Source of the DNA: Halovivax gelatinilyticus
Lineage (GTDB): Archaea > Halobacteriota > Halobacteria > Halobacteriales > Natrialbaceae
DNA length: 64,000 nucleotides
NCBI RefSeq assembly: GCF_024300625.1
Contig: NZ_CP101322.1
Span: 2,555,992 to 2,619,991 of the forward strand
Reading direction: 5' to 3'
Shown: one piece after another, positions 1 through 64,000 of the stretch
How positions within the stretch are numbered: the stretch's first letter is position 1
How the letters are laid out: every line of letters begins with the position of its first letter
The notes under the pieces: model-generated
What the model was told of the DNA's origin: nothing
Databases searched by the model: none
What the model saw: only the letters and a program-made list of their open reading frames with translations
Position numbers and translations under genes: made by a program

Positions 1-167
1 ACCGGGAGTACGACGAAGACGAGAATAATCGAGGCGAGCGCGGCGAGCGTGGTGAATCCGAACAGGGCGAGCGCCGAGATGACGACGAGGAACGGAACGG
101 AGACGAGCACGACCAGATCGCCGACGTCTTCGAGTAGTCCGTTCGACCGAAACCAGGTGAGCGCCAT
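1..167 (-). CDS. membrane protein, N-terminal part only (cut by window edge)
   Basis: An open frame enters from the left edge. The ATG lies at 165-167 on the minus strand and about 55 codons are visible. The protein starts MALTWFRSNGLLEDVGDL and then becomes a nearly continuous run of Val, Leu, Ile, Phe and Ala, which fits one or two membrane-spanning helices. It follows the 74-residue membrane protein on the same strand, about 75 bases downstream, so the two could be co-transcribed. No family can be assigned from this fragment. Confidence 0.6.
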   Translation of the reverse strand, partial: MALTWFRSNGLLEDVGDLVVLVSVPFLVVISALALFGFTTLAALASIILVFVVLP

Positions 168-242
168 CGGTTCTTGCCACCCTCTAGATCGGACGCGCAC
201 ATAATTTCCGGGGCGACGCGAGGCGGTGACTCGCTGTCATCG

Positions 243-467
243 TCACGACGTCGAGCGCTCTGTACTGCTGCCTACGAGGCCGGGGTCGAACAGCAAGACG
301 AACGCGAGCGTCCCGCCGATCAACAGCGGGTAGAACGCCCACCGCGGCCAGCCGGTGGCCAGAAATACGAGACCGAGTCCGAGGACCCAGCCGGTGACGA
401 CGAGGACGAGCCACGCCCCGACGAGCAGGGAACGGAGGATCGATCGAACGGAGATGTCGCGTTTCAT
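243..467 (-). CDS. small two-helix membrane protein, unknown function
   Basis: This encodes 74 residues starting MKRDISVRSILRSLLVGAW. Two hydrophobic stretches are visible, roughly residues 12-36 and 44-58, so it is probably an inner-membrane protein. The ATG lies one base past the stop codon of the upstream protease-like gene, which indicates one transcript. An upstream in-frame start would add 16 residues and run into that gene; the ATG given is preferred because it gives clean spacing. No known domain was recognised. Confidence 0.65.
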   Translation of the reverse strand: MKRDISVRSILRSLLVGAWLVLVVTGWVLGLGLVFLATGWPRWAFYPLLIGGTLAFVLLFDPGLVGSSTERSTS

Positions 468-468
468 G

Positions 469-1722
469 TTAGAAGTGATAGCCGTGGCGTTCGGTGAGCG
501 TGTGGGCGGAGACACCCCAGACGTGATCCTGGCCGGGCCACCAGGTTCGAGCGCTGTTGACCGAGGCGACGATCGCGCCGTCGACCTCGTCGTGATCCGG
601 ATAGATCGTGACGGAGCCGCTGTCGCCGTCGCTGATGTCGGCTTCGGTTCCCCACTTCAGCTGGCCGCCCTGGCAGCGGTCGGTCGTCACGCACGTCGCG
701 GCGTCGATCCCGTGAACGTCGCCGGTCGTACGTCCGCTCGTTCCGCCGATCTTCGCGACCGACTCGCCGCGAGCGACGAGGTCTGCGAGTCCCCAGCGCG
801 TAAACTGTCCGGCGATCGGAATCCCGTTCGTTCGGCCGACGACGCTCCCGGGTCTGATCGCGCTGACCGGCCGCGCGATCGCGACGTCCACGTCGGGAAG
901 CGTGTCGACGACGTGACCGATCGTCAGCGGGCGTCGGTCGACGAGAGTCGGAAGCGACAGCGTCTCTCCGACCGAATCGTCCCATCCCGGGAACGCGTGT
1001 AACGCCGTCGCGAACAGCGGTTCGGCCTCGCCCGATCGGTACACCGCCGGCGTCAACGTCGCGTAGCTGCTCGAGACGGCACACCGAACGCCGCCGGGGA
1101 CGGGGTCGACGTTCGCGTTTCGAACCAGCTGCGTCGGCTCGGGCGACGCGTCACGTTCGAGTTCGTCGATGCTGTCTTCGTCCTCGATGTCGATTTCGAT
1201 CCCCTCCAGGGTTCCGTCCCACTCGATACCGATCCGGGAGAGCACCGACGCGACGTCGCCGGGAAGCGACCAGAGATCGTCGCTTTCGACGCCGATCGAC
1301 AGGGTGACCGTCCCCGACTCGTACGATCCGGGAACGACCGCGCTGTTTAGGTATCCCGGTAGTTGCGTTCGAACCAGCGTGGCGTGTACGTCGAGGGCCG
1401 TCTCGACGCGGTGATACCAGTCGGCCGGAACGGTTCGCGTGATCGGTTCGAGGGTGGTTCTCGACCCCGGTTCGCCGAAGAGCTGACCGTCGTCTGACCG
1501 AACGTAGGCCGTCTCGATTTCGACCGTGCCGTCGGGCGGATCGAGCGCGCTGTCTATTCCCAGGTAGTGACCGACGCCGAGTGCGTATCCGACGCTTCCG
1601 ACGCACGTGAGCGCGGTACGACGATCGACGCGCCGACTCGACGTATTCGGTGCTGACTCGTCCGTCGACGTCGATAGCGCGCTCGACTCACGTCTCTCGG
1701 CTGGTGTTTCTGAATCGCCCAT
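469..1722 (-). CDS. exported chymotrypsin-fold (S1-like) serine peptidase homologue
   Basis: This 417-residue protein has a C-terminal chymotrypsin-like domain. A His-Asp-Ser triad can be read as His242 (in FATALHAF), Asp279 (in DVDVAIAR) and Ser368 (in DGDSGSVT); order and spacing fit the S1/PA fold. Near the N-terminus, after an acidic Ser/Thr-rich leader, an Arg-rich segment (SRRVDRRTALTCVG) is followed by a hydrophobic stretch, which suggests Tat export and membrane anchoring. Start: the ATG at 1720-1722 (MGDSETPAERR) is preferred over a longer frame. The region between leader and triad (about residues 90-220) has no recognised fold. The substrate is unknown. A small membrane protein follows directly. 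Confidence 0.7.
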   Translation of the reverse strand: MGDSETPAERRESSALSTSTDESAPNTSSRRVDRRTALTCVGSVGYALGVGHYLGIDSALDPPDGTVEIETAYVRSDDGQLFGEPGSRTTLEPITRTVPADWYHRVETALDVHATLVRTQLPGYLNSAVVPGSYESGTVTLSIGVESDDLWSLPGDVASVLSRIGIEWDGTLEGIEIDIEDEDSIDELERDASPEPTQLVRNANVDPVPGGVRCAVSSSYATLTPAVYRSGEAEPLFATALHAFPGWDDSVGETLSLPTLVDRRPLTIGHVVDTLPDVDVAIARPVSAIRPGSVVGRTNGIPIAGQFTRWGLADLVARGESVAKIGGTSGRTTGDVHGIDAATCVTTDRCQGGQLKWGTEADISDGDSGSVTIYPDHDEVDGAIVASVNSARTWWPGQDHVWGVSAHTLTERHGYHF

Positions 1723-1947
1723 GGCTGCCTGTCTCTCCGGCGGCGAACTCGCCCACCGCGGTATCGCAGGGACGCCGGTGTCGCCAATGTCGATTGTGCT
1801 TGCACACGGTAGCACGCCGAGTAATCACAGACTGAGCGCTCGTGACGCCGATCGACTCGGTCCGACCGACGACGATCCGTTCGAGTGCGTTACTTTCTGC
1901 GCGTTCGAATGGAAAACGGTTTGGGCTGGACACTCCCAGCCTACGGT

Positions 1948-3693
1948 ATGAAGGTACGAATCGGTGCGGAGGCGTCGGAGGCCGAGGCCTCCGCGATCGC
2001 CGCCGCCATGGCCGAACACGTCGGTGGTGAGGTCTCAGTGTACGTCGGTGACGCGACGGACCCGGCCGCCGTCGAGGACGCACCCGCAGACGGGTCGGAA
2101 CCCGATGGCGACGTCTCTTCGCCGTCCGAACCGACGGACGCCCTCGGGCCAACCGAGCGAGAGGAACTCCTCCGCGAGGAGATCGCCGAGATCCTCGCCG
2201 GCGGACCGGAGAAGTACAAAGAACAGCTCCCCGAGGAGGACAAGCTGTTCGTCAGAGATCGAATCGACCTCTGGTTTTCCGGTGAGGGGAGTGACTTTCT
2301 CTTCGAGGACGGCCGATTCGCCGAATTCGACGCCGACGATCAGTTGCCCGCCGACGGGCTCATCACGGGCGCGGCGACGTTCGAGGGACGGGACGTCCAC
2401 TTCATGGCGAACGACTACACGGTCAAGCGCGGAAGCATGGCCGCCAAGGGCGTCGAGAAGTTCCTCCGGATGCAACAGCGGGCGCTCAAAACCGGCCAAC
2501 CGGTCCTCTACCTGATGGACTCCTCAGGCGGCCGGATCGACCAGCAGACGGGCTTTTTCGCCAACCGCGAGGGGATCGGCAAGTACTACTACAACCACTC
2601 GATGCTCTCCGGTCGCGTCCCGCAAATTTGCGTGCTCTACGGGCCGTGTATCGCCGGCGCGGCGTACACGCCGGTCTTCGCCGACTTTACCATCATGGTC
2701 GAGGGGATGTCGGCGATGGCGATCGCCTCCCCGCGGATGGTACAGATGGTCACCGGCGAGGAGATCAGCATGCAAGAACTCGGTGGTGCGGCGGTTCACG
2801 CCCGCGAGTCGGGCAGCGCCGACCTCGTCGCGCGCGACGAGGAACACGCCCGCGAACTCGTCTCCGACCTGATTACGTACCTGCCGGACAACGCCGACGG
2901 GACGCCGCCGAAAACCGCCGGCCGCCCGCCCGCACGCTCGCCCGACGGGATCGATTCGGTCGTGCCCCAGGAGCCCAACCGGGGCTACGACATGGTCGAT
3001 CTGATCCACCGGGTCGTCGACGAGGGGTCGTACTTCGAGCTCAGACCCGACTACGGCAAGGAGATCATCACCGCGTACGCTCGCATCGACGGTCGACCGG
3101 TCGGAATCGTCGCCAACCAGCCCGCCCACCGCGCGGGCGCGATCTTCCCGGATGCAGCCGAGAAGGCCGCGGAGTTCATCTGGAAGTCCGACGCGTTCAA
3201 CGTCCCGATCCTGTATCTCTGCGACACGCCCGGCTTCATGGCCGGCTCGCAGGTCGAAAAGGATGCGATCTTAGAGAAGGGTAAGAAGTTCATCTACGCG
3301 ACGTCGTCGGCGACCGTTCCGAAGCAGACGGTGATCGTCCGCAAAGCCTACGGTGCGGGTATCTACGCCATGGGCGGGCCGGCGTACGATCCCGAAAGCG
3401 TCATCGGCCTCCCCTCCGGCGAGATCGCGATTATGGGTCCCGAGGCCGCGATCAACGCCGTCTACGCGCGCAAACTCTCGGCGATCGAGGACGACGACGA
3501 GCGCGCCGAGATGGAAGCTCAGCTTCGAGAGGAGTACCGCGAGGACATCGACATCCACCGGATGGCCAGCGAGGTCGTCATCGACGAGATCGTTCCGCCG
3601 AGCGAGCTGCGGACCGAACTCGCCAATCGCTTTGCGTTCTACGAAGGGATGGAAAAGGAACTGCCGAGTAAGAAACACGGTACGATTCTGTAG
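1948..3693 (+). CDS. pccB: acyl-CoA carboxylase carboxyltransferase subunit (propionyl-CoA carboxylase beta type)
   Basis: This 581-residue protein is the biotin-dependent carboxyltransferase subunit that moves CO2 from carboxybiotin to propionyl- or acetyl-CoA in the cytoplasm. The two crotonase-type halves cover about residues 110-330 and 345-570. Gly-rich oxyanion-hole segments are visible (MDSSGGRIDQQ, YGPCIAGAAYTP, CDTPGFMAGSQ, RKAYGAGIYAMGG). The ATG at 1948 is chosen because residues 1-40 then form a coherent unit. The protein is 60-70 residues longer than typical PccB: residues 1-35 (MKVRIGAEASEAEASAIAAA) resemble the small epsilon/PccX subunit, followed by an acidic linker. No biotin carboxylase or biotin-carrier gene lies nearby. 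Acceptor specificity cannot be read from sequence. Confidence 0.9.
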   Translation: MKVRIGAEASEAEASAIAAAMAEHVGGEVSVYVGDATDPAAVEDAPADGSEPDGDVSSPSEPTDALGPTEREELLREEIAEILAGGPEKYKEQLPEEDKLFVRDRIDLWFSGEGSDFLFEDGRFAEFDADDQLPADGLITGAATFEGRDVHFMANDYTVKRGSMAAKGVEKFLRMQQRALKTGQPVLYLMDSSGGRIDQQTGFFANREGIGKYYYNHSMLSGRVPQICVLYGPCIAGAAYTPVFADFTIMVEGMSAMAIASPRMVQMVTGEEISMQELGGAAVHARESGSADLVARDEEHARELVSDLITYLPDNADGTPPKTAGRPPARSPDGIDSVVPQEPNRGYDMVDLIHRVVDEGSYFELRPDYGKEIITAYARIDGRPVGIVANQPAHRAGAIFPDAAEKAAEFIWKSDAFNVPILYLCDTPGFMAGSQVEKDAILEKGKKFIYATSSATVPKQTVIVRKAYGAGIYAMGGPAYDPESVIGLPSGEIAIMGPEAAINAVYARKLSAIEDDDERAEMEAQLREEYREDIDIHRMASEVVIDEIVPPSELRTELANRFAFYEGMEKELPSKKHGTIL

Positions 3694-3754
3694 GCCGGAC
3701 CGTTCGGTCGGTTCGTGAACTACGTTCGAGTCGAGAGAAACCGCTCGATACTGG

Positions 3755-3888
3755 CCAGTAATCGGACAGATACCGGCCGGTACCCGGGTCGAAATTGACC
3801 AGTAATCGGACTGAAACGTGGTGGTAACCGGCCCGAAACCGCTCAGTAATCGGATCGATCCGGGCCGGTAATCGGGCCGAAACCGATT
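3755..3888. repeat. tandem repeat, exact 22-bp period, six degenerate units
   Basis: A GTAATCGG-like core (variants GTACCCGG, GTAACCGG) recurs at 3758, 3780, 3802, 3824, 3846 and 3868, each exactly 22 bases after the last, followed by an A/C/G-rich half containing GAAACCG in the best copies. The last unit contains the inverted pair AATCGG/CCGATT. It lies between pccB and the DUF5658 gene and is not coding. The fixed period of two helical turns suggests a repeated protein-binding site on one DNA face, or slippage followed by drift. The rest of the 3694-4060 gap shows no gene. Confidence 0.85.
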
Positions 3889-4060
3889 CACACCTACCGG
3901 TAGCGCGGTCGTGTACACGTTTGATTTCGGCGTAGGAAGTGGTTAGCGACCGCACCGGTCGGATATGACGGGGATAACTAATCGGTGATCGATGGGTCAC
4001 TCGATCGACGCCCCGTGGCGCGTGGGCCCGATCGACCGGTTCGACTCCGGCGGGTGTCGT

Positions 4061-4408
4061 ATGTCAACGCAGAATAGGCAGCTCGGCGAGTTGTCGTTTC
4101 TCGCCGACGCGACCCGATTCGAACGGGTGCTCTGGGGGTTGGTCGGACTCTCGCTGGTCGGGGACATCGTCACGACGTTCGTCGGACTGCAGATGGGCCT
4201 CGCCGAGTCGAATCCGATCGCGCGATCGGCGATCGACGGCTGGGGCGTGATCGGAATGATCGCGCTCAAGGCCGGTGCGGTCGCCGTGGCGCTGTTCTGC
4301 AGGCGCTTCGTCGAGGAGCCGTACCAGCCGATCGTCCCGGCGGCCCTTGCGATCCCGTGGACTGCGGCCGTCCTCGTCAACCTCTACATGATCTCGCTCG
4401 TCGCCTGA
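4061..4408 (+). CDS. DUF5658-type small membrane protein
   Basis: This encodes 115 residues starting MSTQNRQLGELSFLADATRF. Three hydrophobic segments can be seen (about 22-44, 60-80 and 92-112). The pattern of a helix with DIVTTFVGLQMGLAESNPIAR followed by a Gly/Lys-containing second helix (GWGVIGMIALKAG) matches the DUF5658 family of small integral membrane proteins of unknown function. The ATG at 4061 is preferred over an upstream in-frame start because the upstream 23 residues look random. The gene appears to stand alone, 166 bases before the next. Confidence 0.7.
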   Translation: MSTQNRQLGELSFLADATRFERVLWGLVGLSLVGDIVTTFVGLQMGLAESNPIARSAIDGWGVIGMIALKAGAVAVALFCRRFVEEPYQPIVPAALAIPWTAAVLVNLYMISLVA

Positions 4409-4544
4409 GCGAACACCCAGTTGGGAGGCCTGAAGGAACTGGTGGGGGCGTGAGCGAACACCTGACCGGGAAACTGAATGTAACCGGCAGGTGGATTTCC
4501 CAGCGTACGGATCCGGTGTGCTCGACCCGTTACCAACCGACGAC

Positions 4545-4552
4545 GTTATTAT
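4545..4552 (+). promoter_or_regulatory. TATA-like box for the 4574 gene
   Basis: GTTATTAT lies 21 bases before the ATG at 4574, the spacing expected of a haloarchaeal promoter giving a leaderless or nearly leaderless message. There is no Shine-Dalgarno element close to the start. Confidence 0.4.
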
Positions 4553-4573
4553 CCGAAAGGATGATGGCGAATT

Positions 4574-4978
4574 ATGGCTCGACGTATCACCGGACTGTCC
4601 AGGGACATGCGCGTCCAGATCGGTATCGCCGTCGTCGCCGTCGTCCTCTACGGCGTGTCGATCTACACCGGTGTCGTCGACGACGACCGGTCCGCCGCGG
4701 TCGTCTTGCTCGCGTTGTACGCGCTCTTGTTCGGCGGCTCTCACCTCTATCTCGCGCTTCGAGGCGCGGACGGGCTCGTCCCGGTCGGGGCACGGTGGCG
4801 CTGGGTGGCGACGCTGGTCGTCGTGCTCGCCTGCGTATCCGTATTTCTCCTCGAGATCGACCGAACGCTCGGCCCCGTTGCGATCGATACGCTGGCTCTC
4901 TGGGTGCTCCTGGCGACGATCGCCGTCTACGTCGTCGTGGAAGGTGTCTCCGGCTACCGGGAGACGCAGTCTGAGTGA
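4574..4978 (+). CDS. four-helix membrane protein, unknown function
   Basis: This encodes 134 residues with four predicted membrane helices, at about 13-33, 42-63, 75-96 and 105-127, joined by short loops, and a charged N-terminus (MARRITGLSRDMR). No catalytic or ligand motif was recognised, so only location can be inferred. It is a single gene, transcribed toward the convergent uridine phosphorylase gene with 32 bases between their stop codons. Confidence 0.7.
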   Translation: MARRITGLSRDMRVQIGIAVVAVVLYGVSIYTGVVDDDRSAAVVLLALYALLFGGSHLYLALRGADGLVPVGARWRWVATLVVVLACVSVFLLEIDRTLGPVAIDTLALWVLLATIAVYVVVEGVSGYRETQSE

Positions 4979-5010
4979 ACGTGATGGTACCGGTCCGAGG
5001 ATTGGTCGAG

Positions 5011-5757
5011 TTACAGGGTCGTCGCCGCCTCGAGGGCGATGTCGATCGCCCGCGAGACGTTGTGTTTCGCCTTCTCTGGTAACTCCTCGTCGTCGGTGTC
5101 GGTCCCTTTCTGCGTGCCCTCGACGAGGTTGCCGTCGACGGTGCAGATGGCGCCGGCGCGAAGCCCCTTTCGCCGGGCCAGCGTGAAGATAGCCGCCGCT
5201 TCCATCTCGACGGCGAGCAGTCCGGCCGCTTCCCACTTCTCGACGTACGCGTCGGTTTCAGCGTAGTAGGCGTCGTCGGTGGTGATCGGTCCGACGTGAA
5301 CCGTCGCGCCGGCGTCGTCGACGCGGTCGGCGTGAGCTTCGGCCGCCTCGACGAGCGCCGAGAGGACCCCGTACTCCGGAACGGCGGGGAGTTCGACGTC
5401 CTCGTAGCGCTTCGTCGTCCCCTCGTCTTTGGCCGCTCCGGTCGCGACGACCATGTCGCCGATCTCGAGTCCGCGCTGGAGCGCGCCGGTGGTCCCGACC
5501 CGGACGATAGTCTCGACGCCGACGGCGGCCAGTTCTTCGACGGCGATCGCGGCCGACGGCGATCCGATCCCCGTCGAGCAGATGGTCAGGTCTCGCCCCT
5601 CGTAGGTGGCGTTGACGACCTTGTACTCGCGGTTTTCGGCGATCGTCTCCGCGCGATCACAGTGGCCCGCGATCCGGTCGACGCGACCGGGGTCGCCGGG
5701 AACGAGCGCGAGGTCGTGGACGTCCCCCTCGTCGACGAGCAGGTGTGGTTGCGTCAT
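5011..5757 (-). CDS. udp: uridine phosphorylase-type nucleoside phosphorylase
   Basis: This 248-residue protein belongs to the PNP/UDP hexameric nucleoside phosphorylases, which cleave a nucleoside with phosphate to give ribose 1-phosphate and free base. Visible motifs are the N-terminal phosphate loop (LVPGDPGRVDR), STGIGSPSAAIA, RVGTTGAL, and the ribose/base segment LLAVEMEAAAIFTLA. Length is normal for the family. It is the last gene of a same-strand run with a HalOD1 protein and a PfkB-family kinase, a combination that would pass ribose 1-phosphate to a kinase. Base specificity (uridine or guanosine) is not certain from sequence alone. Confidence 0.9.
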   Translation of the reverse strand: MTQPHLLVDEGDVHDLALVPGDPGRVDRIAGHCDRAETIAENREYKVVNATYEGRDLTICSTGIGSPSAAIAVEELAAVGVETIVRVGTTGALQRGLEIGDMVVATGAAKDEGTTKRYEDVELPAVPEYGVLSALVEAAEAHADRVDDAGATVHVGPITTDDAYYAETDAYVEKWEAAGLLAVEMEAAAIFTLARRKGLRAGAICTVDGNLVEGTQKGTDTDDEELPEKAKHNVSRAIDIALEAATTL

Positions 5758-5823
5758 CGGGTAGATCTCTTCGGGTGCGTACTAAAATTGACCCGCTTTT
5801 CGATGGCGCTCGGCCGGGCGAAC

Positions 5824-6150
5824 TCACTCGGGCGGCGGGCGGCTCACGCGGTCGAAGACGCGAACGATCTCGGGTCTGACGACGATCGTCGCCGATTCCG
5901 TCGAGAAGCGAACGGACCCGGTCGGTCGGGAACGTCCGTTCGGTCGATCGGCGAAGAGCGCGTCGAGTGCGTCCGGATCGACGTACTCGTACAGACACGT
6001 CTTCGGAGCGATCGCCATCGACTCTTCGAACTGGGCGAGCGCGGTGGCGACGGCGACGCTCGTCGGTTCGTCGGTCGATCGGCTGTACTCCACCCACCCC
6101 CGGCTCCCCCGGCAGGCCACATCACATTCTGCAGTAGTACCGTTTCTCAT
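5824..6150 (-). CDS. HalOD1 domain protein (haloarchaeal output domain 1)
   Basis: This 108-residue protein consists essentially of one HalOD1 domain. The family signature is readable: an alpha-helical start (TSVAVATALAQFEESM), then CLYEYVDPDALDALF and a closing beta-rich part ending TIVVRPEIVRVFD. HalOD1 is found in haloarchaeal regulators, often fused to response-regulator receivers; its biochemical role is unknown. Here it stands alone. The start at 6148-6150 (MRNGTTAE) is chosen because the upstream extension is unrelated in character. It sits between the kinase gene (133 bases upstream) and udp (66 bases downstream), so a regulatory link to nucleoside salvage is possible but is inference. 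Confidence 0.75.
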   Translation of the reverse strand: MRNGTTAECDVACRGSRGWVEYSRSTDEPTSVAVATALAQFEESMAIAPKTCLYEYVDPDALDALFADRPNGRSRPTGSVRFSTESATIVVRPEIVRVFDRVSRPPPE

Positions 6151-6283
6151 GTCTCTCTGCCGTCGGAACGACGCGATCTCGATCGGCCGTCGAACCGACG
6201 GGGTACTCCAACCGCCAACGGGGGCGTGCTTAGCTATTCCGTCAGACAACACGGTGTGAGATAAAGTGTGTGTAGTTCACACG

Positions 6284-7174
6284 TCACATGGGGCCGTCGG
6301 CTGCCGCTAGAAACCGTTCGACCCGCCGCGCGGAAAGCGCCGGTTGGGAGCCCGTGGTCGTCGCGGCGATGGCCCCGCACGCGTTTGCGAACCGGAGCGT
6401 CTCGCTCACGTCGGCGTCGCGACGCCACTTCGAGAGGAAGCCCGCGGCGAACGCGTCGCCGGCGCCCGCCGTGTCGACCGGCGTGACGTCGAACCCCTCG
6501 TGTCGAACCGTGCCGTCGGGTCCGTACACTGCGGCGCCGTCACCGCCGTCCGTGAGAACGGTAATTCCGCCGTCGAGCGCGACCGCCTGGTCGCCTCGCT
6601 GACCCAGCAGCTCCGCTTCGCGCCCGGTGAGAAAGAGCACGTCGGCGTGCGAGATGGTCTCGTCGTACGATCGGTGGGCCAACCGTCGGCCCGGATCGAA
6701 ACTGACGGACGTGTCGGATACTGCAGCGGCGGACGCGAACGCGGCGGCCGTTTCGGGTCGCTGACTCGTGAGGTGCACGTGGTCCGCCCGACGCACCGCT
6801 CGTCGATCGACGTCGGCCGGCGAGAGGGCCTCGTTCGCCCCGTCGTCGCCGACGATCGAGACCGCGCCGTCGTCGTCGACGAGGAGGTACTTTCTGGCGG
6901 TTTCGGCGTCGGAAACGGTGAGAACGCCGGTGCAATCGACGCCGGCCGACTCGAGCGAGGACGCGGCCCGGTCGCCGTACTCGTCGTCGCCGACGCTCCC
7001 GTAGAGGGCGACGTCTTCACCCAGTCGACTGAGCGAAGCGGCGACGTTCGCTCCGCTCCCGCCGCAGGAGGCGTACTCGTCGCGGATCGAGGCCTCTCCG
7101 TCCGGCTCTGGTAGTCGGTCGACTCGAAGGGTGACGTCCCAGTTTACGTGGCCCGCGACGAGTACGCGTCCCAT
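6284..7174 (-). CDS. PfkB-family sugar/nucleoside kinase (ribose 1-phosphate kinase candidate)
   Basis: This 296-residue ribokinase-fold kinase shows the N-terminal substrate site (NWDVTLRVDRLPEPDGE, then CGGSGANVAASLSRLG) and the C-terminal ATP/anion-hole signature DTAGAGDAFAAGFL with the catalytic Asp. Its substrate is not fixed by sequence. Because the same strand also carries a nucleoside phosphorylase, a ribose 1-phosphate kinase of the haloarchaeal pentose bisphosphate pathway is a good candidate; ribokinase or a nucleoside kinase are alternatives. The DUF63 gene lies 67 bases upstream on the same strand. Confidence 0.85.
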   Translation of the reverse strand: MGRVLVAGHVNWDVTLRVDRLPEPDGEASIRDEYASCGGSGANVAASLSRLGEDVALYGSVGDDEYGDRAASSLESAGVDCTGVLTVSDAETARKYLLVDDDGAVSIVGDDGANEALSPADVDRRAVRRADHVHLTSQRPETAAAFASAAAVSDTSVSFDPGRRLAHRSYDETISHADVLFLTGREAELLGQRGDQAVALDGGITVLTDGGDGAAVYGPDGTVRHEGFDVTPVDTAGAGDAFAAGFLSKWRRDADVSETLRFANACGAIAATTTGSQPALSARRVERFLAAADGPM

Positions 7175-7241
7175 GCTCCTACCCCTTACTCAACGCCCGC
7201 ACCAAAACGTTCACGCCCCGTTCCGGTCGGTGAGACGCCGG

Positions 7242-8069
7242 CTACGTGATCGTAAACAACAACACGTTGTGAAAGCCGGGACCGAGGCCGACGGCGGCGA
7301 CGAAGGCGAGCGCCAGCCGCCCGAGTCGCGGTCGATCCCTGACGAGGTCGGTAAAGAGACCGACGACGACCAGTGCGAGACCGAGTTTTACCAGTACGAA
7401 CAGCCAGCCGGCTCCGAGTAGCTCGGCCGTCGGGAGCGACTCGCCCGCTTCGAGGACGAGCAACGAGAGCGGGACCTCCTCGTGGGCGTCGAGGAGATCG
7501 TAACCGATCGCCGTCGAGACGCCGTCTAGGACCTGTGAAAAGATGACGAACGAACCCGTTATGCCGGTGATTGCAGCGACGTCGGTAAACCAGAGGCTGA
7601 CGGCGATCCAGGCGAGGGCGGTGACGACGCCAGTGATCACGATGGCTACTACCGGCCAGAAGGGGTTGAACTGGCCGGCGTCGTAGCCGAGCATGATCGC
7701 GATCATGGCGAAGACCGAGACGAACGCGGTCCCGGTGATGCCGACGAACCGCGGGATCGATCGGTAGAGCCCGCCGGCGTGTAAGAAGTTCGCGACGATC
7801 CAGACGAATCCGGCGACGATGGCCACCGTGACGTAGACGCTCGGCGTATCGAACAGCGGCGCGATCCAGTCCGGAAACGCGTCGACCGCTTCCCTGTTTA
7901 ACACGTGAAACGTAGACCCGAGCATCATCCAGGGCGCGAACGCAATGACGGTCCGGTCGGTCACGGGCGGATCGATCGCCCAGAGTAACGCCACGACGCC
8001 CGCGAGTCCGAGGACGAGCGGGACGACGTAGTACCACGACGGTATGACGAATCCCTCCGGGAGCACCAT
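7242..8069 (-). CDS. DUF63 family integral membrane protein
   Basis: This 275-residue protein has about seven or eight hydrophobic helices spread over the whole length. Characteristic DUF63 segments are present: MVLPEGFVIPSWYYV at the start, MMLGSTFHVLNR, and the C-terminal GLGPGFHNVLLF. DUF63 is an archaeal membrane family of unknown function. A TTG codon 11 codons upstream is in frame, but the ATG at 8067-8069 matches the usual family start. It is followed by the PfkB-family kinase on the same strand. Confidence 0.85.
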   Translation of the reverse strand: MVLPEGFVIPSWYYVVPLVLGLAGVVALLWAIDPPVTDRTVIAFAPWMMLGSTFHVLNREAVDAFPDWIAPLFDTPSVYVTVAIVAGFVWIVANFLHAGGLYRSIPRFVGITGTAFVSVFAMIAIMLGYDAGQFNPFWPVVAIVITGVVTALAWIAVSLWFTDVAAITGITGSFVIFSQVLDGVSTAIGYDLLDAHEEVPLSLLVLEAGESLPTAELLGAGWLFVLVKLGLALVVVGLFTDLVRDRPRLGRLALAFVAAVGLGPGFHNVLLFTIT

Positions 8070-8186
8070 ATGACCGTACTCGCTCAAAGCAGCATCAAAC
8101 AAGTTGCGGTTAGCGTCGATGAATCGAGCAGTGACGCCGTCAACCGGGTTGCCGAGATCCAGTCACGCGAGCGCTCGCGATCGACC

Positions 8187-8265
8187 TCGACGGCCGGAAA
8201 CAAGTCACGCGTCGCCCAGTACCCGGTTATTCGTCGTCCGGCAACAGCTCACACATCGCCCAGTA
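8187..8265. repeat. imperfect 35-bp tandem duplication at the 3' end of the K+ channel gene
   Basis: Copy 8187-8221 and copy 8231-8265 are 44 bases apart and match at most positions, sharing CCGG-AAACA-like and CGCCCAGTA blocks. Copy 8231-8265 includes the last codons and stop of the channel gene (LLGDV); the other lies just downstream and could encode a similar tail (VLGDA then stop) in another frame. It looks like a local duplication of the gene end. Confidence 0.7.
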
Positions 8266-9430
8266 ACTGGTCGATCAGCGCCGTCGAGTCGCCGTCGAGC
8301 GCCGATTTGACGAGGAGGTGCCCGCCGAGTTGTGACGGACTGATCACGGTATCGGCGCCGGCCCGTTCGAGTTTCTTCGTGTTCTCGCGGTTCGTCGCCG
8401 CGGCGACGATGCGGGCGTCCGGACGCATTTCGCGCGCGGTAAGAATCGTCAGCGCATCGTTTGCGTCGTCGTTCGTCGCGACGAGGATCGCCGCGGCCCG
8501 ATCGATTCGGACCCGTTCGAGCGGTCGCTCGTCGCTCGGGTCCGCGCGGACGGCCGGGACGTCCCGATCGGAGAGCGCGTCCGTGTAGTCTCGATCGAGC
8601 GAGACGACAGCGAACGGAATATTCTCGTCGTCGAGTTCGTCGATGATCGGTTCGGTCAGGTCCCCGTGGCCGAGGACCAGAACGTGGGCGTCTAACGTCT
8701 GGAGCTGTGAGTCGGTCATCTTTCCGAGTGTTTTCGTGATTCGCGCCTGCAGTGCCGGGCCGACGAGCGCTCCGATAGCGATACCGAAGCTGGCGACGCC
8801 GAGGACGAGAACGGACATGGTGAACAGGATCCCTTCTGTCGATTCCTCGTGGGGTGTGATGTCGCCGTAGCCGACCGTACTCGAGGTGATCAGCGTGAAG
8901 TAGAACGCGTCGAGGACGGTGTCGATCCCCTCGAACTCCTCGCGGAGGTGGTAGGCGCCGGTCGTCCCGTAGAGCTGAACGCCCGCCAGCGCCGCGCCGG
9001 CGGCGAGTTGGGTCGTCGACAGCGAGAGTCGACCGTCGAACTGGTGGCGGGTGGTGAGCAAGACCGGAATCGAGAGCAACGAGAGCACGATCAGCGGCAC
9101 CGAGTAGTGACTCGCCTGGGCCAATCCCTGGACGGCGGTCAGCGGCAGGAGAAACAGCGTGGCCCACCACCCGAAGCGGAGGCCGCGTCTCAGTGCCAGC
9201 GCGCTTCCGACCATCAGGAATCCGGTCAGTGCGCCGGTGAATCCGGCGGCTTCCTGCGCCACGACCGGGATATGGGGAGCGAGCGGACCGTCCGCCTCGA
9301 TACCGATGTTCACCAGCGCCGTCGCGACCGAGAGGCCGGCGACCGCGAAGACGAGGAGGATGGTGCCCCTGGTCGACAGGTGACGTCGCCAGTCCTCGCG
9401 GAGGCCGGTCGGCACGCGTGGCGCGTCCAT
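8249..9430 (-). CDS. potassium channel with RCK (TrkA-N) NAD-binding domain
   Basis: This 393-residue protein is a ligand-gated K+ channel subunit. About six hydrophobic helices occupy the first 240 residues; between the last two lies the selectivity filter (TLITSSTVGYGDITP). After this pore comes a Rossmann-like RCK domain beginning LDAHVLVLGHGDLTEPI, with conserved acidic and Gly positions and an ILVATNDDANDALT segment. The start at the ATG at 9428-9430 (MDAPRVPTGLRED) is preferred over one eight codons upstream. RCK domains respond to nucleotides or ions; the ligand here is unknown. In a salt-in organism it likely helps control cytoplasmic K+. Confidence 0.9.
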   Translation of the reverse strand: MDAPRVPTGLREDWRRHLSTRGTILLVFAVAGLSVATALVNIGIEADGPLAPHIPVVAQEAAGFTGALTGFLMVGSALALRRGLRFGWWATLFLLPLTAVQGLAQASHYSVPLIVLSLLSIPVLLTTRHQFDGRLSLSTTQLAAGAALAGVQLYGTTGAYHLREEFEGIDTVLDAFYFTLITSSTVGYGDITPHEESTEGILFTMSVLVLGVASFGIAIGALVGPALQARITKTLGKMTDSQLQTLDAHVLVLGHGDLTEPIIDELDDENIPFAVVSLDRDYTDALSDRDVPAVRADPSDERPLERVRIDRAAAILVATNDDANDALTILTAREMRPDARIVAAATNRENTKKLERAGADTVISPSQLGGHLLVKSALDGDSTALIDQLLGDV

Positions 9431-9617
9431 ACCAACGCTGCAACCGCCGCACAATTAAACGACACGACCGTCGTCGAGGACTTCCGACACCGCCCTTACG
9501 CCGAGGGCTTCTGAGCACCCATCTGTTCGCCGTGGGCTTGCGACGACACTACCGCACGGGAGGCCGCGTTTCGACCTGCTCCATCAACTATTTCCCGACA
9601 CCCTCGTACGGTGTCGT

Positions 9618-10298
9618 ATGTCCAGTAGGAACGAGTCGGCCGATCGACCGGCGGCGGACCGCGTTCGTGACGATCGGTACGACGTCGCGGACGTCCTCGA
9701 TCAGCTCGACGAACTGGAAGCCACCGTCTCGTCGGACGCCGCTCGTCGTGACGTCCAGCGGACCAGGCGAATGGTCGAACGCGTTCCCGGTTCGCGGCGC
9801 ATCGGTAAACTCACCGTCAGGGACCTCGCCGAAGCGACGGTCGGGGCGATCGTCTTCGCCCTACCGCTGCTTGTCGAAGACGGCGTCTTCGAGATCGCCG
9901 AGTGGTTCACCGCGACGACCGTCGGCTCGATTCCGCTCTTTCTGGTCGCCAACGTACTACTCGTCGTCGGGCTGACGGCGGGAGTCCTCTACGCGACGGA
10001 CTTTCGTGATGTCGTGAAGCGGCCGGTGTTCGGGCTCGTCCCGCGACGGCTCGTGGTCGTTCTCGCCGTCTCCTTCGCCGTCGCCGCGTCGACGATGTAT
10101 CTCTGGGGTCGACTGCACGAAGAAGATCCGACCGCGCTGGAAGCGTTCGGTCGGATCACCGCGATCTGGGCGGCGGCCGCGCTCGGTGCCTCGATCGCGG
10201 ACATGCTTCCCGGCGAGAGTTCCGGGACGGATATCGGCGACCGGCTGTCCGAACTGAGCGATCGAGGCGAGGGGCCGACCACTGACGACTCCCGGTAA
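9618..10298 (+). CDS. DUF2391 family integral membrane protein
   Basis: This 226-residue protein has a charged N-terminal third (Asp/Arg/Glu-rich, about residues 1-70) followed by four hydrophobic helices (about 76-94, 103-124, 142-160, 176-192) and an acidic C-terminal tail. The segment RDLAEATVGAIVFALPLLVE and the following helix pattern resemble the DUF2391 membrane family. Function is unknown. It is divergent from the potassium channel gene (about 190 bases between starts) and is followed 63 bases later by the SAMP1 gene. Confidence 0.7.
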   Translation: MSSRNESADRPAADRVRDDRYDVADVLDQLDELEATVSSDAARRDVQRTRRMVERVPGSRRIGKLTVRDLAEATVGAIVFALPLLVEDGVFEIAEWFTATTVGSIPLFLVANVLLVVGLTAGVLYATDFRDVVKRPVFGLVPRRLVVVLAVSFAVAASTMYLWGRLHEEDPTALEAFGRITAIWAAAALGASIADMLPGESSGTDIGDRLSELSDRGEGPTTDDSR

Positions 10299-10361
10299 TG
10301 GGCTCGGTGTGGGGTACCCGAGAGCGGTAGCTACTTGCCGAATCGGCGGGAACGTCTCGAC

Positions 10362-10640
10362 ATGGAGTGGAAGCTGTTCGCCGACCTGGCCGAGCGCGCC
10401 GGCGACCGGCACGTCGACGTCGACGTCGGGGCGGGCGACACCGTCGGAGACGCGCTCGAGGCGCTACTCGACGGTCGCGACGACCTTCGCGAGCGGGTGC
10501 TAGACGAAGACGGGAAATTGCGCTCACAAATCAACGTTCTCAGAAACGGAAAGGAGATTCACAGTCAGCAATCGGGCCTCGAAACGACGCTCGAAGATGG
10601 CGACGAACTCGCCCTGTTTCCGCCGGTCAGCGGCGGATAG
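10362..10640 (+). CDS. samp1: ubiquitin-like small archaeal modifier protein SAMP1
   Basis: This 92-residue beta-grasp protein of the MoaD/ThiS group begins MEWKLFADLAERAG and ends DELALFPPVSGG. The C-terminal Gly-Gly is the site activated by the E1-like UbaA, giving a thiocarboxylate for sulfur transfer or an isopeptide bond to target lysines. N- and C-terminal motifs match the haloarchaeal SAMP1, which also serves as MoaD in molybdopterin synthesis. The ATG at 10362 is used because it gives the canonical N-terminus; a nearby upstream start adds nine residues. It stands alone, with no UbaA or MoaE gene near. Confidence 0.93.
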   Translation: MEWKLFADLAERAGDRHVDVDVGAGDTVGDALEALLDGRDDLRERVLDEDGKLRSQINVLRNGKEIHSQQSGLETTLEDGDELALFPPVSGG

Positions 10641-10649
10641 ACCGCCCGA

Positions 10650-11573
10650 TTACCACCCGGTCAGATCGATCCCGAGCACGAAGTCCGGCTCGTCCGAGAT
10701 CTTCGCGCCGGCGAACGAGGCGTCGCTGACGGCCCGGACCGTCTCCGGAATCAGCACGCGTATCTCGTCGGCCCCGAGGTCGGCGGCGTCGCGGGCGATC
10801 GCCGCGAAGAGCGACTTCGCGGATGGGACGTCGGCCCAGGCGCCGACGCCGTACTCCGCCCAGGTGGCGCTCTCTCCGGTCTCGTCGTCCGTTCGCTCGT
10901 ACTCGCGGCTCCGGTAGGCCATTCCCGAGACGCCGCGTTCGCCCTCGACAGCGAAGACGGCGGTCTCGTCGGCGAGCGCCTCGAGATCGTTGCGGGTGAG
11001 TTCGGCCATCGCCCACGACTCGTTGGCGTCGAGCGTCAACCCGCGCAGGTGGGCTCTGGCGTCGCTCGCCGTCCAGAACCGCCAGGCTGCTGCCGGGTCG
11101 GCCGTAACGGTGTGTGGGCCGTCTGCGTTCGGATCCGGATCGGGGTGTGCAAAGCGGAACTCGGTTTCGGGTTCGAACCCGCCCGCGCGGGCGGCTCCGA
11201 GCGCGGCGACGTTCCACGAGAAGGTCATCAGCCGGCCGACGGTCGCGCCGCGGTCGGCCGCCCAGTCGAAACAGGCTTCGTTGAGTCGGCGGCTGACGCC
11301 CTGGCGCTGGTAGTCGGGGTTGACGCGCATTCCCTGGAACCAGGCCTCGTCGGTCGAGAGCATCACGGCCTGGACGATTCCCGCGACGTCGTCGCCGACC
11401 GAGGCGAGGAACGTCCGCTTTCGCTCGTCGCCTTCGTCTTCGAGCCAGTCGTGGTAGACGTGGTGGAGGTAGTCGCCGCCGCGGTCCTCCCAGAGTTGCG
11501 TCGTGAAGTCGGCGACGCCGTCGTAGTCGTCGTGCGTTGCGCGTCGAATCTCGATATCTGTCGTGTGCGTCAT
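10650..11573 (-). CDS. GNAT family N-acetyltransferase
   Basis: This 307-residue protein has an N-terminal GNAT domain at about residues 8-130. The acetyl-CoA loop is readable as MRVNPDYQRQGVSRRLNEAC, followed by SWNVAALGAARAGGF, the usual beta5-alpha4 region. The C-terminal half (about 150-307) looks like a second, weaker GNAT-like unit, as in tandem GNAT proteins, but lacks a clear acetyl-CoA loop. The acceptor is unknown. The gene converges on SAMP1 with nine bases between stop codons. A perfect 15-bp palindrome lies 32-46 bases before its start. Confidence 0.8.
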   Translation of the reverse strand: MTHTTDIEIRRATHDDYDGVADFTTQLWEDRGGDYLHHVYHDWLEDEGDERKRTFLASVGDDVAGIVQAVMLSTDEAWFQGMRVNPDYQRQGVSRRLNEACFDWAADRGATVGRLMTFSWNVAALGAARAGGFEPETEFRFAHPDPDPNADGPHTVTADPAAAWRFWTASDARAHLRGLTLDANESWAMAELTRNDLEALADETAVFAVEGERGVSGMAYRSREYERTDDETGESATWAEYGVGAWADVPSAKSLFAAIARDAADLGADEIRVLIPETVRAVSDASFAGAKISDEPDFVLGIDLTGW

Positions 11574-11604
11574 GGGGTTCGTTGGTAGTATTCGTTCGAT
11601 AGAC

Positions 11605-11619
11605 CGTACCGTCGGTACG
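11605..11619. promoter_or_regulatory. 15-bp palindrome upstream of the GNAT gene (operator candidate)
   Basis: CGTACCG-T-CGGTACG is a perfect inverted repeat with seven-base arms and a single central base. It lies 32-46 bases upstream of the GNAT start codon at 11573, where a haloarchaeal promoter would be, and between that gene and the end of gatD. Symmetry and location suggest a dimeric repressor site; the regulator is unknown. Confidence 0.5.
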
Positions 11620-11646
11620 TTGGCAAACGTGTTCGGTCCGCGGGGA

Positions 11647-12948
11647 TCAGGTCCAGGGGACGGACCGTTCGTGTAGTTCGCCGGCGAGCGACGTCTGCAT
11701 CAACGTTTCCACGTCGTCCTCGGCGTGTTCGAGGACCCACATCAACTTGACGAGCGCGGTTTCGGGTAGCGTATCGCCCGCCTCGATCGCGCCAGCGGCG
11801 AGCAGGTCCCGGCCGGTGTCGTAGACGCGGTCACAGACTCGTCCATCGAGACACTGGCTCGTGACGACCACGGTGGTTCCGTCATCGACCAGTGCTTCGA
11901 TTCGCGGGACGAAGTCGGTGTGGACGTGGCCGAGGCCGGTTCCTTCGACGACGAGGCCGGCTTTCCCTTCGAGGACGTCGAAGAACGCCGGATCCATGCC
12001 GGGAGTGAACTTCAGCAACTCCGCGTCGGTTTCGAGTCCGTCCTCGATCGAGAGTTCGACCGCGTCGCGCCGGCGGTAGTCGCCGTCGAACGAGACCGCC
12101 TCAGACTCGTTGTCGTTGCCCGCTCGACCGCTCGGGCTCGTCGCGTCCGAGACGGCCTCGTAGTCGACCGCGCCCAGCGGTTCGGCGCTGACGGTTTCGA
12201 ACGCGTCGCGCCGGGACGTGTGGTTCTTCCGGACGCGCGTCGCGCGGTGGAGCGCGCAGACGTCGTCCGATTCCGTCGCGTGCATACAGACGAGCACCTC
12301 GGCGCAGTCGGATTTGGCGGCTTCGACCGCGCAAACGGCGTTCATCACGTTGTCCGAGGAGGGACGATCGGCCGATCGCTGCGAGCCGGTGAAGACGATC
12401 GGGACCGGCGTCTCGAGTGCGAACGAGACGGCCGCGCCGCTGTACTGCATCGTGTCGGTGCCGTGCATAACCACGACGCCGTCGGCGCCGGCGTCGATCT
12501 CCTCGTAGATAGCCTGCGTCAGGTCCTGCCAGATGGCGGGTTCCATGTTTTCCGAGAGGATGTTCGAGATCACTCGGCCGCGGTAGTTCGCCCGCCCGGC
12601 CAGATCCGGCACGGCGCGGAGGACGTCCTCGGCGTCGAACTGGGCCGTCACCGCGCCCGTTCGGTAGTCGACCGTCGAGGCGATCGTTCCGCCGGTCGAC
12701 AGCAGCGAGATCGTCGGGAGGTCGTCGTCGAACTCGATCGCCGATCCGGATTCGTCGGATGCGTCGTCGCCGCCCACGTCGTAGACGTCGGATTCGATCA
12801 CCTCGAGCTGTGCGGACTCGCGCTCGACGCCGACGTTGTAGCCGCCGTCGAGCTTGACGACGAGGTGGTCCGTCGTACTCGAGGGTAGATAGACGCCCTC
12901 GACGGTCCGATCCGGCGTCTCTGCGCGGATCCGGTCGCCTGGATTCAT
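11647..12948 (-). CDS. gatD: Glu-tRNA(Gln) amidotransferase subunit D
   Basis: This 433-residue protein is the asparaginase-like subunit of the archaeal GatDE complex, which releases ammonia from an amide donor so GatE can convert Glu-tRNA(Gln) to Gln-tRNA(Gln). The N-terminal beta domain (about 1-70, MNPGDRIRAETPDRTVEG) is followed by the asparaginase fold with its catalytic threonines in LLSTGGTIAS and VVMHGTDTMQYSG. An insert rich in Ser/Asn lies near residue 270. The ATG at 12946-12948 is chosen since it gives the family N-terminus; a longer frame runs through direct repeats. gatE is not in the window. Confidence 0.93.
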   Translation of the reverse strand: MNPGDRIRAETPDRTVEGVYLPSSTTDHLVVKLDGGYNVGVERESAQLEVIESDVYDVGGDDASDESGSAIEFDDDLPTISLLSTGGTIASTVDYRTGAVTAQFDAEDVLRAVPDLAGRANYRGRVISNILSENMEPAIWQDLTQAIYEEIDAGADGVVVMHGTDTMQYSGAAVSFALETPVPIVFTGSQRSADRPSSDNVMNAVCAVEAAKSDCAEVLVCMHATESDDVCALHRATRVRKNHTSRRDAFETVSAEPLGAVDYEAVSDATSPSGRAGNDNESEAVSFDGDYRRRDAVELSIEDGLETDAELLKFTPGMDPAFFDVLEGKAGLVVEGTGLGHVHTDFVPRIEALVDDGTTVVVTSQCLDGRVCDRVYDTGRDLLAAGAIEAGDTLPETALVKLMWVLEHAEDDVETLMQTSLAGELHERSVPWT

Positions 12949-12994
12949 AGACGTGGGTTGTCGATCCGGAGACTTGAATTCACGCTTTTGAGTG

Positions 12995-13023
12995 CGAGGC
13001 TTCGAGTAGCACGAGAAGCCTCG
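12995..13023. repeat. inverted repeat CGAGGCTT/AAGCCTCG upstream of gatD
   Basis: The arms CGAGGCTT (12995-13002) and AAGCCTCG (13016-13023) are perfectly complementary across a 13-base loop and partly overlap the first copy of the 40-bp direct repeat. They lie between the end of the 65-residue membrane protein gene and the start of gatD, both on the minus strand, so they could act as a terminator for the former or a control element for the latter. Confidence 0.55.
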
Positions 13024-13105
13024 AACAGACGAGCGGGGAGAGAAGCGACCCGCGAGAAGCGGCCCTTCGAGTAACACGAGAAGCCTCGAACAGACGAGCG
13101 GGGAG
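13001..13105. repeat. 40-bp direct repeat, two copies 65 bp apart, one mismatch
   Basis: The copies are 13001-13040 and 13066-13105; they begin TTCGAGTA, end GAGCGGGGAG, and differ only at position nine (G in the first, A in the second). They fill most of the intergenic space upstream of gatD. Such near-identity in non-coding DNA suggests a recent duplication or maintained function. Confidence 0.9.
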
Positions 13106-13132
13106 CGGAGTGACCGTGTCCGACGTCGTCGG

Positions 13133-13330
13133 TCAGGCGAGCAGTCCGCCGATCGTCATGAACAGCCCGATCGTGATGAGGATGCCCGCGCCGATGGCGA
13201 CGCTAAGTCTGATGGCGTCGAGCGTTCCCTCGTCGACGGGCAATCGCTCGGCGTGGTGACGAGTGAGATAGAGTAACGCCGCGCCGATCCCGATAGCGAG
13301 ACCGCCGAGAATCACCAGTCCGACTTGCAT
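13133..13330 (-). CDS. small membrane protein with two helices
   Basis: This encodes 65 residues starting MQVGLVILGGLAIGIG. Two hydrophobic helices (about 3-22 and 43-63) are joined by a polar loop containing LTRHHAERLPVDEGTLD. No known function. It lies 66 bases downstream of another two-helix protein on the same strand (13397-13606) and may share its transcript. Confidence 0.65.
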   Translation of the reverse strand: MQVGLVILGGLAIGIGAALLYLTRHHAERLPVDEGTLDAIRLSVAIGAGILITIGLFMTIGGLLA

Positions 13331-13396
13331 GTGCCGGGGTACGTGTGCGAGCCTAAAAGTCCTACCCCGTCCGCCCTCGGCGCTCGGTGGCGACCG

Positions 13397-13606
13397 TCAG
13401 GCAACGAAATCCGCGGCCGCGTACCCCGTGAGCGTCAGTGCGAAGACGAGCGCGAGAATCGAGATACCGAGTCCGATCACCCTGATCGATCCGACCCGGA
13501 GCGGCGAGAGTTCGGGCTGGCGATCGATCGAGAGGGTGAGCCAGCCGGTGAGGAGGGCGGTCGCGTAGCCGAATCCGGCGAACACGAGGACGGCCAGCCA
13601 CTCCAT
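13397..13606 (-). CDS. small membrane protein with two helices
   Basis: This encodes 69 residues starting MEWLAVLVFAGFGYATALL. Hydrophobic helices span about residues 3-25 and 42-66. A much longer open frame extends upstream but it reads through the antisense of the neighbouring gene; the ATG at 13604-13606 is the sensible start. Function unknown. It is divergent from the 206-residue membrane protein at 13755, leaving about 148 bases for two promoters. Confidence 0.65.
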   Translation of the reverse strand: MEWLAVLVFAGFGYATALLTGWLTLSIDRQPELSPLRVGSIRVIGLGISILALVFALTLTGYAAADFVA

Positions 13607-13669
13607 GGTTACCGTCCGGACGCCGGCGAGGTATACGCATCGGCCGGATCCCAGCCGAATTCGTCGCGA

Positions 13670-13864
13670 GACCGGCGCGGACGACGCGGAGCCCCAAACC
13701 GTTCGGATCGCTGACGATGAAAAGGTCCATCTTTCTCTGTCCCGAAGGGAGCGTATGACCGACCGTTCGGACGAAACGACCGTCTCGAAGCCGGATTCGA
13801 CGGACGATCTCCTGGCGGAGACCGAACGCCTGCTCGACGAGACCGGCGCGGACGACGCGGAGCC
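13670..13864. repeat. 24-bp perfect direct repeat, copies at 13670-13693 and 13841-13864
   Basis: Both copies read GACCGGCGCGGACGACGCGG followed by AGCC. One lies in the intergenic region upstream of the 13755 gene and the other inside it, where it encodes TGADDAEP. The copies are 171 bases apart. GC-rich Asp-coding DNA produces chance repeats, but 24 identical bases with one copy outside the gene is more than expected. Confidence 0.75.
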
Positions 13865-14375
13865 GCGAGCGGCGGACGAGGGTGCGGAGTCACGACCCGC
13901 GTCGTTCGCGTCCGATGAATTCGACCTCGCGGCCGACGAGACGGCGTCCGAATCGACCGATCGATCCGGAAGCCGCCGTATCGGTGTGAGAAGATTCGTC
14001 CCCTCGATCGGCTTCCCGTCCCGATTCTCGCCGCGAACGTACTTCTCGCCGAAGGCGTTTCTGGCGCTGTCGGCGATGTTCGGTGTCGGATATTTCGGCG
14101 GCGGACTCACGATACCGGTAGCTGGTTCGCTACTCGGGCTGTTCGCCGTGGCGTTCGCCGTCGGCCTCGCGAGTTCGAAGCGGCGATACCTCGAGGTCGG
14201 TGCCGCCGGCTGTACCGTCGGCGCCGTCATGTCCGCGCTCAATTACGTCGTCGTGATCGCCGCGGGTATCGGAAGTAGACTCATCTTCATCGGCCTGATG
14301 GCCGGCCTCGGTGCCAGCCTGTTCGGGTACTACCTCGGACGCGACCTCCGTGATGGCGTCACGCGAACGGAGTGA
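13755..14375 (+). CDS. haloarchaeal membrane protein with acidic N-terminal tail
   Basis: This 206-residue protein has an acidic, Ser/Thr-rich, probably disordered N-terminal region (about 1-90) and then four hydrophobic helices (about 98-117, 119-139, 149-171, 175-194), with Gly-rich turns such as GVGYFGGGLTIPVAG and a basic/acidic end (GRDLRDGVTRTE). The topology resembles small DUF456/DUF5518-like proteins but no family signature is certain. The ATG at 13755 is preferred over an in-frame extension. Its stop lies 35 bases from the end of the convergent regulator gene. Confidence 0.6.
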   Translation: MTDRSDETTVSKPDSTDDLLAETERLLDETGADDAEPRAADEGAESRPASFASDEFDLAADETASESTDRSGSRRIGVRRFVPSIGFPSRFSPRTYFSPKAFLALSAMFGVGYFGGGLTIPVAGSLLGLFAVAFAVGLASSKRRYLEVGAAGCTVGAVMSALNYVVVIAAGIGSRLIFIGLMAGLGASLFGYYLGRDLRDGVTRTE

Positions 14376-14409
14376 GCTATCGGGTTCCGACCGGTCGTCC
14401 GTCGAGCGA

Positions 14410-15090
14410 TCAGTCGTTCGACGGGGTGAGATTTCGCGTATCGGTCAGTTCCCACCCGCGCTCGGTCCGTTGGACGAGGCCGCGGTCGGCCATCCCTTCG
14501 AGGAGTTCGGCGACGACTTCCCGCGGGGCGTCGAGTTCTCGACTGATCGACCCGATTCCCTTCGGTTCGGTGCGAATACTCGCGAGGAGGTCGGCGTAAA
14601 TCCGGCTCTCCGGTTCCGAGCCGACGGATTCTGAGATCCGGTCCAGCACGTCGCAGAGGCGACCCTGGACCCACCGCTGGGCGAGTGAGAGTTCGTTTTC
14701 CAGCCGTTCGAGCCGTTCGAGCGTTCGGAGCAGCTCGTCTAACGAATCGTCGTCCCCGTAGGAGACGTCGAGCGAGAGGTGGCGGCAGTTCGTCAGGTCG
14801 AGACTGTTGCTCGCAGGGTAGGCGCTCTTGCTGGCGAATCCGTACGGCGAGAGGTTGACCTCGAGCCGGACGTTCCGCGCGATGTGAAAGTACTTCCGGC
14901 GCTGGGTATCGGTTCGGCTCTCGACGAGTCCCGCATCTTCGAGCTTGCGAAGGTGCTCGATGACCGCTTTGGGACTCACGCCGAGGTATTCGGATATCTC
15001 CGTGACGTAACACGGCTTCCGCGAGAGAAGTCGGAGAATCCGCCGGCGGTTTTCGTTGCCGAGCAGATTGAGTAGCGCCGCGGAGTCCAT
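14410..15090 (-). CDS. ArsR-type winged-helix transcriptional regulator
   Basis: This 226-residue protein has an N-terminal winged helix (about 5-75) typical of haloarchaeal ArsR-like regulators: NLLGNENRRRILRLLSRKPC, then ISEYLGVSPKAVIEHLRKLEDAGLV as the recognition region, and a wing ending RKYFHI. The middle contains a heptad-rich coiled-coil (about 115-150), and the C-terminal part (about 165-215) looks like a second helix-turn-helix (SRELDAPREVVAELLEGMA). No metal-binding Cys pair of classical ArsR sensors is obvious. It is divergent from another small regulator across a region with direct repeats. Confidence 0.75.
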   Translation of the reverse strand: MDSAALLNLLGNENRRRILRLLSRKPCYVTEISEYLGVSPKAVIEHLRKLEDAGLVESRTDTQRRKYFHIARNVRLEVNLSPYGFASKSAYPASNSLDLTNCRHLSLDVSYGDDDSLDELLRTLERLERLENELSLAQRWVQGRLCDVLDRISESVGSEPESRIYADLLASIRTEPKGIGSISRELDAPREVVAELLEGMADRGLVQRTERGWELTDTRNLTPSND

Positions 15091-15168
15091 CTACAACTGC
15101 CTAAGGGGTCGGTGCTGAAAAGCGTGTCCTCTCCGTGGCCCTTCGATTCGTTGACCGCGCGGTTCGGT

Positions 15169-15227
15169 TCACAACCGACACATGTGCCGATGGGAGGAAG
15201 TCACAACCGACCGTCCACCGATGGGAG
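15169..15227. promoter_or_regulatory. paired direct-repeat site between two divergent regulators
   Basis: TCACAACCGAC followed after 6-7 bases by CCGATGGGAG occurs at 15169-15196 and again at 15201-15227, a 31-32 bp period. The first copy overlaps the palindrome CGGTTcacAACCG (15165-15177). The pair sits just upstream of a TATA-like element (CCTTATTA, 15233-15240) that is 23 bases before the 15264 start codon. This is a plausible activator or autoregulation site. Confidence 0.55.
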
Positions 15228-15232
15228 CACGT

Positions 15233-15240
15233 CCTTATTA
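15233..15240 (+). promoter_or_regulatory. TATA-like box for the 15264 regulator
   Basis: CCTTATTA ends 23 bases before the ATG at 15264, the distance of a leaderless haloarchaeal promoter. It follows directly after the paired direct repeats at 15169-15227. Confidence 0.4.
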
Positions 15241-15263
15241 CGAGCGCGCCGGTACTCCTCTCC

Positions 15264-15563
15264 ATGGTGGACGCGTCAGCGACCACGCGAAAGCGACTGG
15301 CCGACAGGTTACGAGACGACGCCGCGACGCCGTCGGAGTTGGGCCGGGCGTTCGATCTCTCCCCGTCGACGATCATCTCTCATCTGGAGCACGTCGCGCG
15401 GAGTCTCGAGTCGACCGACGAGCAGCTGCTGGTGGCGCCGCCGCGGTGTCAGGAGTGTGGATTCGACTCGTTCGATCAACTACTCAACCGACCGTCTCGC
15501 TGTCCGGAGTGTCGGTTCGAGGGCGTGACCGAACCGACGGTCACGATCGAACCGGTCCGCTGA
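15264..15563 (+). CDS. small HTH plus zinc-ribbon transcriptional regulator
   Basis: This 99-residue protein has an N-terminal helix-turn-helix (about 8-50: TPSELGRAFDLSPSTIISHLEHVARSL) and a C-terminal zinc ribbon with two Cys pairs, CQECGFD and CPECRFE, about 20 residues apart. This combination is the archaeal predicted-regulator family COG3357. The ATG at 15264 is chosen since the HTH begins soon after it and a TATA-like box lies 23 bases upstream. It is divergent from the ArsR-type gene. Target genes are unknown. Confidence 0.8.
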   Translation: MVDASATTRKRLADRLRDDAATPSELGRAFDLSPSTIISHLEHVARSLESTDEQLLVAPPRCQECGFDSFDQLLNRPSRCPECRFEGVTEPTVTIEPVR

Positions 15564-15753
15564 GGCGCAGCGGAATCGGGCCGACCCGCTACTTCGTGCG
15601 TTGAAACTGTGGCGGGTGTTGGGCGTTATCACGCCTGAACCCGATCCGGTAAGCATTTCACTGGCCCTGCTGTCCCTCAGGTAGGAACTCCACGCTGGTG
15701 GACTCAACGAGAACGCTCACGCAGAGACCTCTGGGTCGCCAGCCTCACAGAAC

Positions 15754-16113
15754 ATGACTGCGACACCGCCTACTGAAACGGATGCCGTCGAACTGACACT
15801 ATCGCTTCTCGACGCCCTTCCCGACGATTGTCCGCCGACAGCACTCGATGACGCGCTCGCCCTCCTCTCTAACCACCGTCGACGACGCACGCTGATGACC
15901 GTCCTCGATCACGGCGAACCGCTCACGCTCCCGGACGTCGCCGACGAGGTCGCCATCGACGAACACGACCGGCCGCTCACGGAGATCAGCCCGGAAACCG
16001 TCACCAACGTCTACATCTCGATATACCACGACCACTTGCCTCGCCTCGTCGACGCCGGGCTGGTCACCTACGATCAGGAACGAGACCTGGTCTCGCCCGC
16101 GTTCGAGCTGTAG
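15754..16113 (+). CDS. DUF7344-type winged-helix protein
   Basis: This 119-residue protein carries the haloarchaeal winged-helix pattern of the DUF7344 family: LDDALALLSNHRRRRTLMTVL, then LTLPDVADEVA, and a later helix NVYISIYHDHLPRLVDAGLVTYD. The fold suggests a DNA-binding regulator, possibly of membrane or signalling genes as for other members, but no ligand domain is present. It is a monocistronic gene, with 190 bases upstream and 139 downstream that hold nothing I can recognise. Confidence 0.75.
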   Translation: MTATPPTETDAVELTLSLLDALPDDCPPTALDDALALLSNHRRRRTLMTVLDHGEPLTLPDVADEVAIDEHDRPLTEISPETVTNVYISIYHDHLPRLVDAGLVTYDQERDLVSPAFEL

Positions 16114-16252
16114 CTCGATCGATACGACTCTCGGTTTCTCACACTCGTTTCCAATCGCGCGTTTTCGACCCACATTTCGCCACCTCGACGCGCGGATAGG
16201 GCGGTTCGAGATCGACGACTCGGTCGAATCCGTCGGTCGGTAAGCGCGTGAG

Positions 16253-17140
16253 TCAGTAGTGCTCTCGCTCGACTCGCTCGTCGAACGACCGCTGGAGCGT
16301 TCGCGTCACCGGACCGACGTCGAATCGAGCGTCGTCTACCTGTACGACGGGTCTCACCTCCCAGGTGGTGTTGGTGAGAAACACCTCGTCCGCGTCGGTG
16401 AGTACCGTCGGTTCGTACCGACCCTGAGCGGTCGGAATCCCCCGACGGTCGGCCAGCTCGAGGACGACTCGACGAGTAATTCCCGGCAAGACCGGCCCCT
16501 CGGTCGACGGGGTGTGGAGGACGCCGTCGTCGACGACGAAGAGGTTGCTGGTCGCCCCTTCGGCGAGCCGTCCCTCGTGATCTAAGAGGATGGCCTCGTC
16601 CGCATCTGTTCCGCGGAGTTCAGTTCGGGCGAGAATTCCGTTCAGGTAGTTGTGCGTCTTGGCGGCGGCCGGGATCGCGTCGTCGGGGATGCGGCGAGTT
16701 TCGACCGTCCGTACGGTTGCCGGTTCGTCCCAGACCCGTCGTCCTCTCGTGCCGCCGCGGGCGAGCGGCTTCGTCCAGATCACGACGGTCGGTTCGACGT
16801 CGGGATCCGGCGACAACGTCCCGGGCTGAACGCCGCGCGTGACCGAAAGTCGAACGTAGGCGTCCGCGAGGTCGTTCGCAGAGAGCGTCTCGTCGATTCG
16901 TGCGCGGAGCGCCTCGCGGGTGAGTCCCGGCTCGAATCCGAGCGTCTCGCAGGTCGCTTCCAGCCGGTCTGCGTGTGCGTCCCACTCGAAAATCGACCCG
17001 CCGTAGGCGCGAAGCGTCTCGAAGGCGCCGTCGCCGTAGCGAAAGCCGCGGTCGTCGACGCTGACCCTCGCTTCCGACGCGGGAACGAGCGCCCCGTTTA
17101 CGTAGTAGACGCGCTCTGGCGCGTCGCTCGGGTCGGTCAC
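16253..17140 (-). CDS. pabC: class IV aminotransferase-fold enzyme, probable aminodeoxychorismate lyase
   Basis: This 295-residue PLP enzyme belongs to fold type IV with branched-chain aminotransferases. Visible are VYYVNGALVPASEARVSVDD, RGFRYGDGAFETLRAYGG, the PLP Lys in AAAKTHNYLNGILARTE, and EGATSNLFVVDDGVL. Because it overlaps pabA by four bases in a pabB-pabA-pabC order, the most likely role is conversion of 4-amino-4-deoxychorismate to p-aminobenzoate plus pyruvate, for folate or pterin cofactors. A branched-chain or D-amino acid aminotransferase is an alternative that sequence alone does not exclude. Confidence 0.85.
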   Translation of the reverse strand: MTDPSDAPERVYYVNGALVPASEARVSVDDRGFRYGDGAFETLRAYGGSIFEWDAHADRLEATCETLGFEPGLTREALRARIDETLSANDLADAYVRLSVTRGVQPGTLSPDPDVEPTVVIWTKPLARGGTRGRRVWDEPATVRTVETRRIPDDAIPAAAKTHNYLNGILARTELRGTDADEAILLDHEGRLAEGATSNLFVVDDGVLHTPSTEGPVLPGITRRVVLELADRRGIPTAQGRYEPTVLTDADEVFLTNTTWEVRPVVQVDDARFDVGPVTRTLQRSFDERVEREHY

Positions 17141-17826
17141 GGCGACTCACGCCGGTGGGCGGCGGCGATCGCACAGAAGTTCGAGACGAGTCGCTTCCCG
17201 ACCGAGAGCGAGATGTCGGTCGCCTCGTCGTGACCTGCGGTGCGTTCTGGCGACGCATCAGTCCGATCGGGAACCCTCGTCAGGATGCTCTCGGGGTGAA
17301 ACTGGACGCCTATCTGCGGCTTCTCTCGATGCCGAACGGCCATCACGACCTCGCGCTCGTCGGCCGTCGTCGCCGTCTCCACGAGCGCGTCGGGAACGTC
17401 CGCGCGGTCGACGGCGAGTGAGTGATACCGCCCGACCTGAATTCGGGCCGGAACGCCCTCGAAGATGCCGTCGCCGTCGTGGCTGATCTCCGAGGGTTTG
17501 CCGTGGACGACCTCCGGCGCGTGACCGACGGCTGCGCCGTGAGCCGCACACAGCGCCTGGTGACCGAGACAGACGCCGAGGATTGGATAGGCGGTTTCGG
17601 CAAACAGCGGGATCGAGATACCGGCCTCAGCGGGCGTTCCCGGGCCCGGCGAGACGACGATACCCGTCGGATCCAGCTCGGCCACCTCGTCTAGGTCGAT
17701 CGCGTCGTTTCGGCGGACGACGACCTCGTCCGCCACCTCGCCGACGTACTGGACGAGGTTGTAGACGAACGAGTCGTAGTTGTCGAGGACGAGGATTCGA
17801 ACGTCCGCGCCGACCGGTTCGCTCAT
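17137..17826 (-). CDS. pabA: glutamine amidotransferase component (PabA/TrpG type)
   Basis: This 229-residue class I glutamine amidotransferase supplies ammonia to the chorismate-aminating partner. The N-terminal [19 protein letters not shown], the nucleophile Cys in [11 protein letters not shown], and the His/Glu of the triad in [11 protein letters not shown] are all present. It overlaps pabB and pabC by four bases on either side (ATGA type), so the three products are translationally coupled. PabA and TrpG cannot be told apart by sequence; the neighbouring class IV enzyme favours p-aminobenzoate synthesis. Confidence 0.9.
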
Positions 17827-19382
17827 CGCGGCTCACCTCGCTCGGGCGCCTCTTCGGTCGCCTCGACGGCGAATTCCGCTCGTTCGCCGAGCGCCGCGTC
17901 GATCGCCGTCACGAGCGCGCGCGCCTTGTCGAGCGTTTCGTCGTACTCACGCTCGGGGACCGAATCGTGGACGATCCCGGCGCCGACGCGGAGGTGGTAG
18001 GCCTCGGCCTGGCGGACGAGCGTCCGGATGACGATGTTGAGCGTGGCGTTCCCGTCGAACCCGAAGATGCCGATGCTACCCGTGTACGGGCCTCGCTGGA
18101 CGGCTTCGAGTTCGTCGATGATCTCCATGGTTCGCGGTTTTGGCGCGCCCGTGATCGTCCCGCCGGGGAACGTCGCGGCGATGGCGTCGCCGAGTGAGGC
18201 GTCCTCGCGGAGCCGGCCGCGGACGTCGGAGACGAGGTGCATCACTTCCGAGTAGCGATCGATCCGGCGATACTCCTCGACGTCCACCGAGCCGTAGGCA
18301 CAGACCTTCCCGAGGTCGTTTCGCTCGAGATCGACGAGCATGGCGTGTTCGGCGCGTTCTTTCTCGTCAGTCCGTAACTCTTCGGCGTACTCCTCGTCAG
18401 CGGCCGGCGTCGTCCCCCGCGGGCGCGTCCCGGCGATCGGTTCCGTTCGGACGAGGTCGCCCGTTCGTTCGAGTAAGAGTTCCGGGCTCGCGCTGACGAG
18501 ATCGGCCGACGGGAACTCTACGAGCGCCGAGTACGGCGCGGGATTGACCCGACGGAGCGCGTCGTAGGCGGCGACGGGGTGGACCGCCGCGGGGGCGGCG
18601 AGTCGCTGGGAGATGTTCGCCTGGAAGGTGTCTCCGTCGCGGACGTACCGCTTGACTCGCCGGACCCGATCGGCGAACGCCTCGCGTCCGCAGGTACTCT
18701 CGAACGTCGCGTCCGCCGCGTCGACCGGCGGTGGGCCGATCGTCGGCTCGCCCGTTCGTATCGCTCTCGCCAGATCGAGCGCCCGCTCGCGGCCGCGCTC
18801 GTAGACGTCCCGTGCGACGGCTTTGTCGGGTGTTCCGTCGTTTACTGCCACCTTCGGACACGCCGTGATCCGGAGCGTAACGGGGCCGTCGGTGGGTTCT
18901 TCCCAGGCGGCGAGTCGGTCGAAGACGGCGAGTTCGAGTCGCGGGAGGCGCCGGTCGTCGACGGCCGTTTCGGGCAGCGTCTCGAGTTCCCTGGCGACGT
19001 CGTACGAGAGCCATCCGATGGCGCCGCACGGATAGGGGACCGGTTCGTCTCCGTTCGACCGTCCGTGGACGATCGACTCACCGGCGAGGACGCCCTCGAG
19101 CGCGGCGATGGTCGGCGAGCCGTGAGTGGCGTGAGATCGAAGTACGGCGTCTGACGAAACTGTCAGTCGCTCTACCGGATCGGCGCCAAAGTAGCCCCAG
19201 CCGGATTGCCCGCCGGTCGTCTCCAGAAACGCCCCGCCGGGACCGTCTCGCGCCCGGCGATAGGCCGCGAACGGGTCGTCGACGGTGAGCCGGACCTCGA
19301 CGGGGATGCGCGTCCCGTGGTCGACAGCGGCGACCGCCGACTCGACGTCTTCGACCGTCGTTACGGTCCGCGGCTCGTTCAT
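17823..19382 (-). CDS. pabB: chorismate-binding enzyme, aminodeoxychorismate synthase component I
   Basis: This 519-residue protein of the anthranilate synthase I/PabB/isochorismate group has an N-terminal domain (about 1-190) and the chorismate-binding domain (about 240-510). Key motifs are [21 protein letters not shown] and [22 protein letters not shown]-like sequence, then [25 protein letters not shown] and the neighbours argue for PabB; the Ala in PIAGT is the TrpE-type residue, where E. coli PabB has Lys. Start: the ATG at 19380-19382 (MNEPRTVTT) is preferred over one 37 codons upstream. It is first in the pabBAC operon. Confidence 0.85.
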
Positions 19383-19486
19383 ACGTCCTCCGAGGGTGGC
19401 ATCCGCTAATTCGCTTACGGTCCTGGCGGTCGGGAGCGGGTAACGGCGAAAACGAGCGGGGTTGGTCTCGGGTCCAATCCGCGTTC

Positions 19487-20287
19487 CTACCACGACGACG
19501 CCTGTTCGATCCAGCCGTCGATTCGGCCGGCGGCGATGTCGGTCCGTTCGGCGAGGTCGTCGGCGTCGGCGTCTGCCAACTCGTCGACCGTTTCGATGCC
19601 CGCGTCGGCGAGTCGCTCGGCGTACGCCGGCCCGATACCGCTCACGTCCGTCACCGGATCGCCGCCCGCGTCGGCGTCCGCGTCAGGCGCTTCGTCGTCG
19701 GAGGCATCGTCGGTAGGCGCCGCCTCGTCCGACGGTGTCTCGTCTGATTCTGCCGCCTCCGAGGACTCGTCTTCCGACTCCGTCTCTGCTGCTGGCTCCT
19801 CGTCGATCGACTCGTCTTCGACCGGCGGCTCGTCCGGCTCCGCCTTCTCGCTGGTCGGTGCCGCGTCCGATTCGGTGGGTCCGGCGGCTTCGCCCGGTTC
19901 CGCCGCTTCGGCTTCGTCGTCGGGCTCGGTGGTGATCGTCTCGGTCGAGCCGCTGGCGTCGGTGCCGGCCGCCGCGCCCGCGTCGGCGCTCGACTCGGCC
20001 TCTTCGATCGGGGCCGCTTCGTCCGAATCGCTCGGTTCGTCAGCCGCATCGTCCGCGATTTCGTCCGCCGTTTCTGGTTCGTCGTCGGCGTCCGCGGTTT
20101 CGGTTTCGCTATCCGGTGAGGCGCCCGTCCCGTCAGACGACTCATCGTCGCGACTGCTCATCGGCGGCGGCGCCTGCGTTCCCGTTCGTCGGGAGCCGTC
20201 GTCTGTGACGTCGATCTCGTGTTCGCGACGATCGGACGAGTCGCTCCCGAGACCGAGGAGAGACTTCAACGTGTCCAAGAGTGGCAT
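19487..20287 (-). CDS. helix-hairpin-helix protein with long acidic disordered region
   Basis: This 266-residue protein starts [19 protein letters not shown], a short amphipathic helix, followed by about 170 residues made almost only of Glu, Asp, Ser, Ala, Thr and Pro. The last 60 residues form a helix-hairpin-helix domain ([20 protein letters not shown], then a second hairpin [17 protein letters not shown]), as in the Rad51/RNA polymerase alpha/ribosomal L32-like HhH_5 family. It probably binds nucleic acid or protein through this end. It lies 104 bases upstream of pabB on the same strand but unrelated function is likely. Confidence 0.75.
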
Positions 20288-20436
20288 ATAGCGACCGTAG
20301 ACGGTTCAGGCGCTAAAGTGGTTCGATCACGACCGCCTGAGTGTCCGCTACGGCACAGATTTATCGATCCTAATCGCCTATTATCTTAGAAATCGGTATT
20401 TCAGACCTGTTTGGTGTCGTTTTCTAGCGTCGACGA

Positions 20437-21246
20437 TCACACCCGCGTTCGAAGCGCGTCGTTCATCGCGTCGACGGGTGCTCGCTTCCCGGTCCATCGC
20501 TCGAAGGCCGCCACACCCTGGTAGAGTAACATCCAGGCACCGTCGACGGTCCGGGCGCCGGCCGCCGCCGCATCGCGGAGCAGCCGCGTCGAAAGCGGGG
20601 TGTAGACGGCGTCCATCACGACCAGTCCGTCGTGGAGGCCGCGAGCGTCGACGACGGTCTCGTCTTCGTCCATTCCGACGCTCGTCGCGTTGACGAGGAT
20701 CTGCGCGTCGGAGAGCAGCGCTGGGAGCTCCGAGAGGCCGTATCCGGTCGCGCCGGGAACGCTATCGGCGAGCGCTTCGGCCCGCGCCGCCGTTCGGTTC
20801 GCGATCCGGACCGAGGCGCCCGCGTCGGCCAGGCCGAACGCGACCGCCCGCCCGGCGCCACCGGCCCCGACGACGACGGCCGTCGTTCCGTCGAGCGACT
20901 CGCCGTCGAATCCGTGTTCTCGAAGCGCGCGAACGGCTCCGACGGCGTCGGTGTTGTGTCCCGTCGGTCGCTCGCCCGTAAAGTCGATCGTGTTCACCGC
21001 GCCGATGCGCCGCGCCAGCTCGTCCGGTTCGACGACGGCGAGCGCGTCCTCCTTGAACGGAATCGTCACGTTCAGCCCGCACACGCCGAGCGCGTCGGCT
21101 CCTCGGACCGCCGCCTCGAACGCGGCCGGGTCGGGCTCGAAGGTGACGTACCGAGCGTCGATACCGAGCGCCTCGTAGGCCGCCTCGTGCATCGGCGGCG
21201 ACAGCGAGTGTCCGACGGGGTTGCCCACGAGTCCGTAGACGTCCAT
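20437..21246 (-). CDS. aroE: shikimate dehydrogenase
   Basis: This 269-residue enzyme reduces 3-dehydroshikimate with NADPH in the shikimate pathway. The substrate site ([20 protein letters not shown]), the catalytic Lys/Asp region ([30 protein letters not shown]), the NADP loop ([20 protein letters not shown]) and the C-terminal [14 protein letters not shown] are all visible. Length is normal. The 149 bases between it and the HhH protein contain AT-rich DNA but no gene. The product feeds chorismate used by the pab enzymes nearby, although they are not one operon. Confidence 0.95.
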
Positions 21247-21510
21247 GGTGGCTCTCCGGGCGGCGGGATGTTAATGGAGGTGGTTTCGGTGAGCGGCGGC
21301 GGTGTTCAATCCGGATCGACGGAACGCCGGTTCGATCGAGGTGATCGGAATAATTCGCGACACCGAAGAATACCTCTCGAGGCCGGGGTGCGGTGTTTGT
21401 CACACAGCCTGACGCTTCGACGAGTGCGTAGATCGTGTTTGACGGGAGGCCGTTCGGCGTGGCGACCGAATCGAGAACGGTTATAGGTCGCTCTCGTGAA
21501 GTAAGCCCCG

Positions 21511-22488
21511 ATGGTCGGCGACACCGTGATATCGATCGCGTTACTCGCCGCTGGCGCCGTCACCCTCTACGTCGGCGCCGAACTCCTCGTCGCGGGATCC
21601 GGTCGGATCGGACACGGCCTCGGCCTCAGGGCGGCCACCGTCGGGGTGACGCTCGTCGCGTTCGCCACGACGGCGCCGGAGCTGTTCGTCGCGATCATCG
21701 GCGCGATCGAGGTCGATCCCGACGTGGGTCTGGGCGCGATCGTCGGCTCGAATATCGCCAACATCGGGCTCGTACTCGGGCTGGCGGCGCTGATCAAGCC
21801 GCTCGAAGTCTCGGAGACGGCGTTTCGCCGTGACGTCCCGTTCATGGTGTTCGCCGCCTTTCTCACCTACGGACTGGCTAGATTCGACGGGCAACTCGGC
21901 CGGCTCGACGCGGTGATCATGCTCGCGCTCCTCGCGGCGTATACGGCCTACTTGATCCGGTCGGTCAACGCGAGACAGGCGGCGATCGCGGCGGGCGACG
22001 TTCCGGAGGTCGACGCGGCGGTCGCCTCGTCCCGTCTCTCGGGCGTCGAACTCAGAGACGCGCTCTACGTCGTCGCCGGCCTCGTCGCGATCGTCGCCGG
22101 TTCGCAGTGGCTCGTCTCCGGGGGGACCGACCTCCTCTCGGAACTCGGCTTCTCGCCGCTGTTCATCGGTCTGACGGTCCTCGCGCTCGGCACGTCGCTA
22201 CCGGAACTCGCGGCGTCGGTCGTCGGCGCGATTCGCGGCGAGACGGCCTTCGCCATCGGCAACGTCGTCGGCTCGAACATCTACAACCTGATCGCCGTCC
22301 TCGGCCTGGTGGCGATCGTCGTCCCGATTCCCGTCGAGACGGGGACGCTCAGATTCGAGCTGCCGGCGATGGTCGTCTTCACCGTGGTGCTGGTGGCGAT
22401 GCTCGGGTACGGCCGACGGCTCTCGCGACTCGACGGCGCGGCGCTGGTCGCCGGCTACGTCGTCTTCGTCTACCTGTTGTTTCCCTGA
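21511..22488 (+). CDS. calcium/sodium antiporter of the CaCA family (YrbG type)
   Basis: This 325-residue integral membrane protein has about ten helices and the two inverted alpha repeats of CaCA exchangers. Repeat one contains VAFATTAPELFVAIIGAI and GAIVGSNIANIGLVLG; repeat two contains LALGTSLPELAASVVGAI and GNVVGSNIYNLIAVLG, holding the paired Glu residues and Ser/Asn that coordinate the ions. It probably exports Ca2+ in exchange for Na+. A short Ala/Asp-rich cytoplasmic loop separates the repeats. The start at 21511 fits a leader-poor message. The deacylase gene follows 86 bases later. Confidence 0.92.
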   Translation: MVGDTVISIALLAAGAVTLYVGAELLVAGSGRIGHGLGLRAATVGVTLVAFATTAPELFVAIIGAIEVDPDVGLGAIVGSNIANIGLVLGLAALIKPLEVSETAFRRDVPFMVFAAFLTYGLARFDGQLGRLDAVIMLALLAAYTAYLIRSVNARQAAIAAGDVPEVDAAVASSRLSGVELRDALYVVAGLVAIVAGSQWLVSGGTDLLSELGFSPLFIGLTVLALGTSLPELAASVVGAIRGETAFAIGNVVGSNIYNLIAVLGLVAIVVPIPVETGTLRFELPAMVVFTVVLVAMLGYGRRLSRLDGAALVAGYVVFVYLLFP

Positions 22489-22574
22489 CCGATAACTCTC
22501 CCTACGGGCTGGAACTGCGTCGAACACCGCCCGAAAGCGGAGGATATTCGAGCGTCCGCCGCCGAGGTCCCGTC

Positions 22575-23966
22575 GTGATCGCGATCGTCGAGAGCCGAGC
22601 CGACGAGGCGTCGGTCAACATCTGCGAACAGCTCCGGACGGTAACCGACTGGGAGCGCCACGAGGACCGGAACCGACCTGACGCCGACGGCGGCGGACCG
22701 TACTACCGTCGAGACGGGTTCGAACTTCGCTCGTTCGACGCGTTGCACCTCGAACTCGATCGAGCGGCGGAGGCGTTCGACGAGCGTCCTGCGTTTCTCG
22801 TCTTCGCCTCGCGCCACTCCGGCGGGACGGGACCGCTTCTCACCGGCCACTTCACGGGAAACTTCGGGCCGGCCGAGTACGGCGGCGCGGATCGGTCGGT
22901 CGCCGAAGCCGCGCCGAACGTCCTGCCGGCGCTGCTCGAGGCGTTCGACGAATTCGCGCCCGACGGCTACGACGTCGGGATGGAGTGTACCCACCACGGC
23001 CCGACGGACGTCGGCTGTCCCTCGCTGTTCGTCGAACTCGGGAGCGACGAGGCCCAGTGGGCCGACGAGGAAGCCGCCGAGGCGGTCGCGAGGGCGATCC
23101 TCGCGCTCGACGGCGTCGAACCCAACCGTACGATTCCGTCCGCCGCCGACGCTGGCCTCTCGGGCACGACCGACGCACCCGCTCGCCACCTCGTCGGGTT
23201 CGGCGGCGGCCACTACGTCCCCAGGTTCGAGCGGATCGTCCGCGAGACGCCGTGGGCGGTCGGACACGTCGCACCGGAGTGGGCGCTCGAGACGCTCGAG
23301 GATCCGGCGACGGAGACGGACCTGCTCTGCGAGGCGTTCGAGGCGAGCGCCGCGGCGTTCGCCGTCGTCGAGGGCGAGCACCCCGATCTGACGGACGCGA
23401 TCGACGCGCTGGGCTATCGCGTCGTGAGCGAGTCCTGGATCCGGGAGGTCGGCGACCGTTCTCAGTCGCTCGTCGAGGCCGTCGAGACTGCGCTCGGTCC
23501 GATCGCCGAGGGGGTTCGGTTCGGCGAGCGCCGCTCGTCGTCGTTCGAGGTGGTGACGCTTCCGACCGATCTGATCGAGGCGTGCGAAGGGATCGATCCC
23601 GACCGGTCCTGGGACATCGTGACCGCCGAGGCAGTCGCCGTCGAGACGACCAACGGCGGGACCCGTCTCGGCGAACGGATCGCCGTTCCCGAGGACGCCG
23701 GTCCGACTGCGCCGAGCGGGCTCCCGCGACGGGTCGTGGACGGACTTGCTGGGGTGCTTCGCGATGGGTTCGACCAGGTCAGAGTAGCGGACGACGTGAT
23801 CGAAGTCGAGACCGCGGCGTTCGACCCCGATCTCGCCAGCGATCTCGGGATTCCCGACGGCCCCGCGTTCGGCGCGCTGGCCGGCGGCGAGTCTGTCACG
23901 GTCGATGGCACGGAAATCGACCCGGAAGCGGTCCACGTCACCCGGACGGACCGTTTTCCACTCTGA
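22575..23966 (+). CDS. dtdA: D-aminoacyl-tRNA deacylase (DTD2/GEK1 type)
   Basis: This 463-residue enzyme hydrolyses the ester between D-amino acids and tRNA, preventing their use in translation. The archaeal/plant DTD2 N-terminal domain is clear: MIAIVESRADEASVNICEQL, FLVFASRHSGGTGPLLTGH, DVGMECTHHGPTDVGCPS and VGFGGGHYVPRFERI. A further 190-residue C-terminal extension (after about residue 270) is haloarchaeal-type and has no known role. The start is a GTG at 22575, chosen because the conserved IAIVES strand begins with it; the frame runs open far upstream only as antisense-like sequence. Confidence 0.9.
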   Translation: MIAIVESRADEASVNICEQLRTVTDWERHEDRNRPDADGGGPYYRRDGFELRSFDALHLELDRAAEAFDERPAFLVFASRHSGGTGPLLTGHFTGNFGPAEYGGADRSVAEAAPNVLPALLEAFDEFAPDGYDVGMECTHHGPTDVGCPSLFVELGSDEAQWADEEAAEAVARAILALDGVEPNRTIPSAADAGLSGTTDAPARHLVGFGGGHYVPRFERIVRETPWAVGHVAPEWALETLEDPATETDLLCEAFEASAAAFAVVEGEHPDLTDAIDALGYRVVSESWIREVGDRSQSLVEAVETALGPIAEGVRFGERRSSSFEVVTLPTDLIEACEGIDPDRSWDIVTAEAVAVETTNGGTRLGERIAVPEDAGPTAPSGLPRRVVDGLAGVLRDGFDQVRVADDVIEVETAAFDPDLASDLGIPDGPAFGALAGGESVTVDGTEIDPEAVHVTRTDRFPL

Positions 23967-24114
23967 GTCGTTCCGTCGGATTCGCGACGTCTCTACGACC
24001 GGAGCGGACGGACGTATAATTTATCGGATATGTAACGTTCGATTACGTCGTCTGACGGGCGGCATACAACGTGGGAAACGGTCATAACGCTGCGTTCACA
24101 ATAGCGTTCCAAGA

Positions 24115-25323
24115 ATGGACTCCATTGTCGAAGAAGCTATCGACGAGGCCGAAGACGGTGGCGCCGACCCCGCAGCGAGCGCGCCCCGGGCCAACGACGC
24201 CTCCCCGGAACCGAACCCGTCGGGTACGATGACCGACGAGGAGCTACAGGACGTCCTCCAGGACCTTCAGACCGACATTACCGTCGTCGGCTGTGGCGGC
24301 GCCGGCGGCAACACCGTAAACCGCATGGACGAAGAGGGGATCCACGGCGCTAAGCTCGTCGCGGCGAACACCGACGTCCAGCACTTAGTCGAGATCGAGG
24401 CGGACACGAAGATCCTCATGGGCGAGCAGAAGACCGGCGGCCGCGGCGCCGGCTCGCTCCCGCAGGTCGGCGAGGAGGCCGCCCTCGAGAGCCAGGAGGA
24501 CATCTACGACGCCATCGAAGGCGCCGACATGGTGTTCGTCACCGCCGGTCTGGGCGGGGGAACCGGAACCGGGTCGGCGCCCGTCGTCGCGAAGGCCGCC
24601 CGCGAGTCCGGCGCCCTGACCATCTCGATCGTCACCACGCCCTTTACCGCCGAGGGCGAAGTTCGACGGACCAACGCCGAAGCCGGCCTCGAACGGCTGC
24701 GCGACGTCTCCGACACCGTCATCGTCGTTCCGAACGACCGCCTGCTCGATTCCGTCGGCAAACTGCCGGTTCGCCAGGCGTTCAAAGTCTCGGACGAAGT
24801 GCTGATGCGCTCGGTCAAGGGAATCACCGAACTCATTACGAAACCCGGCCTGGTCAACTTGGACTTCGCCGACGTTCGCACCGTCATGGAGAAAGGCGGC
24901 GTCGCGATGATCGGACTCGGCGAGTCCGACTCCGAGGCGAAGGCCGAAGACTCCGTCAAGACCGCGCTTCGCTCGCCGCTGCTCGACGTCGACATCTCGG
25001 GAGCGACCTCGGCGCTCGTCAACGTCACGGGCGGAAACGACATGTCCATCGAGGAGGCGGAGGGCGTCGTCGAAGAGATCTACGACCGGATCGACCCCGA
25101 CGCGCGCATCATCTGGGGGACCTCCATCGACGAGACGCTCGAAGGCAGCATGCGGACGATGATCGTCGTCACCGGCGTCCAGTCCCCGCAGATCTACGGC
25201 CGACCCGACGGCGAGACCGTCCAGCCCCAGGGCGTCGGTCAGCCGGGTGCCAGCCAGCAGGCGCCCGGCGGACACCAGGTTCCCGACGTCGACGACGAGG
25301 ACGACATCGACTTCGTCGGCTAG
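24115..25323 (+). CDS. ftsZ1: cell division protein FtsZ1
   Basis: This 402-residue tubulin-family GTPase forms the division ring. The acidic N-terminal tail ([16 protein letters not shown]), [17 protein letters not shown], the tubulin signature [15 protein letters not shown] and the catalytic T7 loop [11 protein letters not shown] are present. The tail and motif wording match haloarchaeal FtsZ1, which with FtsZ2 drives division. The C-terminal region after about residue 360 is Gly/Gln/Pro-rich and ends in an acidic patch ([12 protein letters not shown]) that probably contacts membrane anchor proteins. It is preceded by a 148-base region with AT-rich promoter-like DNA. Its 3' end carries tandem repeats. 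Confidence 0.96.
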
Positions 25324-25366
25324 ACTCCTCGTAATTTTCCTGTCGCAGAAGATACCATTTTCAGTT

Positions 25367-25462
25367 GTCGAAACTCGTCGATTTCTCCCGTCGTAATTCA
25401 CCGATTTCTGCCGTCGCGACTCGCTGAGTTTCCTGCTGTTTCGACACGCTGAGTCTCTTGCC
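25367..25462. repeat. four degenerate 23-25 bp tandem units downstream of ftsZ1
   Basis: Units 25367-25389, 25390-25412, 25413-25437 and 25438-25462 share the pattern GTCG-NNACTCG-CTGATTTCT-GCC with drift. They fill much of the region between the stops of the convergent ftsZ1 and ferredoxin genes. Two copies of CAGAAGATACC (near 25346 and 25473) flank them. Being T-rich on the plus strand they may include the ftsZ1 terminator. Confidence 0.6.
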
Positions 25463-25510
25463 GCATTGATTCACAGAAGATACCGACGGACACAAATACC
25501 GACGGTCAAA

Positions 25511-25843
25511 TCAGTCGTCGTCCGCGAACGCCTCGCCTGCCGTCGCGCCGACGTCCCCTTCGATGCTGGGGGGATACTTCCCGCGGTCGAGTTTCAAATC
25601 CGATTGCGGTCGGGCCATACAGGTGAGCGCGTAGCGCGAAGCCTCCTCTTCGGTGAACGCCCGGGCAGCCGGCTGGGTCACTTCGCCTTCGACGATCTCG
25701 GCCGAGCAGGCGACGCACATCCCGACGCGACAGGAGTACTCCTGGGCGATTCCCTCCTCGAGACAGCGACTCAGGATGGTTTCTTTGTCCGAACAGGTGA
25801 TCGTCTCGCCCGTCCCGACGAACTCGACGGTATACTCGGTCAT
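25511..25843 (-). CDS. fdx: plant-type 2Fe-2S ferredoxin
   Basis: This 110-residue electron carrier has the C-x4-C-x2-C motif in EYSCRVGMCVACSAEI and the fourth ligand in ALTCMARP. N-terminal MTEYTVEFVGTGETI is the first beta hairpin. It is shorter than the salt-adapted halobacterial ferredoxins with the acidic N-terminal insertion (about 128 residues), so it is likely a second ferredoxin with another partner. The start at 25841-25843 is chosen over a frame 29 codons longer. The gene is divergent from the geranylgeranyl reductase gene with about 124 bases between starts, which hints at a shared control region. Confidence 0.9.
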   Translation of the reverse strand: MTEYTVEFVGTGETITCSDKETILSRCLEEGIAQEYSCRVGMCVACSAEIVEGEVTQPAARAFTEEEASRYALTCMARPQSDLKLDRGKYPPSIEGDVGATAGEAFADDD

Positions 25844-25967
25844 ACCGCCGGCTACGAAGGTGGTCCACAAAATACTTCGCTCTTTCCGACTCTCCCGGTA
25901 GGACGTCAGCGGAGTACGTACGCGGTGCACGAAAAACGTTTTCTACCAGCGCTCACGACGCTCTTGT

Positions 25968-27380
25968 ATGAGTACACAGGAGCAGGCCGGGTCCGTTCCG
26001 GCGACGGACCTCGGACGAAACCGGTGGGACGTGGTAGTCGTCGGCGCCGGAACCGCCGGCTGTTACGCCGCGGCGACGATCGCGAACGCCGGGTACGACG
26101 TGGTCATCGTGGAGCGAAAGTCCGAGTCCGAAGCCGGCCACATCGCCTGCGGCGACGCACTCAAAGGGGCGGACGCGTTCCCGGACGCCATTCCGAAGTC
26201 CCAGCTCGAACCCGCGTTCACCAACACCGGCGTCGATCACGGTCGCTTCGAGATCCCCCAGGAGGACACCGTCCTCGAGATCCCCGTTCCCGGCGAACTC
26301 GCCGTCGTCGACCGCTGGGAGTACGGCCGACGAATCATCGAGGGTGCGTCCAACGCCGGCGCCGCCTTCCACTACGATACCGTCGTCACCGACGTCCGCC
26401 AGACCGACGACGGCACGGTTACCGGCGTCGACGCGATTCGAACGGGCGACCCACAGACCTACGAAGCCGACGTGGTCGTCGACGGCGCGGGCTCGCTCTC
26501 GCTCTTGCAGGATAAGGCAGACCTCTCCAGCTCGACGTTCGACACCAACGTCAACTACTCGCAGTTCTGTTCGGCCTATCGTGAGATCGTCCACGTCGAC
26601 GAGCCGGTCGAGTGGTCCGACGCCCTCGTCTTCAAACCCACCGAACGCGCCGCGGGCTACCTCTGGTACTTCCCACGCACGGAAACGGAGATCAACGCCG
26701 GTCTCGGCTTCCAGATGACCGAAGAGCCGATGAAACTCGTCGACGACTTAAAACGCGACCTGCGTAACCGTCCGGAGTTCGCGGGCGCCCGCGTCGAGGA
26801 CAAACTCGGCGCAGCGTTACCGACCCGTCGACCGTACGATTCGGCCGTCCACCCCGGGTTCGTCGCCGTCGGCGACGCCGCCGGACACGTCAATCCGACA
26901 ACCGGCGGCGGGATCGCAGGTGCCGCCTACGCCGGAACCTACGCCGCAGAACAGGTCATCGAAGCGCTCGAGCAGGGCACCGTCGACGAGGATATTCTCT
27001 GGCGGTACAACGAGCGCGTGATGGACCACTTCGGCGCCCGGTACGCCGCGCTCGACGTCTACAACATCCTCTCGACCGCCGTCGACACGGACGAGATGAT
27101 GGGCCTGTTGGCCGCGATGCCCGGCGAGCAGATCGCAGACGCGCTCTACTCCGGGTCGACCAACATCGGCATGGCGCTCAAGATCAAGTGTCTCCTCAAA
27201 GCCCGCGGCCACTACGGCACCGTCTGGAACCTATACAAGACGAAACAGCGCGCCGACGAACTCATGGCCCACTACGAGCGCTATCCCGACTCGCCCGCGG
27301 CGTTCGATTCGTGGCAGGCGAGGCGCGACGAGTTGATGGAGGGCGTCTACGAGACGACCGGAGCCGATCCGAAGTACTAA
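25968..27380 (+). CDS. geranylgeranyl reductase family flavoprotein
   Basis: This 470-residue FAD enzyme has the dinucleotide motif WDVVVVGAGTAGCYAAATIA near its N-terminus, GHIACGDALKG in the substrate site, the conserved WYFPRTETEINAGLGF segment, and the second FAD motif HPGFVAVGDAAGHVNPTTGGG. Such enzymes saturate isoprenoid chains, for example in archaeal membrane lipids or menaquinone. The divergent ferredoxin could be its electron donor, which is known for archaeal homologues; that pairing here is inference. Length is longer than the approximately 400 of many relatives due to an alpha-helical C-terminal part. Confidence 0.88.
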   Translation: MSTQEQAGSVPATDLGRNRWDVVVVGAGTAGCYAAATIANAGYDVVIVERKSESEAGHIACGDALKGADAFPDAIPKSQLEPAFTNTGVDHGRFEIPQEDTVLEIPVPGELAVVDRWEYGRRIIEGASNAGAAFHYDTVVTDVRQTDDGTVTGVDAIRTGDPQTYEADVVVDGAGSLSLLQDKADLSSSTFDTNVNYSQFCSAYREIVHVDEPVEWSDALVFKPTERAAGYLWYFPRTETEINAGLGFQMTEEPMKLVDDLKRDLRNRPEFAGARVEDKLGAALPTRRPYDSAVHPGFVAVGDAAGHVNPTTGGGIAGAAYAGTYAAEQVIEALEQGTVDEDILWRYNERVMDHFGARYAALDVYNILSTAVDTDEMMGLLAAMPGEQIADALYSGSTNIGMALKIKCLLKARGHYGTVWNLYKTKQRADELMAHYERYPDSPAAFDSWQARRDELMEGVYETTGADPKY

Positions 27381-27383
27381 CAA

Positions 27384-27460
27384 CAACCTTTTACCCTACG
27401 TTCCTGTCGCGCCGGGAGCGCGTTGCGCTCCACGGCGCGTCGACACTCGGTAAAAGGTTG
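27384..27460 (+). terminator. long imperfect palindrome after the geranylgeranyl reductase gene
   Basis: Nested complementary arms are CAACCTTTTACC (27384-27395) with GGTAAAAGGTTG (27449-27460), CGCGCC (27408-27413) with GGCGCG (27434-27439), and GAGCGC (27416-27421) with GCGCTC (27425-27430) around a GTT loop. The outer 12-bp arms are perfect. It begins three bases after the stop codon. It could fold as a strong hairpin in RNA or a cruciform in DNA; it may end transcription or be a mobile-element end. Confidence 0.6.
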
Positions 27461-27770
27461 ATCAAAAGCACTCCTCCTTCCCCGTCAGCCGCGCGGAGCG
27501 CGGCTTTTGGGTCAGTCGTCGGCCCGCTCGCTCGTCCGTGGGACTCGCTCGCGGTGTAAACAGTTCCGCCAGTGGCCGGTCGGCCACGTCTGTGCACCTC
27601 GCTCACATACTCCGTCGATCGACGCAAGCCCTGCTGGTTGTTCAGTCTGACAGACTACTCCCTCGCCGAAGTTCTCGGGCCTGGGTCCGTCTCCGTCCTC
27701 GTTCTCGCTACGCAGGTCGCCGTTGAACGATACGACGTACACTCGTCCGCAGGTGAATCGTCACATCACC
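27461..27770. other. gene-poor stretch, possible decayed element
   Basis: Between the palindrome and the acetyltransferase promoter there is no convincing intact gene. On the minus strand, fragments in two frames (for instance 27512-27742) read like coding sequence but lack a start, a recognised domain and continuity. Together with the flanking hairpins at 27384-27460 and 27487-27505 this resembles the eroded end of a mobile element. I cannot name the family. Confidence 0.35.
27487..27508 (+). terminator. perfect 8-bp GC hairpin followed by TTTT
   Basis: AGCCGCGC (27487-27494), loop GGA, GCGCGGCT (27498-27505) and then TTTT. This is an intrinsic-terminator-like structure on the plus strand, about 107 bases after the geranylgeranyl reductase stop codon. 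On the other strand it could be the subterminal hairpin of a lost element. Confidence 0.5.
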
Positions 27771-27802
27771 AAACTTATGCCGAATCTGGCGAAGCGGCGT
27801 TC

Positions 27803-28615
27803 ATGAGCGATAGGCTCCCGAAAGAGCGCTCGCCGGAGCCGGTGACGGTCGACTCGATGGCGAGCGATCTCCGCGCCCTCGGCGTCGAGAGCGGCGAGAC
27901 GCTGCTCGTCCACGGCTCCCTCTCGGAACTCGGCTGGGTCTGTGGCGGTGCGCCCGCCGTCGTCGACGCGCTGCAGCGGGTCGTCGTCGAGGACGGTACC
28001 ATCGTGATGCCGACGCACTCGCCCGGTAATAGGAACCCGGCCGACATGCAACACCCGCCGGTCCCCGAGGCGTGGTACGAGACCGTCCGTGAGCAGATGC
28101 CAGCGTATCGACCCGACGTGACGCCGACGCAGGGGATGGGCGCGATCGCGGAGTGTTTTCGATCGTATCCGGGCGTGCTACGGAGCGATCACCCCCAGCA
28201 CTCGTTCGCCGCGTGGGGCGCAGCCGCCGCGTTCGTGACCGACGACCACGCCCTCTCGCACTCGCTGGGCGACGAGTCGCCGCTGGCGCGGGTGTACGAC
28301 CTGGACGGCAGGGTCCTGTTTCTCGGGACGACCCACGCGACGAACACCTCCTTGCACCTCGCCGAGTACCGCGCCGACCTCGATCTCGAGACGGCGACCC
28401 GGGAGAGCGCCATCCTCGTCGATCGCGAGCGCGAGTGGGTGCAATGGTCCGATATCGAGTTCACCGACGAGGACTTCGACGAGTGCGGCGAGGCCTTCGA
28501 GCGCGACCGACCCGAGGCGGTCGTCTCGGGCACCGTCGGCGTCGGAGACGCGACACTGCTCTCCCAGCCGAAACTCGTAGACTTCGCCGTCGAGTGGTTC
28601 GAGCAGAATCGCTGA
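27803..28615 (+). CDS. AAC(3)-fold N-acetyltransferase family protein
   Basis: This 270-residue protein belongs to the antibiotic acetyltransferase (AAC(3)/YokD) fold. Recognisable parts are LLVHGSLSELGWVCGGAPAV, DGTIVMPTHSPGN, TPTQGMGAIAECFRSYPGV and RSDHPQHSFAAWG, which holds the conserved catalytic-site His, then FLGTTHATNTSLHLAEY. Family members acetylate aminoglycosides or other amines with acetyl-CoA; in an archaeon the natural substrate is unknown and resistance should not be assumed. The start MSDRLPKERS at 27803 follows a TATA-like AAACTTAT 25 bases upstream. Confidence 0.88.
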   Translation: MSDRLPKERSPEPVTVDSMASDLRALGVESGETLLVHGSLSELGWVCGGAPAVVDALQRVVVEDGTIVMPTHSPGNRNPADMQHPPVPEAWYETVREQMPAYRPDVTPTQGMGAIAECFRSYPGVLRSDHPQHSFAAWGAAAAFVTDDHALSHSLGDESPLARVYDLDGRVLFLGTTHATNTSLHLAEYRADLDLETATRESAILVDREREWVQWSDIEFTDEDFDECGEAFERDRPEAVVSGTVGVGDATLLSQPKLVDFAVEWFEQNR

Positions 28616-28723
28616 CAACGTGTGTTCGGATTACGGCGACACCGCACCGAGCGCGGGAAAAACCGGCAATTCCGTCGATTCGATCCGAACGGAGCGCTGG
28701 CGGAAGTTGATCGACTACGCGGC

Positions 28724-29995
28724 TCACCGATCGGCGTTCGGTATCGCCTCGATGGCCGCCGACAGCGTGTCGATGCCGTGTCTGATCGTCGGTTCGTCGA
28801 CGTCGAACGTGGCGGTGTGGTGGCCGCCGGGGTGGTCGGTGCCGACGCCGACGTAGCACGCCAGTCCCCCGTTGTCCTGCACTTCTTTCATCAGGAAGGT
28901 TGCGTCCTCGCTGCCGCCGAGGGCCGACTGGTGGACGACGGTATCGACGCCGTCGACCGATTCGGCGACCTCGGCGACGATTTCGCGGAGTTCGTCGTCG
29001 CTCTCGGCGCTCGGGGCCTCGGCGCCGATCTCTATCTCGACTTCGCAGTCGTGCATCTCCGCGGCCGCGCGGAGCGTTCGCTCGACGCGCTCGCTCATGT
29101 AGGCCATCAGCTCGGTCGTCTGGCCGCGCACCTCGGCGACGAGGTGGGCCTCCTCGGCGATGATGTTGGCTGCGTCGCCCGCCTCGACGACGCCGACGTT
29201 GACGCGCGTCGGGCCGTCCGCGTGACGCGGAATCGCGTAACAGTTCTGGATGGCGGTGGCGAGCGCCTGAATAGCGTTTCGTCCCTCCTGTGGTGTCGCG
29301 CCGGCGTGGGCCGGTTCGCCCGTGAACGTCGCCTCCAGGTGGCGGACGGCGAGGAAGTCGTCGATGCCGGCCACGACCGTTCCCGTCGGGTGGTCGAGGC
29401 CGACGTGGAGCGCGTAGAGGTACTCGACGTCTTCTATGTGCTCGCTTTTCGCCATCGACTTGCCGCCGCCGATGACCTCCTCGGCCGGCTGGAAGAAGAC
29501 CTTGAGCGTGCCCTCGAAGTCACTGTCAGCGACGGCTTCGAGCGTCCCGACGCCGATCGCGGCGTGGGCGTCGTGTCCGCAGGCGTGCATCGACTCGCCG
29601 GTCTCCGAGCGAAAGCCCTCGGCCGCGGGACGGTGTTCGTCGTCGTCGGACTCGAGCTGCGGGAGTCCGTCGATGTCGACGCGCAGGCCGATCGTCGGCC
29701 CGTCGCCGCGTTCGATCACGGCGACGGCGCCGGTGTAGCCCCCTTCGAGTCGATCGAGGACGTCCGGATCCGCGCCGGCCTCTCGGGCCCGATCGAACCA
29801 CCGTTCGATCTCGTCGTCGTCGGGCACGGCCAGTCGGTGGTCGCCCTCGATCGCCTCGGGACCGACGTACAGCGCGTCGAGATCGAGTGATTCGAGGTGC
29901 GAGACGAGTCGGGCCGTCGTCTCGAATTCGCGCCAGGCCGGCTCGGGGTGTCGGTGCAGCTCGCGTCGCAACGTGACCGGATCGATCGAAGCCAT
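28724..29995 (-). CDS. M20 family amidohydrolase, AbgA-like (p-aminobenzoyl-glutamate hydrolase type)
   Basis: This 423-residue metallo-amidohydrolase shows LRRELHRHPEPAWREFET, then ALYVGPEAIEGDHRLAVP, MHACGHDAHAAIGVG and FQPAEEVIGGGKSM, where the conserved Cys/His/Glu bind two metals. The 20-residue insert near residue 45-65 with the word VGPEAI and the segment VNVGVVEAGDAANIIA are typical of AbgA, which releases p-aminobenzoate from p-aminobenzoyl-glutamate, rather than of IAA-amino acid hydrolases. AbgB was not seen nearby. The pab operon lies about 10 kb away. Substrate is therefore a good guess, not proven. Confidence 0.82.
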   Translation of the reverse strand: MASIDPVTLRRELHRHPEPAWREFETTARLVSHLESLDLDALYVGPEAIEGDHRLAVPDDDEIERWFDRAREAGADPDVLDRLEGGYTGAVAVIERGDGPTIGLRVDIDGLPQLESDDDEHRPAAEGFRSETGESMHACGHDAHAAIGVGTLEAVADSDFEGTLKVFFQPAEEVIGGGKSMAKSEHIEDVEYLYALHVGLDHPTGTVVAGIDDFLAVRHLEATFTGEPAHAGATPQEGRNAIQALATAIQNCYAIPRHADGPTRVNVGVVEAGDAANIIAEEAHLVAEVRGQTTELMAYMSERVERTLRAAAEMHDCEVEIEIGAEAPSAESDDELREIVAEVAESVDGVDTVVHQSALGGSEDATFLMKEVQDNGGLACYVGVGTDHPGGHHTATFDVDEPTIRHGIDTLSAAIEAIPNADR

Positions 29996-30062
29996 AGGTC
30001 GAGAGAGTACCGTAGGACGTAAAATCGTGCCGACTACGGCGAATTCTCCCCTCGGTCTCTGA

Positions 30063-30395
30063 CTACGTTCGCCCGACGTCGTGAATCTGCTTGACCTCGA
30101 TTTCGACGTGGACCGAATCGGGGAAGTTTCGCCCGGCGACGCTTCGAGCGAACTCCTGATACCCGTGAATTTCGACCTGTCGGGTGAACACGGTGTAGGT
30201 CCAGGAATCGCTGCGCCGGTCGTCGTCGGCGTGCAAGCGGTGATACTGCGGAACGCGCAGTCGTTTTGGCGGGTGCGAGTGCGGTCCTTTCAGCGCCGCT
30301 CCCTTTCGCTCGGCGGTCGATTTGATGTCATCGACCACGCCGTCGAGGGCGGCTCGATCACCGCTCTGGAGCGTGAGGGAGGTGACGAACGTCAT
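30063..30395 (-). CDS. uS10/mL48-like ribosomal protein paralogue
   Basis: This 110-residue protein has the fold pattern of ribosomal protein S10: a first strand (MTFVTSLTLQSGDRAALDG), a helix, then a loop GPHSHPPKRLRVPQYHRLH equivalent to the GP-hP-LP-TK loop of uS10, and a closing beta part. It differs strongly from the canonical haloarchaeal uS10 and is one of a small paralogous group in Halobacteria; whether it enters ribosomes is unknown. It is divergent from the Nudix gene with 94 bases between starts. Confidence 0.75.
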   Translation of the reverse strand: MTFVTSLTLQSGDRAALDGVVDDIKSTAERKGAALKGPHSHPPKRLRVPQYHRLHADDDRRSDSWTYTVFTRQVEIHGYQEFARSVAGRNFPDSVHVEIEVKQIHDVGRT

Positions 30396-30489
30396 TGAAC
30401 GTCACGTAGTCGGCGGGGCGAGCGTAAAAATCCCCCGAGTTGATCGTCGGTCCGATATTCTCATTACGGCTCGACCGGTATTGCCTGCA

Positions 30490-30927
30490 ATGGCAGTCGA
30501 AGCTACGAGCGCAGGCGCGATCCTCTTCCGCGACACGCGGGGCCGGCGCGAGTATCTTCTGCTCAAGAGTCGCCCGGGTGACTGGGAGTTTCCAAAGGGC
30601 GGCGTCGAGGGAGACGAAGAACTACAGCAGACGGCGATCCGCGAAGTTAAAGAAGAGGCAGGGATAGAGCAGTTTAGACTACTCGACGGCTTCCGCGAGG
30701 ACTACAGTTACGTCTTCGAGGCGAACGGGACGACCATCCACAAGACGGTCCACCTGTTCATCGCTCGCTCGTTCGAGGCGAGCGCGGAACTCTCGAACGA
30801 GCATCGCGACCTCCAGTGGCGCGATTACGAGCAGGCGATCAACACGGTGACTCAAGACGGCCCGCGCGAGATCTTAGAACAGGCCCACGAACACATCGAC
30901 GAACTCGAGGAAGAACAGCAACTGTAA
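30490..30927 (+). CDS. Nudix hydrolase, bis(5'-nucleosyl)-tetraphosphatase type
   Basis: This 145-residue protein has the full Nudix box in GGVEGDEELQQTAIREVKEEAGI-like sequence (Gly-x5-Glu-x7-Arg-Glu-x2-Glu-Glu-x-Gly), directly after WEFPKGG. The closing segment resembles Ap4A hydrolases (asymmetrical diadenosine tetraphosphatase) of archaea and animals. It presumably clears dinucleoside polyphosphates or damaged nucleotides. The start MAVEATSAGAILF at 30490 is the family N-terminus; a longer in-frame extension covers the promoter region. Confidence 0.9.
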   Translation: MAVEATSAGAILFRDTRGRREYLLLKSRPGDWEFPKGGVEGDEELQQTAIREVKEEAGIEQFRLLDGFREDYSYVFEANGTTIHKTVHLFIARSFEASAELSNEHRDLQWRDYEQAINTVTQDGPREILEQAHEHIDELEEEQQL

Positions 30928-31049
30928 GCACCACCCGGCGGGCCGATTGATTCGGTCACGATAGCGACCGCCATAGCAGGGTTCTCGTGGCCTCGTACTC
31001 GACCGGCTCCTCGTAAGGACTTTATCGATCTCTTCGAGTGTTTCAGTCG

Positions 31050-31775
31050 ATGCTAGAGGCTGCGATCGCCGACGCGCTCGACGACGACTGGAAACGACAG
31101 ACGGTGGTCGGGGGTGGCGTCGTCGCCGTTGCCCTACTTCCGGTAGCGGGCGGATTCCTCACCGAGCCGTGGCTCGCGTTGGGGGCGATCGTTCCGGCGC
31201 TGGTGTTACTCGGATACGCGACGCGCGTCCTCGCTACTCCCGTCGGAGACGCCGTTCCGGTCGTCTCCGAGTGGGCTGAACTGAGTCGAGCGACGGTACG
31301 GGGGACGCTCGTCGTCGCTGGGTTGGTCGCCGTCCCACCGGCGGTCATTGCGTTCGTGCTCGGACTCGACGTCTTCGGAAACCCGGTTCCAGCGTTTGCC
31401 CCGGTCTGGCTCACCGCGACGCTCGCCGGCGTCGCCTCCGTTCTCGGCGCGTACCTCGCGCCGGCGACCCTGGCCGTCGATCGGCGCCGAATTCGATCCT
31501 CACCGACTGACGCCGGTGGGACGGTATCGACTGTCAGTTCCATCGCGACGAGCCGCGACTACGTCGTCGCGACGTTGCAGGCGGTGTTGCTCTGGTTCAC
31601 CGCGCTGGCGAGCGGGGTCATGCTCCTGGTAACCGTTTTCGGCCTTCTCCTGGTCCCCGGCGTCCTGTTCGTCGCACTCGTCGTGGTCTCGCGCCGGTAC
31701 GCCTACGCCGTCGACCGAGTGCTCGACCCGGCGTCGGTCGAGAGCCGCGAGGACATCTCGATGCCAGGGTTCTGA
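31050..31775 (+). CDS. DUF4013-type membrane protein
   Basis: This 241-residue protein has about six hydrophobic segments and the DUF4013 arrangement: an N-terminal amphipathic helix (MLEAAIADALDDDWKRQTVVGG), repeated Gly-rich membrane helices, and the closing acidic tail. Members are haloarchaeal and bacterial membrane proteins of unknown function. The ATG at 31050 lies 27 bases after a TTTATCG element; an in-frame GTG four codons upstream is an alternative start. It stands alone on the plus strand. Confidence 0.65.
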   Translation: MLEAAIADALDDDWKRQTVVGGGVVAVALLPVAGGFLTEPWLALGAIVPALVLLGYATRVLATPVGDAVPVVSEWAELSRATVRGTLVVAGLVAVPPAVIAFVLGLDVFGNPVPAFAPVWLTATLAGVASVLGAYLAPATLAVDRRRIRSSPTDAGGTVSTVSSIATSRDYVVATLQAVLLWFTALASGVMLLVTVFGLLLVPGVLFVALVVVSRRYAYAVDRVLDPASVESREDISMPGF

Positions 31776-31881
31776 GTCGGCGTTCGGGTCGAGACGTCGA
31801 TTCGGCCGCCTGTCGGCCGACGCGCTCGTCGCGCCCCGTTCGAAGCACAACGCTTTCGCCGGTCGCTTCCAATCACATCGC

Positions 31882-32910
31882 GTGGAGTTCGACGCGAGCG
31901 AATTCGGGTTCGAATTGCGAACCTGCCGATGGGCCGAGCGACGCTGGCCGCCAGAGGGCGATCGGCCGAAGCCGGTGATCGTCGCCAGACAACTCGGGAC
32001 GAAGCGCCGGCGCTGGGACACCGTCGTCATCGAGTGCAATCCGGTCGGACTTCGCGAGCGATCTCGATTCGGGTCGAAGCGCCTTTCTGGCAACCTCTTA
32101 GATGTCGTTCGATACGCTCCGGAGGAGTGGGCCTACTACAGAGACGCCCTCCCGGACCCCGGCTACCCCTGGCGCTACGTCCGCGAGTCGATTCACGAGG
32201 CGGCCGACCGCGACATCCTCGAGACGCGTCGGAACGGACGTCGCATCGAGATCCGTCGCCGGTGGGCCTATCCCGACTGGGTCGAGCGGATCGTCGCGAT
32301 CGAAAACAAACCCGACCTGGACGCGAGTGCCGCTCGCGCGCTGGCTGACCAACTCGAACACGACGTCGCGCTCGCGCTCGCAGACGAGGTGTGGATCGCG
32401 ACGCGGCTCACCGACGAACGGATCTCGCCCGCGCTGTTCGAGGACGTCCCCGTCGAGGCGGGAATCCTCGAACTCGATCCGGAGACGCTTCGCGCCTCGG
32501 TGGCGTGGTATCCGCGATCGCTCGCGGTCGACGAACCGGGAACGCTGATCACGGAGCGTCCGTCCGGCGGCGATCGGGACGCTTCGGCCGCCCGATTCGA
32601 GTACGTGGATGCAGACGAGAAGGCCGATCGACGCCTCGAGATCGCCGAACGCGCGTACGAGCGTGGGTACCGTTCGTTCGTCGAAACGATGCGCCCGGAC
32701 TGTCGATACTTCGAGACGCGGACGGCCGGACAGATTTTGCCGTACTGTCGGGCCAAGGAGTGTCTGCAAACGGCCCGACAGTGTTCGGGAAACTGTTCGG
32801 ATTTCGAGCCGGAGCCGCCCGCCTGGCGAACCCGCGGCTGGCCGATCGAAGGGGGTCCCGGCACGCGTATTCGAACGATTCTCGCCGACCGCCGAGCGCG
32901 AGAACGCTAG
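31882..32910 (+). CDS. DUF5787 protein with possible PD-(D/E)XK core and C-terminal Cys cluster
   Basis: This 342-residue soluble protein starts at a GTG (31882). Three features stand out. First, an IECNP strand after KRRRWDTVV (about 41-54). Second, the pattern Pro131-Asp132, then Glu141-Asn-Lys143 in YPDWVERIVAIENKPD, followed by a Leu/Ala helix (about 150-168) and a strand (DEVWIATRL): the canonical layout of PD-(D/E)XK nucleases. Third, Cys274, Cys289, Cys294, Cys301 and Cys305 near the end (YCRAKEC, CSGNC), possibly an Fe-S or zinc site as in Cas4/AddB-type nucleases. It fits the haloarchaeal DUF5787 family, whose function is unknown to me. No partner gene overlaps it. Confidence 0.7.
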   Translation: MEFDASEFGFELRTCRWAERRWPPEGDRPKPVIVARQLGTKRRRWDTVVIECNPVGLRERSRFGSKRLSGNLLDVVRYAPEEWAYYRDALPDPGYPWRYVRESIHEAADRDILETRRNGRRIEIRRRWAYPDWVERIVAIENKPDLDASAARALADQLEHDVALALADEVWIATRLTDERISPALFEDVPVEAGILELDPETLRASVAWYPRSLAVDEPGTLITERPSGGDRDASAARFEYVDADEKADRRLEIAERAYERGYRSFVETMRPDCRYFETRTAGQILPYCRAKECLQTARQCSGNCSDFEPEPPAWRTRGWPIEGGPGTRIRTILADRRARER

Positions 32911-32949
32911 GGAGAGTACGGGAAACCGGATCGACGGACGAGTTGTCCG

Positions 32950-33573
32950 TTACTCTCCGGAGCCGCGTTCGACGAAGTCGGCCACGTCTTCGGCGACGTT
33001 TCGTCCCTGGCCGACGAAGAAGTGATCGGCCGACCACTCGACGACTTCGGCGCCGCGTTCGCGTCCCGCCTCGACGACCGGTTCCCAGTCGGCCACCTCG
33101 TCGCGCGTGCCGTAGATGACCTGCAACCGAGTTCGATCGTCGAGGTCGTCGACGGCGCGGGGAACCTCGAGGTCGGGTCCGAGGCTGGCCGTCGGGGCGA
33201 GCGCCGAGACGCACTCGACGTCGGTCTCGACGGAGGCGGCCGCGAGAATCGCCTCGGAACCTCCGAAACTGAATCCGAACAGCCCGACGGTGTCGACGCG
33301 TTCGTCGGCCCAGCGAACCGCGTTTCTGACGTCTTCACATTCACCGTAGCCGTCGTCCCAGGTCCCGTAGTCGATCCGTAGACAGCCGATTTCGCGATCC
33401 GCGAGCGCGTCGCCAACCGCCCGTAGCCTGGTGTCGGTCCGTGACCCACCTTCCGGGGGATACGGCGGGCAGGCCACGACGAGCGCGTCCGGATCGTCGG
33501 GTCCGTCGACGGTGGCGCGGACGTCCCGCGCCCCCGGGATGAGTACGTCTTCACCGCCTCGAACGTCGGTCAT
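32950..33573 (-). CDS. alpha/beta hydrolase (dienelactone hydrolase-like)
   Basis: This 207-residue serine hydrolase has the nucleophile elbow GFSFGGSEAILA and a catalytic His near the end (WSADHFFVGQGRNVAED); the acid is probably in VIYGTRDEVADW. It resembles small esterases of the dienelactone hydrolase clan. A four-residue longer start at 33582 is possible, but the ATG at 33571-33573 (MTDVRGGEDV) is more likely. It converges on DUF5787 with 39 bases between stops. Substrate unknown. Confidence 0.8.
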   Translation of the reverse strand: MTDVRGGEDVLIPGARDVRATVDGPDDPDALVVACPPYPPEGGSRTDTRLRAVGDALADREIGCLRIDYGTWDDGYGECEDVRNAVRWADERVDTVGLFGFSFGGSEAILAAASVETDVECVSALAPTASLGPDLEVPRAVDDLDDRTRLQVIYGTRDEVADWEPVVEAGRERGAEVVEWSADHFFVGQGRNVAEDVADFVERGSGE

Positions 33574-33744
33574 ACCTCTCACTCGTCCGCTCGCTCTATT
33601 AGGAACGGGGGTTCGGCGACGCCATCCGGCCGGCCCTCTCGGATCGGCGTCCGGTTGTGGCGCTCGTCCTCACTCCCTCGAACGCGGATTCGTCCCATCA
33701 GCTCATCGGTGTCGACCAAGCTTCCCGGCCCAACGTGTGTGATG

Positions 33745-33752
33745 TTTTTAAG
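33745..33752 (+). promoter_or_regulatory. TATA-like box for pspA
   Basis: TTTTTAAG ends 23 bases before the ATG at 33776, as expected for a leaderless haloarchaeal transcript. The gap of 202 bases to the divergent hydrolase gene holds no other obvious element. Confidence 0.45.
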
Positions 33753-33775
33753 TAACGGGGGCTACAGATACGAGT

Positions 33776-34576
33776 ATGGGCATCCTCTCTCGGACGTCGT
33801 ACGTCATCCGGTCGAAGCTAAACGCGTTACTGAACCGGGCGGAGGATCCGACGCAGACGCTCGATTACTCCTACGAGCAGATGCGCGATCAACTCCAGCA
33901 GGTCAAACGCGGAATCGCCGACCTGACGACTCAGAAAAAGCGCCTCGAGATGCAAAAGCGCAGACTCGAGGAGAACGTCGACAAGCACAACGACCAGGCG
34001 CGCGCCGCCGTCTCGCAGGACCGCGAGGATCTGGCTCGCAAGGCGCTCGAAAAGAAGAAGGCCAAGATGAACCAGATCGAGCAACTGGAGCGTCAGATCG
34101 GCGACCTGCAGAACCAGCAGGATCGGCTGATCGAACAGAAAGACGAACTCCAGTCGCGGATCGAGGAGTTCCGCACCAGAAAGGAGACGATGAAGGCCCG
34201 CTACGAGGCGGCCGAGGCCAGTTCGACCGTTTCGGAGGCGATGACGGCGACCGGCGAGGAGTTCGAGGACGTCGGTCGGGCCATCGAGCGCGCCGAGGAG
34301 CGAACCCAGGACATGGAAGCTCGATCGGCCGCGATGGACGAACTTCGCGAGTCGGGCGCGTTCGAGGAGGTGCTGACCGACCAGGACCAGATCGATCGCG
34401 AACTCGAACAGGTCTCGACCGAGAGCGGCGTCGACGCCGAACTGGAGACGATCAAATCCGAAATGGGCGTCAGCGAGGCCGACGAGGGAGCCACAGACGA
34501 AGCGGCCACCGACGACGTCGAACTCGACGAGGACGTCGAGTCGGAACTCTCGGAACTCCAGGAAGAAGAGGGGTAA
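33776..34576 (+). CDS. pspA: PspA/IM30 family membrane-stress protein
   Basis: This 266-residue protein is nearly all alpha-helical. It starts MGILSRTSYVIRSKLNALLNRAEDPTQTLDYSYEQM, the N-terminal helix and first hairpin of PspA, then a long coiled coil (about 25-190) with alternating Lys/Glu/Gln, and an acidic C-terminal tail (about 215-266). PspA and relatives form ESCRT-III-like rods that bind and repair membranes. The start fits a TATA-like box 23 bases upstream. No PspB/C or PspF partner is near, as is usual in archaea. Confidence 0.9.
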   Translation: MGILSRTSYVIRSKLNALLNRAEDPTQTLDYSYEQMRDQLQQVKRGIADLTTQKKRLEMQKRRLEENVDKHNDQARAAVSQDREDLARKALEKKKAKMNQIEQLERQIGDLQNQQDRLIEQKDELQSRIEEFRTRKETMKARYEAAEASSTVSEAMTATGEEFEDVGRAIERAEERTQDMEARSAAMDELRESGAFEEVLTDQDQIDRELEQVSTESGVDAELETIKSEMGVSEADEGATDEAATDDVELDEDVESELSELQEEEG

Positions 34577-34756
34577 GCGAGGCGTTTAATTCGTTACCCG
34601 ATCGTTTCTGTGCGATTTCTGCAGTCTGGGTGGGTGATACGCAGTCTCGTCCTGTAGGCGACGTGCGACGGAGTGTCCTGCGAGGACTCTTTCAACGATT
34701 TCGACGCCGGTTGCGCGATTCATTCGAGCTTCGTTCGGGGCGCACCGGTTCGCCGA

Positions 34757-35251
34757 TTACGTCGGCGCCCCGAGCACGGCAATTTCGTAGCGATCCAGAT
34801 CTTGCGGGTTCTCTAGCAGGACGACGGTGAACGACCAGGCGCCGTCGCCCGCCAGGTCACCCGTTCGGGACGCGTAACGGCCCAGTTGCGTGCCGTCGGC
34901 GTCGAACGCTCGAACGCGAACCTCGACGAGTTCGATCCGATCGCTGCCCTCGTTGGCGACGATTCCCTGGACGGTCGCGCCCTCGTAGCCGTCTTCCAGG
35001 ACGAATTCGTGAGTGACGATCGAGAGGTCGCCGAGCGGCGAGACGCCCTCGCGCACGTCGGTATCGGCGATAGCTTCGGCGGCAGTCAGCTCGTCTGAGG
35101 TCCGAGGATCGGCGTCGAGATCGGGTATCTCACCGGATTCGTACGTAACTGACCGCCCGTCGAGACAGCCCGCCAGGACGAGCGGGAGGCTTCCGATCGC
35201 CGCGAGCAATCCTCGCCTCGATCGGTCTCCGGGTGCGTCCGCGTTCGACAT
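34757..35251 (-). CDS. Tat-exported lipoprotein with FxLYD-type domain
   Basis: This 164-residue protein has a twin-arginine signal and lipobox: SRRGLLAAIGSLPLVLAGC, cleaved before Cys for lipid attachment on the outer face. The mature part holds an immunoglobulin-like FxLYD domain (about 80-160: GDLSIVTHEFVLEDG, VQGIVANEGSDRIELVEVRVRAFD, GDGAWSFTVVLLE). Role unknown. The ATG at 35249-35251 (MSNADAPGD) is selected because it places the signal correctly. It lies 122 bases from the divergent membrane protein gene. Confidence 0.85.
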   Translation of the reverse strand: MSNADAPGDRSRRGLLAAIGSLPLVLAGCLDGRSVTYESGEIPDLDADPRTSDELTAAEAIADTDVREGVSPLGDLSIVTHEFVLEDGYEGATVQGIVANEGSDRIELVEVRVRAFDADGTQLGRYASRTGDLAGDGAWSFTVVLLENPQDLDRYEIAVLGAPT

Positions 35252-35372
35252 ACCACCGTCGACACCGCAGATACATTTCAGTCTGGACCCTGCGTGAGTT
35301 GGACTCTCCCCGTCGCGTTCAGCCGTCTGCAACGTCGAGCCTTTTGACGTTGTTCGTCGAACGTCTGAGAGC

Positions 35373-36470
35373 ATGGCCGACGACTCGGATTTCGACGAGA
35401 ACGTCGATCCCCTGGAGTCCTACGGGGCGAGCCTCGACGAACACGAGGGACCGGTCGGCCGGTTTCGCGAGTGGGTGTTACTCGACGGTGCGCGGCTGTA
35501 CGTCGCGACGCTGCTCACCGTCGTCGTGTTCGTCGGATTGCTCGTTCTCGAGTCGGTCGGGGCCATCTCGTTCACCAACGACGACTCGATCACGAGGATG
35601 GCCGGGGGAATGATCGCGGGCACGTTCTCGCTGGTCACGCTCGTCGTCTCGATCAACCAGCTCATCCTCTCGCGGGAGTTCACCGCCGCCGGTGAGGCCG
35701 AGTCGCAACTGGATGGCGTCGAATCGTTCCGAGAGAACATCGCCGACCTCTCGGGCGTTCCGGCCGCACCGGCCTCGCCGGCCCGCCTGCTCGAACTTCT
35801 CGCGGAGACGATAGACGGCCGCGCACACGACCTGGGCGACGCTGTCGCTGATCACGACGAGTCCGTACGGACACCGGTTCGACGCTACGCCGCCGGCGTC
35901 TCAGAGAGCGCGGATCAGGTCGACGCCCGTCTCGAGGAGACGGCGTTCGGGACGTTCGAGACGCTCTCGGTCGCCGTAACGTTCGACGACGGCTGGTATC
36001 GGTACGCCGGTCTCTACCTCCAGCGCGAACACGCAGACGCCCTCTCAGAGACCGCGGGGAACTCGCTCGACGACGTGCTGTTCGGGCTCCGCCTGTTCGC
36101 GATCGCCCAGGAGCACTTCAAGACGACGTACCTCCAGCGAGAGCTGACCCGATTCTCCCAGCTGACGATCGTCACCGGCGTCCCGGCGATCCTCTCGGCG
36201 ATGCTCATCGGATTTCTCTACGCCGACCTCACCGGACCGACGGTCACGATCGCGGCGCTTCCCGTCGTCGTGAGCGCGCTGGTCGCGGTCGTCATCTCAC
36301 CGCTCGCGTTACTGGTCGCGTACATTCTCCGGACGACGACCGTCACTCGCCGGACCGCTTCGACCGGGCCGATGCTGCCACAGAAACACCCCGAGGAGGG
36401 TCCGTTCGCCGTTACGTCTCGCAGCGACGAGGGGTCATCGTCTCGATCGTCGCTCCCAGACGACGAGTGA
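35373..36470 (+). CDS. conserved membrane protein, paralogue A of a flanking pair
   Basis: This 365-residue protein has two N-terminal helices (about 43-63 and 72-93), a long soluble middle rich in Asp/Glu/Ala (about 100-240), and two C-terminal helices (about 267-288 and 293-322). Conserved words shared with the 37307 gene are VSINQLILSREF versus VTINQLVLSQEL, and QEHFKTTYLQRELTRFSQ versus REHFKTLYFQWELIKLSR. The family is haloarchaeal; no enzyme motif is seen. It is followed by an HPP protein and then its paralogue, all on one strand with spacings of about 130 bases. Confidence 0.7.
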   Translation: MADDSDFDENVDPLESYGASLDEHEGPVGRFREWVLLDGARLYVATLLTVVVFVGLLVLESVGAISFTNDDSITRMAGGMIAGTFSLVTLVVSINQLILSREFTAAGEAESQLDGVESFRENIADLSGVPAAPASPARLLELLAETIDGRAHDLGDAVADHDESVRTPVRRYAAGVSESADQVDARLEETAFGTFETLSVAVTFDDGWYRYAGLYLQREHADALSETAGNSLDDVLFGLRLFAIAQEHFKTTYLQRELTRFSQLTIVTGVPAILSAMLIGFLYADLTGPTVTIAALPVVVSALVAVVISPLALLVAYILRTTTVTRRTASTGPMLPQKHPEEGPFAVTSRSDEGSSSRSSLPDDE

Positions 36471-36601
36471 TCGATCTGACTCTCCCGTCGTGTGAGTCTC
36501 GAAACTGACGGGCGAGTAACTCGTGGTTACGTCTCTGCGTACGCGACGGTCGGATTCGACGGCCCGGCGTTTTTCCCGCAGACGCCCGAACGATAGACAC
36601 T

Positions 36602-37168
36602 ATGGGACTGCTGGAGAAGCTGAGCGTCACCGCCGACGAGACGATGGATCTCCGGGACGACCTGAGCGCGGGGATCAACGTAACGCTTCACTTCGTCTTT
36701 CTCGGCGGACTCGCCTGGGGCTCCGGACAGCCGTTTCTCTTTCCTAGCCTTGGTCCCTCCGCCTACCTCCTCGCGACCGGAGATAACCCGCGAGCGGAGG
36801 GTGCGTACCACGTCATCGGCGGACACGCGGTCGCGGCGATCGCCGGTCTCCTCGCGTACGTCGTTATCGCGGACGGACTGGTCGTCGTCGACGCGTTCGA
36901 AGCCGGTGAGCGGTTCTCCACGGATGTCGGCCGGCTGGTCCTGAGCGGGATCGTCGCGATGATACTGACGACGATCGGGATGCTGTGGTCGAACACGAAT
37001 CACCCGGCCGCCTGCGCGACGACGCTCATCGTCGCGCTCGGGTTGATGTCGACGGTCGTCGAGATCGCCGTCATCGTCGTCGCGGTCGCGCTGCTCGTCG
37101 GTTTCCACGCCGTCGTCGTCGAGCGCTTTCAGGACCTCTACGGCGTGGAACCAGAGGACCCCCGTTGA
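36602..37168 (+). CDS. HPP family membrane protein
   Basis: This 188-residue integral membrane protein has four or five helices and the HPP motif region. Visible are FLFPSLGPSAYLLATGDNP, YHVIGGHAVAAIAGL, and NHPAACATTLIVALGLM, where the family's conserved Pro and His sit (HPP is named after such a motif; here it reads HPA). Some HPP proteins carry nitrite or act in the chloroplast envelope; the role here is unknown. It is embedded between two paralogous membrane proteins. Confidence 0.85.
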   Translation: MGLLEKLSVTADETMDLRDDLSAGINVTLHFVFLGGLAWGSGQPFLFPSLGPSAYLLATGDNPRAEGAYHVIGGHAVAAIAGLLAYVVIADGLVVVDAFEAGERFSTDVGRLVLSGIVAMILTTIGMLWSNTNHPAACATTLIVALGLMSTVVEIAVIVVAVALLVGFHAVVVERFQDLYGVEPEDPR

Positions 37169-37306
37169 CGTGCGGATTACGCGGGGAACGCGGGCCCGGT
37201 AGCCGATCCGTACGACGGTGCGACCGCGCCGGGGGTCGCCTGGCGGTCGAATAAACGTCGACTTCCGGGCCGGGTATTTTACCGACGGTCGTGGTGTGCG
37301 TACGAA

Positions 37307-38332
37307 ATGGCCGTCACTGGATCTGATTCGGGAAACGAGTCGGCCGACCGACTCGGTGGCCCCAGGCTGTTCGTCCTGCTCAACCTGAACCGGTGGCTCC
37401 TGACGGGGATCATCCTCGCTGCGGTGTTCGTCGTCCTGGTCTCGATGAGCCGTGTAGGCCTTTCGCCGTTACGCGAGATCGTCGAGGCTCAGGACGGGCT
37501 CGAATTTCTCTTTTCGGCGTTCATCGGCGCGATCATCACCGGCACGTCGATCGTCGTGACGATCAATCAGCTCGTCCTCTCACAGGAACTCGGCGCGGTC
37601 GGGGATCAGCGCGAGCGGATGCAGGATTCGATCGGGTTCAGACGTGATCTCGAATCGGAGCTCGACGAGGACGCGAGTCCGCCAGAACCCGCCGCTTTCC
37701 TCTACGAACTGATCGACGGAATCGAGGCACGGGCGTCCGAACTCGAATCGACGATGGATGACGAGCGTGAAGCGGAACTCCGCGAGGCGGTATCCGACTA
37801 CGTCGACGACCTCACGGCGAACGCACAGTCGGTTAAAGAAGACCTGGAAGACGCTCAGTTCGGGACGTTCGCCGTTATCTGGGCCGCGCTCAACTTCAAC
37901 TACTCGCGGAAGATCTACGACGCGCGTAAGATCAAGGCCGATCACGAGGGAGACCTATCCGAGGAAGCCGCGGAGGCGCTCGAGGGGACGATCGAGGTGC
38001 TGAAATTCTTCGGTCCGGCGCGCGAGCACTTCAAAACGCTCTACTTCCAGTGGGAACTCATCAAGCTCTCGCGAGCCCTCCTGTACATCGCGGTTCCGGC
38101 CCTCACCGTCATGGCCGTGATGATCATGTACGTCGACGCGCAAGCGCTTCCGGGATCGACGCTCGGCGTCGACAACCTCGTCTGGCTGACGAGTGCGGGC
38201 TTCGTCGTCGGCATCGCCCCATTCGTCGTCTTCATCTCGTTCATCCTGCGGATCGCGAGCGTGGCGAAGCGGACGCTCGCGATGGGCCCGTTCATCCTGA
38301 GAGAATCGGAGCGCGACGAGGATCTCGGTTGA
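37307..38332 (+). CDS. conserved membrane protein, paralogue B of a flanking pair
   Basis: This 341-residue protein has the same layout as the 35373 protein: two N-terminal helices (about 31-50 and 66-88), a soluble helical middle (about 95-235) and two C-terminal helices (about 258-277 and 288-317). It keeps VTINQLVLSQEL and REHFKTLYFQWEL. It is not a recent copy, since identity is limited outside these words. The C-terminus reads LAMGPFILRESERDEDLG. Function unknown; with its paralogue it brackets the HPP gene. Confidence 0.7.
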   Translation: MAVTGSDSGNESADRLGGPRLFVLLNLNRWLLTGIILAAVFVVLVSMSRVGLSPLREIVEAQDGLEFLFSAFIGAIITGTSIVVTINQLVLSQELGAVGDQRERMQDSIGFRRDLESELDEDASPPEPAAFLYELIDGIEARASELESTMDDEREAELREAVSDYVDDLTANAQSVKEDLEDAQFGTFAVIWAALNFNYSRKIYDARKIKADHEGDLSEEAAEALEGTIEVLKFFGPAREHFKTLYFQWELIKLSRALLYIAVPALTVMAVMIMYVDAQALPGSTLGVDNLVWLTSAGFVVGIAPFVVFISFILRIASVAKRTLAMGPFILRESERDEDLG

Positions 38333-38357
38333 TTCGAGTACGCATCCGACGAACCCG

Positions 38358-38600
38358 TCAGGCCGTCCGGAACGAGACGACCGTGCTCATCCCGTCGTGG
38401 CCGTCGACCGACTCGGTGGAGACGTCGATCCCGAATCGCGGCGACTCGGAAAGGACGTCGGCCGCGACCGATCGGACCGCCTCGGCTTCGGTTTCTTCGG
38501 CGAGGACGATACGGACGAGGTCGCGATTTTGCGTCACTTCACTCACGTCGTACCCGGCGTCGTCGAACGCCGATTCCAGGTCGTCTGTCAACTGACTCAT
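38358..38600 (-). CDS. small acidic alpha/beta protein, unknown
   Basis: This encodes 80 residues starting MSQLTDDLESAFDDAGYDVSE. Alternating short strands and helices, high acidity, and the phrase LVRIVLAEETEAEAVRSVAAD suggest a small ferredoxin-like or ACT-like fold, but no family was recognised. An in-frame GTG one codon earlier could also serve. It converges on the paralogue B gene with 25 bases between stops. Low-information but well-formed codon use and clean ends support it as real. Confidence 0.55.
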   Translation of the reverse strand: MSQLTDDLESAFDDAGYDVSEVTQNRDLVRIVLAEETEAEAVRSVAADVLSESPRFGIDVSTESVDGHDGMSTVVSFRTA

Positions 38601-38684
38601 CACCGGTGTGTTTCGAGCCGACGGACATAAATTTCGGTGTCGGACCCGGGTACTCGCGTCGATAGCGAGTCCCGACGGGTGCGA

Positions 38685-39725
38685 TCAGTCCTCGACGACG
38701 CCGGTTCCGACGCGGGGCGTTCCCTCCAGGTCGATGTAACCGTCTGGCATCGAGACGCCGTCGAACGGGTCGTGGTCGAGCAAGAGCGAGCCGTCGAGGT
38801 CTGCGTAGTCGAGCAGCGGTGCGAGGTGACCGGCGGCGGCGATCGAGGCGTTCGATTCGGACATACACCCACACATCACCTCCAGGCCGTGGGCCTCGGC
38901 GGCGTGGATGATCCGCGTCGCCTCGCGGAGCCCGCCGCACTTCATCAGTTTCAGGTTTGCGACGTCACACCGGTCGGCCACCTGCGGAACGTCGTCGGCG
39001 GTGATGAGCGACTCGTCGGCCGCGATCGGAAGCGAGGCGCGTTCGTAGACGTACCTGAGTCCCTCGGGGTTCTCGGCGGGCACCGGCTGTTCGACGAACT
39101 CCAGGTCGTAGGAGGCGAAGGCGTCGATCTTCCTGACCGCCTCCTTCGGCGTCCAGGCCTCGTTCGCGTCGACGTAGAGGCGGGCGTCCGGGGCGACGTC
39201 GCGGATGGTCTCGACGATTTCGACGTCGCGGTCGGTGCCGAGTTTTACCTTGAGCGTGCCGTAGCCCCGATCGACGGCGATCTCGGTCTTTTCTCTCATC
39301 GTCTCGGTGTCGTCGATGCCGATCGTGTAGGACGACTCGACCGAGTCGGCCGGATCCAGTCCCCAGTACTCGTAGAGTGGGACCTCGAGTTGCTTGCAAA
39401 CGAGATCGTGCAGGGCGATGCTGACCGCACATCGTGCGGCGGCGTTTCGATCGATCGTCTCGCGCATGCGTCGCTCGATCCGGGCGAGCTGGTGGGGATC
39501 GCCGACGTCCTCGACGACGGCGAGCAGGTCTGGGAGAACGGCCTCGACCGTGTCGGCCGACTCGCCGTAGTGACTCGACGGGCCGGCGCCGCCGATCCCG
39601 ACGCGGCCCTCGTCGTCTTCGATCCTGACGATAACGTTCTCGCACTCGGTCGTGGTTCCCCGGGAGATCGTAAACGGAAATTCGAGCGGGAGGGTGATCC
39701 GTTCGAAGCTCGTCTCGAGACTCAT
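38685..39725 (-). CDS. dgcA: enolase-superfamily epimerase, probable N-acetyl-D-glutamate racemase
   Basis: This 346-residue enzyme of the mandelate racemase/muconate lactonizing group has the catalytic Lys pair in TLKVKLG, metal ligands in LYVDANEAW, EFVEQP and AADESL, and the second acid/base Lys in VANLKLMKCGG. By itself it would be called a dipeptide (L-Ala-D/L-Glu) epimerase. Because it overlaps a DUF1611 (DgcN-type) gene by four bases, the dgcN-dgcA pathway reported in marine bacteria and haloarchaea is the better reading: D-Glu is N-acetylated and the acetyl product is racemised to N-acetyl-L-Glu. Confidence 0.85.
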   Translation of the reverse strand: MSLETSFERITLPLEFPFTISRGTTTECENVIVRIEDDEGRVGIGGAGPSSHYGESADTVEAVLPDLLAVVEDVGDPHQLARIERRMRETIDRNAAARCAVSIALHDLVCKQLEVPLYEYWGLDPADSVESSYTIGIDDTETMREKTEIAVDRGYGTLKVKLGTDRDVEIVETIRDVAPDARLYVDANEAWTPKEAVRKIDAFASYDLEFVEQPVPAENPEGLRYVYERASLPIAADESLITADDVPQVADRCDVANLKLMKCGGLREATRIIHAAEAHGLEVMCGCMSESNASIAAAGHLAPLLDYADLDGSLLLDHDPFDGVSMPDGYIDLEGTPRVGTGVVED

Positions 39726-40738
39726 ACGATCGCCTCCAGGATCTCTTCGGCCGAAAAGCGGATCGGATCGGTCGCCGCCCCTCCGAGTTCGTCCTCGAAG
39801 GTGGCGATGGCGTCGCGAGCGTCGTCGTCACCGTCCAGGCCGGCCGTATTGAGCATCCCGGCGACGACGTCGGCCTCGCGAACCGGCGCGGCGAGCGACT
39901 CGTAGAGATCGACGTAGGTTGGGATCGGCGGCAGTTCGAACGACTCGTAGCCGTGGATAACCTCGCGCTCGGCGTCGTGACAGAGGACGAGTTTGTCGGC
40001 CATCGACCCGTGCAGAATGCCGCAGGTGACGGCTGAGTAGGCCGGGTGGACGATCGATCCCTGCCCCTCGACGACGAGCAGGTCGTGGTCGTCTCCCTTC
40101 TCGACGATCATCTCTTCGACGGCGCCGGCCGTGAAGTCGCTGACGACGCGATCGATCGGGTTGCCCCACCCTTCGACGACGATCCCGGTCTGGCCGGTGG
40201 GGATGACGGCGGCGTCGTGGCCCGCCTCGCGCGCGGCCTCGACGAGCTCCATGCTCGCCGTCATCTTGCCGACCGAACAGTCGGTGCCGACGGTGCAGAC
40301 GACGTCTGCAGAGACGTCGGCGGCGACGCCCTCGCTCACCGTCAGCTCGTCGTGGGGCTTACGAACGTCCCACAGGTCCCCGCCGTGTTCGGCCGCCAGC
40401 TCGACGAACTCCTCGTCGTCTTCGAGGAAGAAGTGCAACCCCGAGATGACGTCGCAGCCGCGTTCGAGGGCCGTTCGTACGTCCGGTCGCCAGGACTCCT
40501 CGAAGCCGCCGCCGATCGGGGCGATTCCGATCACCAGCGCGTCGACCGGCTGGTCGACGTCGTCCATTCCGGCGACGATCGGCGCGTCCTGAACGTCCGG
40601 AATGTGTGCGGATACGCGCTCGCCGGCCCGATCGCGATCGAGCACGGCGACGACGTCGTAGTCTGCGTATCGTAGGATTCCCTGGGCGGTTTTCGCCCGG
40701 CCGGGAAACTGTTCGTGAGCGAGGATCGTGACGCGCAT
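39722..40738 (-). CDS. dgcN: DUF1611 protein, probable D-glutamate N-acetyltransferase DgcN
   Basis: This 338-residue protein has an N-terminal Rossmann-like domain (about 1-140, starting MRVTILAHEQFPGRAKTAQG) and a P-loop domain: the Walker A-like VGTDCSVGKMTASMEL at about 165-185 and a conserved VEGQGSIVHPAYSAVTCG. DUF1611 proteins sit beside enolase-superfamily epimerases in many genomes; in the D-glutamate pathway the protein acetylates D-Glu. It precedes and overlaps dgcA by four bases (ATGA), so both are one operon. The start is the ATG at 40736-40738; a longer frame crosses the next gene. Confidence 0.85.
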   Translation of the reverse strand: MRVTILAHEQFPGRAKTAQGILRYADYDVVAVLDRDRAGERVSAHIPDVQDAPIVAGMDDVDQPVDALVIGIAPIGGGFEESWRPDVRTALERGCDVISGLHFFLEDDEEFVELAAEHGGDLWDVRKPHDELTVSEGVAADVSADVVCTVGTDCSVGKMTASMELVEAAREAGHDAAVIPTGQTGIVVEGWGNPIDRVVSDFTAGAVEEMIVEKGDDHDLLVVEGQGSIVHPAYSAVTCGILHGSMADKLVLCHDAEREVIHGYESFELPPIPTYVDLYESLAAPVREADVVAGMLNTAGLDGDDDARDAIATFEDELGGAATDPIRFSAEEILEAIV

Positions 40739-40841
40739 ACGCGAAGGTTGGCGGACCCGGTACTTAATCGTTCGAGAAGCGGCTTCTCGTGCCGCCCGCC
40801 CGCCGGTCGTCGGGGTGGTCGCTCGCCCGTTCGATACCACC

Positions 40842-41747
40842 TCAGAGGACGACGAGTTCGGTCGTCCAGAACGAGTAGACGGCGTCGCCGAGGGCGGACT
40901 CGGGGCTGCCGGTCGCGTCGACGGTCGACGTGGCGTCGGCATCGAGTTCTTCCGCCAGCTCGCCGATCGCGTCGCGCTGGCCGACGAGGTAGAGCGGTTC
41001 GTCCTCGCGGACGTCCTCGATGGACGCTCTCGCGGCGTCGAGGTGGTCGTCGATCTGTCCGTCTCGAATGCGTTCGAACCGGGCCTGCGAGAAGCCGCCT
41101 TTCGAGTGGGCTCCCTTGACGTCGCTTTCGAAGCCGACGTAGTCGACTCGTTCAGTTCCGTCGTACCGCCCGAGAGCGAAGAGGTCGGCCCTGACGAGGG
41201 CGACGAGGTGTGTGCCGTGCGGACGGAACCACTCGCGTTCGAGTCGTGGCCGATCGGCCCACGTCGGCTCGACGGTCGGCTCGATGGGCGATTCGAGGGC
41301 GACGGAGACGATTCCGGCGTCGTCACAGACGAGTAGACAGGGCGCGGCTTCCCTGAGCAGTTGCGCGCGCTCGCCGAGTAGCGACTCGACGTCGTCGGGG
41401 ACTGAGCCGGGTTCGACCGAGGCGGTGAGGATCGATTCGGGATCGGAGCGCAGCGATCGGATCCGGTCGATCACCGCCTCGATCCGATCGCCGCGGATCG
41501 TCTCGCGGCGTCGCGGTTCGAGCGTGCGTTCGTCCTCGTCGACGCGGGCCAGTTCGCCTTCGAGCTGAGCGATTCGGTCTTCGAGTCGGTTGACCGTCTC
41601 CTGTGCGCGCTGGCGTGCGCTCACCGCCTCCTTGCGTCGTTCGGACTCGGCCTCGTAGCGCTCTCGTTGCCGTTCGAGTTCGTCCTCGAGTTCGTCGATC
41701 TCCGCCTTCAGCGGCGCGCGCCCGAGCCACTCGTCGAGCCTCGACAT
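40842..41747 (-). CDS. VLRF1/Vms1-type peptidyl-tRNA hydrolase (release-factor-like)
   Basis: This 301-residue protein has an N-terminal coiled coil (about 10-75: Glu/Arg/Gln-rich, ELERQRERYEAESERRKE) and an eRF1-like domain. The signature KGGFSQARFERIRDGQIDDHLD contains the Gly-Gly and conserved Gln used by Vms1/ANKZF1-type (VLRF1) factors to release nascent chains from stalled large ribosomal subunits. LYLVGQRDAIGELAEELDA follows. The ATG at 41745-41747 (MSRLDEWLG) is preferred over a 25-codon longer frame. It is a candidate ribosome rescue factor. Confidence 0.85.
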   Translation of the reverse strand: MSRLDEWLGRAPLKAEIDELEDELERQRERYEAESERRKEAVSARQRAQETVNRLEDRIAQLEGELARVDEDERTLEPRRRETIRGDRIEAVIDRIRSLRSDPESILTASVEPGSVPDDVESLLGERAQLLREAAPCLLVCDDAGIVSVALESPIEPTVEPTWADRPRLEREWFRPHGTHLVALVRADLFALGRYDGTERVDYVGFESDVKGAHSKGGFSQARFERIRDGQIDDHLDAARASIEDVREDEPLYLVGQRDAIGELAEELDADATSTVDATGSPESALGDAVYSFWTTELVVL

Positions 41748-41834
41748 CGATCGAATCCGCGGAGCGCGGATACTTTTACGTTCCGGAGTGGGTGCCGACT
41801 GGTTGCGACGCACCTGCGTCACAATCCGCTCGGC

Positions 41835-42227
41835 TCAGGTTCCGACGGTTCGGTCCCACGGGCCGTCGGCGTCGATCGGCCGATCGGGGTTCCAGCCGGA
41901 GAACTCGAGTAGCTGTCTGGCTCGGTCGCGATTGGCCAGAAGCACCGACGCGAGTTCTGGGGGGTTGTCGATCTCCGTGTTCTCGAGGACGGGTTCGGGG
42001 ACGGCCAGCGTGTTGGCCGGTATCGAATCGTTACCGTGGACCGGGAAGTGCTGTCCGTCGAGTTTCATAACGAGCGGCGTGTCCAGCCGCTCGGCACCCT
42101 CGCCCGTCGCGTAGAGCTGTTCGTTGACGCGCTCGTGCTGGGCGTGGTCCATCGTCACTCGATCGTCCTCGGCTGGGGTCACGTAGAGGCGACCCAGGTA
42201 GTAGCTCTTCGAAAACCGCTCGAACAT
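41835..42227 (-). CDS. DUF5802 family protein
   Basis: This 130-residue soluble protein starts MFERFSKSYYLGRLYVTP and contains MDHAQHERVNEQLYATGEG, LVMKLDGQHFPVHGNDSIP and LPVPE-like beta turns, the layout of haloarchaeal DUF5802. Function is unknown; neighbours (a ribosome rescue factor 87 bases downstream on the same strand) give only a weak hint. The start at 42225-42227 is preferred since upstream residues are basic and unlike the family. Confidence 0.8.
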   Translation of the reverse strand: MFERFSKSYYLGRLYVTPAEDDRVTMDHAQHERVNEQLYATGEGAERLDTPLVMKLDGQHFPVHGNDSIPANTLAVPEPVLENTEIDNPPELASVLLANRDRARQLLEFSGWNPDRPIDADGPWDRTVGT

Positions 42228-42460
42228 GCTAATTGGTACCACGAACCGAGGACGGATAACCGTTGTGCGAGTAGGTTTACATTGACGGACATTCAACGAT
42301 GATTCCAGCTTCGCATCGGTCGGTGCTGGCGGTAATGGTGGTTGCTACCGGCCATGTCGCCGACGTCCGGCCCCGGTGAACGATCGGAGCGCCGTTCGGA
42401 CCGTTCACGAACCGTAGCCGATCTCTCGAACGGTGTTGAACCGTCCGAACGAAGCCCTAC

Positions 42461-42468
42461 CTTTTATT
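42461..42468 (+). promoter_or_regulatory. TATA-like box for the 42493 gene
   Basis: CTTTTATT ends 24 bases before the ATG at 42493. The 265-base divergent region between it and the DUF5802 start shows no other clear element. Confidence 0.45.
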
Positions 42469-42492
42469 TGGGGGGTCGATTACGGTACGACG

Positions 42493-43164
42493 ATGAACGG
42501 GGTACGGTTTCTCATCGTCGGGTTGTTCGTCGCCTGTACGATCGGGCTCGTCTCGATGGGGGTCGCGGCGGTCGTCGAACCATCCGTGACCGAGACCGAC
42601 GCCGAGCCGGATTCGACGATGGGCGAGGAGATGGGGTCGTTCATGCAGGTTAGCGCCGCCGACGCGAACGGGTCGGTAGAGCGGGGTATGTTCGAGTCCT
42701 CGTTCGATTCGTCGTCCGACAAGGAAGGTGCCATCGCCGACCGGACCGCGGCACTCGAAGCCCGGTACGCCCACCTGGAGGCTCGGTCGGCCGCGCTAGC
42801 GAACGACACCACTATCGATGACCGCGCCAGGTCGGCCCAGTTTACGCGACTGGCCGTCGAACTCGACTCGTTCAACGCATCGGTCGCTGCCACCGCCGAT
42901 CGTGCTGAGACCGTCGGCGTCGACACCGATCGACTCGAGACGCTGCGAACGAACGCGTCGACGCTCACCGGGCCCGAAGTCGCCGAGATCGCTCGGTCTC
43001 TCTCCGGGGTGAACCCGCCGGGTCTCGACGGAGAGAGCCCGCCGGGAAAGGGTAACGGGGATGCTGGAAACTCACCCGACGACCGCGGACCGCCGGGAAA
43101 TAGCACCGATCAGTCGACTGACGATCACCCACCGTCGACCGCTATCCAGCCCGTCGGCCACTGA
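42493..43164 (+). CDS. exported protein with helical domain and Pro/Gly/Asn-rich tail
   Basis: This 223-residue protein has an N-terminal signal or anchor (MNGVRFLIVGLFVACTIGLVSMG), then an acidic linker, a helical domain with heptads (about 75-170: ALEARYAHLEARSAAL, RLAVELDSFNASVAATA), and a C-terminal tail rich in Pro, Gly, Asp, Asn and Ser (about 180-223). It resembles haloarchaeal secreted coiled-coil proteins of the DUF7096 group, though I am not certain of the family. It is monocistronic with a TATA-like box 24 bases upstream and converges on threonine synthase. Confidence 0.7.
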   Translation: MNGVRFLIVGLFVACTIGLVSMGVAAVVEPSVTETDAEPDSTMGEEMGSFMQVSAADANGSVERGMFESSFDSSSDKEGAIADRTAALEARYAHLEARSAALANDTTIDDRARSAQFTRLAVELDSFNASVAATADRAETVGVDTDRLETLRTNASTLTGPEVAEIARSLSGVNPPGLDGESPPGKGNGDAGNSPDDRGPPGNSTDQSTDDHPPSTAIQPVGH

Positions 43165-43253
43165 TCCGTAGGACTGCTGCGTACTCTCTTCGTCTTCGCC
43201 TCTAAAACGTGTCGACGGTGACGACCGACCGCTCTCGAGATCGTCCGTTCGCG

Positions 43254-44447
43254 TCAGACTCCCTGACTCATCAGGTGACTCCGGAGCACGTCCGCATCTT
43301 TGTTCCCCGACCCGGTGTTCACGATGGCGACCGTGTCGTCCGGACCGAACTCGTCGGCTTCGGCGAGTTTCCAGGTGCCGCTCGCGGCGGCCGCGCAGGT
43401 CGGCGCCATCTCGATTCCCTCGTGCTGGGCGACGGCGATCGCCGCGTCCAGGATCTCGTCGTCGTCGGTCGCGACGGCGCCGCCGTCGGTTTCGCGTAGC
43501 GATTCCAGGATCCACCGGCTCGCACCCGGGTTCGGAATCTCGATGCCGCCGCAGATGGTGTCGGGATGTTCGACCGGCTCGTGTTGCTCGCGTCCGGCGT
43601 CGAACGCCTCGACGATCGGCGCACAACCGGTCGCCTGGGCGGCGTAGAACGAGGGGAGTTCGTCGATCAGCCCGAGTCGCTGCCACTCGAGGGCGGCCTT
43701 GTACATGCCGACCAGGCCGACGCCGCCGCCGGTCGGGTAGACGATCGCGTCCGGAACCGTCCAGTCGAGCTGTTCGACCAGCTCGAAGAGCATCGTCTTC
43801 TTGCCCTCGTGACGGTAGGGCGTCACCATCGAGGCGAGCGGGTACCAGTCGTCGTGTTCGGCGATCGCGTCGTCCGCGGCGGCCGCGGCGTCGCCGATCC
43901 GCCCGCCGCTTACGGTCAGGTCTCCGCCGTGGACGTTGACCATCGCCTTCGTGGTGAACGACGACCGGGAGGGCAAGAACACGTGCGCGTCGAGGTCGGC
44001 CCGGCCCGCGTAGGCCGACGCCGCCTGCCCGGCGTTGCCCGCCGAGTGGAGGACGACGTCTTCGGCGCCGTGTTGCGTCGCGGCGGTGACGGCCATCGAC
44101 GCCCCTCGATCTTTGAAGGTCCCCGTCGGATTTCGCCCCTCGTCTTTGATCACCAGTCGACCGACGCCGAGTTCGTCAGCCAGCGTCGAACAGTCGACCG
44201 CCGGCGTCGCGCCCTCGCCCATCGACACCGCGACGGCCGGCTCGAACGGCAGCAGTTCGTGATAGCGCCACAACGAGTCGAACGGACGGCTCTCGTAGGT
44301 CTCGCGGTCGACGTCGATCTCGTCGTAGTCGTACGTCGGCGTGAGAATGCCGCCACAATCCTCACAGCGGTGGGTTCCCGTCTCGGGATCGAAGTCCGAC
44401 TCGCAGTCGCGACACTCGAGGCCCGTAAACGCGTCGGTCGTCTCCAT
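43254..44447 (-). CDS. thrC: threonine synthase
   Basis: This 397-residue PLP enzyme forms threonine from O-phosphohomoserine. An N-terminal zinc-ribbon with CRDCESD and CEDCGGI pairs is followed by the PLP Lys in NPTGTFKDRGASMAV, the phosphate-binding HSAGNAGQAASAYAG and YPTGGGVGLVGMYKA, and a C-terminal NTGSGNKDAD. Fold type II layout and length are standard for the archaeal thrC. The start METTDAFTGLECRDC (ATG 44445-44447) precedes the zinc ribbon directly. Downstream on the other strand lies the exported-protein gene. Confidence 0.92.
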   Translation of the reverse strand: METTDAFTGLECRDCESDFDPETGTHRCEDCGGILTPTYDYDEIDVDRETYESRPFDSLWRYHELLPFEPAVAVSMGEGATPAVDCSTLADELGVGRLVIKDEGRNPTGTFKDRGASMAVTAATQHGAEDVVLHSAGNAGQAASAYAGRADLDAHVFLPSRSSFTTKAMVNVHGGDLTVSGGRIGDAAAAADDAIAEHDDWYPLASMVTPYRHEGKKTMLFELVEQLDWTVPDAIVYPTGGGVGLVGMYKAALEWQRLGLIDELPSFYAAQATGCAPIVEAFDAGREQHEPVEHPDTICGGIEIPNPGASRWILESLRETDGGAVATDDDEILDAAIAVAQHEGIEMAPTCAAAASGTWKLAEADEFGPDDTVAIVNTGSGNKDADVLRSHLMSQGV

Positions 44448-44541
44448 ACCGGGGCTGTGTGCGGCGAGGACTTTACCCTGTTGGGACCGGCGACCTTGTC
44501 CTGATCGCGCCGTTCGACGCGGCCGATTCCGGCGGTATCGG

Positions 44542-45282
44542 TCACAGCAACCGACGACTCTCGCCCAGCGGCGGAAACCAGAGGGTCTCATCACCCGTTT
44601 CGTCCCGAACGATGGGATACAACCCGTCGACGTCGGTCACCAGCGGTGACTGAAAGTCGTTCGCCCGCCGCGCGTTGATCTTCGTTCCCCGGGCCAGTCG
44701 CGAGAACGCCGGCAGGACGAGCACGTCCGCTGTCGGACCGTCTCCGTGTTCGTACGCTCCCGGTCCGAAGAGAAAACACGGGTGTTTGCGGCCGTCGATC
44801 GACAGCGCCGGATGGTCGTGGCCGATCACGTACAGCGCGGGCGGACCGTCCTGCGATTCGATCTCGTCCGACGGCGGCTGCTCGTGGCCGTGACAGACGA
44901 CGGTCTCCCCGTCGGCCAGTCGATAGGCGGACGGCGTCTCGCCGTCGAAGACCGACTCCACCATTGTATCGTGATTGCCGGGGGTGCAGACGAGGTGGGC
45001 GTCGTCGACGGTCGCGACGAGCCGATCGACGGCCTCTCGAACGCCGCGAGACACCCACGTGAACGAGTGGAGCAGGTCGCCGGCGACGACGACCGTCTGC
45101 GGTGAAAACCGCCCGATCAGTACGTCGAGTCGGTCGACGACGCGCTCGGCGGCGTCGATCGGTGCGTCGACGGCCGAGACTTCCCCGCGTCCGAGGTGGA
45201 CGTCGGCGATGACGAGCGTCTCGGCGGCGGGAAGGTAGACGGCGCGCTCGTCGAACGAGAGCGGCGGTCGGGGGCGGTCCAT
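44542..45282 (-). CDS. calcineurin-like metallophosphoesterase
   Basis: This 246-residue protein has all metallophosphoesterase blocks: IADVHLGRGE, VVVAGDLLHSF, CTPGNHDTM, VVCHGHEQPP and a final GHDHP. These bind two metals. The family resembles small SbcD/DNA-ligase-associated phosphoesterases and RecJ-neighbour nucleases (PdeM-like); substrate unknown. A GTG one codon earlier is possible; the ATG at 45280-45282 is used. It lies nine bases after artA on the same strand. Confidence 0.85.
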   Translation of the reverse strand: MDRPRPPLSFDERAVYLPAAETLVIADVHLGRGEVSAVDAPIDAAERVVDRLDVLIGRFSPQTVVVAGDLLHSFTWVSRGVREAVDRLVATVDDAHLVCTPGNHDTMVESVFDGETPSAYRLADGETVVCHGHEQPPSDEIESQDGPPALYVIGHDHPALSIDGRKHPCFLFGPGAYEHGDGPTADVLVLPAFSRLARGTKINARRANDFQSPLVTDVDGLYPIVRDETGDETLWFPPLGESRRLL

Positions 45283-45291
45283 CACGGGCCG

Positions 45292-46323
45292 TCAGTCGGC
45301 CGTAACCTTCCCCGTTTCGGATTCGGGAACCTCCGCGCCGATGGTCTCGGCGAGATCGTACTCGGTTCCGGTCAGAACGAACAGGACCTCTTCGAGCGGA
45401 GCGAGCACCTCTGGGACGAGTTTGATCGTCACGTAGGCGATGAAGACGAGCGCGACGACCGAGAGCGGCTGGGCGATCACGTTGTGCGACATGAGAAACG
45501 AGGTGCGCTCGGGGACGGATCCCATCCACTCGGTCGCCATGTAGACGAACGGCCCCTGCTGGAACCAGCCGTGGGGCGTCGCCAGCCCGATGAAGACGTT
45601 GCGAACGAGGTTCAAAAACCAGATGATGCCAACGGCGACGCCGATGCCGAGGGCCTTTCGCTTCCAGGGCGCGCGGACGGCCGCGATCAGGCCGGCGAAG
45701 ATGGCCATGCTCCCCAGGCCGGTGCAGGCGAGGATGATGTAGGTCGTCCGTCCGGTCGCCGTCTCGTCGGAGTCGAAGTTGAAGCGACTTTCGTAGCCGT
45801 TCGCCCCTTCGTTCAGCCCCGGACTCGTCGCAACGAGGTCCATCGCGAGGTGTGTCTGGTAGGCCGTCGTCTCGATGAGCCACTGGCGGAAGAACGGGAT
45901 GGTCTCCGCCGGGAGGTAGATGATTCCCATGACGGCGACGGCTCGTACGAGGACGAGCAAGGAGTCGCGCCCCTGGACGAGGAGGTAGCCGACGTACAGA
46001 CACAGCGGGAGCGCCGCCAGCGCGAGCATCGACTGGAGCGGACTGTTCACCTCGCCCCAGTAGTAGGGAACCATCAGCAGCCAGAACGCGCCGAACAGCG
46101 CGGCCGACACGGCGGCGACGTACCTGGCGACGTCGACTCGGTCGCGCCACTCGAATACGATCGCGACGACGAATCCAGCGATGGAGAGCCAGGCGAGCGC
46201 GTCGACGAGTTCGACGCTGGCGAGGCTCGCCGAGACGAACGGGGTGAAAAGCCCGTCCGGCCCGCTCGCCGCGAGGTGCGGACGCACGCCGATCAGTCCG
46301 CTCGCTCCGTCAGTCACGGTCAC
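45292..46323 (-). CDS. artA: archaeosortase A
   Basis: This 343-residue membrane protease-transpeptidase removes the C-terminal PGF-CTERM anchor and couples lipid attachment of surface proteins such as the S-layer glycoprotein. About eight helices are visible. The catalytic Cys is in ILACTGLGSMAIF, the Arg in WFLNLVRNVFIGLA, and the His in FLMSHNVIAQ, matching the exosortase/archaeosortase triad. The C-terminal tail is soluble and acidic. It starts at the ATG at 46321-46323 and may be co-transcribed with the downstream phosphoesterase. Confidence 0.92.
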   Translation of the reverse strand: MTVTDGASGLIGVRPHLAASGPDGLFTPFVSASLASVELVDALAWLSIAGFVVAIVFEWRDRVDVARYVAAVSAALFGAFWLLMVPYYWGEVNSPLQSMLALAALPLCLYVGYLLVQGRDSLLVLVRAVAVMGIIYLPAETIPFFRQWLIETTAYQTHLAMDLVATSPGLNEGANGYESRFNFDSDETATGRTTYIILACTGLGSMAIFAGLIAAVRAPWKRKALGIGVAVGIIWFLNLVRNVFIGLATPHGWFQQGPFVYMATEWMGSVPERTSFLMSHNVIAQPLSVVALVFIAYVTIKLVPEVLAPLEEVLFVLTGTEYDLAETIGAEVPESETGKVTAD

Positions 46324-46451
46324 TGATGAATACCAGGGCGGGTTCCGTTATCAACTTGACGCACTCGGTCGGTTCGCGCGAGTTTCTAGCGGGAAGACGT
46401 TCGGGTCGATCGGGCCCAACGTATTTCTCAGCTCGATCGATAATTCTCGCT

Positions 46452-47075
46452 ATGACCGACCTGTTCCCCGAGACGATTCTGACCGATCGACTCCGGCTCG
46501 AGCTGCTACACCCCGACGACGTAGACCTCTTCGAGTGCTACGAGGCCGCCGCGAAGAGTCCGCACATCGAGGAGGTGACCCGCTACCTCACCTGGGAACC
46601 GCCTCAGACGCCGAAGGACACCCTCGAGTTCGTCGAACACGTCGGCGAGCAGTACGAGAACGCCGAGGGTGCGACGTACGTCGTTCGTCCCCGCGAGGGA
46701 GAAGACGGCGCGGGGGCGTTCGCCGGCGTTGCCGGCTTCGGCGTCGAGTGGGACCGACGAACGATGACGACCGGAACCTGGCTGAAAAAGCGCTTCTGGG
46801 GGCGGGGCTACTCCGGCGAGCGCGCCGCGGCGATGATGACGCTGGCGTTCGACCGACTCGACCTCGAACTGGTCGCGGTCACGGCCCACGTCGACAACGA
46901 GAATTCGAACCGGGCGATCACGAGGTACGTCGAAGCGCACGGTGGCCGCAAGGAGGGGACACTACGCAACTGGATGACCTACGGGGACGAACCGGTGGAC
47001 GAAAACCGTTACAGCGTCGCCCGCGAGGAGTGGGAGGCGAACCGTTCTGAGATGGCCGTCGAATTCGATCCCTGA
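46452..47075 (+). CDS. GNAT acetyltransferase, RimJ/RimL type
   Basis: This 207-residue protein follows the RimJ-like layout: TILTDRLRLELLHPDDVD, then WDRRTMTTGTWLKKRFWGRGYSGERAAAMM with the acetyl-CoA loop (FWGRGYSGERA), and VTAHVDNENSNRAITRYVEAHGG. The acceptor may be a ribosomal N-terminus or a small molecule. The ATG at 46452 (MTDLFPETIL) is chosen; an in-frame extension covers the promoter. It is followed by a weak hairpin (CCCG-CTTTT-CGGG) at about 47079-47092 before the convergent oxidoreductase gene. Confidence 0.85.
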   Translation: MTDLFPETILTDRLRLELLHPDDVDLFECYEAAAKSPHIEEVTRYLTWEPPQTPKDTLEFVEHVGEQYENAEGATYVVRPREGEDGAGAFAGVAGFGVEWDRRTMTTGTWLKKRFWGRGYSGERAAAMMTLAFDRLDLELVAVTAHVDNENSNRAITRYVEAHGGRKEGTLRNWMTYGDEPVDENRYSVAREEWEANRSEMAVEFDP

Positions 47076-47101
47076 GCCCGCTTTTCGGGTACCCCCGAAT
47101 T

Positions 47102-48103
47102 TCACAGTAACGCAGAAACCGCATCCAGCGTGTTCTCCCGGTCGGCCTCGTCCATCCCGCGGACGAACGACACCTGAATCGCGTCGATACCGTCGATCGA
47201 CCCGTAGTCTACGAGCCACTCGCGCACTTCCTCGGCCGTCCCCACTGCTGCGAGTTCGTCGAGCAACGAGTCCGGCAGGGCGGCGGCCATCGCGTCAGTG
47301 TCGCGATCCTCCCAGGCAGCCCTGATCTCGGCGACGACGTCCGCGTAGCCCTGGTCGGCCACGGAGTTGCCGTAGTAGGGGCCGTACGCCCCGAGCATGA
47401 ACGCGACTGCGTTACGACCGAGCGCCCGGGCGCGCTCGCGATCCTCGCAGACAACACACCGGACGATCGGTGCCACGCGGACCTCGTCAATCGACCGACC
47501 CCCGAGGTCGGCCCCGTGGCGTAGGTCCGCCAGTCGCATCTCGATGCCGTCTCTCGTGAACAGCTGGGGCATCCAGCCGTCGGCGAATCGGCCGGCGAGT
47601 TCGGTCGCGGTCGGTCCGAGCGTCGCCAGGTCTATCGGCGGAACGGCTGACGAACCGCGCTCGTAGTTCAGCCCGTCGAGGTCGAAGATATCCCCGTCGT
47701 AGGTGGACGAGCCCGTTACGGCGATCGTCCTGACGACCTCGATCGTCTCGCGCAGTCGTCGGAGCGGTCGGTCGTACGCCTGGCCGTGCCACCGTTCGGT
47801 GATCGCCGGCGAACTCGCACCGAGCCCGAGCCGAAACCGTCCGTCGGAGAGTGAAGAAAGCGTCAGCGCCGTCTGCGCCAGTAGCGCCGGCGAGCGAGCG
47901 TACGGCGAGAGGATGGCCGTCGAGAATCGGAGGTCGCTCGTTCGATCGGCGGCGAGCGCCAATGCGGGAACGACGTTCCAGCCGGTCGTCTCGCCCGTCG
48001 ACACCGTGGTGAAACCCAGTTTCTCGGCGTCGACGGCTCGATCTGCGACCGACTGGGGCCGGTCGTGATCCGACGGATCGACGAAGAGGTCGAGTTCGGT
48101 CAT
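47102..48103 (-). CDS. luciferase-like F420-dependent oxidoreductase family protein
   Basis: This 333-residue TIM-barrel flavin/F420 enzyme has ELDLFVDPSDHDRPQSVADRAV, TTVSTGETTGWNVVPALALAA, SDGRFRLGLGASSPAITERWHG and GPTATELAGRFADGWMPQLF, as in the haloarchaeal class of luciferase-like monooxygenases (TIGR04024 type). Substrate unknown; F420 or FMN dependence cannot be read from sequence alone. The start at 48101-48103 (MTELDLFVDPSD) is preferred to the longer frame. Confidence 0.82.
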   Translation of the reverse strand: MTELDLFVDPSDHDRPQSVADRAVDAEKLGFTTVSTGETTGWNVVPALALAADRTSDLRFSTAILSPYARSPALLAQTALTLSSLSDGRFRLGLGASSPAITERWHGQAYDRPLRRLRETIEVVRTIAVTGSSTYDGDIFDLDGLNYERGSSAVPPIDLATLGPTATELAGRFADGWMPQLFTRDGIEMRLADLRHGADLGGRSIDEVRVAPIVRCVVCEDRERARALGRNAVAFMLGAYGPYYGNSVADQGYADVVAEIRAAWEDRDTDAMAAALPDSLLDELAAVGTAEEVREWLVDYGSIDGIDAIQVSFVRGMDEADRENTLDAVSALL

Positions 48104-48225
48104 CGGTTCTGATCGGGGCGCGCGAGCGGCATAAATGGTGGGTGGTCGGCGTCGACGGTGGGTGAGCGGCGACGGTGGTGGACGGTCCGACCGCCGAGGG
48201 ACGGACGTGTCGACGGATTCGACGC

Positions 48226-48501
48226 CTACTCGAGTTCGGAGACCAGTATCCGGTAGCGGTAGGAGCCGCCGTACCCGCGCGACCACTTTTCGAGGTAGGG
48301 TCGACTCTCACAGAAGAGTCCGAAGAGTTCCAGCGAGAAGCGCTCCTCGAGGTCGTCTTCGAGCGATTCGTAGAGGACCCGCGATTTACAGTACGTTCCG
48401 CGCGTCGGGTGATTTACGTACGCGTCTACGAGGTGTTGGCGGACGAGGTCGTCGGTGCGTTCGATATCGAACGTTCGGAGCCGAGCAGGGACGTCCGCCA
48501 T
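48226..48501 (-). CDS. small basic-acidic soluble protein, unknown
   Basis: This encodes 91 residues starting MADVPARLRTFDIERTDDLV and including YVNHPTRGTYCKSRVLYESLEDDLEERFSLELFG and an aromatic end (EKWSRGYGGSYRYRIL). The amphipathic pattern suggests a helical protein with one beta hairpin. No family recognised. It lies between the oxidoreductase and a 41-residue membrane protein on the same strand. Start: MADV at 48499-48501; other upstream starts would cover the next region. Confidence 0.55.
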   Translation of the reverse strand: MADVPARLRTFDIERTDDLVRQHLVDAYVNHPTRGTYCKSRVLYESLEDDLEERFSLELFGLFCESRPYLEKWSRGYGGSYRYRILVSELE

Positions 48502-48545
48502 GATGATAGTGGTGTGTGCGTTTGTGCGACGATTTTTCGTGCCGT

Positions 48546-48671
48546 TCAGGAGGGAAGACTCATCACGAGTGCGAAGCCGGCGACCAGGACGAGTCCGAGC
48601 CATCCGGCGAAAATGAGCGCCGCCTGACGGCCGGTCAACGATTCTCCGTTCAGTGTCTCGCTAAGCGACAT
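48546..48671 (-). CDS. 41-residue single-helix membrane protein
   Basis: MSLSETLNGESLTGRQAALI is followed by FAGWLGLVLVAGFALVMS and the stop. One hydrophobic helix (about 17-37) spans the membrane. It is too short for certainty but has a clean ATG and lies 44 bases upstream of the 91-residue protein gene on the same strand. Function unknown. Confidence 0.45.
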   Translation of the reverse strand: MSLSETLNGESLTGRQAALIFAGWLGLVLVAGFALVMSLPS

Positions 48672-48808
48672 TACAGGGGGTTGGGATCCGACCTGATTCT
48701 CCGTTTCGACGGTTCCCGCGCCGTGGGAATGGCCGAACGTGTTCGCTCGAGGGCCGAGACGGGATCGACAGCGAAGTCGATTTAGGAGCCCCGTTCCAAG
48801 GGGCGACC

Positions 48809-49738
48809 ATGCAAGCGCTCGTCGTCGCCGCACACGGGTCGCACCTGAATCCGGACGCCTCCGATCCGACCTACGCTCACGCGGACGCAATCCGCGAAAC
48901 GGGCGTCTTCGACGAGGTGCGCGAGGCGTTCTGGAAGGAGGAACCGCACTTCAGGGAAGTGTTGCGAACGCTCGAATCGGAGGACGTCTACGTCGTTCCG
49001 CTGTTCATCAGCGAGGGGTACTTCACCGAGCGGGTGATTCCACGCGAACTTCGTCTGGAGGGCTGGGACCCGTCGTGCTGGGACTCCGACGGGACGAGCG
49101 CGACCCACGTGACCCTTCCGGCGCGCGACGTCGAGAAGACCGTCCACTACTGCGGCCCCGTGGGCACGCACGATGCGATGAGCGACGTGATCGTCGAACG
49201 CGCCGAGTCCGTGACCGGCGATCCCGACGTTGGCGACGGGTTCGGGCTCGCAGTCGTCGGTCACGGCACCGAGCGCAACGCGAACTCGGCGAAGGCGATC
49301 GAGTATCACACCGACCGGATCCGCGAGCGTGATCGGTTCGACGAGGTGAAGGCGTTGTTCATGGACGAACAACCGGAAGTCGACGACGTCACCGACTTCT
49401 TCGCCTGCGAGGACGTCGTCGTCGTCCCGCTGTTCGTCGCCGACGGCTATCACACCCAGGAGGACATTCCCGAGGATATGGGACTGACGCCGGACTACCG
49501 CCTCGGGTGGGAGGTCCCGGCGGCGGTCGACGGCCACCGCATCTGGTACGCCGGCGCCGTCGGAACGGAACCGCTGATGGCCGACGTACTCGTCGAGCGA
49601 GCCGGCGACGCGGGAGCCGACATCGGCAACGCTCGCGACCGACTGGGGCGACTGGACGGAAAACGAGGGCAGACCGGTCCCGACGCGGCCGAAACCGCGC
49701 CCGACCGATCACCGAGTGCGGGTGATCGACGTGTCTGA
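48809..49738 (+). CDS. cbiX: sirohydrochlorin cobaltochelatase (CbiX)
   Basis: This 309-residue protein is a two-domain CbiX: each half begins with a strand ending in a catalytic His (ALVVAAHGSHLNPD and LAVVGHGTERNANS), and each has VVPLFI/VVPLFV plus a following Gly-Tyr. It inserts Co2+ into sirohydrochlorin for cobalamin. The C-terminal tail is acidic and low-complexity. Its end overlaps the start of a DR2241-family gene by up to 23 bases, so the two are coupled. No other cob/cbi gene is in view. Confidence 0.9.
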   Translation: MQALVVAAHGSHLNPDASDPTYAHADAIRETGVFDEVREAFWKEEPHFREVLRTLESEDVYVVPLFISEGYFTERVIPRELRLEGWDPSCWDSDGTSATHVTLPARDVEKTVHYCGPVGTHDAMSDVIVERAESVTGDPDVGDGFGLAVVGHGTERNANSAKAIEYHTDRIRERDRFDEVKALFMDEQPEVDDVTDFFACEDVVVVPLFVADGYHTQEDIPEDMGLTPDYRLGWEVPAAVDGHRIWYAGAVGTEPLMADVLVERAGDAGADIGNARDRLGRLDGKRGQTGPDAAETAPDRSPSAGDRRV

Positions 49739-50915
49739 GGCGACCGAGATCGTCGATTCGTTCCTCGAGGCGGTCGACGACGGAATCTCGACGAACGGAT
49801 TCGTCGTCGAACGCTCGAACCGGCGCATTCGGCTGTCGACGCCGGAGATGGAGCCAATCGAACTGGAAGAAGGCGCGCTCCGTGACCGACTTGAATCGGC
49901 GATTCGGGCCGACGATCCGCCGACCGACGACCCGGTCGGCTGCCACGTCACGGACTGGTACCACTGGACGCACCGGGTCAACCGAGCGACGGATCGGGCG
50001 TTCTGTCGCTGGTGTGAACGCGCCCCGATACCGTTCGGGGACGACGAGGCAGTGACCGGTTCCGATTTGACCGACGCGGAACCGATCGAGCCGCTCACCG
50101 AACGGTACGCCGCGCTCGTCGAGGGGATCGATCGCGAGTGGGGTCAGCTGCTGGTGACCGCTCGCCTCGATTCCGACGGTAACCGTCGCTACGACGTTCG
50201 ACACGTCGACGACCGCGATATCGACAGCGACGATCTAACGGCGTGCGAGGACCAGCGAGTCGCACGCGATATCGCGACGGCGGACGACCGGGGCCGGTAC
50301 CGGCCGCTTTCGACGGCACCGACGCTGACCGGCGGCTGGGCGTTTTCTTCCCTCTCCGGCCGGGCGCTGGTACGAACGGTCGACACGTTCTACCCGGCGA
50401 CGATCGCTAACTGGGACCGCGAACGTCGGGGTGAACTAGACGTCGACCACTGGCTGGAGACGGCCGAGCGACAGTCGGGGATCTACGACGTCGTCGACGA
50501 ACTTCCGCGCGAGGCCGTCGAGTGGATGGCGGAGGCGTGCTGTGTCGACTCGCAGTGTCTGCGACGCCGCGAGTGGGAGTATTCCGCGAACGATCCGCTC
50601 TCAGTCGACGGCGGCGACGGTCCGTTCCCGTGTCGCGAGCCGTGTTCGCTCGTCATTTCGGCGGCCCGACAGTGGGCCATCGCGGAGTCCGAGTCGGAAA
50701 ACCGGGTGACGCTCGAACTGACGACGACCGAACTCAACCAGTTGTCCGCGGTGATCGACGCCGTCGCCGAAGGGAGGATCGACGAGATTCGCGAGGCGGA
50801 CGTCGCGGACGGGGCCAACCGGTATCGCGCACGCTACCTGCGCGCCAAGCGGTTCGACGAGGAGGGTCAACTGTCGATCGTGGGCGAGTCTGACGATTCG
50901 ACCGAGCAGGAGTGA
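49716..50915 (+). CDS. DR2241 family Fe-S protein, CbiX partner
   Basis: This 399-residue protein has a Cys cluster: WMAEACCVDSQCLRR and PFPCREPCS (about residues 275-308), the expected 4Fe-4S site of the DR2241 domain, preceded by a long N-terminal stabilising region. In some bacteria CbiX and this domain are one fused protein; here they are two overlapping genes. A role in delivering or handling sirohydrochlorin/cobalt, or electrons, is inferred from this link. Start uncertain: GTG at 49716, 49722 or 49731 all lie near the cbiX stop; I list the most upstream. Confidence 0.82.
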   Translation: MRVIDVSEATEIVDSFLEAVDDGISTNGFVVERSNRRIRLSTPEMEPIELEEGALRDRLESAIRADDPPTDDPVGCHVTDWYHWTHRVNRATDRAFCRWCERAPIPFGDDEAVTGSDLTDAEPIEPLTERYAALVEGIDREWGQLLVTARLDSDGNRRYDVRHVDDRDIDSDDLTACEDQRVARDIATADDRGRYRPLSTAPTLTGGWAFSSLSGRALVRTVDTFYPATIANWDRERRGELDVDHWLETAERQSGIYDVVDELPREAVEWMAEACCVDSQCLRRREWEYSANDPLSVDGGDGPFPCREPCSLVISAARQWAIAESESENRVTLELTTTELNQLSAVIDAVAEGRIDEIREADVADGANRYRARYLRAKRFDEEGQLSIVGESDDSTEQE

Positions 50916-50975
50916 GGCGGTTCAATATCGCCAGCTAGCGACGACTCGCGGGCCTCTCAAACCGATCGTACTCGC

Positions 50976-51560
50976 CTACGTCGAGACGAGGAGGTAGCCG
51001 GCGACGAGAAAGCCCGCGAGGACGATCGCGACGCCGGCGAACGCGACCGGCCCGCTGACGAAGATCGTCGCGGCGAGCGCAACCAGCAGGGCGGTGCCGG
51101 CGAGCCCGGTCAGGGCGAGCGTTTCGGACGACGGAGTCGGGGTGACGGCCGATGATCGGTCGTCCGCGTCGTCCGTCTCTCGACTGGGCGGTTTCGCCAG
51201 TCGTTCGTCGACGGTGACGCGTTGTCCGGGATCGACGCCGCCGGTGAGGGTGACGTCGATAGCCGACGTGTTCGCGCCGAATCGCGTCGAGAGTTCGATG
51301 GTTCCCGTTTTGGGGCCCGCGTGGCCGCCGACCCGAATCGGGAGGGTGATGGTCTCGTCGGTGTCGACGAACGGATTCGCCTCCGTGACCGTCACGACGC
51401 CGGCTAGTTCGTCGCTCGCGTGAACGTGAACGTGAACGGGATCACCGTGGTTCGAGATTTCGAGTTCGAACGACCGGTCGGTCTCGATTGCCGGCGGGGT
51501 CGCCTCGACGCCCCCGCTTTCGAACCGGTTTACGTGTACGGCGATCGGGTCGGCGGTCAC
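50976..51560 (-). CDS. DUF7524-type surface membrane protein
   Basis: This 194-residue protein has an N-terminal beta-sandwich (about 1-115: ADPIAVHVNRFESGGVEA, DRSFELEISNHGDPVHVHVH, ELSTRFGANTSAIDVTLTG), a short Ser/Asp-rich linker, and two closely spaced C-terminal helices (about 150-168 and 171-191). No signal peptide is visible, so the domain probably stays on one side by the C-terminal anchor. Family is haloarchaeal, function unknown. The Trm112 gene lies upstream on... the higher-coordinate side of the same strand with nine bases between. Confidence 0.65.
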   Translation of the reverse strand: MTADPIAVHVNRFESGGVEATPPAIETDRSFELEISNHGDPVHVHVHASDELAGVVTVTEANPFVDTDETITLPIRVGGHAGPKTGTIELSTRFGANTSAIDVTLTGGVDPGQRVTVDERLAKPPSRETDDADDRSSAVTPTPSSETLALTGLAGTALLVALAATIFVSGPVAFAGVAIVLAGFLVAGYLLVST

Positions 51561-51569
51561 GAGATCACC

Positions 51570-51761
51570 TCAGGCCGGCGTTCCGTCTCGCATGTCCGGC
51601 GGGAGAAGGTTCGGGATCCCGTCTTCGATCGGATACCGCTCGCCACACTCCGCACAGACGAGCGTGCCGGATTCGATCTCTTCGTCCCCCTCGGCGTCTT
51701 CGAGGACGAGGTCGTGTTTGTCCATCGGACAGCAGAGAATGTCCACGAGTGACTCGTTCAT
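51570..51761 (-). CDS. trm112: Trm112-like zinc-ribbon methyltransferase partner
   Basis: This 63-residue protein has the short Trm112/UPF0434 form: MNESLVDILCCPMDKHDL, then CAECGERYPIEDGIPNLLPPDM. Two Cys pairs can bind zinc. Trm112 activates several RNA and protein methyltransferases in archaea. The start is the ATG at 51759-51761; a very long frame upstream is the antisense of the kinase gene. It precedes the DUF7524 gene by nine bases. Confidence 0.85.
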   Translation of the reverse strand: MNESLVDILCCPMDKHDLVLEDAEGDEEIESGTLVCAECGERYPIEDGIPNLLPPDMRDGTPA

Positions 51762-51926
51762 GTTCCTCAGGGCGCGCGCAGTCGTCAAAAGGTTTCGGGA
51801 ACGTCCTGGCGAGGGCTGATCGTGCGGTGGCCGTGTGACCCCCGAACTCACCGATGTTATTATTACCCCGGTCGAGTATGTGGAAGTAGATGGCGGTTTT
51901 GGAAAAGTGTGGGTAACGGGTCGTAT

Positions 51927-53483
51927 ATGGCGCAGGTAGAACTGACAAATCGGGTGACGCGCCTCGGCGAGATCGCCGCCGACATGGAAGACTGTGAGTC
52001 CGCGGACGATCTCTTCGAGTTTACGGTGTCTGCTGCGACGCGCGTCATCGAGTTCGACGCGGCGATCGTCTGTACACTCGAATCTGATCAGTTTCGACCC
52101 AAGGCGGCGTATTCGACCCGACTCGTCCCTGGCGACCTCCTCTCGGCCGGCGATGGCATCGCCGGGGCGACGTTTCGGGCCGGCCACTCCATCCGGGTCG
52201 ACGACGTTCGGTCGGACGAGCGGGCGGCCCCGTCGGCGGATCACATTCGATCCGTGCTTTCGACTCCCTTCGCCGAACGAGGCGTCCTCCAGTTACATTC
52301 GACGCGCGTCGGCGCGTTCGACGACGTGGACGTCGCGTTCGCGGAACTGTTGGTCGCGACCGTCACGAACGCGCTCGGTCGAGTCCGGTACGAACGCGCA
52401 CTCGGCGAGGAGCGAGATCAGTTCGCCGCACTGTTCGAGAACGTACCCGATGCGGCGCTGGCGTACCGGGTGACGAACGGGACGAAGATCATCGACTCGG
52501 TCAACTCCTCGTTCGTCGGCGTCTTCGACACCTACGGCGAGGAGGTCGTCGGTCGCCCGGTCGATTCGATCGTCGGCGTGCCGGACGAACTCGCACACTC
52601 TGATCAGTCAGTTCCAGTCGAACCCAACCGACGCACAGACGCTGAAGTCGTTCGCGAGACGCCCGACGGACCGCGGCCGTTTTTACTCCGTAACGTCCCG
52701 ATCAGAACGGACGACGACTCGACCCGCGGCTACCTCATCTACACCGATCTCACGACCTTGAAAGAACGCGAACGAGAGCTCGAGCAAAAGAACGAGCGGC
52801 TCGATCAATTCGCGAGCATGGTCAGCCACGACCTGCGAAACCCCTTGAACGTCGCGGCCGGCTACCTGGAACTGGCGAAGGAAGAAAACCACTGCGAGGA
52901 ACTCGAGGCGATCGAACGCGCCCACCGACGAATGGGTCGACTCATCGAGGACGTCCTCTCGCTGGCTCGCGACGGTGGATCGGTCGACTCACCCCAGCCG
53001 GTCCACCTCGGGACGGTCGTCAGGGAAGCCTGGGATCACGTTTCGACCGATGGGGGCACGCTCAGGGTCGACGGCGACGTGATCGAACGCGCCGATCCGA
53101 ACCGATTACTCCAGATGTTCGAGAACCTCTTTCGAAACGCCGTGGAGCACGGCTCCACGAGCCGTGCAGAACCTGACGATTCTGCAGACGCGATCGAACA
53201 CGCCGGTCCGGACGTGACGGTCCGCGTCGAGGCGACGTCGGACGGATTCGCGATTAGCGACGACGGTCCCGGGATCGACCGTGAGGTTAGAGAACGTATC
53301 TTCGAATCCGGATACACCACGACGTGTGAGAATACGGGGCTCGGACTGGCGATCGTCGATCAGATCGTGGAGGCTCACGGCTGGGAAATCACCGTCTCAG
53401 AGAGCGAACAGGGTGGCATGCGTATCGACGTGTGGACCGGTCGCGACGAGTCGGCGTTTGGGTCGGGTGAGCCCCGTGGCTGA
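51927..53483 (+). CDS. soluble GAF-PAS histidine kinase
   Basis: This 518-residue kinase has no membrane helix. Order: GAF domain (about 10-155: LFEFTVSAATRVIEFDAAIV, GDGIAGATFRAGHSIRVDD), PAS domain (about 165-280, FENVPDAALAYRV, NSSFVGVFDTYGEEVVGRP), HisKA with the phospho-His301 in FASMVSHDLRNPLNVAAGYL, and HATPase with MFENLFRNAVEHGS, ISDDGPGID and NTGLGLAIVDQI. It should sense a soluble signal. No receiver protein is adjacent. Instead its end overlaps the large CHAT-like gene by 8-17 bases, suggesting that the two work together. The ATG at 51927 precedes GAF directly. Confidence 0.9.
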   Translation: MAQVELTNRVTRLGEIAADMEDCESADDLFEFTVSAATRVIEFDAAIVCTLESDQFRPKAAYSTRLVPGDLLSAGDGIAGATFRAGHSIRVDDVRSDERAAPSADHIRSVLSTPFAERGVLQLHSTRVGAFDDVDVAFAELLVATVTNALGRVRYERALGEERDQFAALFENVPDAALAYRVTNGTKIIDSVNSSFVGVFDTYGEEVVGRPVDSIVGVPDELAHSDQSVPVEPNRRTDAEVVRETPDGPRPFLLRNVPIRTDDDSTRGYLIYTDLTTLKERERELEQKNERLDQFASMVSHDLRNPLNVAAGYLELAKEENHCEELEAIERAHRRMGRLIEDVLSLARDGGSVDSPQPVHLGTVVREAWDHVSTDGGTLRVDGDVIERADPNRLLQMFENLFRNAVEHGSTSRAEPDDSADAIEHAGPDVTVRVEATSDGFAISDDGPGIDREVRERIFESGYTTTCENTGLGLAIVDQIVEAHGWEITVSESEQGGMRIDVWTGRDESAFGSGEPRG

Positions 53484-55551
53484 GGGCCACCCCGGTTCGT
53501 TCGGCTTCGACGACGGGCGTCCGCTCGTCGAGACGGACGTGACAGGAACCGCCCTCGAAGTTACGGATATCGCGGGCAATCACCTCGTGTTCGATCTCAC
53601 CGGGTGGGATTCGATCTCCACGCCGTGTTCGTTCGAGGAACCGATCGACGCGTCGGTCGTCGGTCGGGTCTCCGAAATTCGATACGATCTTAGAAACATC
53701 TTCGCGATCGATCGACTCGGCTCCAGAACTTCCACGGCGACCGATGCGGAACTATTCGGCGACGATATGGTACTGGTCAGCCACGACGAGGACGTTTCGT
53801 ACTCGCTACCGGCGGGTTCGTACTACGGTCGATTCGACGCCGACATTTTTACGCGGATACACTTCGACGGCCCCGCGACGGTCCGAAATCGGTCGTACGG
53901 ACGCCTCTCGATCTCGTTTTCACAGCCAACGCCGGTCACGTTCGGCTTCAAATCGGCCGTCGAACTCCCGCAAACCTCGCTCGCCGTCGCCCCGACGACT
54001 GACGACATCGCGAGGGGACTGGGTCACCTCTCCGCGTCGCTTCGCACGACGGGACCCGATCGAGTGCATCGAAATTATCGCGGCTACCCGCCGCTGTTGT
54101 CGATCGGATCGGAGACGGCGATTCCCGACGAGGTGGTCGACGCGACGCCGGAGACCGGCCTCGACATCGTCGTTCCGGATCGTCTGGGCGCACTCGTTAC
54201 CGCGGCACCGCTCGCGTACTTTCTGGGGGCGACGCTCACCCCGTCGGACGAGGTGTCTCCGACGCTTCGTAGCGTCGACGGCGATCTCTCGTACGACCTC
54301 ACCGGTGGACGTTCGCTCGCCGAGTCAGTCAGATCGCTCCTCGAACGATGTTTCTTCCTGGACCTGATGGTCTGCTGGCTGGGTCCGGAAGAACCCAGAC
54401 TTTCCGAGTACGACCGTCTCGTGGCGGCCGGCGTCGATCTCGAACGCTGTGCAACCGAACCGCTCGAATCGCGGGTGGCGACGTTCCTCGAGTGTCCTGA
54501 CGACCTCATCGCGGACGTCCTTCCGTCCTGGCCGTATCGGATGGTCGTCGACCCGTCTCCGGAGACCGTCTCGGTCGTCCCGCACGTGATTCACGATATG
54601 GCGTCGATCTCCGTACCCGGTGACGAGCGTCCGCACCCCAACCACCGACCCGACGGAGAGACCCCGGCCGAGCGTCTTCGCCAGTGTCAGGTGCTGTGTG
54701 GATCCATCGGCGACGATCCGATCGAGGGGGCGGTGGAGACGCTCCCGATCGCCTACGAGAACAGGCTGTCGTATCTCGCTCGCGATCGGGAGGCGATTTC
54801 GGTCGTGGTCGCCGGCGGACCGACCGTCGAGCGCTCTCACGTCGAGTCGTTCGTCTCGACGTACGCCGCCCGTGACGAGAACGTCTCGCCGACGGTCGAA
54901 TCGCTCGTCGATCCGACGGTGGCTGAACTCGCCGCGTCGATCGAGGGCGGATGCGACCTGCTTCACTACGTCGGGCCGTCGGCGGGCGAGTCGATCCGCT
55001 GTCGTGACGGCACGCTCTCACCGACGTCGATTTCGTCCGTCGACGTTCCGGTCGTACTGGTCGACGGCGACGACCACTCGACCGTGGCTCGACGGTTCGT
55101 CGAGCGCGGGAGCGTGTGTGCGGTCTCGCGACAGCCGGCGGCCGTTTCGCGTCGCGAGACGCTTCTCGGGGAGCTGCTCTTGTTCGGCCAGAGCGTCGCG
55201 ACGGCCGCTCGGTGTGCGGCGGTCGATGGAACGGTAAAACCGGCCACGATCGTCGGTGACGGCTCCTATCGGTACATCGCGAAGTGGCGACCGACGTCTG
55301 TGCAGGTGCTCTCGGAACGATCGGACGGCCGCGTTTCGATCACGGTCGTTCCGTTCCCGGTCGATCCGGTGGGCGCACACTGGATGAAAGAACACGACAG
55401 CGGGAAACACCTCATGCCGTCGGCCTACTCGATCGAAACTGACGTCACCGCGCTGAACGAACACTTCTCTCAGAACTCCCAGCCCGTCCTCTACGATGGC
55501 CGGTATTACATGGTGGACGAACAACGCCAGTTGCTCTATCCGATCGCGTAG
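53467..55551 (+). CDS. large protein with degenerate CHAT-like (caspase-fold) domain
   Basis: This 694-residue protein starts with GTG (53467; a second GTG at 53476) inside the kinase gene's last codons. The N-terminal 250 residues are beta-rich (HLVFDLTGWDSI, SYSLPAGSYYG, SFSQPTPVTFGFKSA). The region 480-590 looks like a CHAT peptidase fold: His500 in CDLLHYVGPSAGESI, a DGTLSPTSI strand, VVLVDGDDH (529-537) where the catalytic Cys of CHAT normally sits, and GSVCAVSRQ then the LLGELLLFGQSVATAA helix. The Cys is replaced, so it is probably not a protease. Function unknown; the link to the kinase suggests a signal output or sensor partner. Confidence 0.65.
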   Translation: MSPVAEGHPGSFGFDDGRPLVETDVTGTALEVTDIAGNHLVFDLTGWDSISTPCSFEEPIDASVVGRVSEIRYDLRNIFAIDRLGSRTSTATDAELFGDDMVLVSHDEDVSYSLPAGSYYGRFDADIFTRIHFDGPATVRNRSYGRLSISFSQPTPVTFGFKSAVELPQTSLAVAPTTDDIARGLGHLSASLRTTGPDRVHRNYRGYPPLLSIGSETAIPDEVVDATPETGLDIVVPDRLGALVTAAPLAYFLGATLTPSDEVSPTLRSVDGDLSYDLTGGRSLAESVRSLLERCFFLDLMVCWLGPEEPRLSEYDRLVAAGVDLERCATEPLESRVATFLECPDDLIADVLPSWPYRMVVDPSPETVSVVPHVIHDMASISVPGDERPHPNHRPDGETPAERLRQCQVLCGSIGDDPIEGAVETLPIAYENRLSYLARDREAISVVVAGGPTVERSHVESFVSTYAARDENVSPTVESLVDPTVAELAASIEGGCDLLHYVGPSAGESIRCRDGTLSPTSISSVDVPVVLVDGDDHSTVARRFVERGSVCAVSRQPAAVSRRETLLGELLLFGQSVATAARCAAVDGTVKPATIVGDGSYRYIAKWRPTSVQVLSERSDGRVSITVVPFPVDPVGAHWMKEHDSGKHLMPSAYSIETDVTALNEHFSQNSQPVLYDGRYYMVDEQRQLLYPIA

Positions 55552-55568
55552 GGCGAATCGGGAGTTAT

Positions 55569-56942
55569 TCAGGCGAACGGGTCGGTCAGTACGACGGTCT
55601 CTTCGCGGCCCGGGCCGACGCCGACGGCGTAAATGGGGACGTCGAGTTCGTCACTGACGTACGTGAGGTACGTCCTGGCCGCGTCGGGGAGGCCGTCCCA
55701 GCCGGCGTCGGCGACGGCCTGCCAGTCGACGTCCGGCCAGCCTTCGAAGGTTCGCAGGGTCGCCTCGCATCGACCCCACTGTTCGGTCGTCGGCGGCATC
55801 GTTTCGAGCGTTCGCGTCTCGCCGTCGCGAGTCGTCATCGTGTAGCTGTGTCCGACCTTCACCTCGTCGAGTCCCGCGAGCGTGTCGACGTGGTTGACGA
55901 CGATACCCGTAAAGCCGCTCGTGCGCGCGGCGTGTCTGAGCATCGGCATGTCGAGCCAGCCGACCCGTCGCGGTCGGCCGGTGACGGTCCCGTACTCGCC
56001 TCCTTCGTCACGGATGTACGTTGCGAGTTCCTCGTCGTCCCCGCCTTCGTTCGCGTCGTAGTCGGGGGTCTGTCCCTCGACGCCGCCGAGTTCGGTCGGG
56101 AGCGGACCCGTTCCGACGCGCGAGAGGTAGGCCTTGACGATCCCGATCACGTCACCGTCGGCGACGACGGCCGGCGAGACGCCCGCCCCGACGGCGACGC
56201 CACCGGCGGTCGGATTCGACGAGGTGACGTACGGGTAGACGCCGTAGTCGATGTCGAGGGCGGTTCCCTGGGCGCCTTCGAACATGACGTTGTCGCCGTC
56301 GTCGAGTCGACTGGCCAGGAAATCCGCGCAGTTTACGACCATCCCCTCGTCCGCCAGACGCTCGCCGTAGGCGCGGTAGGTTTCGTAGAGGTGATCGACG
56401 TTGAACGTCTCGTCCGGTTCGACGTCGAAGACGTCGCTCGCGAGCGCTCGCTTTTGCGGGACGACGTACTCGAGGCGGTCGCGGAGAACGTCGGGATCGA
56501 CCAGATCGCCGATGCGGATGCCGCGTCGACCGGCTTTGTCCTCGTAGGTCGGACCGATGCCGCGCTTTGTCGTCCCGGCGGCGAGGTCGGCTTTCGCCTC
56601 CTCTTCGATCCCGTCGATGACGCGGTGGTAGGGCATGATCACGTGGGCGCGAGCAGCGACGCGAACCGTCGGATCGAGGCCCCGATCGCGCAGGGTATCG
56701 AGTTCGTCGAACAGCGTTTCCGGGTTGATCACGCAGCCGTTTCCGAGGACGCCGACCGTCCCGCGGATCGCCCCCGAGGGAACGAGCGAGAGCTTGTACG
56801 TCTCATCACCCAGCACGACGGTGTGTCCCGCGTTGTCCCCTCCCTGGTAGCGAACGACGACGTCGGCCTCCTCGCCGTAGATGTCGACGACGCCGCCCTT
56901 TCCTTCGTCGCCGAGTTGCGACCCGACGATTGTAACGCTCAT
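55569..56942 (-). CDS. purA: adenylosuccinate synthase
   Basis: This 457-residue enzyme joins IMP and aspartate with GTP on the way to AMP. The GTP/IMP loop MSVTIVGSQLGDEGKGGVVD, DNAGHTVVLGDE, TTKRGIGPTYEDKAGRRGIR, EGAQGTALDIDYGVYPYVTSS and TGRPRRVGWLD are all in place. It is slightly longer than the approximately 430 residues of bacterial PurA, through a small insert (GGDDEELATYIRDEGGE). Its stop is 17 bases from that of the CHAT-like gene. Upstream, a 166-base region separates it from the divergent small regulator. Confidence 0.95.
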   Translation of the reverse strand: MSVTIVGSQLGDEGKGGVVDIYGEEADVVVRYQGGDNAGHTVVLGDETYKLSLVPSGAIRGTVGVLGNGCVINPETLFDELDTLRDRGLDPTVRVAARAHVIMPYHRVIDGIEEEAKADLAAGTTKRGIGPTYEDKAGRRGIRIGDLVDPDVLRDRLEYVVPQKRALASDVFDVEPDETFNVDHLYETYRAYGERLADEGMVVNCADFLASRLDDGDNVMFEGAQGTALDIDYGVYPYVTSSNPTAGGVAVGAGVSPAVVADGDVIGIVKAYLSRVGTGPLPTELGGVEGQTPDYDANEGGDDEELATYIRDEGGEYGTVTGRPRRVGWLDMPMLRHAARTSGFTGIVVNHVDTLAGLDEVKVGHSYTMTTRDGETRTLETMPPTTEQWGRCEATLRTFEGWPDVDWQAVADAGWDGLPDAARTYLTYVSDELDVPIYAVGVGPGREETVVLTDPFA

Positions 56943-57074
56943 GACAGCGACCGCTTCTGTCCGGGGTGATAAACCGATTACGATCCGGGGTTGCGCGCGC
57001 CCGGGAACCAGAAGTGTTAACCCCTAACACGTCAATTGGTGAACTAACTCTGTTCTGCCGGCTCCGAGGGTAAC

Positions 57075-57082
57075 CTTTAAAA
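57075..57082 (+). promoter_or_regulatory. TATA-like box for the 57109 gene
   Basis: CTTTAAAA ends 26 bases before the ATG at 57109, fitting a short or absent leader. A GGAG follows it, but 22 bases from the start is too far to be a ribosome-binding site. Confidence 0.5.
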
Positions 57083-57108
57083 GGAGCAAAGACAAGTTAA
57101 CAAATGCC

Positions 57109-57408
57109 ATGATAGATCGACTTGAGAAGGAGGTAGACATGCTCGAACGTCACCTTCAGGTCCTGAAGATGGTTCTCGAAAACGAACCGATCGGTATCGT
57201 AAAGATGTCGAACGAAACCGGCTATCCCCACCACAAGGTGCGCTACTCGCTGCGCGTTCTCGAAGAGGAAAATCTCATCGAACCCTCGAGTCAGGGAGCG
57301 ATCAAGACCGAAGAGACCGAAACGTTCGTCGAGGACCTCGACGGGAAGATCGAATCGATCTCCGAAAAACTCGAAGGTATGAAGATCGAGGGCGCCGCCG
57401 AAGTATAA
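57109..57408 (+). CDS. small winged-helix regulator with C-terminal coiled coil
   Basis: This 99-residue protein has a short N-terminal helix (MIDRLEKEVDMLERHLQVLKM), a winged helix (about 25-63: GIVKMSNETGYPHHKVRYSLRVLEEENLIEPS) and a coiled-coil tail (FVEDLDGKIESISEKLEG). The composition, richer in Lys and Asn than its neighbours, is typical of this haloarchaeal/euryarchaeal regulator family. It should bind DNA as a dimer. A TATA-like box lies 26 bases before the ATG. It is divergent from purA. Confidence 0.75.
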   Translation: MIDRLEKEVDMLERHLQVLKMVLENEPIGIVKMSNETGYPHHKVRYSLRVLEEENLIEPSSQGAIKTEETETFVEDLDGKIESISEKLEGMKIEGAAEV

Positions 57409-57478
57409 CTCCGATTGTATCCACACGCGCCGCGCTGTACGCGATTGGGCGATCGATTGTGACTTTTAACCGGTCAGC

Positions 57479-59719
57479 CTAGAGTTCCGGAACTGTCACG
57501 TGGAACCCGCCGCTGCGTGATTCGACCAGACAGAAGTGATAGCCCTGTTTTCGCGAGAGGCTGACGTGGCTGAGTTTCGAACTGCGACTCAAAAATCCAC
57601 TGGTGGTCGCCTGCTCGGCCAGCTCTAACGCACCCGGATCGAAGAAGCTCGACGTTACCGCGACGGCGCCGCCGAGGTCGGGGTAGTTCGCACAGACGGC
57701 CGACGCGTCGGCTTCGAGCGATTCGAGCATCGAGCGCGTCGCCGGGTCGCGCGAATCGTTGCAGTTTGCGACGACGAGGGGAGTTCCCCGCTTGTCGAAC
57801 GCGGCGACGTCGAACGTTATCAGATCGGGGACGTTCTCGGTGTCGTCGTCTTCGAGCGAGATTTCCGCGTCGAGTTCGACGCGATCGATCCGCGGGATCA
57901 CGTCGTAGAGGTCGGCCAGACCGGCGGCCCGACCGGTCTCGCGGATCTCGAACAGTGCGGTCTCGATCAGCCAGCTGACGAACTGGTACTGGACGGTCCC
58001 TTCGATGAACTCGTCGTAGGATACGCCGTCGACCGTCGCGTCGTTCGCGTCGAACTGGGTGTGGCGCTCCAATTGAAGGTTCTTTGCCAGGTCCGCTCTG
58101 GAGCCGTCGCCGTCGTGGGCCGATTCGAGCGTGGTCTGGCTCTTCGAATCGTACCGGACGAAGACGTTGGTCTGTGCGAGCGCCTCGGCCGGCGTCAGAC
58201 TGATCGAGCCGGTTGCTGGTGCTGTCGGCTTCGACGACGGTTGCGAGGGAGCAGCGGGTGACGAGTGGCTGGATTCGAGTCGGGCTTCGAGGGATTCGAT
58301 CTGGGATTCGAGCGCCTCGATCGTCTCCGTGAGCGACTCGTTCTCGCGAGCGAGTTCGTCCCGTTCCCGTTCGAGTGCCGCTTTCGTCTCCTCTAGTTCG
58401 GTGACGCGCTGGGTCAGCTGGTCGATCTTGTCCTCGCGTTCGAGCATATCCGACTGGAGCGCTCTGTCGGTGGAGGCGACCGCGTCCGGATCGGGGTCGG
58501 CGCGGGTCGCCACGTCCTCTGACGTCTGGCTCGACGGGGCCGACTGCGCTGGCTCCGCCTCCGTTCGACTCCGTCGTCGTTCGGACCGGTGTGAGGTGAC
58601 CTCCGATGATCGCTCGGTTCGCGAGGCGTCCGGATCGATCGACGGGATCTGTCGCGTCTCCCGCCAGCGAGCTTCCTCTCGAAACCGTTCGTCTTTGGCG
58701 CCTTCAGCGGCGTTCTCGTCGCCGGTCGACGTCGTGATCGACGACGGATCGTCCGATTCCGCGTCGTCCGAGTCGGTTCCCTTCGGACGCGTGATCGAAT
58801 CGGGCGTGTCCGGGTCTGGCGTCTCGACCGATTCGTCGGCGACGGTCGCGTCGGGGCGATCGGTGTTCGAGGAATCCTGTTCGTCGTCGGTTTCGGAAGG
58901 CGTCGGTTCGTTCGGCGCCCCGTCGGTTTCGGCGGCCGTCGCGTCGGCCTGGGATTCGTCGGGATCGGTTTCGCTCACACCGCCCGTTCCGGGCGACTCG
59001 AGCGAGCGGTCGCCGGGCCCAGCCGACGCCTCTGCGTCCTCGATCGGCGTCGATTCGGAGGCGGTGGTCTCCCCACTCGCTTCGTCGTAGCCCGCTTCGT
59101 CGTAGCTCGTCTCGACCGACTCGGTCGGAGTCGGATCGTCGGTCGGTTCCGATGGTTCCTCCTGGACGGGATCGGGTTCGGTGCCCGGAATGTCGGTCAC
59201 GGTAACGTCGACGTCGACGACGTCGTAAATACCGACCTCGTCGTCGGCCAGCCGGAACGCTTCTTCACCCGTGACGAGTCGCTCGGCGTTGCCGATGTAG
59301 GCGGCGGACATCCGCCGTCCGCCGTAGTAGACGGCGTAGTAGTCGCCGGAGAGAACCTGCTCTGACAGCTCGACGTAGCCGGTAAACGAGCCCTGCTGGA
59401 GCGTTCGATCGACCTCGGCGAGCGACGTCTCGTTGGTGTAGTAGGTTCCGCGCGTTTCGCCGCCGGTTTCTAACATCGCCGCCAGCAGCGGCAGGACGTC
59501 CTCGGGGGCCTCGTAGATCGTCCCGGTGGTCGCGGCGACGTCTTCGATATCACCGTCTACGACGCCGACGACCCGGCCGTTTAACAGGAACAGCCAGGCG
59601 CCGGCCGCGGAGACGGCGCCGGAGAAGTTGGCGTCGGCGAGTGCGGTGAGTTCGTCCGTACCGCCGGCAAACGGACGCGACTCCCATCGCTCGACGCGCG
59701 CTTGCGTACGTGAGTCCAT
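57479..59719 (-). CDS. large haloarchaeal protein of the DUF7527 type
   Basis: This 746-residue protein has three parts. N-terminal domain (about 1-180, MDSRTQARVERWESRPFAGG, YYAVYYGGRRMSAAYIGNAERL) is alpha/beta. The middle (about 185-430) is a disordered acidic Asp/Glu/Ser/Thr region, followed by a coiled coil (about 435-490, LEREDKIDQLTQRVTELEET). The C-terminal domain (about 520-746) ends GFHVTVPEL and contains PDLITFDVAAFDKRGTPLVV, an order of acidic residues in strands reminiscent of restriction-endonuclease folds but without a clear E-x-K. Function unknown. It stands alone with a TATA-like TTATAATT about 22 bases upstream. Confidence 0.7.
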   Translation of the reverse strand: MDSRTQARVERWESRPFAGGTDELTALADANFSGAVSAAGAWLFLLNGRVVGVVDGDIEDVAATTGTIYEAPEDVLPLLAAMLETGGETRGTYYTNETSLAEVDRTLQQGSFTGYVELSEQVLSGDYYAVYYGGRRMSAAYIGNAERLVTGEEAFRLADDEVGIYDVVDVDVTVTDIPGTEPDPVQEEPSEPTDDPTPTESVETSYDEAGYDEASGETTASESTPIEDAEASAGPGDRSLESPGTGGVSETDPDESQADATAAETDGAPNEPTPSETDDEQDSSNTDRPDATVADESVETPDPDTPDSITRPKGTDSDDAESDDPSSITTSTGDENAAEGAKDERFREEARWRETRQIPSIDPDASRTERSSEVTSHRSERRRSRTEAEPAQSAPSSQTSEDVATRADPDPDAVASTDRALQSDMLEREDKIDQLTQRVTELEETKAALERERDELARENESLTETIEALESQIESLEARLESSHSSPAAPSQPSSKPTAPATGSISLTPAEALAQTNVFVRYDSKSQTTLESAHDGDGSRADLAKNLQLERHTQFDANDATVDGVSYDEFIEGTVQYQFVSWLIETALFEIRETGRAAGLADLYDVIPRIDRVELDAEISLEDDDTENVPDLITFDVAAFDKRGTPLVVANCNDSRDPATRSMLESLEADASAVCANYPDLGGAVAVTSSFFDPGALELAEQATTSGFLSRSSKLSHVSLSRKQGYHFCLVESRSGGFHVTVPEL

Positions 59720-59834
59720 ACGCCAACAAGCGTAAAGCCAATTATAACCGTTTCGCCTATATATCGACAGTAGTCATTGCGCGAGCGTCAGAGACTGTTC
59801 GATTCGGTGTGCCGTCGGCGATCGAACCCGGCGT

Positions 59835-60113
59835 TCAGATCTTCGATTCGGCGTCGTCGGCGAGTTCTTGCATTCGTTTTCCGATCCGTCCGGCGCTCGA
59901 AAACTCGTCGTTGCTGATCGCACTCGCCAGCGCGTTCCCCAGGACGAAGACGGCGTGTTTGTGTTCGCTCTTGGACTTGTGTGCGTCGTCCGGGCTGACG
60001 TCTAGCTGGTAGTAGGCGTCGAACAGTCCGTCTTCGACGTCCTCTTGCTCGGCGAAGTACTCCATAATTATTACAAGTTCCGCGTGTAGCTCTAGCAGCT
60101 CGTCCTTGTGCAT
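59835..60113 (-). CDS. UPF0058 family protein
   Basis: This 92-residue, entirely helical protein starts MHKDELLELHAELVIIMEYF and includes DAYYQLDVSPDDAHKSKSEHKHAVFVLGNALASAIS, the signature of the archaeal UPF0058 family. Its role is unknown; members are often found near replication or repair genes but no such gene is near here. The start at 60111-60113 is used as it gives the family N-terminus. Confidence 0.88.
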   Translation of the reverse strand: MHKDELLELHAELVIIMEYFAEQEDVEDGLFDAYYQLDVSPDDAHKSKSEHKHAVFVLGNALASAISNDEFSSAGRIGKRMQELADDAESKI

Positions 60114-60281
60114 GGACGCTCGTAGGGACGTGGCCCTGTTAAGCGTTATGCGCAATTGAGGTCGATATCGTCGTTTTGCGGTAGCGAGACCCTGTCTACC
60201 ATGCGATCAGCGTCCTGGACGCCGTTCGGCTAGCCGATTCCGTAGACGTCTTAGACCCTCTCCCGAACCTTCTCTGCCAGT

Positions 60282-60953
60282 TCACTCCGCGCGCGAGCGC
60301 TCGTCCCGCTCGCCAGCGGTCGGGACCGAATCAGCTCGTGATCGGACACTCTCGATGGCGAGCACGACGACCCACGCACCGAGACAGCCGGCGGCGACGA
60401 ATTCGGGAACGGCGAACCACGTCGTGGACGTCGACGCCAGCAGGTGAACGTACGCTCCCCAGACGATCCAGCTGGCGAGTTGAAGTGTGCCGGCGGCGAG
60501 CGACGCGACTGCCAGGTGGGTCGTTCCGGCCCGATAGGCGCCAAGACCGTACCCGATCGCCGCGATCGGGGCGGCCGCGAACGTGGTAAGTGCAGCCGGA
60601 CCGTGGAGATCCGTCGACAGGTAGTACGTGGTGTGTTCGAGAAAGAACAGGCCCACGCCGATCATACCAGCGAGCGACACTCCCAGCATGCCGGCTCCCA
60701 CTCGCTCGAGGCGGTTTGTCGATTCGTCCCACACTCGATGAACGAACGGGATTCCGATCACGCCGGCGAGGATCAGCCCACCGTTGAACACCCAGAACGT
60801 CTCGGTTCCAGGCCGACCCATGTCGGAAAGTGCCCGGTTTCGCCAGGTGAACGTCTCCGGACTCGCGATACACGTCGAGAGGAAGATGGCGCCGAGGGCG
60901 ATCACCGGGGCGGCCAGCCCGCAGGCTCGCGTTACCCTGTGCGTATCGACCAT
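60282..60953 (-). CDS. DUF998 family membrane protein
   Basis: This 223-residue protein has six membrane helices. Visible are AAPVIALGAIFLSTCIASPETFTWRNRALSDMG, the conserved DUF998 word around the first loop (W-x3-ALSDMG), FWVFNGGLILAGVIG, and EHTTYYLSTDLHGPAALTTFAAAPIAAIGYG. Function unknown. It is 71 bases downstream of the ABC ATPase on the same strand. The C-terminal tail is charged (DERSRAE). Confidence 0.85.
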   Translation of the reverse strand: MVDTHRVTRACGLAAPVIALGAIFLSTCIASPETFTWRNRALSDMGRPGTETFWVFNGGLILAGVIGIPFVHRVWDESTNRLERVGAGMLGVSLAGMIGVGLFFLEHTTYYLSTDLHGPAALTTFAAAPIAAIGYGLGAYRAGTTHLAVASLAAGTLQLASWIVWGAYVHLLASTSTTWFAVPEFVAAGCLGAWVVVLAIESVRSRADSVPTAGERDERSRAE

Positions 60954-61024
60954 ACGGCTCGTGGGTGGATCGGGTCCTTCAATCTGCGGATTCAGGGTGC
61001 TTTCGGCCGTCGGGGCCGGAACTT

Positions 61025-62269
61025 TCAGTCGTCGTTCGCGGACCCGACAGCGTCGGGTTCGGCGAGCAGCGCGGAGTCGGCCGGTTCCGTCCGCGAGCCG
61101 GGTGCCGTCGTCTCGGGTGTGGCCACCTCCGCCGACGACTCGGTTCGCTGTTCTGCGGGGAACCAGGCCAGCTCGTGATCGGCGGTTACCCGGACGGCGA
61201 CGCGCTCGCCCAGTTCGATCCGATCAGAGTGGTTGTGCATGCATTCGATGGTTTCGCCGTCGTCGAGTGCGACCCGATAGAGGATGGTCGGTCCGAGGTA
61301 GCGCCGGTAGATCACCTCGCCGTCGGTCTCCGAATCTTCTGCCGGATAGGCGGTGACGTCGTCGGGTCGAACCAACAAGTCGATCTCGGTGTTGTCGTAC
61401 TCCTCGACGAGACCGCCGACGTCAGCGCGAAGGACGCGTCCCAGCGCGGTCTCGACGTGGTCGCCACTAACTCTGCCCGAGAGGAAGCTCGCGTGGCCCA
61501 GAAAGCCCGCGACGAAGCGCGATTTCGGCCGCTGGAAGACGCGTTCCGGAACGCCAACCTGTTCGAGTGTCCCGTCCGCCATGACGGCGATGCGATCGGA
61601 GATCGATAGCGCCTCTTCCTGGTCGTGCGTGACGGAGACGGCCGTCACTCCGGCTTCTTTGATGATCCGACGGACTTCTTCTCGCATCTCGACCCGAAGG
61701 TCGACGTCGAGGTTCGAAAACGGCTCGTCTAATAGCAAGATGGTCGGTTCCGGAGCGAGCGAGCGGGCAAGCGCGACGCGCTGTTGTTGCCCGCCGGAGA
61801 GTTCGTCGGGATAGGCATCGTGCTGGTCTGACAGTCCGACGAGGTCCAGCAGTTCGTCGACGCGCCGGTCTCGTTCGTCGCTGTCCCAGTCGGTGAGTCC
61901 GAACGCGACGTTCTCGCGTGCGCTCAGGTGGGGAAAGAGCGCGAATTCCTGAAAGACGACGCCGACGCCGCGTTCTTCGGGCGGAACGAATCGATCACCA
62001 CCGGCGACCGCTTCGTCGTGGAGTCGAATTCGCCCGGAGTCGGGCGTTTCGAGCCCGGCGATCAACCTGAGCGTCGTCGTCTTACCACAGCCGGACGGGC
62101 CGAGCAGCGTCAGTATCTCGCCCTCTTTGACTCGCAGTGAGCACGCTTCGATTACGCACTCGTCGCCGTACGACGCGCGCACGTCGTCCAGTTCCAGTAC
62201 CACGTCCGACGGCGACGGCTCGCGATCTGGTTCGTCCGTCGCCGACGCGAGTACGTGTTTGGAAGGCAT
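61025..62269 (-). CDS. fbpC: ABC transporter ATPase, Fbp/iron(III)-type
   Basis: This 414-residue ATPase has Walker A (LLGPSGCGKTTTLRL), the Q-loop VVFQEFALFPHLSARENV, the signature DELSGGQQQRVALARSLAP, Walker B TILLLDEPFSN, and the switch VTHDQEEAL. A C-terminal TOBE domain (about 270-370) and a haloarchaeal acidic tail follow. The family carries Fe3+, thiamine, putrescine or sulfate; Fe3+ is favoured by the DtxR-like box upstream. The permease and binding-protein genes are absent nearby, which is odd. Start: ATG at 62267-62269. Confidence 0.88.
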   Translation of the reverse strand: MPSKHVLASATDEPDREPSPSDVVLELDDVRASYGDECVIEACSLRVKEGEILTLLGPSGCGKTTTLRLIAGLETPDSGRIRLHDEAVAGGDRFVPPEERGVGVVFQEFALFPHLSARENVAFGLTDWDSDERDRRVDELLDLVGLSDQHDAYPDELSGGQQQRVALARSLAPEPTILLLDEPFSNLDVDLRVEMREEVRRIIKEAGVTAVSVTHDQEEALSISDRIAVMADGTLEQVGVPERVFQRPKSRFVAGFLGHASFLSGRVSGDHVETALGRVLRADVGGLVEEYDNTEIDLLVRPDDVTAYPAEDSETDGEVIYRRYLGPTILYRVALDDGETIECMHNHSDRIELGERVAVRVTADHELAWFPAEQRTESSAEVATPETTAPGSRTEPADSALLAEPDAVGSANDD

Positions 62270-62297
62270 GGATGTCCGGCGCTTTCGCTTCTACGTG

Positions 62298-62323
62298 TTT
62301 AGGTGGGCCTAAAACACTTATAT
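62298..62323 (-). promoter_or_regulatory. DtxR/IdeR-like palindrome plus TATA box at the fbpC promoter
   Basis: TTTAGG-TGGG-CCTAAA (62298-62313) is a perfect six-base-arm palindrome, with near-complementary GTG/CAC just outside. On the minus strand a TATA-like ATATAA lies at 62323-62318, immediately upstream of the palindrome, and fbpC starts at 62269. The box therefore covers the expected transcription start, the place of a metal-dependent repressor. The TTAGG/CCTAA arms fit sites of the DtxR/SirR family. Confidence 0.6.
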
Positions 62324-62388
62324 CTGCCGGTCTCTACTGCCGCGCGGGAATTCAACCCGGCGCACCCGTGAGACGTCTATCAATCTCG

Positions 62389-62859
62389 TTACAGTTCGAC
62401 GCCGCCGGGAATGAGGCTGTGCTGGCGCAGTAGACTCCCTTCGTCGTCGTAGACGAGAAACGTCCGCTTTTCGTAGGTGAGTAACTCTTCACCCTCTACC
62501 CGGATCGTCACCTCGTATCGGCCTTCGTCGTCGTTCGACCGTTCGCCGTAGCCGCGGGCCGCCCGGATGAACGTGATGACGTCGTCGGCGTCGACGTTGA
62601 GTTCGAGGACGAAGTCGCCGGTGAGCCGGTCGGTGACGCTGACGACGCCGCTGGCGCCGGATTCGACCGGTCCCTGCAGTCTGAGCGCGACGTCCGTTTC
62701 CTCGCCAGCCAGGAGTTCCCCGTCGGGGCCGGTGAGGCGCGATTCCAAGTCCGGTCCCGAGCCGTCGAAATCGATCGTCACCGACGGCTTTTTCGGCTCG
62801 CCGTCCGTTTCTATCCAGTCGACGTCGGCCACGTCGAGCGTGAAGTGTTCGCGCCTCAT
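62389..62859 (-). CDS. DUF5793 family protein
   Basis: This 156-residue soluble beta-rich protein has the haloarchaeal DUF5793 layout: MRREHFTLDVADVDWIETDG, PSVTIDFDGSGPDLESRLTG, VVSVTDRLTGDFVLELNVDA and DDVITFIRAARGYGE. Function unknown. The start at 62857-62859 is chosen since it gives the family N-terminus; a longer frame extends across the promoter of the divergent secretion ATPase. Confidence 0.85.
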   Translation of the reverse strand: MRREHFTLDVADVDWIETDGEPKKPSVTIDFDGSGPDLESRLTGPDGELLAGEETDVALRLQGPVESGASGVVSVTDRLTGDFVLELNVDADDVITFIRAARGYGERSNDDEGRYEVTIRVEGEELLTYEKRTFLVYDDEGSLLRQHSLIPGGVEL

Positions 62860-63051
62860 TCGGTACTTCGATGTTGGGTGTCCGACCGTATGAACGTAAC
62901 GCCCACCACCGGTGAATCGAACGTCTCGTATCGGTGACTGTCGTCGTCCCGAACCGTTCGCTCGCTGGCGATCGTGCCACGTCAGCGATCGAACGGCCAT
63001 CCGATTTAAGACGCCACGTTCCCGATAGTTCCTACGCGACGACGGTACCCG

Positions 63052-64000
63052 ATGGTTCCAGACGACCCCCACGAGGCTCCAGATCCCCCGCAGGACGATT
63101 CACCGGCCTCGCAGTCGACCGACGATCAGTCGACCGAGAGCCGACTCGCCGCCCTCCGCCGGCGACTCGGGTACGTCGGTGACGTCCTCCGCGGCTCGCG
63201 AATCGAACTAGCCCGATACGACCCGAACGCACACGACCCGCTGGTGTCGTTCGACGTTCCCGTCGGGTTCTCGGAGATCGACCGATACTGGGTAAACGCC
63301 CCCTTCGCCTTCGTCTCGATCCTGTTCGATCCCGAGCGAAACGCCCACCAGTACACGGTCGTCGAACCCTCGCTTACGGACGAGGAGTCCGCGCTCCTCT
63401 CGACCGTCCTGGAAGACGTTCGCGACCCGCTGATCTACCGGGAGAGCGCCGTCGACGACATCGAAACGCGACTCGCCGACGCCGTCGGTGAACTGCTCGA
63501 ACGCTACGGCGTCGACGTCGGCGTCGAGACGTTTTACCGACTCTTCTACTACGTCTACCGGGACTTCCAGGGGTACGGACGGCTCGACCCGATCATGAAC
63601 GATCCACACGTCGAGGACATCTCGTGTGACGGATACGACCTGCCGATCTTCGTCTACCACGACGAGTACACGGACATCGAGACGACCGTCTCCTTCGACG
63701 CCGATGCGCTAGACGGGTTCGTCGTCCGTCTGGCCCAGCGGTCTGGTCGGCACATCTCGATCGGCGATCCGATGGTCGAGACGACCCTTCCCGACGGTTC
63801 GCGGGGTGAATTGGCGCTCGGTCAGGAGGTGACGCCGCGCGGCTCGGCGTTTACCATCCGAAAGTACGCCGACGAGCCGTTCACGCCGGTCGACTTGCTC
63901 ACCTACGGGACGTTCGACGTCGCCCAGCTCGCCTATCTCTGGCTCGCCATCGAACACAACAAGAGTCTGGTCTTCGCCGGTGGGACCGCATCCGGCAAGA
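63052..64000 (+). CDS. type II/IV secretion system ATPase, N-terminal part (cut by window edge)
   Basis: The ATG at 63052 opens a frame to the window end: 316 codons. After an acidic, Gln/Ser-rich leader (about 1-35) come VSFDVPVGFSEIDRYWVN, YVYRDFQGYGRLDPIMNDPHVEDISCDG and SGRHISIGDPMVETTLPDG, typical of the N2 domain of archaeal PilB/VirB11-type ATPases. The sequence stops inside Walker A (SLVFAGGTASGK). It would power a type IV pilus-like or adhesion system; membrane-assembly (TadC-like) genes should follow outside the window. Confidence 0.9.
   Translation, partial: MVPDDPHEAPDPPQDDSPASQSTDDQSTESRLAALRRRLGYVGDVLRGSRIELARYDPNAHDPLVSFDVPVGFSEIDRYWVNAPFAFVSILFDPERNAHQYTVVEPSLTDEESALLSTVLEDVRDPLIYRESAVDDIETRLADAVGELLERYGVDVGVETFYRLFYYVYRDFQGYGRLDPIMNDPHVEDISCDGYDLPIFVYHDEYTDIETTVSFDADALDGFVVRLAQRSGRHISIGDPMVETTLPDGSRGELALGQEVTPRGSAFTIRKYADEPFTPVDLLTYGTFDVAQLAYLWLAIEHNKSLVFAGGTASGK

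Follow-up and report, generated by a model that had tools for sequence, protein, structure and literature searches.

The window analysed here, a stretch of 64,000 nucleotides from the 3.70 Mb genome of Halovivax gelatinilyticus (contig NZ_CP101322.1, positions 2,555,992 to 2,619,991), carries a gene for a PspA/IM30 homologue and, a short distance on, a gene for an HPP membrane protein that is flanked by two paralogues, here called P1 and P3, with FAM as the working label of their family (Table 1). The PF04012 match spans residues 2-229 of PspA, which is most of the protein, and a hydrolase-like gene lies divergent from pspA, which itself ends 796 bp upstream of P1. A gene for an FxLYD-domain lipoprotein is divergent from P1 and likely starts at 35248, ahead of what appears to be a twin-arginine/lipobox-like N-terminus, whilst downstream of P3 a small gene and an enolase-superfamily gene are found on the minus strand. 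The first-pass annotation had read the flanking genes as paralogues, and BLASTP bears this out with an alignment of 329 residues at 30% identity and 49% positives (E 5e-42); the middle gene is indeed an HPP gene, with PF04982 above its cut-off, and the similar spacing claimed for its two sides is found in gaps of 131 bp after P1 and 138 bp before P3. A T-rich stretch begins 31-32 nt ahead of the ATG in pspA, P1, HPP and P3 alike, and these stretches seem to resemble leaderless haloarchaeal promoters. With such a promoter-like stretch for each gene separate transcription is suggested, and a single operon is unsupported.

Table 1. Features of the window around P1, HPP and P3, in window coordinates.
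Feature	Position	Strand	Basis or predicted character
Hydrolase-like gene	32950..33582	-	weak S15/hydrolase Pfam matches below cut-off; alpha/beta-hydrolase-like
pspA, PspA/IM30 homologue, 266 aa	33776..34576	+	PF04012, 99.7 bits against a cut-off of 33.9
FxLYD-domain lipoprotein	~34757..35248	-	NF038353, 69.7 bits
P1, FAM paralogue, 365 aa	35373..36470	+	predicted 2TM, cytoplasmic helical bundle, 2TM, by homology to P3
Word SINQLILS, P1	35649..35672	+	predicted cytoplasmic end of TM2
Word EHFKTTYLQREL, P1	36111..36146	+	predicted cytoplasmic start of TM3
HPP membrane protein, 188 aa	36602..37168	+	PF04982, 49.8 bits against a cut-off of 27.2
P3, FAM paralogue, 341 aa	37307..38332	+	predicted 2TM, cytoplasmic four-helix bundle, 2TM, by AF2 with charge and hydropathy
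Word TINQLVLS, P3	37559..37582	+	predicted cytoplasmic end of TM2
Word EHFKTLYFQWEL, P3	38024..38059	+	predicted cytoplasmic start of TM3

The two pairs of words that had been noticed as common to P1 and P3 are present and rank with the best-conserved columns of the family. In an alignment of 45 FAM sequences, numbered on P3, the conserved columns include Q88, L89, L91 and S92 of the first word and F242, K243, T244, Y246, E250 and L251 of the second, so that both words are part of the FAM signature. Databases offer little to place the family. Neither P1 nor P3 matches a family in Pfam or NCBIfam, and Pfam run over the 45 members at E<=0.1 returns scattered weak matches, the commonest being YtxH (7/45, best E 5.7e-05). 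PHROGs gives no usable match (best E 0.0027 across 47 residues), a sequence search of the PDB yields nothing usable for the paralogues, and PADLOC has no match for them. A phage origin was rejected with zero matches in 50,697 phage records, and a defence role was set aside on the PADLOC result. No description of the family was found in the Psp and HPP texts covered, and prior publication is still possible; the best reading is that P1 and P3 belong to an undescribed, mainly haloarchaeal family of membrane proteins.

The plan of two transmembrane helices, a soluble part and two further transmembrane helices, which had also been proposed, agrees with an AF2 model of P3 built from the 45 sequences (pLDDT 83.0, pTM 0.76) and with charge and hydropathy across the 45 relatives. 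In the model helices 29-49 and 64-94 lie in the membrane and are followed by a helical bundle, and helices 235-275 and 290-326 run back into the membrane. The N- and C-terminal segments of the 45 relatives are basic, with 2.6 and 2.8 K/R against 0.9 and 0.1 D/E, whereas the two short loops are acidic, which argues that both ends and the bundle, predicted at about 150 residues, are cytoplasmic. The signature words would then sit at the two junctions of bundle and membrane, at the end of TM2 and the start of TM3. Foldseek with the P3 model finds no match at E<=1e-3, and the best VIA match (Z 13.3) is a small designed protein aligned to the bundle. The modelled bundle seems to resemble ordinary four-helix bundles, and no known fold is claimed for P3 as a whole; a likeness to TTYH2 (VIA Z 9-12) comes with an rmsd of about 12 Å or more and was read as a common bundle shape only. 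For HPP the AF2 model has a pLDDT of 84.8, Foldseek gives nothing below E 3, and aquaporin rows (VIA Z 3-4, best overall Z 4.9) were set aside.

Relatives of FAM are found in 133 of 145 Halobacteria genomes, whether P1 or P3 is the query, with up to 11 copies in one genome. In a sample of the phylum 45 of 294 genomes match, 44 of them in the order of the window and one (G162) outside it. A named genome collection holds 346 stretches that encode FAM relatives, and the best 80 of these carry names of halophilic archaea with three exceptions, of which two are labelled Nanohaloarchaea and the third just Euryarchaeota; a spread beyond Halobacteria is possible on the taxonomy of these best 80 of 346. 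Relatives of P3 also occur on 68 plasmid records, and among the 25 listed 24 are annotated as 'hypothetical protein' and one is unannotated. Within five plasmid FAM regions, a DUF4177 gene is directly upstream in three and overlaps the FAM start by 4 bases, and a DUF2270 gene is upstream in two (L302, L303, L304 and L305 being among the regions with one or both), an operon-like setting; DUF2270 occurs in 103 of the 145 genomes. This third setting, on plasmids, speaks for FAM as an adaptor or sensor of general use in the membrane and not as part of one machine.

The broadest described partner of FAM is PspA, which has a match, mostly a single one, in 141 of the 145 haloarchaeal genomes. When one genome per genus is counted, 37 of 56 genera have FAM no more than 5 kb from pspA against 0.55 expected, an expectation that, like the one for HPP below, is a simple estimate from copy number and genome size and not a permutation. 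The proportion is 37/53 if only genera whose sampled genome has any FAM are counted; in 16 of the 56 genera FAM is found only away from pspA, and in three it is absent from the sampled genome. The survey covers 56 of 58 genera, g26 being left out for lack of a listed pspA coordinate and g32 for lack of a PspA match, and each genus is represented by its lowest-numbered genome, except for g22, where G030 was counted; adding G014 as a second g22 locus gives 37/57, both g22 loci being without FAM. At 45 of the 56 survey loci the stretch is centred on pspA, and at the other 11 (L033, L035, L037, L041, L043-L047, L053 and L142) it is centred on HPP, with uneven pspA flanks. The adjacency is seen in eight of nine families (f1 16/16, f2 2/4, f3 4/9, f4 9/18, f6 1/2, f7 2/2, f8 2/2, f9 1/1, f10 0/2). 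FAM is mostly on the same strand as pspA and downstream of it, often by 70-330 bp, with some convergent cases (g29, 143 bp), and since both tandem and convergent layouts are found the two genes are not frozen in a single order.

Other genes share this position with FAM, and the pspA block is conserved as a whole. The hydrolase is near pspA in 42 of 56 genera by tblastn (31/56 by clustering), and the idea that FAM is the most widespread neighbour of pspA was dropped on this recount; the hydrolase is possibly part of the same module as pspA and FAM. By clustering, the two members of the minus-strand pair that follows P3 are near pspA in 14 and 15 of the 56 genera, and the FxLYD lipoprotein cluster is near it in 10 of 56. 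HPP is near pspA in 12 of the 56 genera (10 by clustering), as compared with 37 for FAM, and always together with FAM: 12 of 37 genera with FAM there against 0 of 19 without, for which Fisher's test, with kinship ignored, gives p 0.005. A set of 109 loci has PspA in 64 and HPP in 43, although it was chosen for FAM and HPP, hence the genus survey is preferred. No HPP is nearby at 14 FAM loci picked away from pspA (L288-L301) either.

Whether the arrangement of FAM and HPP is retained, as the first-pass annotation had held, or is accidental can be judged from 119 HPP loci, taken together with 4.5 kb of flanking sequence on either side as far as the contig reached. FAM is within this distance at 29 of them against about 1 expected by the simple estimate, and retention is supported. 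The association depends on which HPP gene is considered, with FAM beside 15 of the 16 HPP rows most like that of the window, 8 of the 92 in the middle and 6 of the 11 most remote, one of these six (L147) being a FAM fragment only with no called HPP; three of the remote rows with FAM are convergent with it at 60-74 bp. The place of the HPP gene at FAM loci varies: it may stand between the paralogues, upstream in divergent orientation, in convergent orientation or elsewhere, and the paralogue pair is often kept without HPP. In a tree built from 73 FAM proteins the starred branches require no fewer than 7 changes for an HPP-only label, 11 for PspA plus HPP and 14 for PspA only, counts which overstate independent events as one cluster can give several rows. 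From these forced changes it appears that HPP became, or ceased to be, a neighbour on several occasions. The adjacency proposed in the first-pass annotation is therefore recurrent and well above chance, and that part of its two-subunit idea stands; a general plan with HPP in the centre is unsupported, as FAM is missing from the 4.5 kb flanks of 90 of the 119 HPP loci and HPP is near just 24 of the best 80 FAM loci. The link between FAM and HPP is real, but limited to certain lineages and not the general setting of FAM. At one HPP locus (L141 in G023, 5010-5261) a short FAM remnant was observed beside HPP, with an intact FAM about 2 kb further.

Within the Halovivax genome itself there is a single PspA match at E<=1e-10, and the four FAM genes found all adjoin its two found HPP genes. 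The second cluster (G000:C1:1490127-1492821, L074) pairs two FAM genes with the second of the two HPP genes found; this HPP gene and the nearer FAM converge, and the farther FAM is a long, divergent branch in the tree. Two of the three congeners (G071 and G101) keep the order P1-HPP-P3 with pspA far elsewhere in the genome, and in the third (G043) pspA is 1.7 kb from P1. In G023, G039 and G127 FAM is near HPP and no PspA match was found among the first-look candidates scored. Two versions of FAM, P1 and P3, are carried by this genome and by many of its family. It was also observed that P3 shares 78% identity with a relative from a different genus (G064) and only 55-57% with the copies in G043, G071 and G101, whilst the HPP of the window is 75-78% identical to that of the congeners; a replacement or transfer of P3 is possible from these identities.

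It might be assumed that FAM and HPP form one membrane complex, in which FAM regulates the HPP permease and PspA is a mere neighbour. The pairing of all four FAM genes with both HPP genes in the Halovivax genome would fit this, as would the P1-HPP-P3 order without pspA alongside in G071 and G101, the three genomes in which FAM adjoins HPP and PspA was not found, and the high frequency of FAM beside the HPP genes at either end of the similarity range. It is somewhat unlikely all the same, as FAM accompanies so few of the intermediate HPP rows (8/92), HPP is near fewer than a third of the best FAM loci (24/80) and it lies between paralogues in some lineages only. Another explanation is that the neighbourhood is an inherited haloarchaeal gene order with parts that are functionally unlinked, and the wide retention of other pspA neighbours (the hydrolase in 42/56 genera, the minus-strand pair in 14 and 15) and the promoter-like stretch in front of each window gene are what would be expected from it. 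Since conservation beside pspA is no weaker for the hydrolase than for FAM, general gene order may indeed explain some of the FAM signal. Against it, FAM stands beside pspA both in tandem and convergently, and with different genes intervening, and HPP genes of different similarity groups adjoin FAM; as a full account, inherited order is unlikely.

A different function altogether is suggested by the topology. Bestrophins have a pair of transmembrane helices, cytosolic helices and a further transmembrane pair, the same order as in FAM, which could then be a channel or transporter of this plan that opens under membrane stress. BEST1 chains do appear in the weak Foldseek rows, at ranks 4 and 47 (E 0.32 and 0.75), yet there is no Foldseek match at E<=1e-3, no bestrophin model in Pfam for P1 or P3 at E<=1 and none among 25 of the 26 families listed for the 45 members at E<=0.1. 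The best matches of the bundle are ordinary four-helix bundles, which leaves a bestrophin-type channel or transporter very unlikely; the 50 VIA matches listed include no bestrophin.

The reading preferred here, to which a probability of about 0.4 is given, is that haloarchaea have an envelope-stress module of the PspA type in which FAM serves as membrane anchor or sensor, and that an HPP permease has joined this module repeatedly. PspA works on the cytoplasmic side of the membrane. The predicted cytoplasmic bundle, the link with pspA and the duplication into P1 and P3 are together in keeping with a sensor or anchor in the membrane by which PspA would be recruited or tuned, HPP being an added permease, and it is from the family, its topology model and its recurrent pspA and HPP neighbourhoods that we infer physical contact between FAM and PspA, signalling or sensing, and a role for HPP. 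Under membrane stress FAM would hold or recruit PspA at its cytoplasmic face, and the signal would pass via the joint that the conserved words form where TM2 ends and TM3 starts. The HPP-type permease, added in several lineages, may relieve or report an ion or anion imbalance of the same stress. With up to 11 copies of FAM in a genome, and the plasmid settings with DUF4177 and DUF2270, PspA would not be the only partner of FAM. The genera in which FAM is found only away from pspA, the two congeners with P1-HPP-P3 far from pspA and the three genomes with FAM near HPP and no PspA match likewise weigh against the preferred reading. A further-reaching proposal, that haloarchaea have a Psp machine of their own in which a four-TM FAM holds PspA and, independently in several lineages, gates an HPP anion permease, is quite unlikely; if true, membrane damage would be sensed, patched and ion-balanced by one module.

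The HPP family includes nitrite transporters such as AtNITR2;1 (PMC4137279), with which the HPP of the window shares the HPP transmembrane domain, and it is a putative transporter by this family membership. The scanned neighbours in the window show no nitrogen-metabolism family (Pfam, NCBIfam), and the FAM context offers a functional setting for archaeal HPP proteins. Archaeal Psp networks are described as largely unknown (PMC9239133), with the same source reporting that a PspA homologue in Haloferax volcanii rises under salinity stress. It also describes Hvo2637 of this species, a membrane protein encoded downstream of pspA, for which bPH_4 and EphA2_TM signals are reported (PMC9239133). As a haloarchaeal membrane protein linked to pspA Hvo2637 is like FAM; bPH_4 and EphA2_TM are absent from the Pfam families listed for FAM, a comparison made with the published description of Hvo2637 only.

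Psp systems are described as having lineage-specific membrane partners, for example PspB/PspC or LiaI-LiaF-TM (PMC11237479; PMC9239133). In contrast to these known partners P1 and P3 match no PspB, PspC or LiaI-LiaF-TM model in Pfam or NCBIfam at E<=1, and none is among 25 of the 26 families listed for the 45 FAM members at E<=0.1. FAM also differs in its predicted cytoplasmic bundle of some 150 residues, and no PspF- or LiaRS-type regulator was recognised by Pfam among the ten window proteins scanned. What FAM loci do have in common with the Psp systems described is that a PspA/IM30 gene adjoins genes encoding integral membrane proteins (PMC11237479; PMC9239133), an adjacency that in haloarchaea extends across lineages, in 37 of the 56 genera and not in the other 19. 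As a family present in 133 of 145 genomes and often found beside pspA, FAM is thus a direct and testable candidate for the membrane partner of archaeal PspA.

Follow-up and report, generated by a model that had tools for sequence, protein, structure and literature searches.

A haloarchaeal histidine kinase gene retained beside the gene of a predicted catalytically degenerate CHAT-like protein

In a 64,000-nucleotide stretch of the Halovivax gelatinilyticus genome, which we call the window, the gene of a soluble histidine kinase overlaps that of a 694-residue protein. Comparison with relatives indicates that this partner is a catalytically degenerate member of a CHAT family by descent and not an active protease. 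On balance, we consider the pair to be a co-inherited and probably translationally coupled signalling module, in which the kinase has a dead protease as dedicated partner, the latter serving as regulator, scaffold or output. The pairing appears to be undescribed; in the literature searched, no paper combining a CHAT domain, haloarchaea and a histidine kinase was found.

The kinase and its overlapping partner gene

The kinase gene (51927..53483, plus strand) encodes a 518-residue protein to which Pfam gave a GAF-PAS-HisKA-HATPase architecture, with HATPase_c (E 2e-20), HisKA (3e-17) and GAF_2 (9e-11) as domains and a PAS_9 match (0.001) below the Pfam cut-off. Its catalytic motifs are intact, with phospho-acceptor His301, N-box Asn404 and the G boxes all present. 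An earlier note on this DNA, made by eye, had described a soluble GAF-PAS kinase without a receiver partner, and the domain searches agreed: Pfam reported no receiver domain in the kinase, the partner contained no REC domain either, and no receiver-domain gene was present among the scanned neighbours of the pair. Thus, the locus does not have the REC-domain partner of a classical two-component system. No RNA families were found around it. Archaeal kinases are often cytoplasmic with multiple PAS/GAF domains, and bacterial genomes, in contrast to archaea, hold similar numbers of kinases and regulators (PMC5847659). The kinase is therefore of a typical archaeal type, but its neighbour is a predicted caspase-fold pseudoenzyme in place of a receiver protein.

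The partner gene (53467..55551, plus strand) starts with GTG inside the last kinase codons, giving the overlap that the earlier note had pointed out, 17 nt in length (53467..53483, plus strand); an alternative in-frame GTG at 53476, slightly favoured by codon usage, would shorten it to 8 nt. The structure model divided the protein into an N-terminal beta-rich domain (residues about 20-175), a middle region (about 178-380), a CHAT-like domain (about 440-600) and a C-terminal region (about 605-694). Within the CHAT-like domain, the two motifs picked out by eye were found as described, HYVGPS at residues 500-505 (54964..54981, plus strand) and VVLVDGDDH at residues 529-537 (55051..55077, plus strand). 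They aligned with HYIGHC and FFLNACGS of intact relatives, respectively, so Pro504 occupies the site of the catalytic His and Asp535 that of the catalytic Cys, with Gly534 immediately before it, in line with the Asp/Gly reading of the Cys position. The catalytic His-Cys dyad is absent from the window protein, and the relatives that keep it bear out the dead-enzyme interpretation.

Fold and range of the partner family

A model of the window partner was built with AlphaFold from a 76-sequence alignment of its family and was confident nearly throughout (pLDDT 88, pTM 0.90). In a Foldseek search of the PDB, only gingipains (RgpB, 9e-6), a separase (1e-5) and the TPR-CHAT protein of Craspase (4e-4) scored below 0.001; caspases came next, with a probability near 1, among chance matches. 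For L090, a relative with the dyad intact that comes from Halovivax sp. KZCA124, the model's top match was SAVED-CHAT (2e-7), with separases, gingipain and caspases next. These matches between predicted models and known structures support a caspase/separase/CHAT fold for the window partner. As an independent test, an alignment was made of CHAT domains that PF12770 recognises in other archaeal members of the phylum, and its profile was compared with that of the partner family (hhalign). The probabilities were 97.3% and 97.5%, the match covered residues 410-590 of the window protein, and the His and Cys of the relatives fell on the His and Cys of CHAT. The kinase-paired clade alone reached 93.9%, and the controls (the kinase profile, a reversed profile and 30 shuffled profiles) did not exceed 0.7%. 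The by-eye CHAT assignment was thus right, and the predicted fold is not an unrelated one.

Standard libraries miss the family. Pfam and NCBIfam scans of the partner and its relatives returned nothing significant, an HMM search of the window's genome with PF12770 gave no match, and a PDB sequence search with the partner and two profiles gave only chance matches such as GCN4 coiled coils. The PADLOC-DB defence models matched neither the window partner nor three relatives, and an intact-dyad relative had no match in phage records.

Of the 61 related genomes, 54 contained relatives at E <= 1e-3, frequently several of them. Five members are encoded in the window's genome: the kinase-paired window protein; a second kinase-paired member about 62 kb from it (C1:2545677); two intact-dyad members (C1:140838-142928 and C1:2817158-2819245); and a degenerate unpaired member (1173906). 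Among 393 genomes drawn from the phylum, matches at E <= 1e-10 came from 71 genomes belonging to the same order and from four belonging to a single other family (f25). A His-Cys dyad (e.g. GHC...FNSC) is apparent in three of the four members from that other family but not in the remaining one, suggesting, though not proving, that the intact state is ancestral. Three of the four outside, non-haloarchaeal loci (L198-L201) lie near the archaeal primase gene dnaG. Taken together, these comparisons indicate that the partner descends from an archaeal CHAT family whose other main branches keep the dyad. The dead-caspase partner of the earlier note was borne out, but the note, made from the sequence alone, could not show that the CHAT family to which it belongs is large in archaea and mostly intact.

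Loss of the dyad and conservation of the pairing

Among 129 distinct members, from a sample that is not random, since the named loci are the best 80 matches of a scan, 84 were intact and unpaired, 39 degenerate and paired, and six degenerate and unpaired; none was intact and paired. All 84 intact members carried GHC...LNACGS and had no adjacent kinase. Two candidate kinase neighbours of intact members were rejected, one being a 133-residue fragment 1.9 kb away (L153) and the other a kinase three genes off (L076). In the paired members the Cys was lost in 39/39 and the His in 38/39; the kinase lay on the same strand in all 39 and always kept the phospho-acceptor His (His301 in the window) and the N-box Asn. 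Three of the six degenerate unpaired members were extra tandem copies at paired loci (L046 and L059), and the other three formed a separate branch (L050 and L077). A quick-search tree of 66 members placed all paired members in one clade of 42 (SH-aLRT 99), which otherwise held only the three tandem copies. These results indicate, at the level of sequence, that the dyad disappeared at or close to the base of one branch, whose members are found beside a GAF-PAS kinase with intact motifs. Since this was essentially one evolutionary event, a causal link between dyad loss and pairing is beyond statistical test.

One locus carries three pseudo-CHAT genes in tandem next to a single kinase gene (L046:5601-12540). 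The further degenerate branch without an adjacent kinase is found at L077:4542-9022 and L050:5442-7580, and members at L202:5058-7205, L205:3099-4886 and L229:1017-3191 look similarly degenerate.

The partner might instead be a different enzyme, with Asp or Glu in the former His or Cys place, or C512, providing another chemistry. The protein is indeed strongly conserved and under purifying selection, C512 is invariant, and 24 of the 39 paired members have Asp or Glu at the former catalytic His. However, the replacements vary widely, which is not what a new active site would show: the former His position holds D, E, N, R, P, T or S, and the former Cys position P, T, A, F, Y, R, S or D. C512 is also kept in intact members, so its role is structural or shared. 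We regard such a new enzyme as very improbable and take the partner most likely to be a non-proteolytic regulator, scaffold or output.

The pairing itself extends well beyond this genome, recurring at the corresponding chromosomal position and also in several paralogous pairs. At a strict threshold, the window-type pair was found in 17 of the 125 genomes of the taxonomic family, and at least three more have it with split or weaker matches (G029, G088, G123). All 20 loci inspected had a divergent Trm112-like gene next to this pair, and in 18 of them purA followed immediately downstream. Paralogous pairs elsewhere have kinases of 500-800 residues and occur in either gene order; one paired member is on a Natrononativus plasmid. 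Conservation of the same place in 20/20 loci, together with several paralogous clades, argues against chance. In most of the window-type loci shown, a gene for a DUF7527 protein with a coiled-coil stretch (57479-59719 in the window, minus strand) is likewise retained close to the pair, separated from it by purA and a small HTH-like gene.

It could be argued that the two are independent genes held together by linkage, the kinase acting on distant receivers as many haloarchaeal kinases do. Such kinases are numerous (56 candidates in this genome, from a first look for P0002), and the synteny with purA and the Trm112-like gene could reflect block inheritance. Yet the pairing is also kept at many further chromosomal sites and on the plasmid, in both gene orders, and the most similar kinases are paired ones in every case: when matches to the window kinase were ranked over the 125 genomes, the best 29 all adjoined a member of the partner family, and below that rank most inspected matches did not. 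We therefore find mere neighbourhood unlikely and keep to the reading of a co-inherited pair, whose two genes, by comparison of the sequences, have been duplicated, moved and lost together.

The distance matrices of kinase and partner were correlated (r = 0.935; maximum of 2000 permutations, 0.23), although part of this correlation is plain shared descent. In close pairs, dN/dS of the partner was 0.14-0.31 and that of the kinase was similar, indicating purifying selection on both and a partner that is not decaying. Genes overlapped by 1-10 nt in 16 of the 39 pairs; genes outside the window were called by a simple codon-usage script, so their start sites are approximate. The proposal that the pair is translated together fits the overlapping genes, but strict translational coupling is not universal, as the gene order was reversed in eight of the 39 pairs and the gap exceeded 100 nt in several. 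Neither the called genes nor ten additional loci that have long reading frames yielded a kinase-partner fusion.

A possible mode of action and the relation to known systems

The cytoplasmic kinase may sense a small-molecule or redox signal through its GAF/PAS region and would then work with the dead protease as its dedicated partner in place of a receiver-domain protein. The pseudo-CHAT protein could bind the kinase, or a target that it can no longer cleave, and might act as an allosteric regulator, a scaffold or an output; phosphotransfer to it is not assumed. The earlier note had suggested a new signalling module. This is reasonable in that the two proteins form a retained pair, while we infer their function, mechanism and physical contact.

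Pseudo-caspases are known to regulate caspases, and by analogy the pseudo-CHAT protein might be a decoy that pairs or competes with intact CHAT proteases of the same cell under control of the kinase. The window's genome does encode its two intact-dyad members, and proteins of the pseudo-CHAT type retain the complete fold together with many family-invariant residues (e.g. H500, C512, D514, G597, D598). Against this, most haloarchaea have intact members, with or without the pseudo clade; no operon unites these members with the pairs; and the two groups are only about 25% identical in sequence. A decoy role thus seems improbable to us, and a partner dedicated to the kinase remains the preferred reading.

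The partner resembles CHAT proteins (PF12770; clan CD, e.g. SAVED-CHAT and TPR-CHAT/Csx29) in predicted fold, in profile similarity and in motif order, which in its family runs hydrophobic-His...Gly-His, then DG-x-L, then LNAC. Unlike them, it is missed by PF12770, has neither catalytic residue and is associated with a histidine kinase rather than with CRISPR or the sensing of cyclic nucleotides. In Csx29, a pseudo-caspase domain is combined with an active caspase domain (PMC10028731). Bacterial pseudo-orthocaspases likewise have a caspase fold and are conserved despite loss of the His-Cys dyad, but they are a different family; the survey describing them found archaea to have neither pseudo-orthocaspases nor pseudo-metacaspases, and histidine kinases do not occur in its text (PMC6426788). 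Separases and gingipains gave the best PDB fold matches, and alignments of about 370-500 columns suggest that, as in those proteins, an extra subdomain precedes the catalytic one; however, sequence identity is only 10-14%, the accessory domains differ, and the window protein has no dyad.

The caspase character of the family has not gone wholly unnoticed, as a relative on a Halomarina plasmid (WP_254546615.1) is already named 'caspase family protein' in the RefSeq/PLSDB annotation. With few exceptions, the other relatives listed are 'hypothetical protein', among them the paired one on the Natrononativus plasmid. The family is therefore a widespread, largely unannotated archaeal caspase/separase-fold family that standard domain libraries miss, with apparently active (candidate) and dead branches, the dead one apparently recruited once as a sensor-kinase partner. 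Stress-linked caspase-like activity has been reported in Haloferax volcanii, and archaeal genomes were said to have no clear caspase homologues (PMC3615174). The intact branch offers candidate genes for this haloarchaeal activity, which is without a known gene. A broader system, in which kinases control proteolysis through pseudo-protease partners and the orphan caspase-like activity comes from the intact members, is conceivable, but we hold it to be distinctly unlikely.

The main intact-dyad branch is often flanked by glyA and tbsP, the latter encoding a transcription regulator (e.g. L052:3951-8610, L057:3726-8498, L067:3781-8599 and L075:3527-8491), making a functional link to TbsP a candidate; no papers were found that name the H. 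volcanii locus tags looked up for the tbsP region. Two members with an apparently intact dyad (L221:574-3857 and L230:944-4311) lie directly downstream of a gene for a HalOD1 + DUF7504 protein, which the family member overlaps in one of the two loci. As HalOD1 serves haloarchaeal response regulators as an output domain, the ties of the partner family to signalling may be wider.
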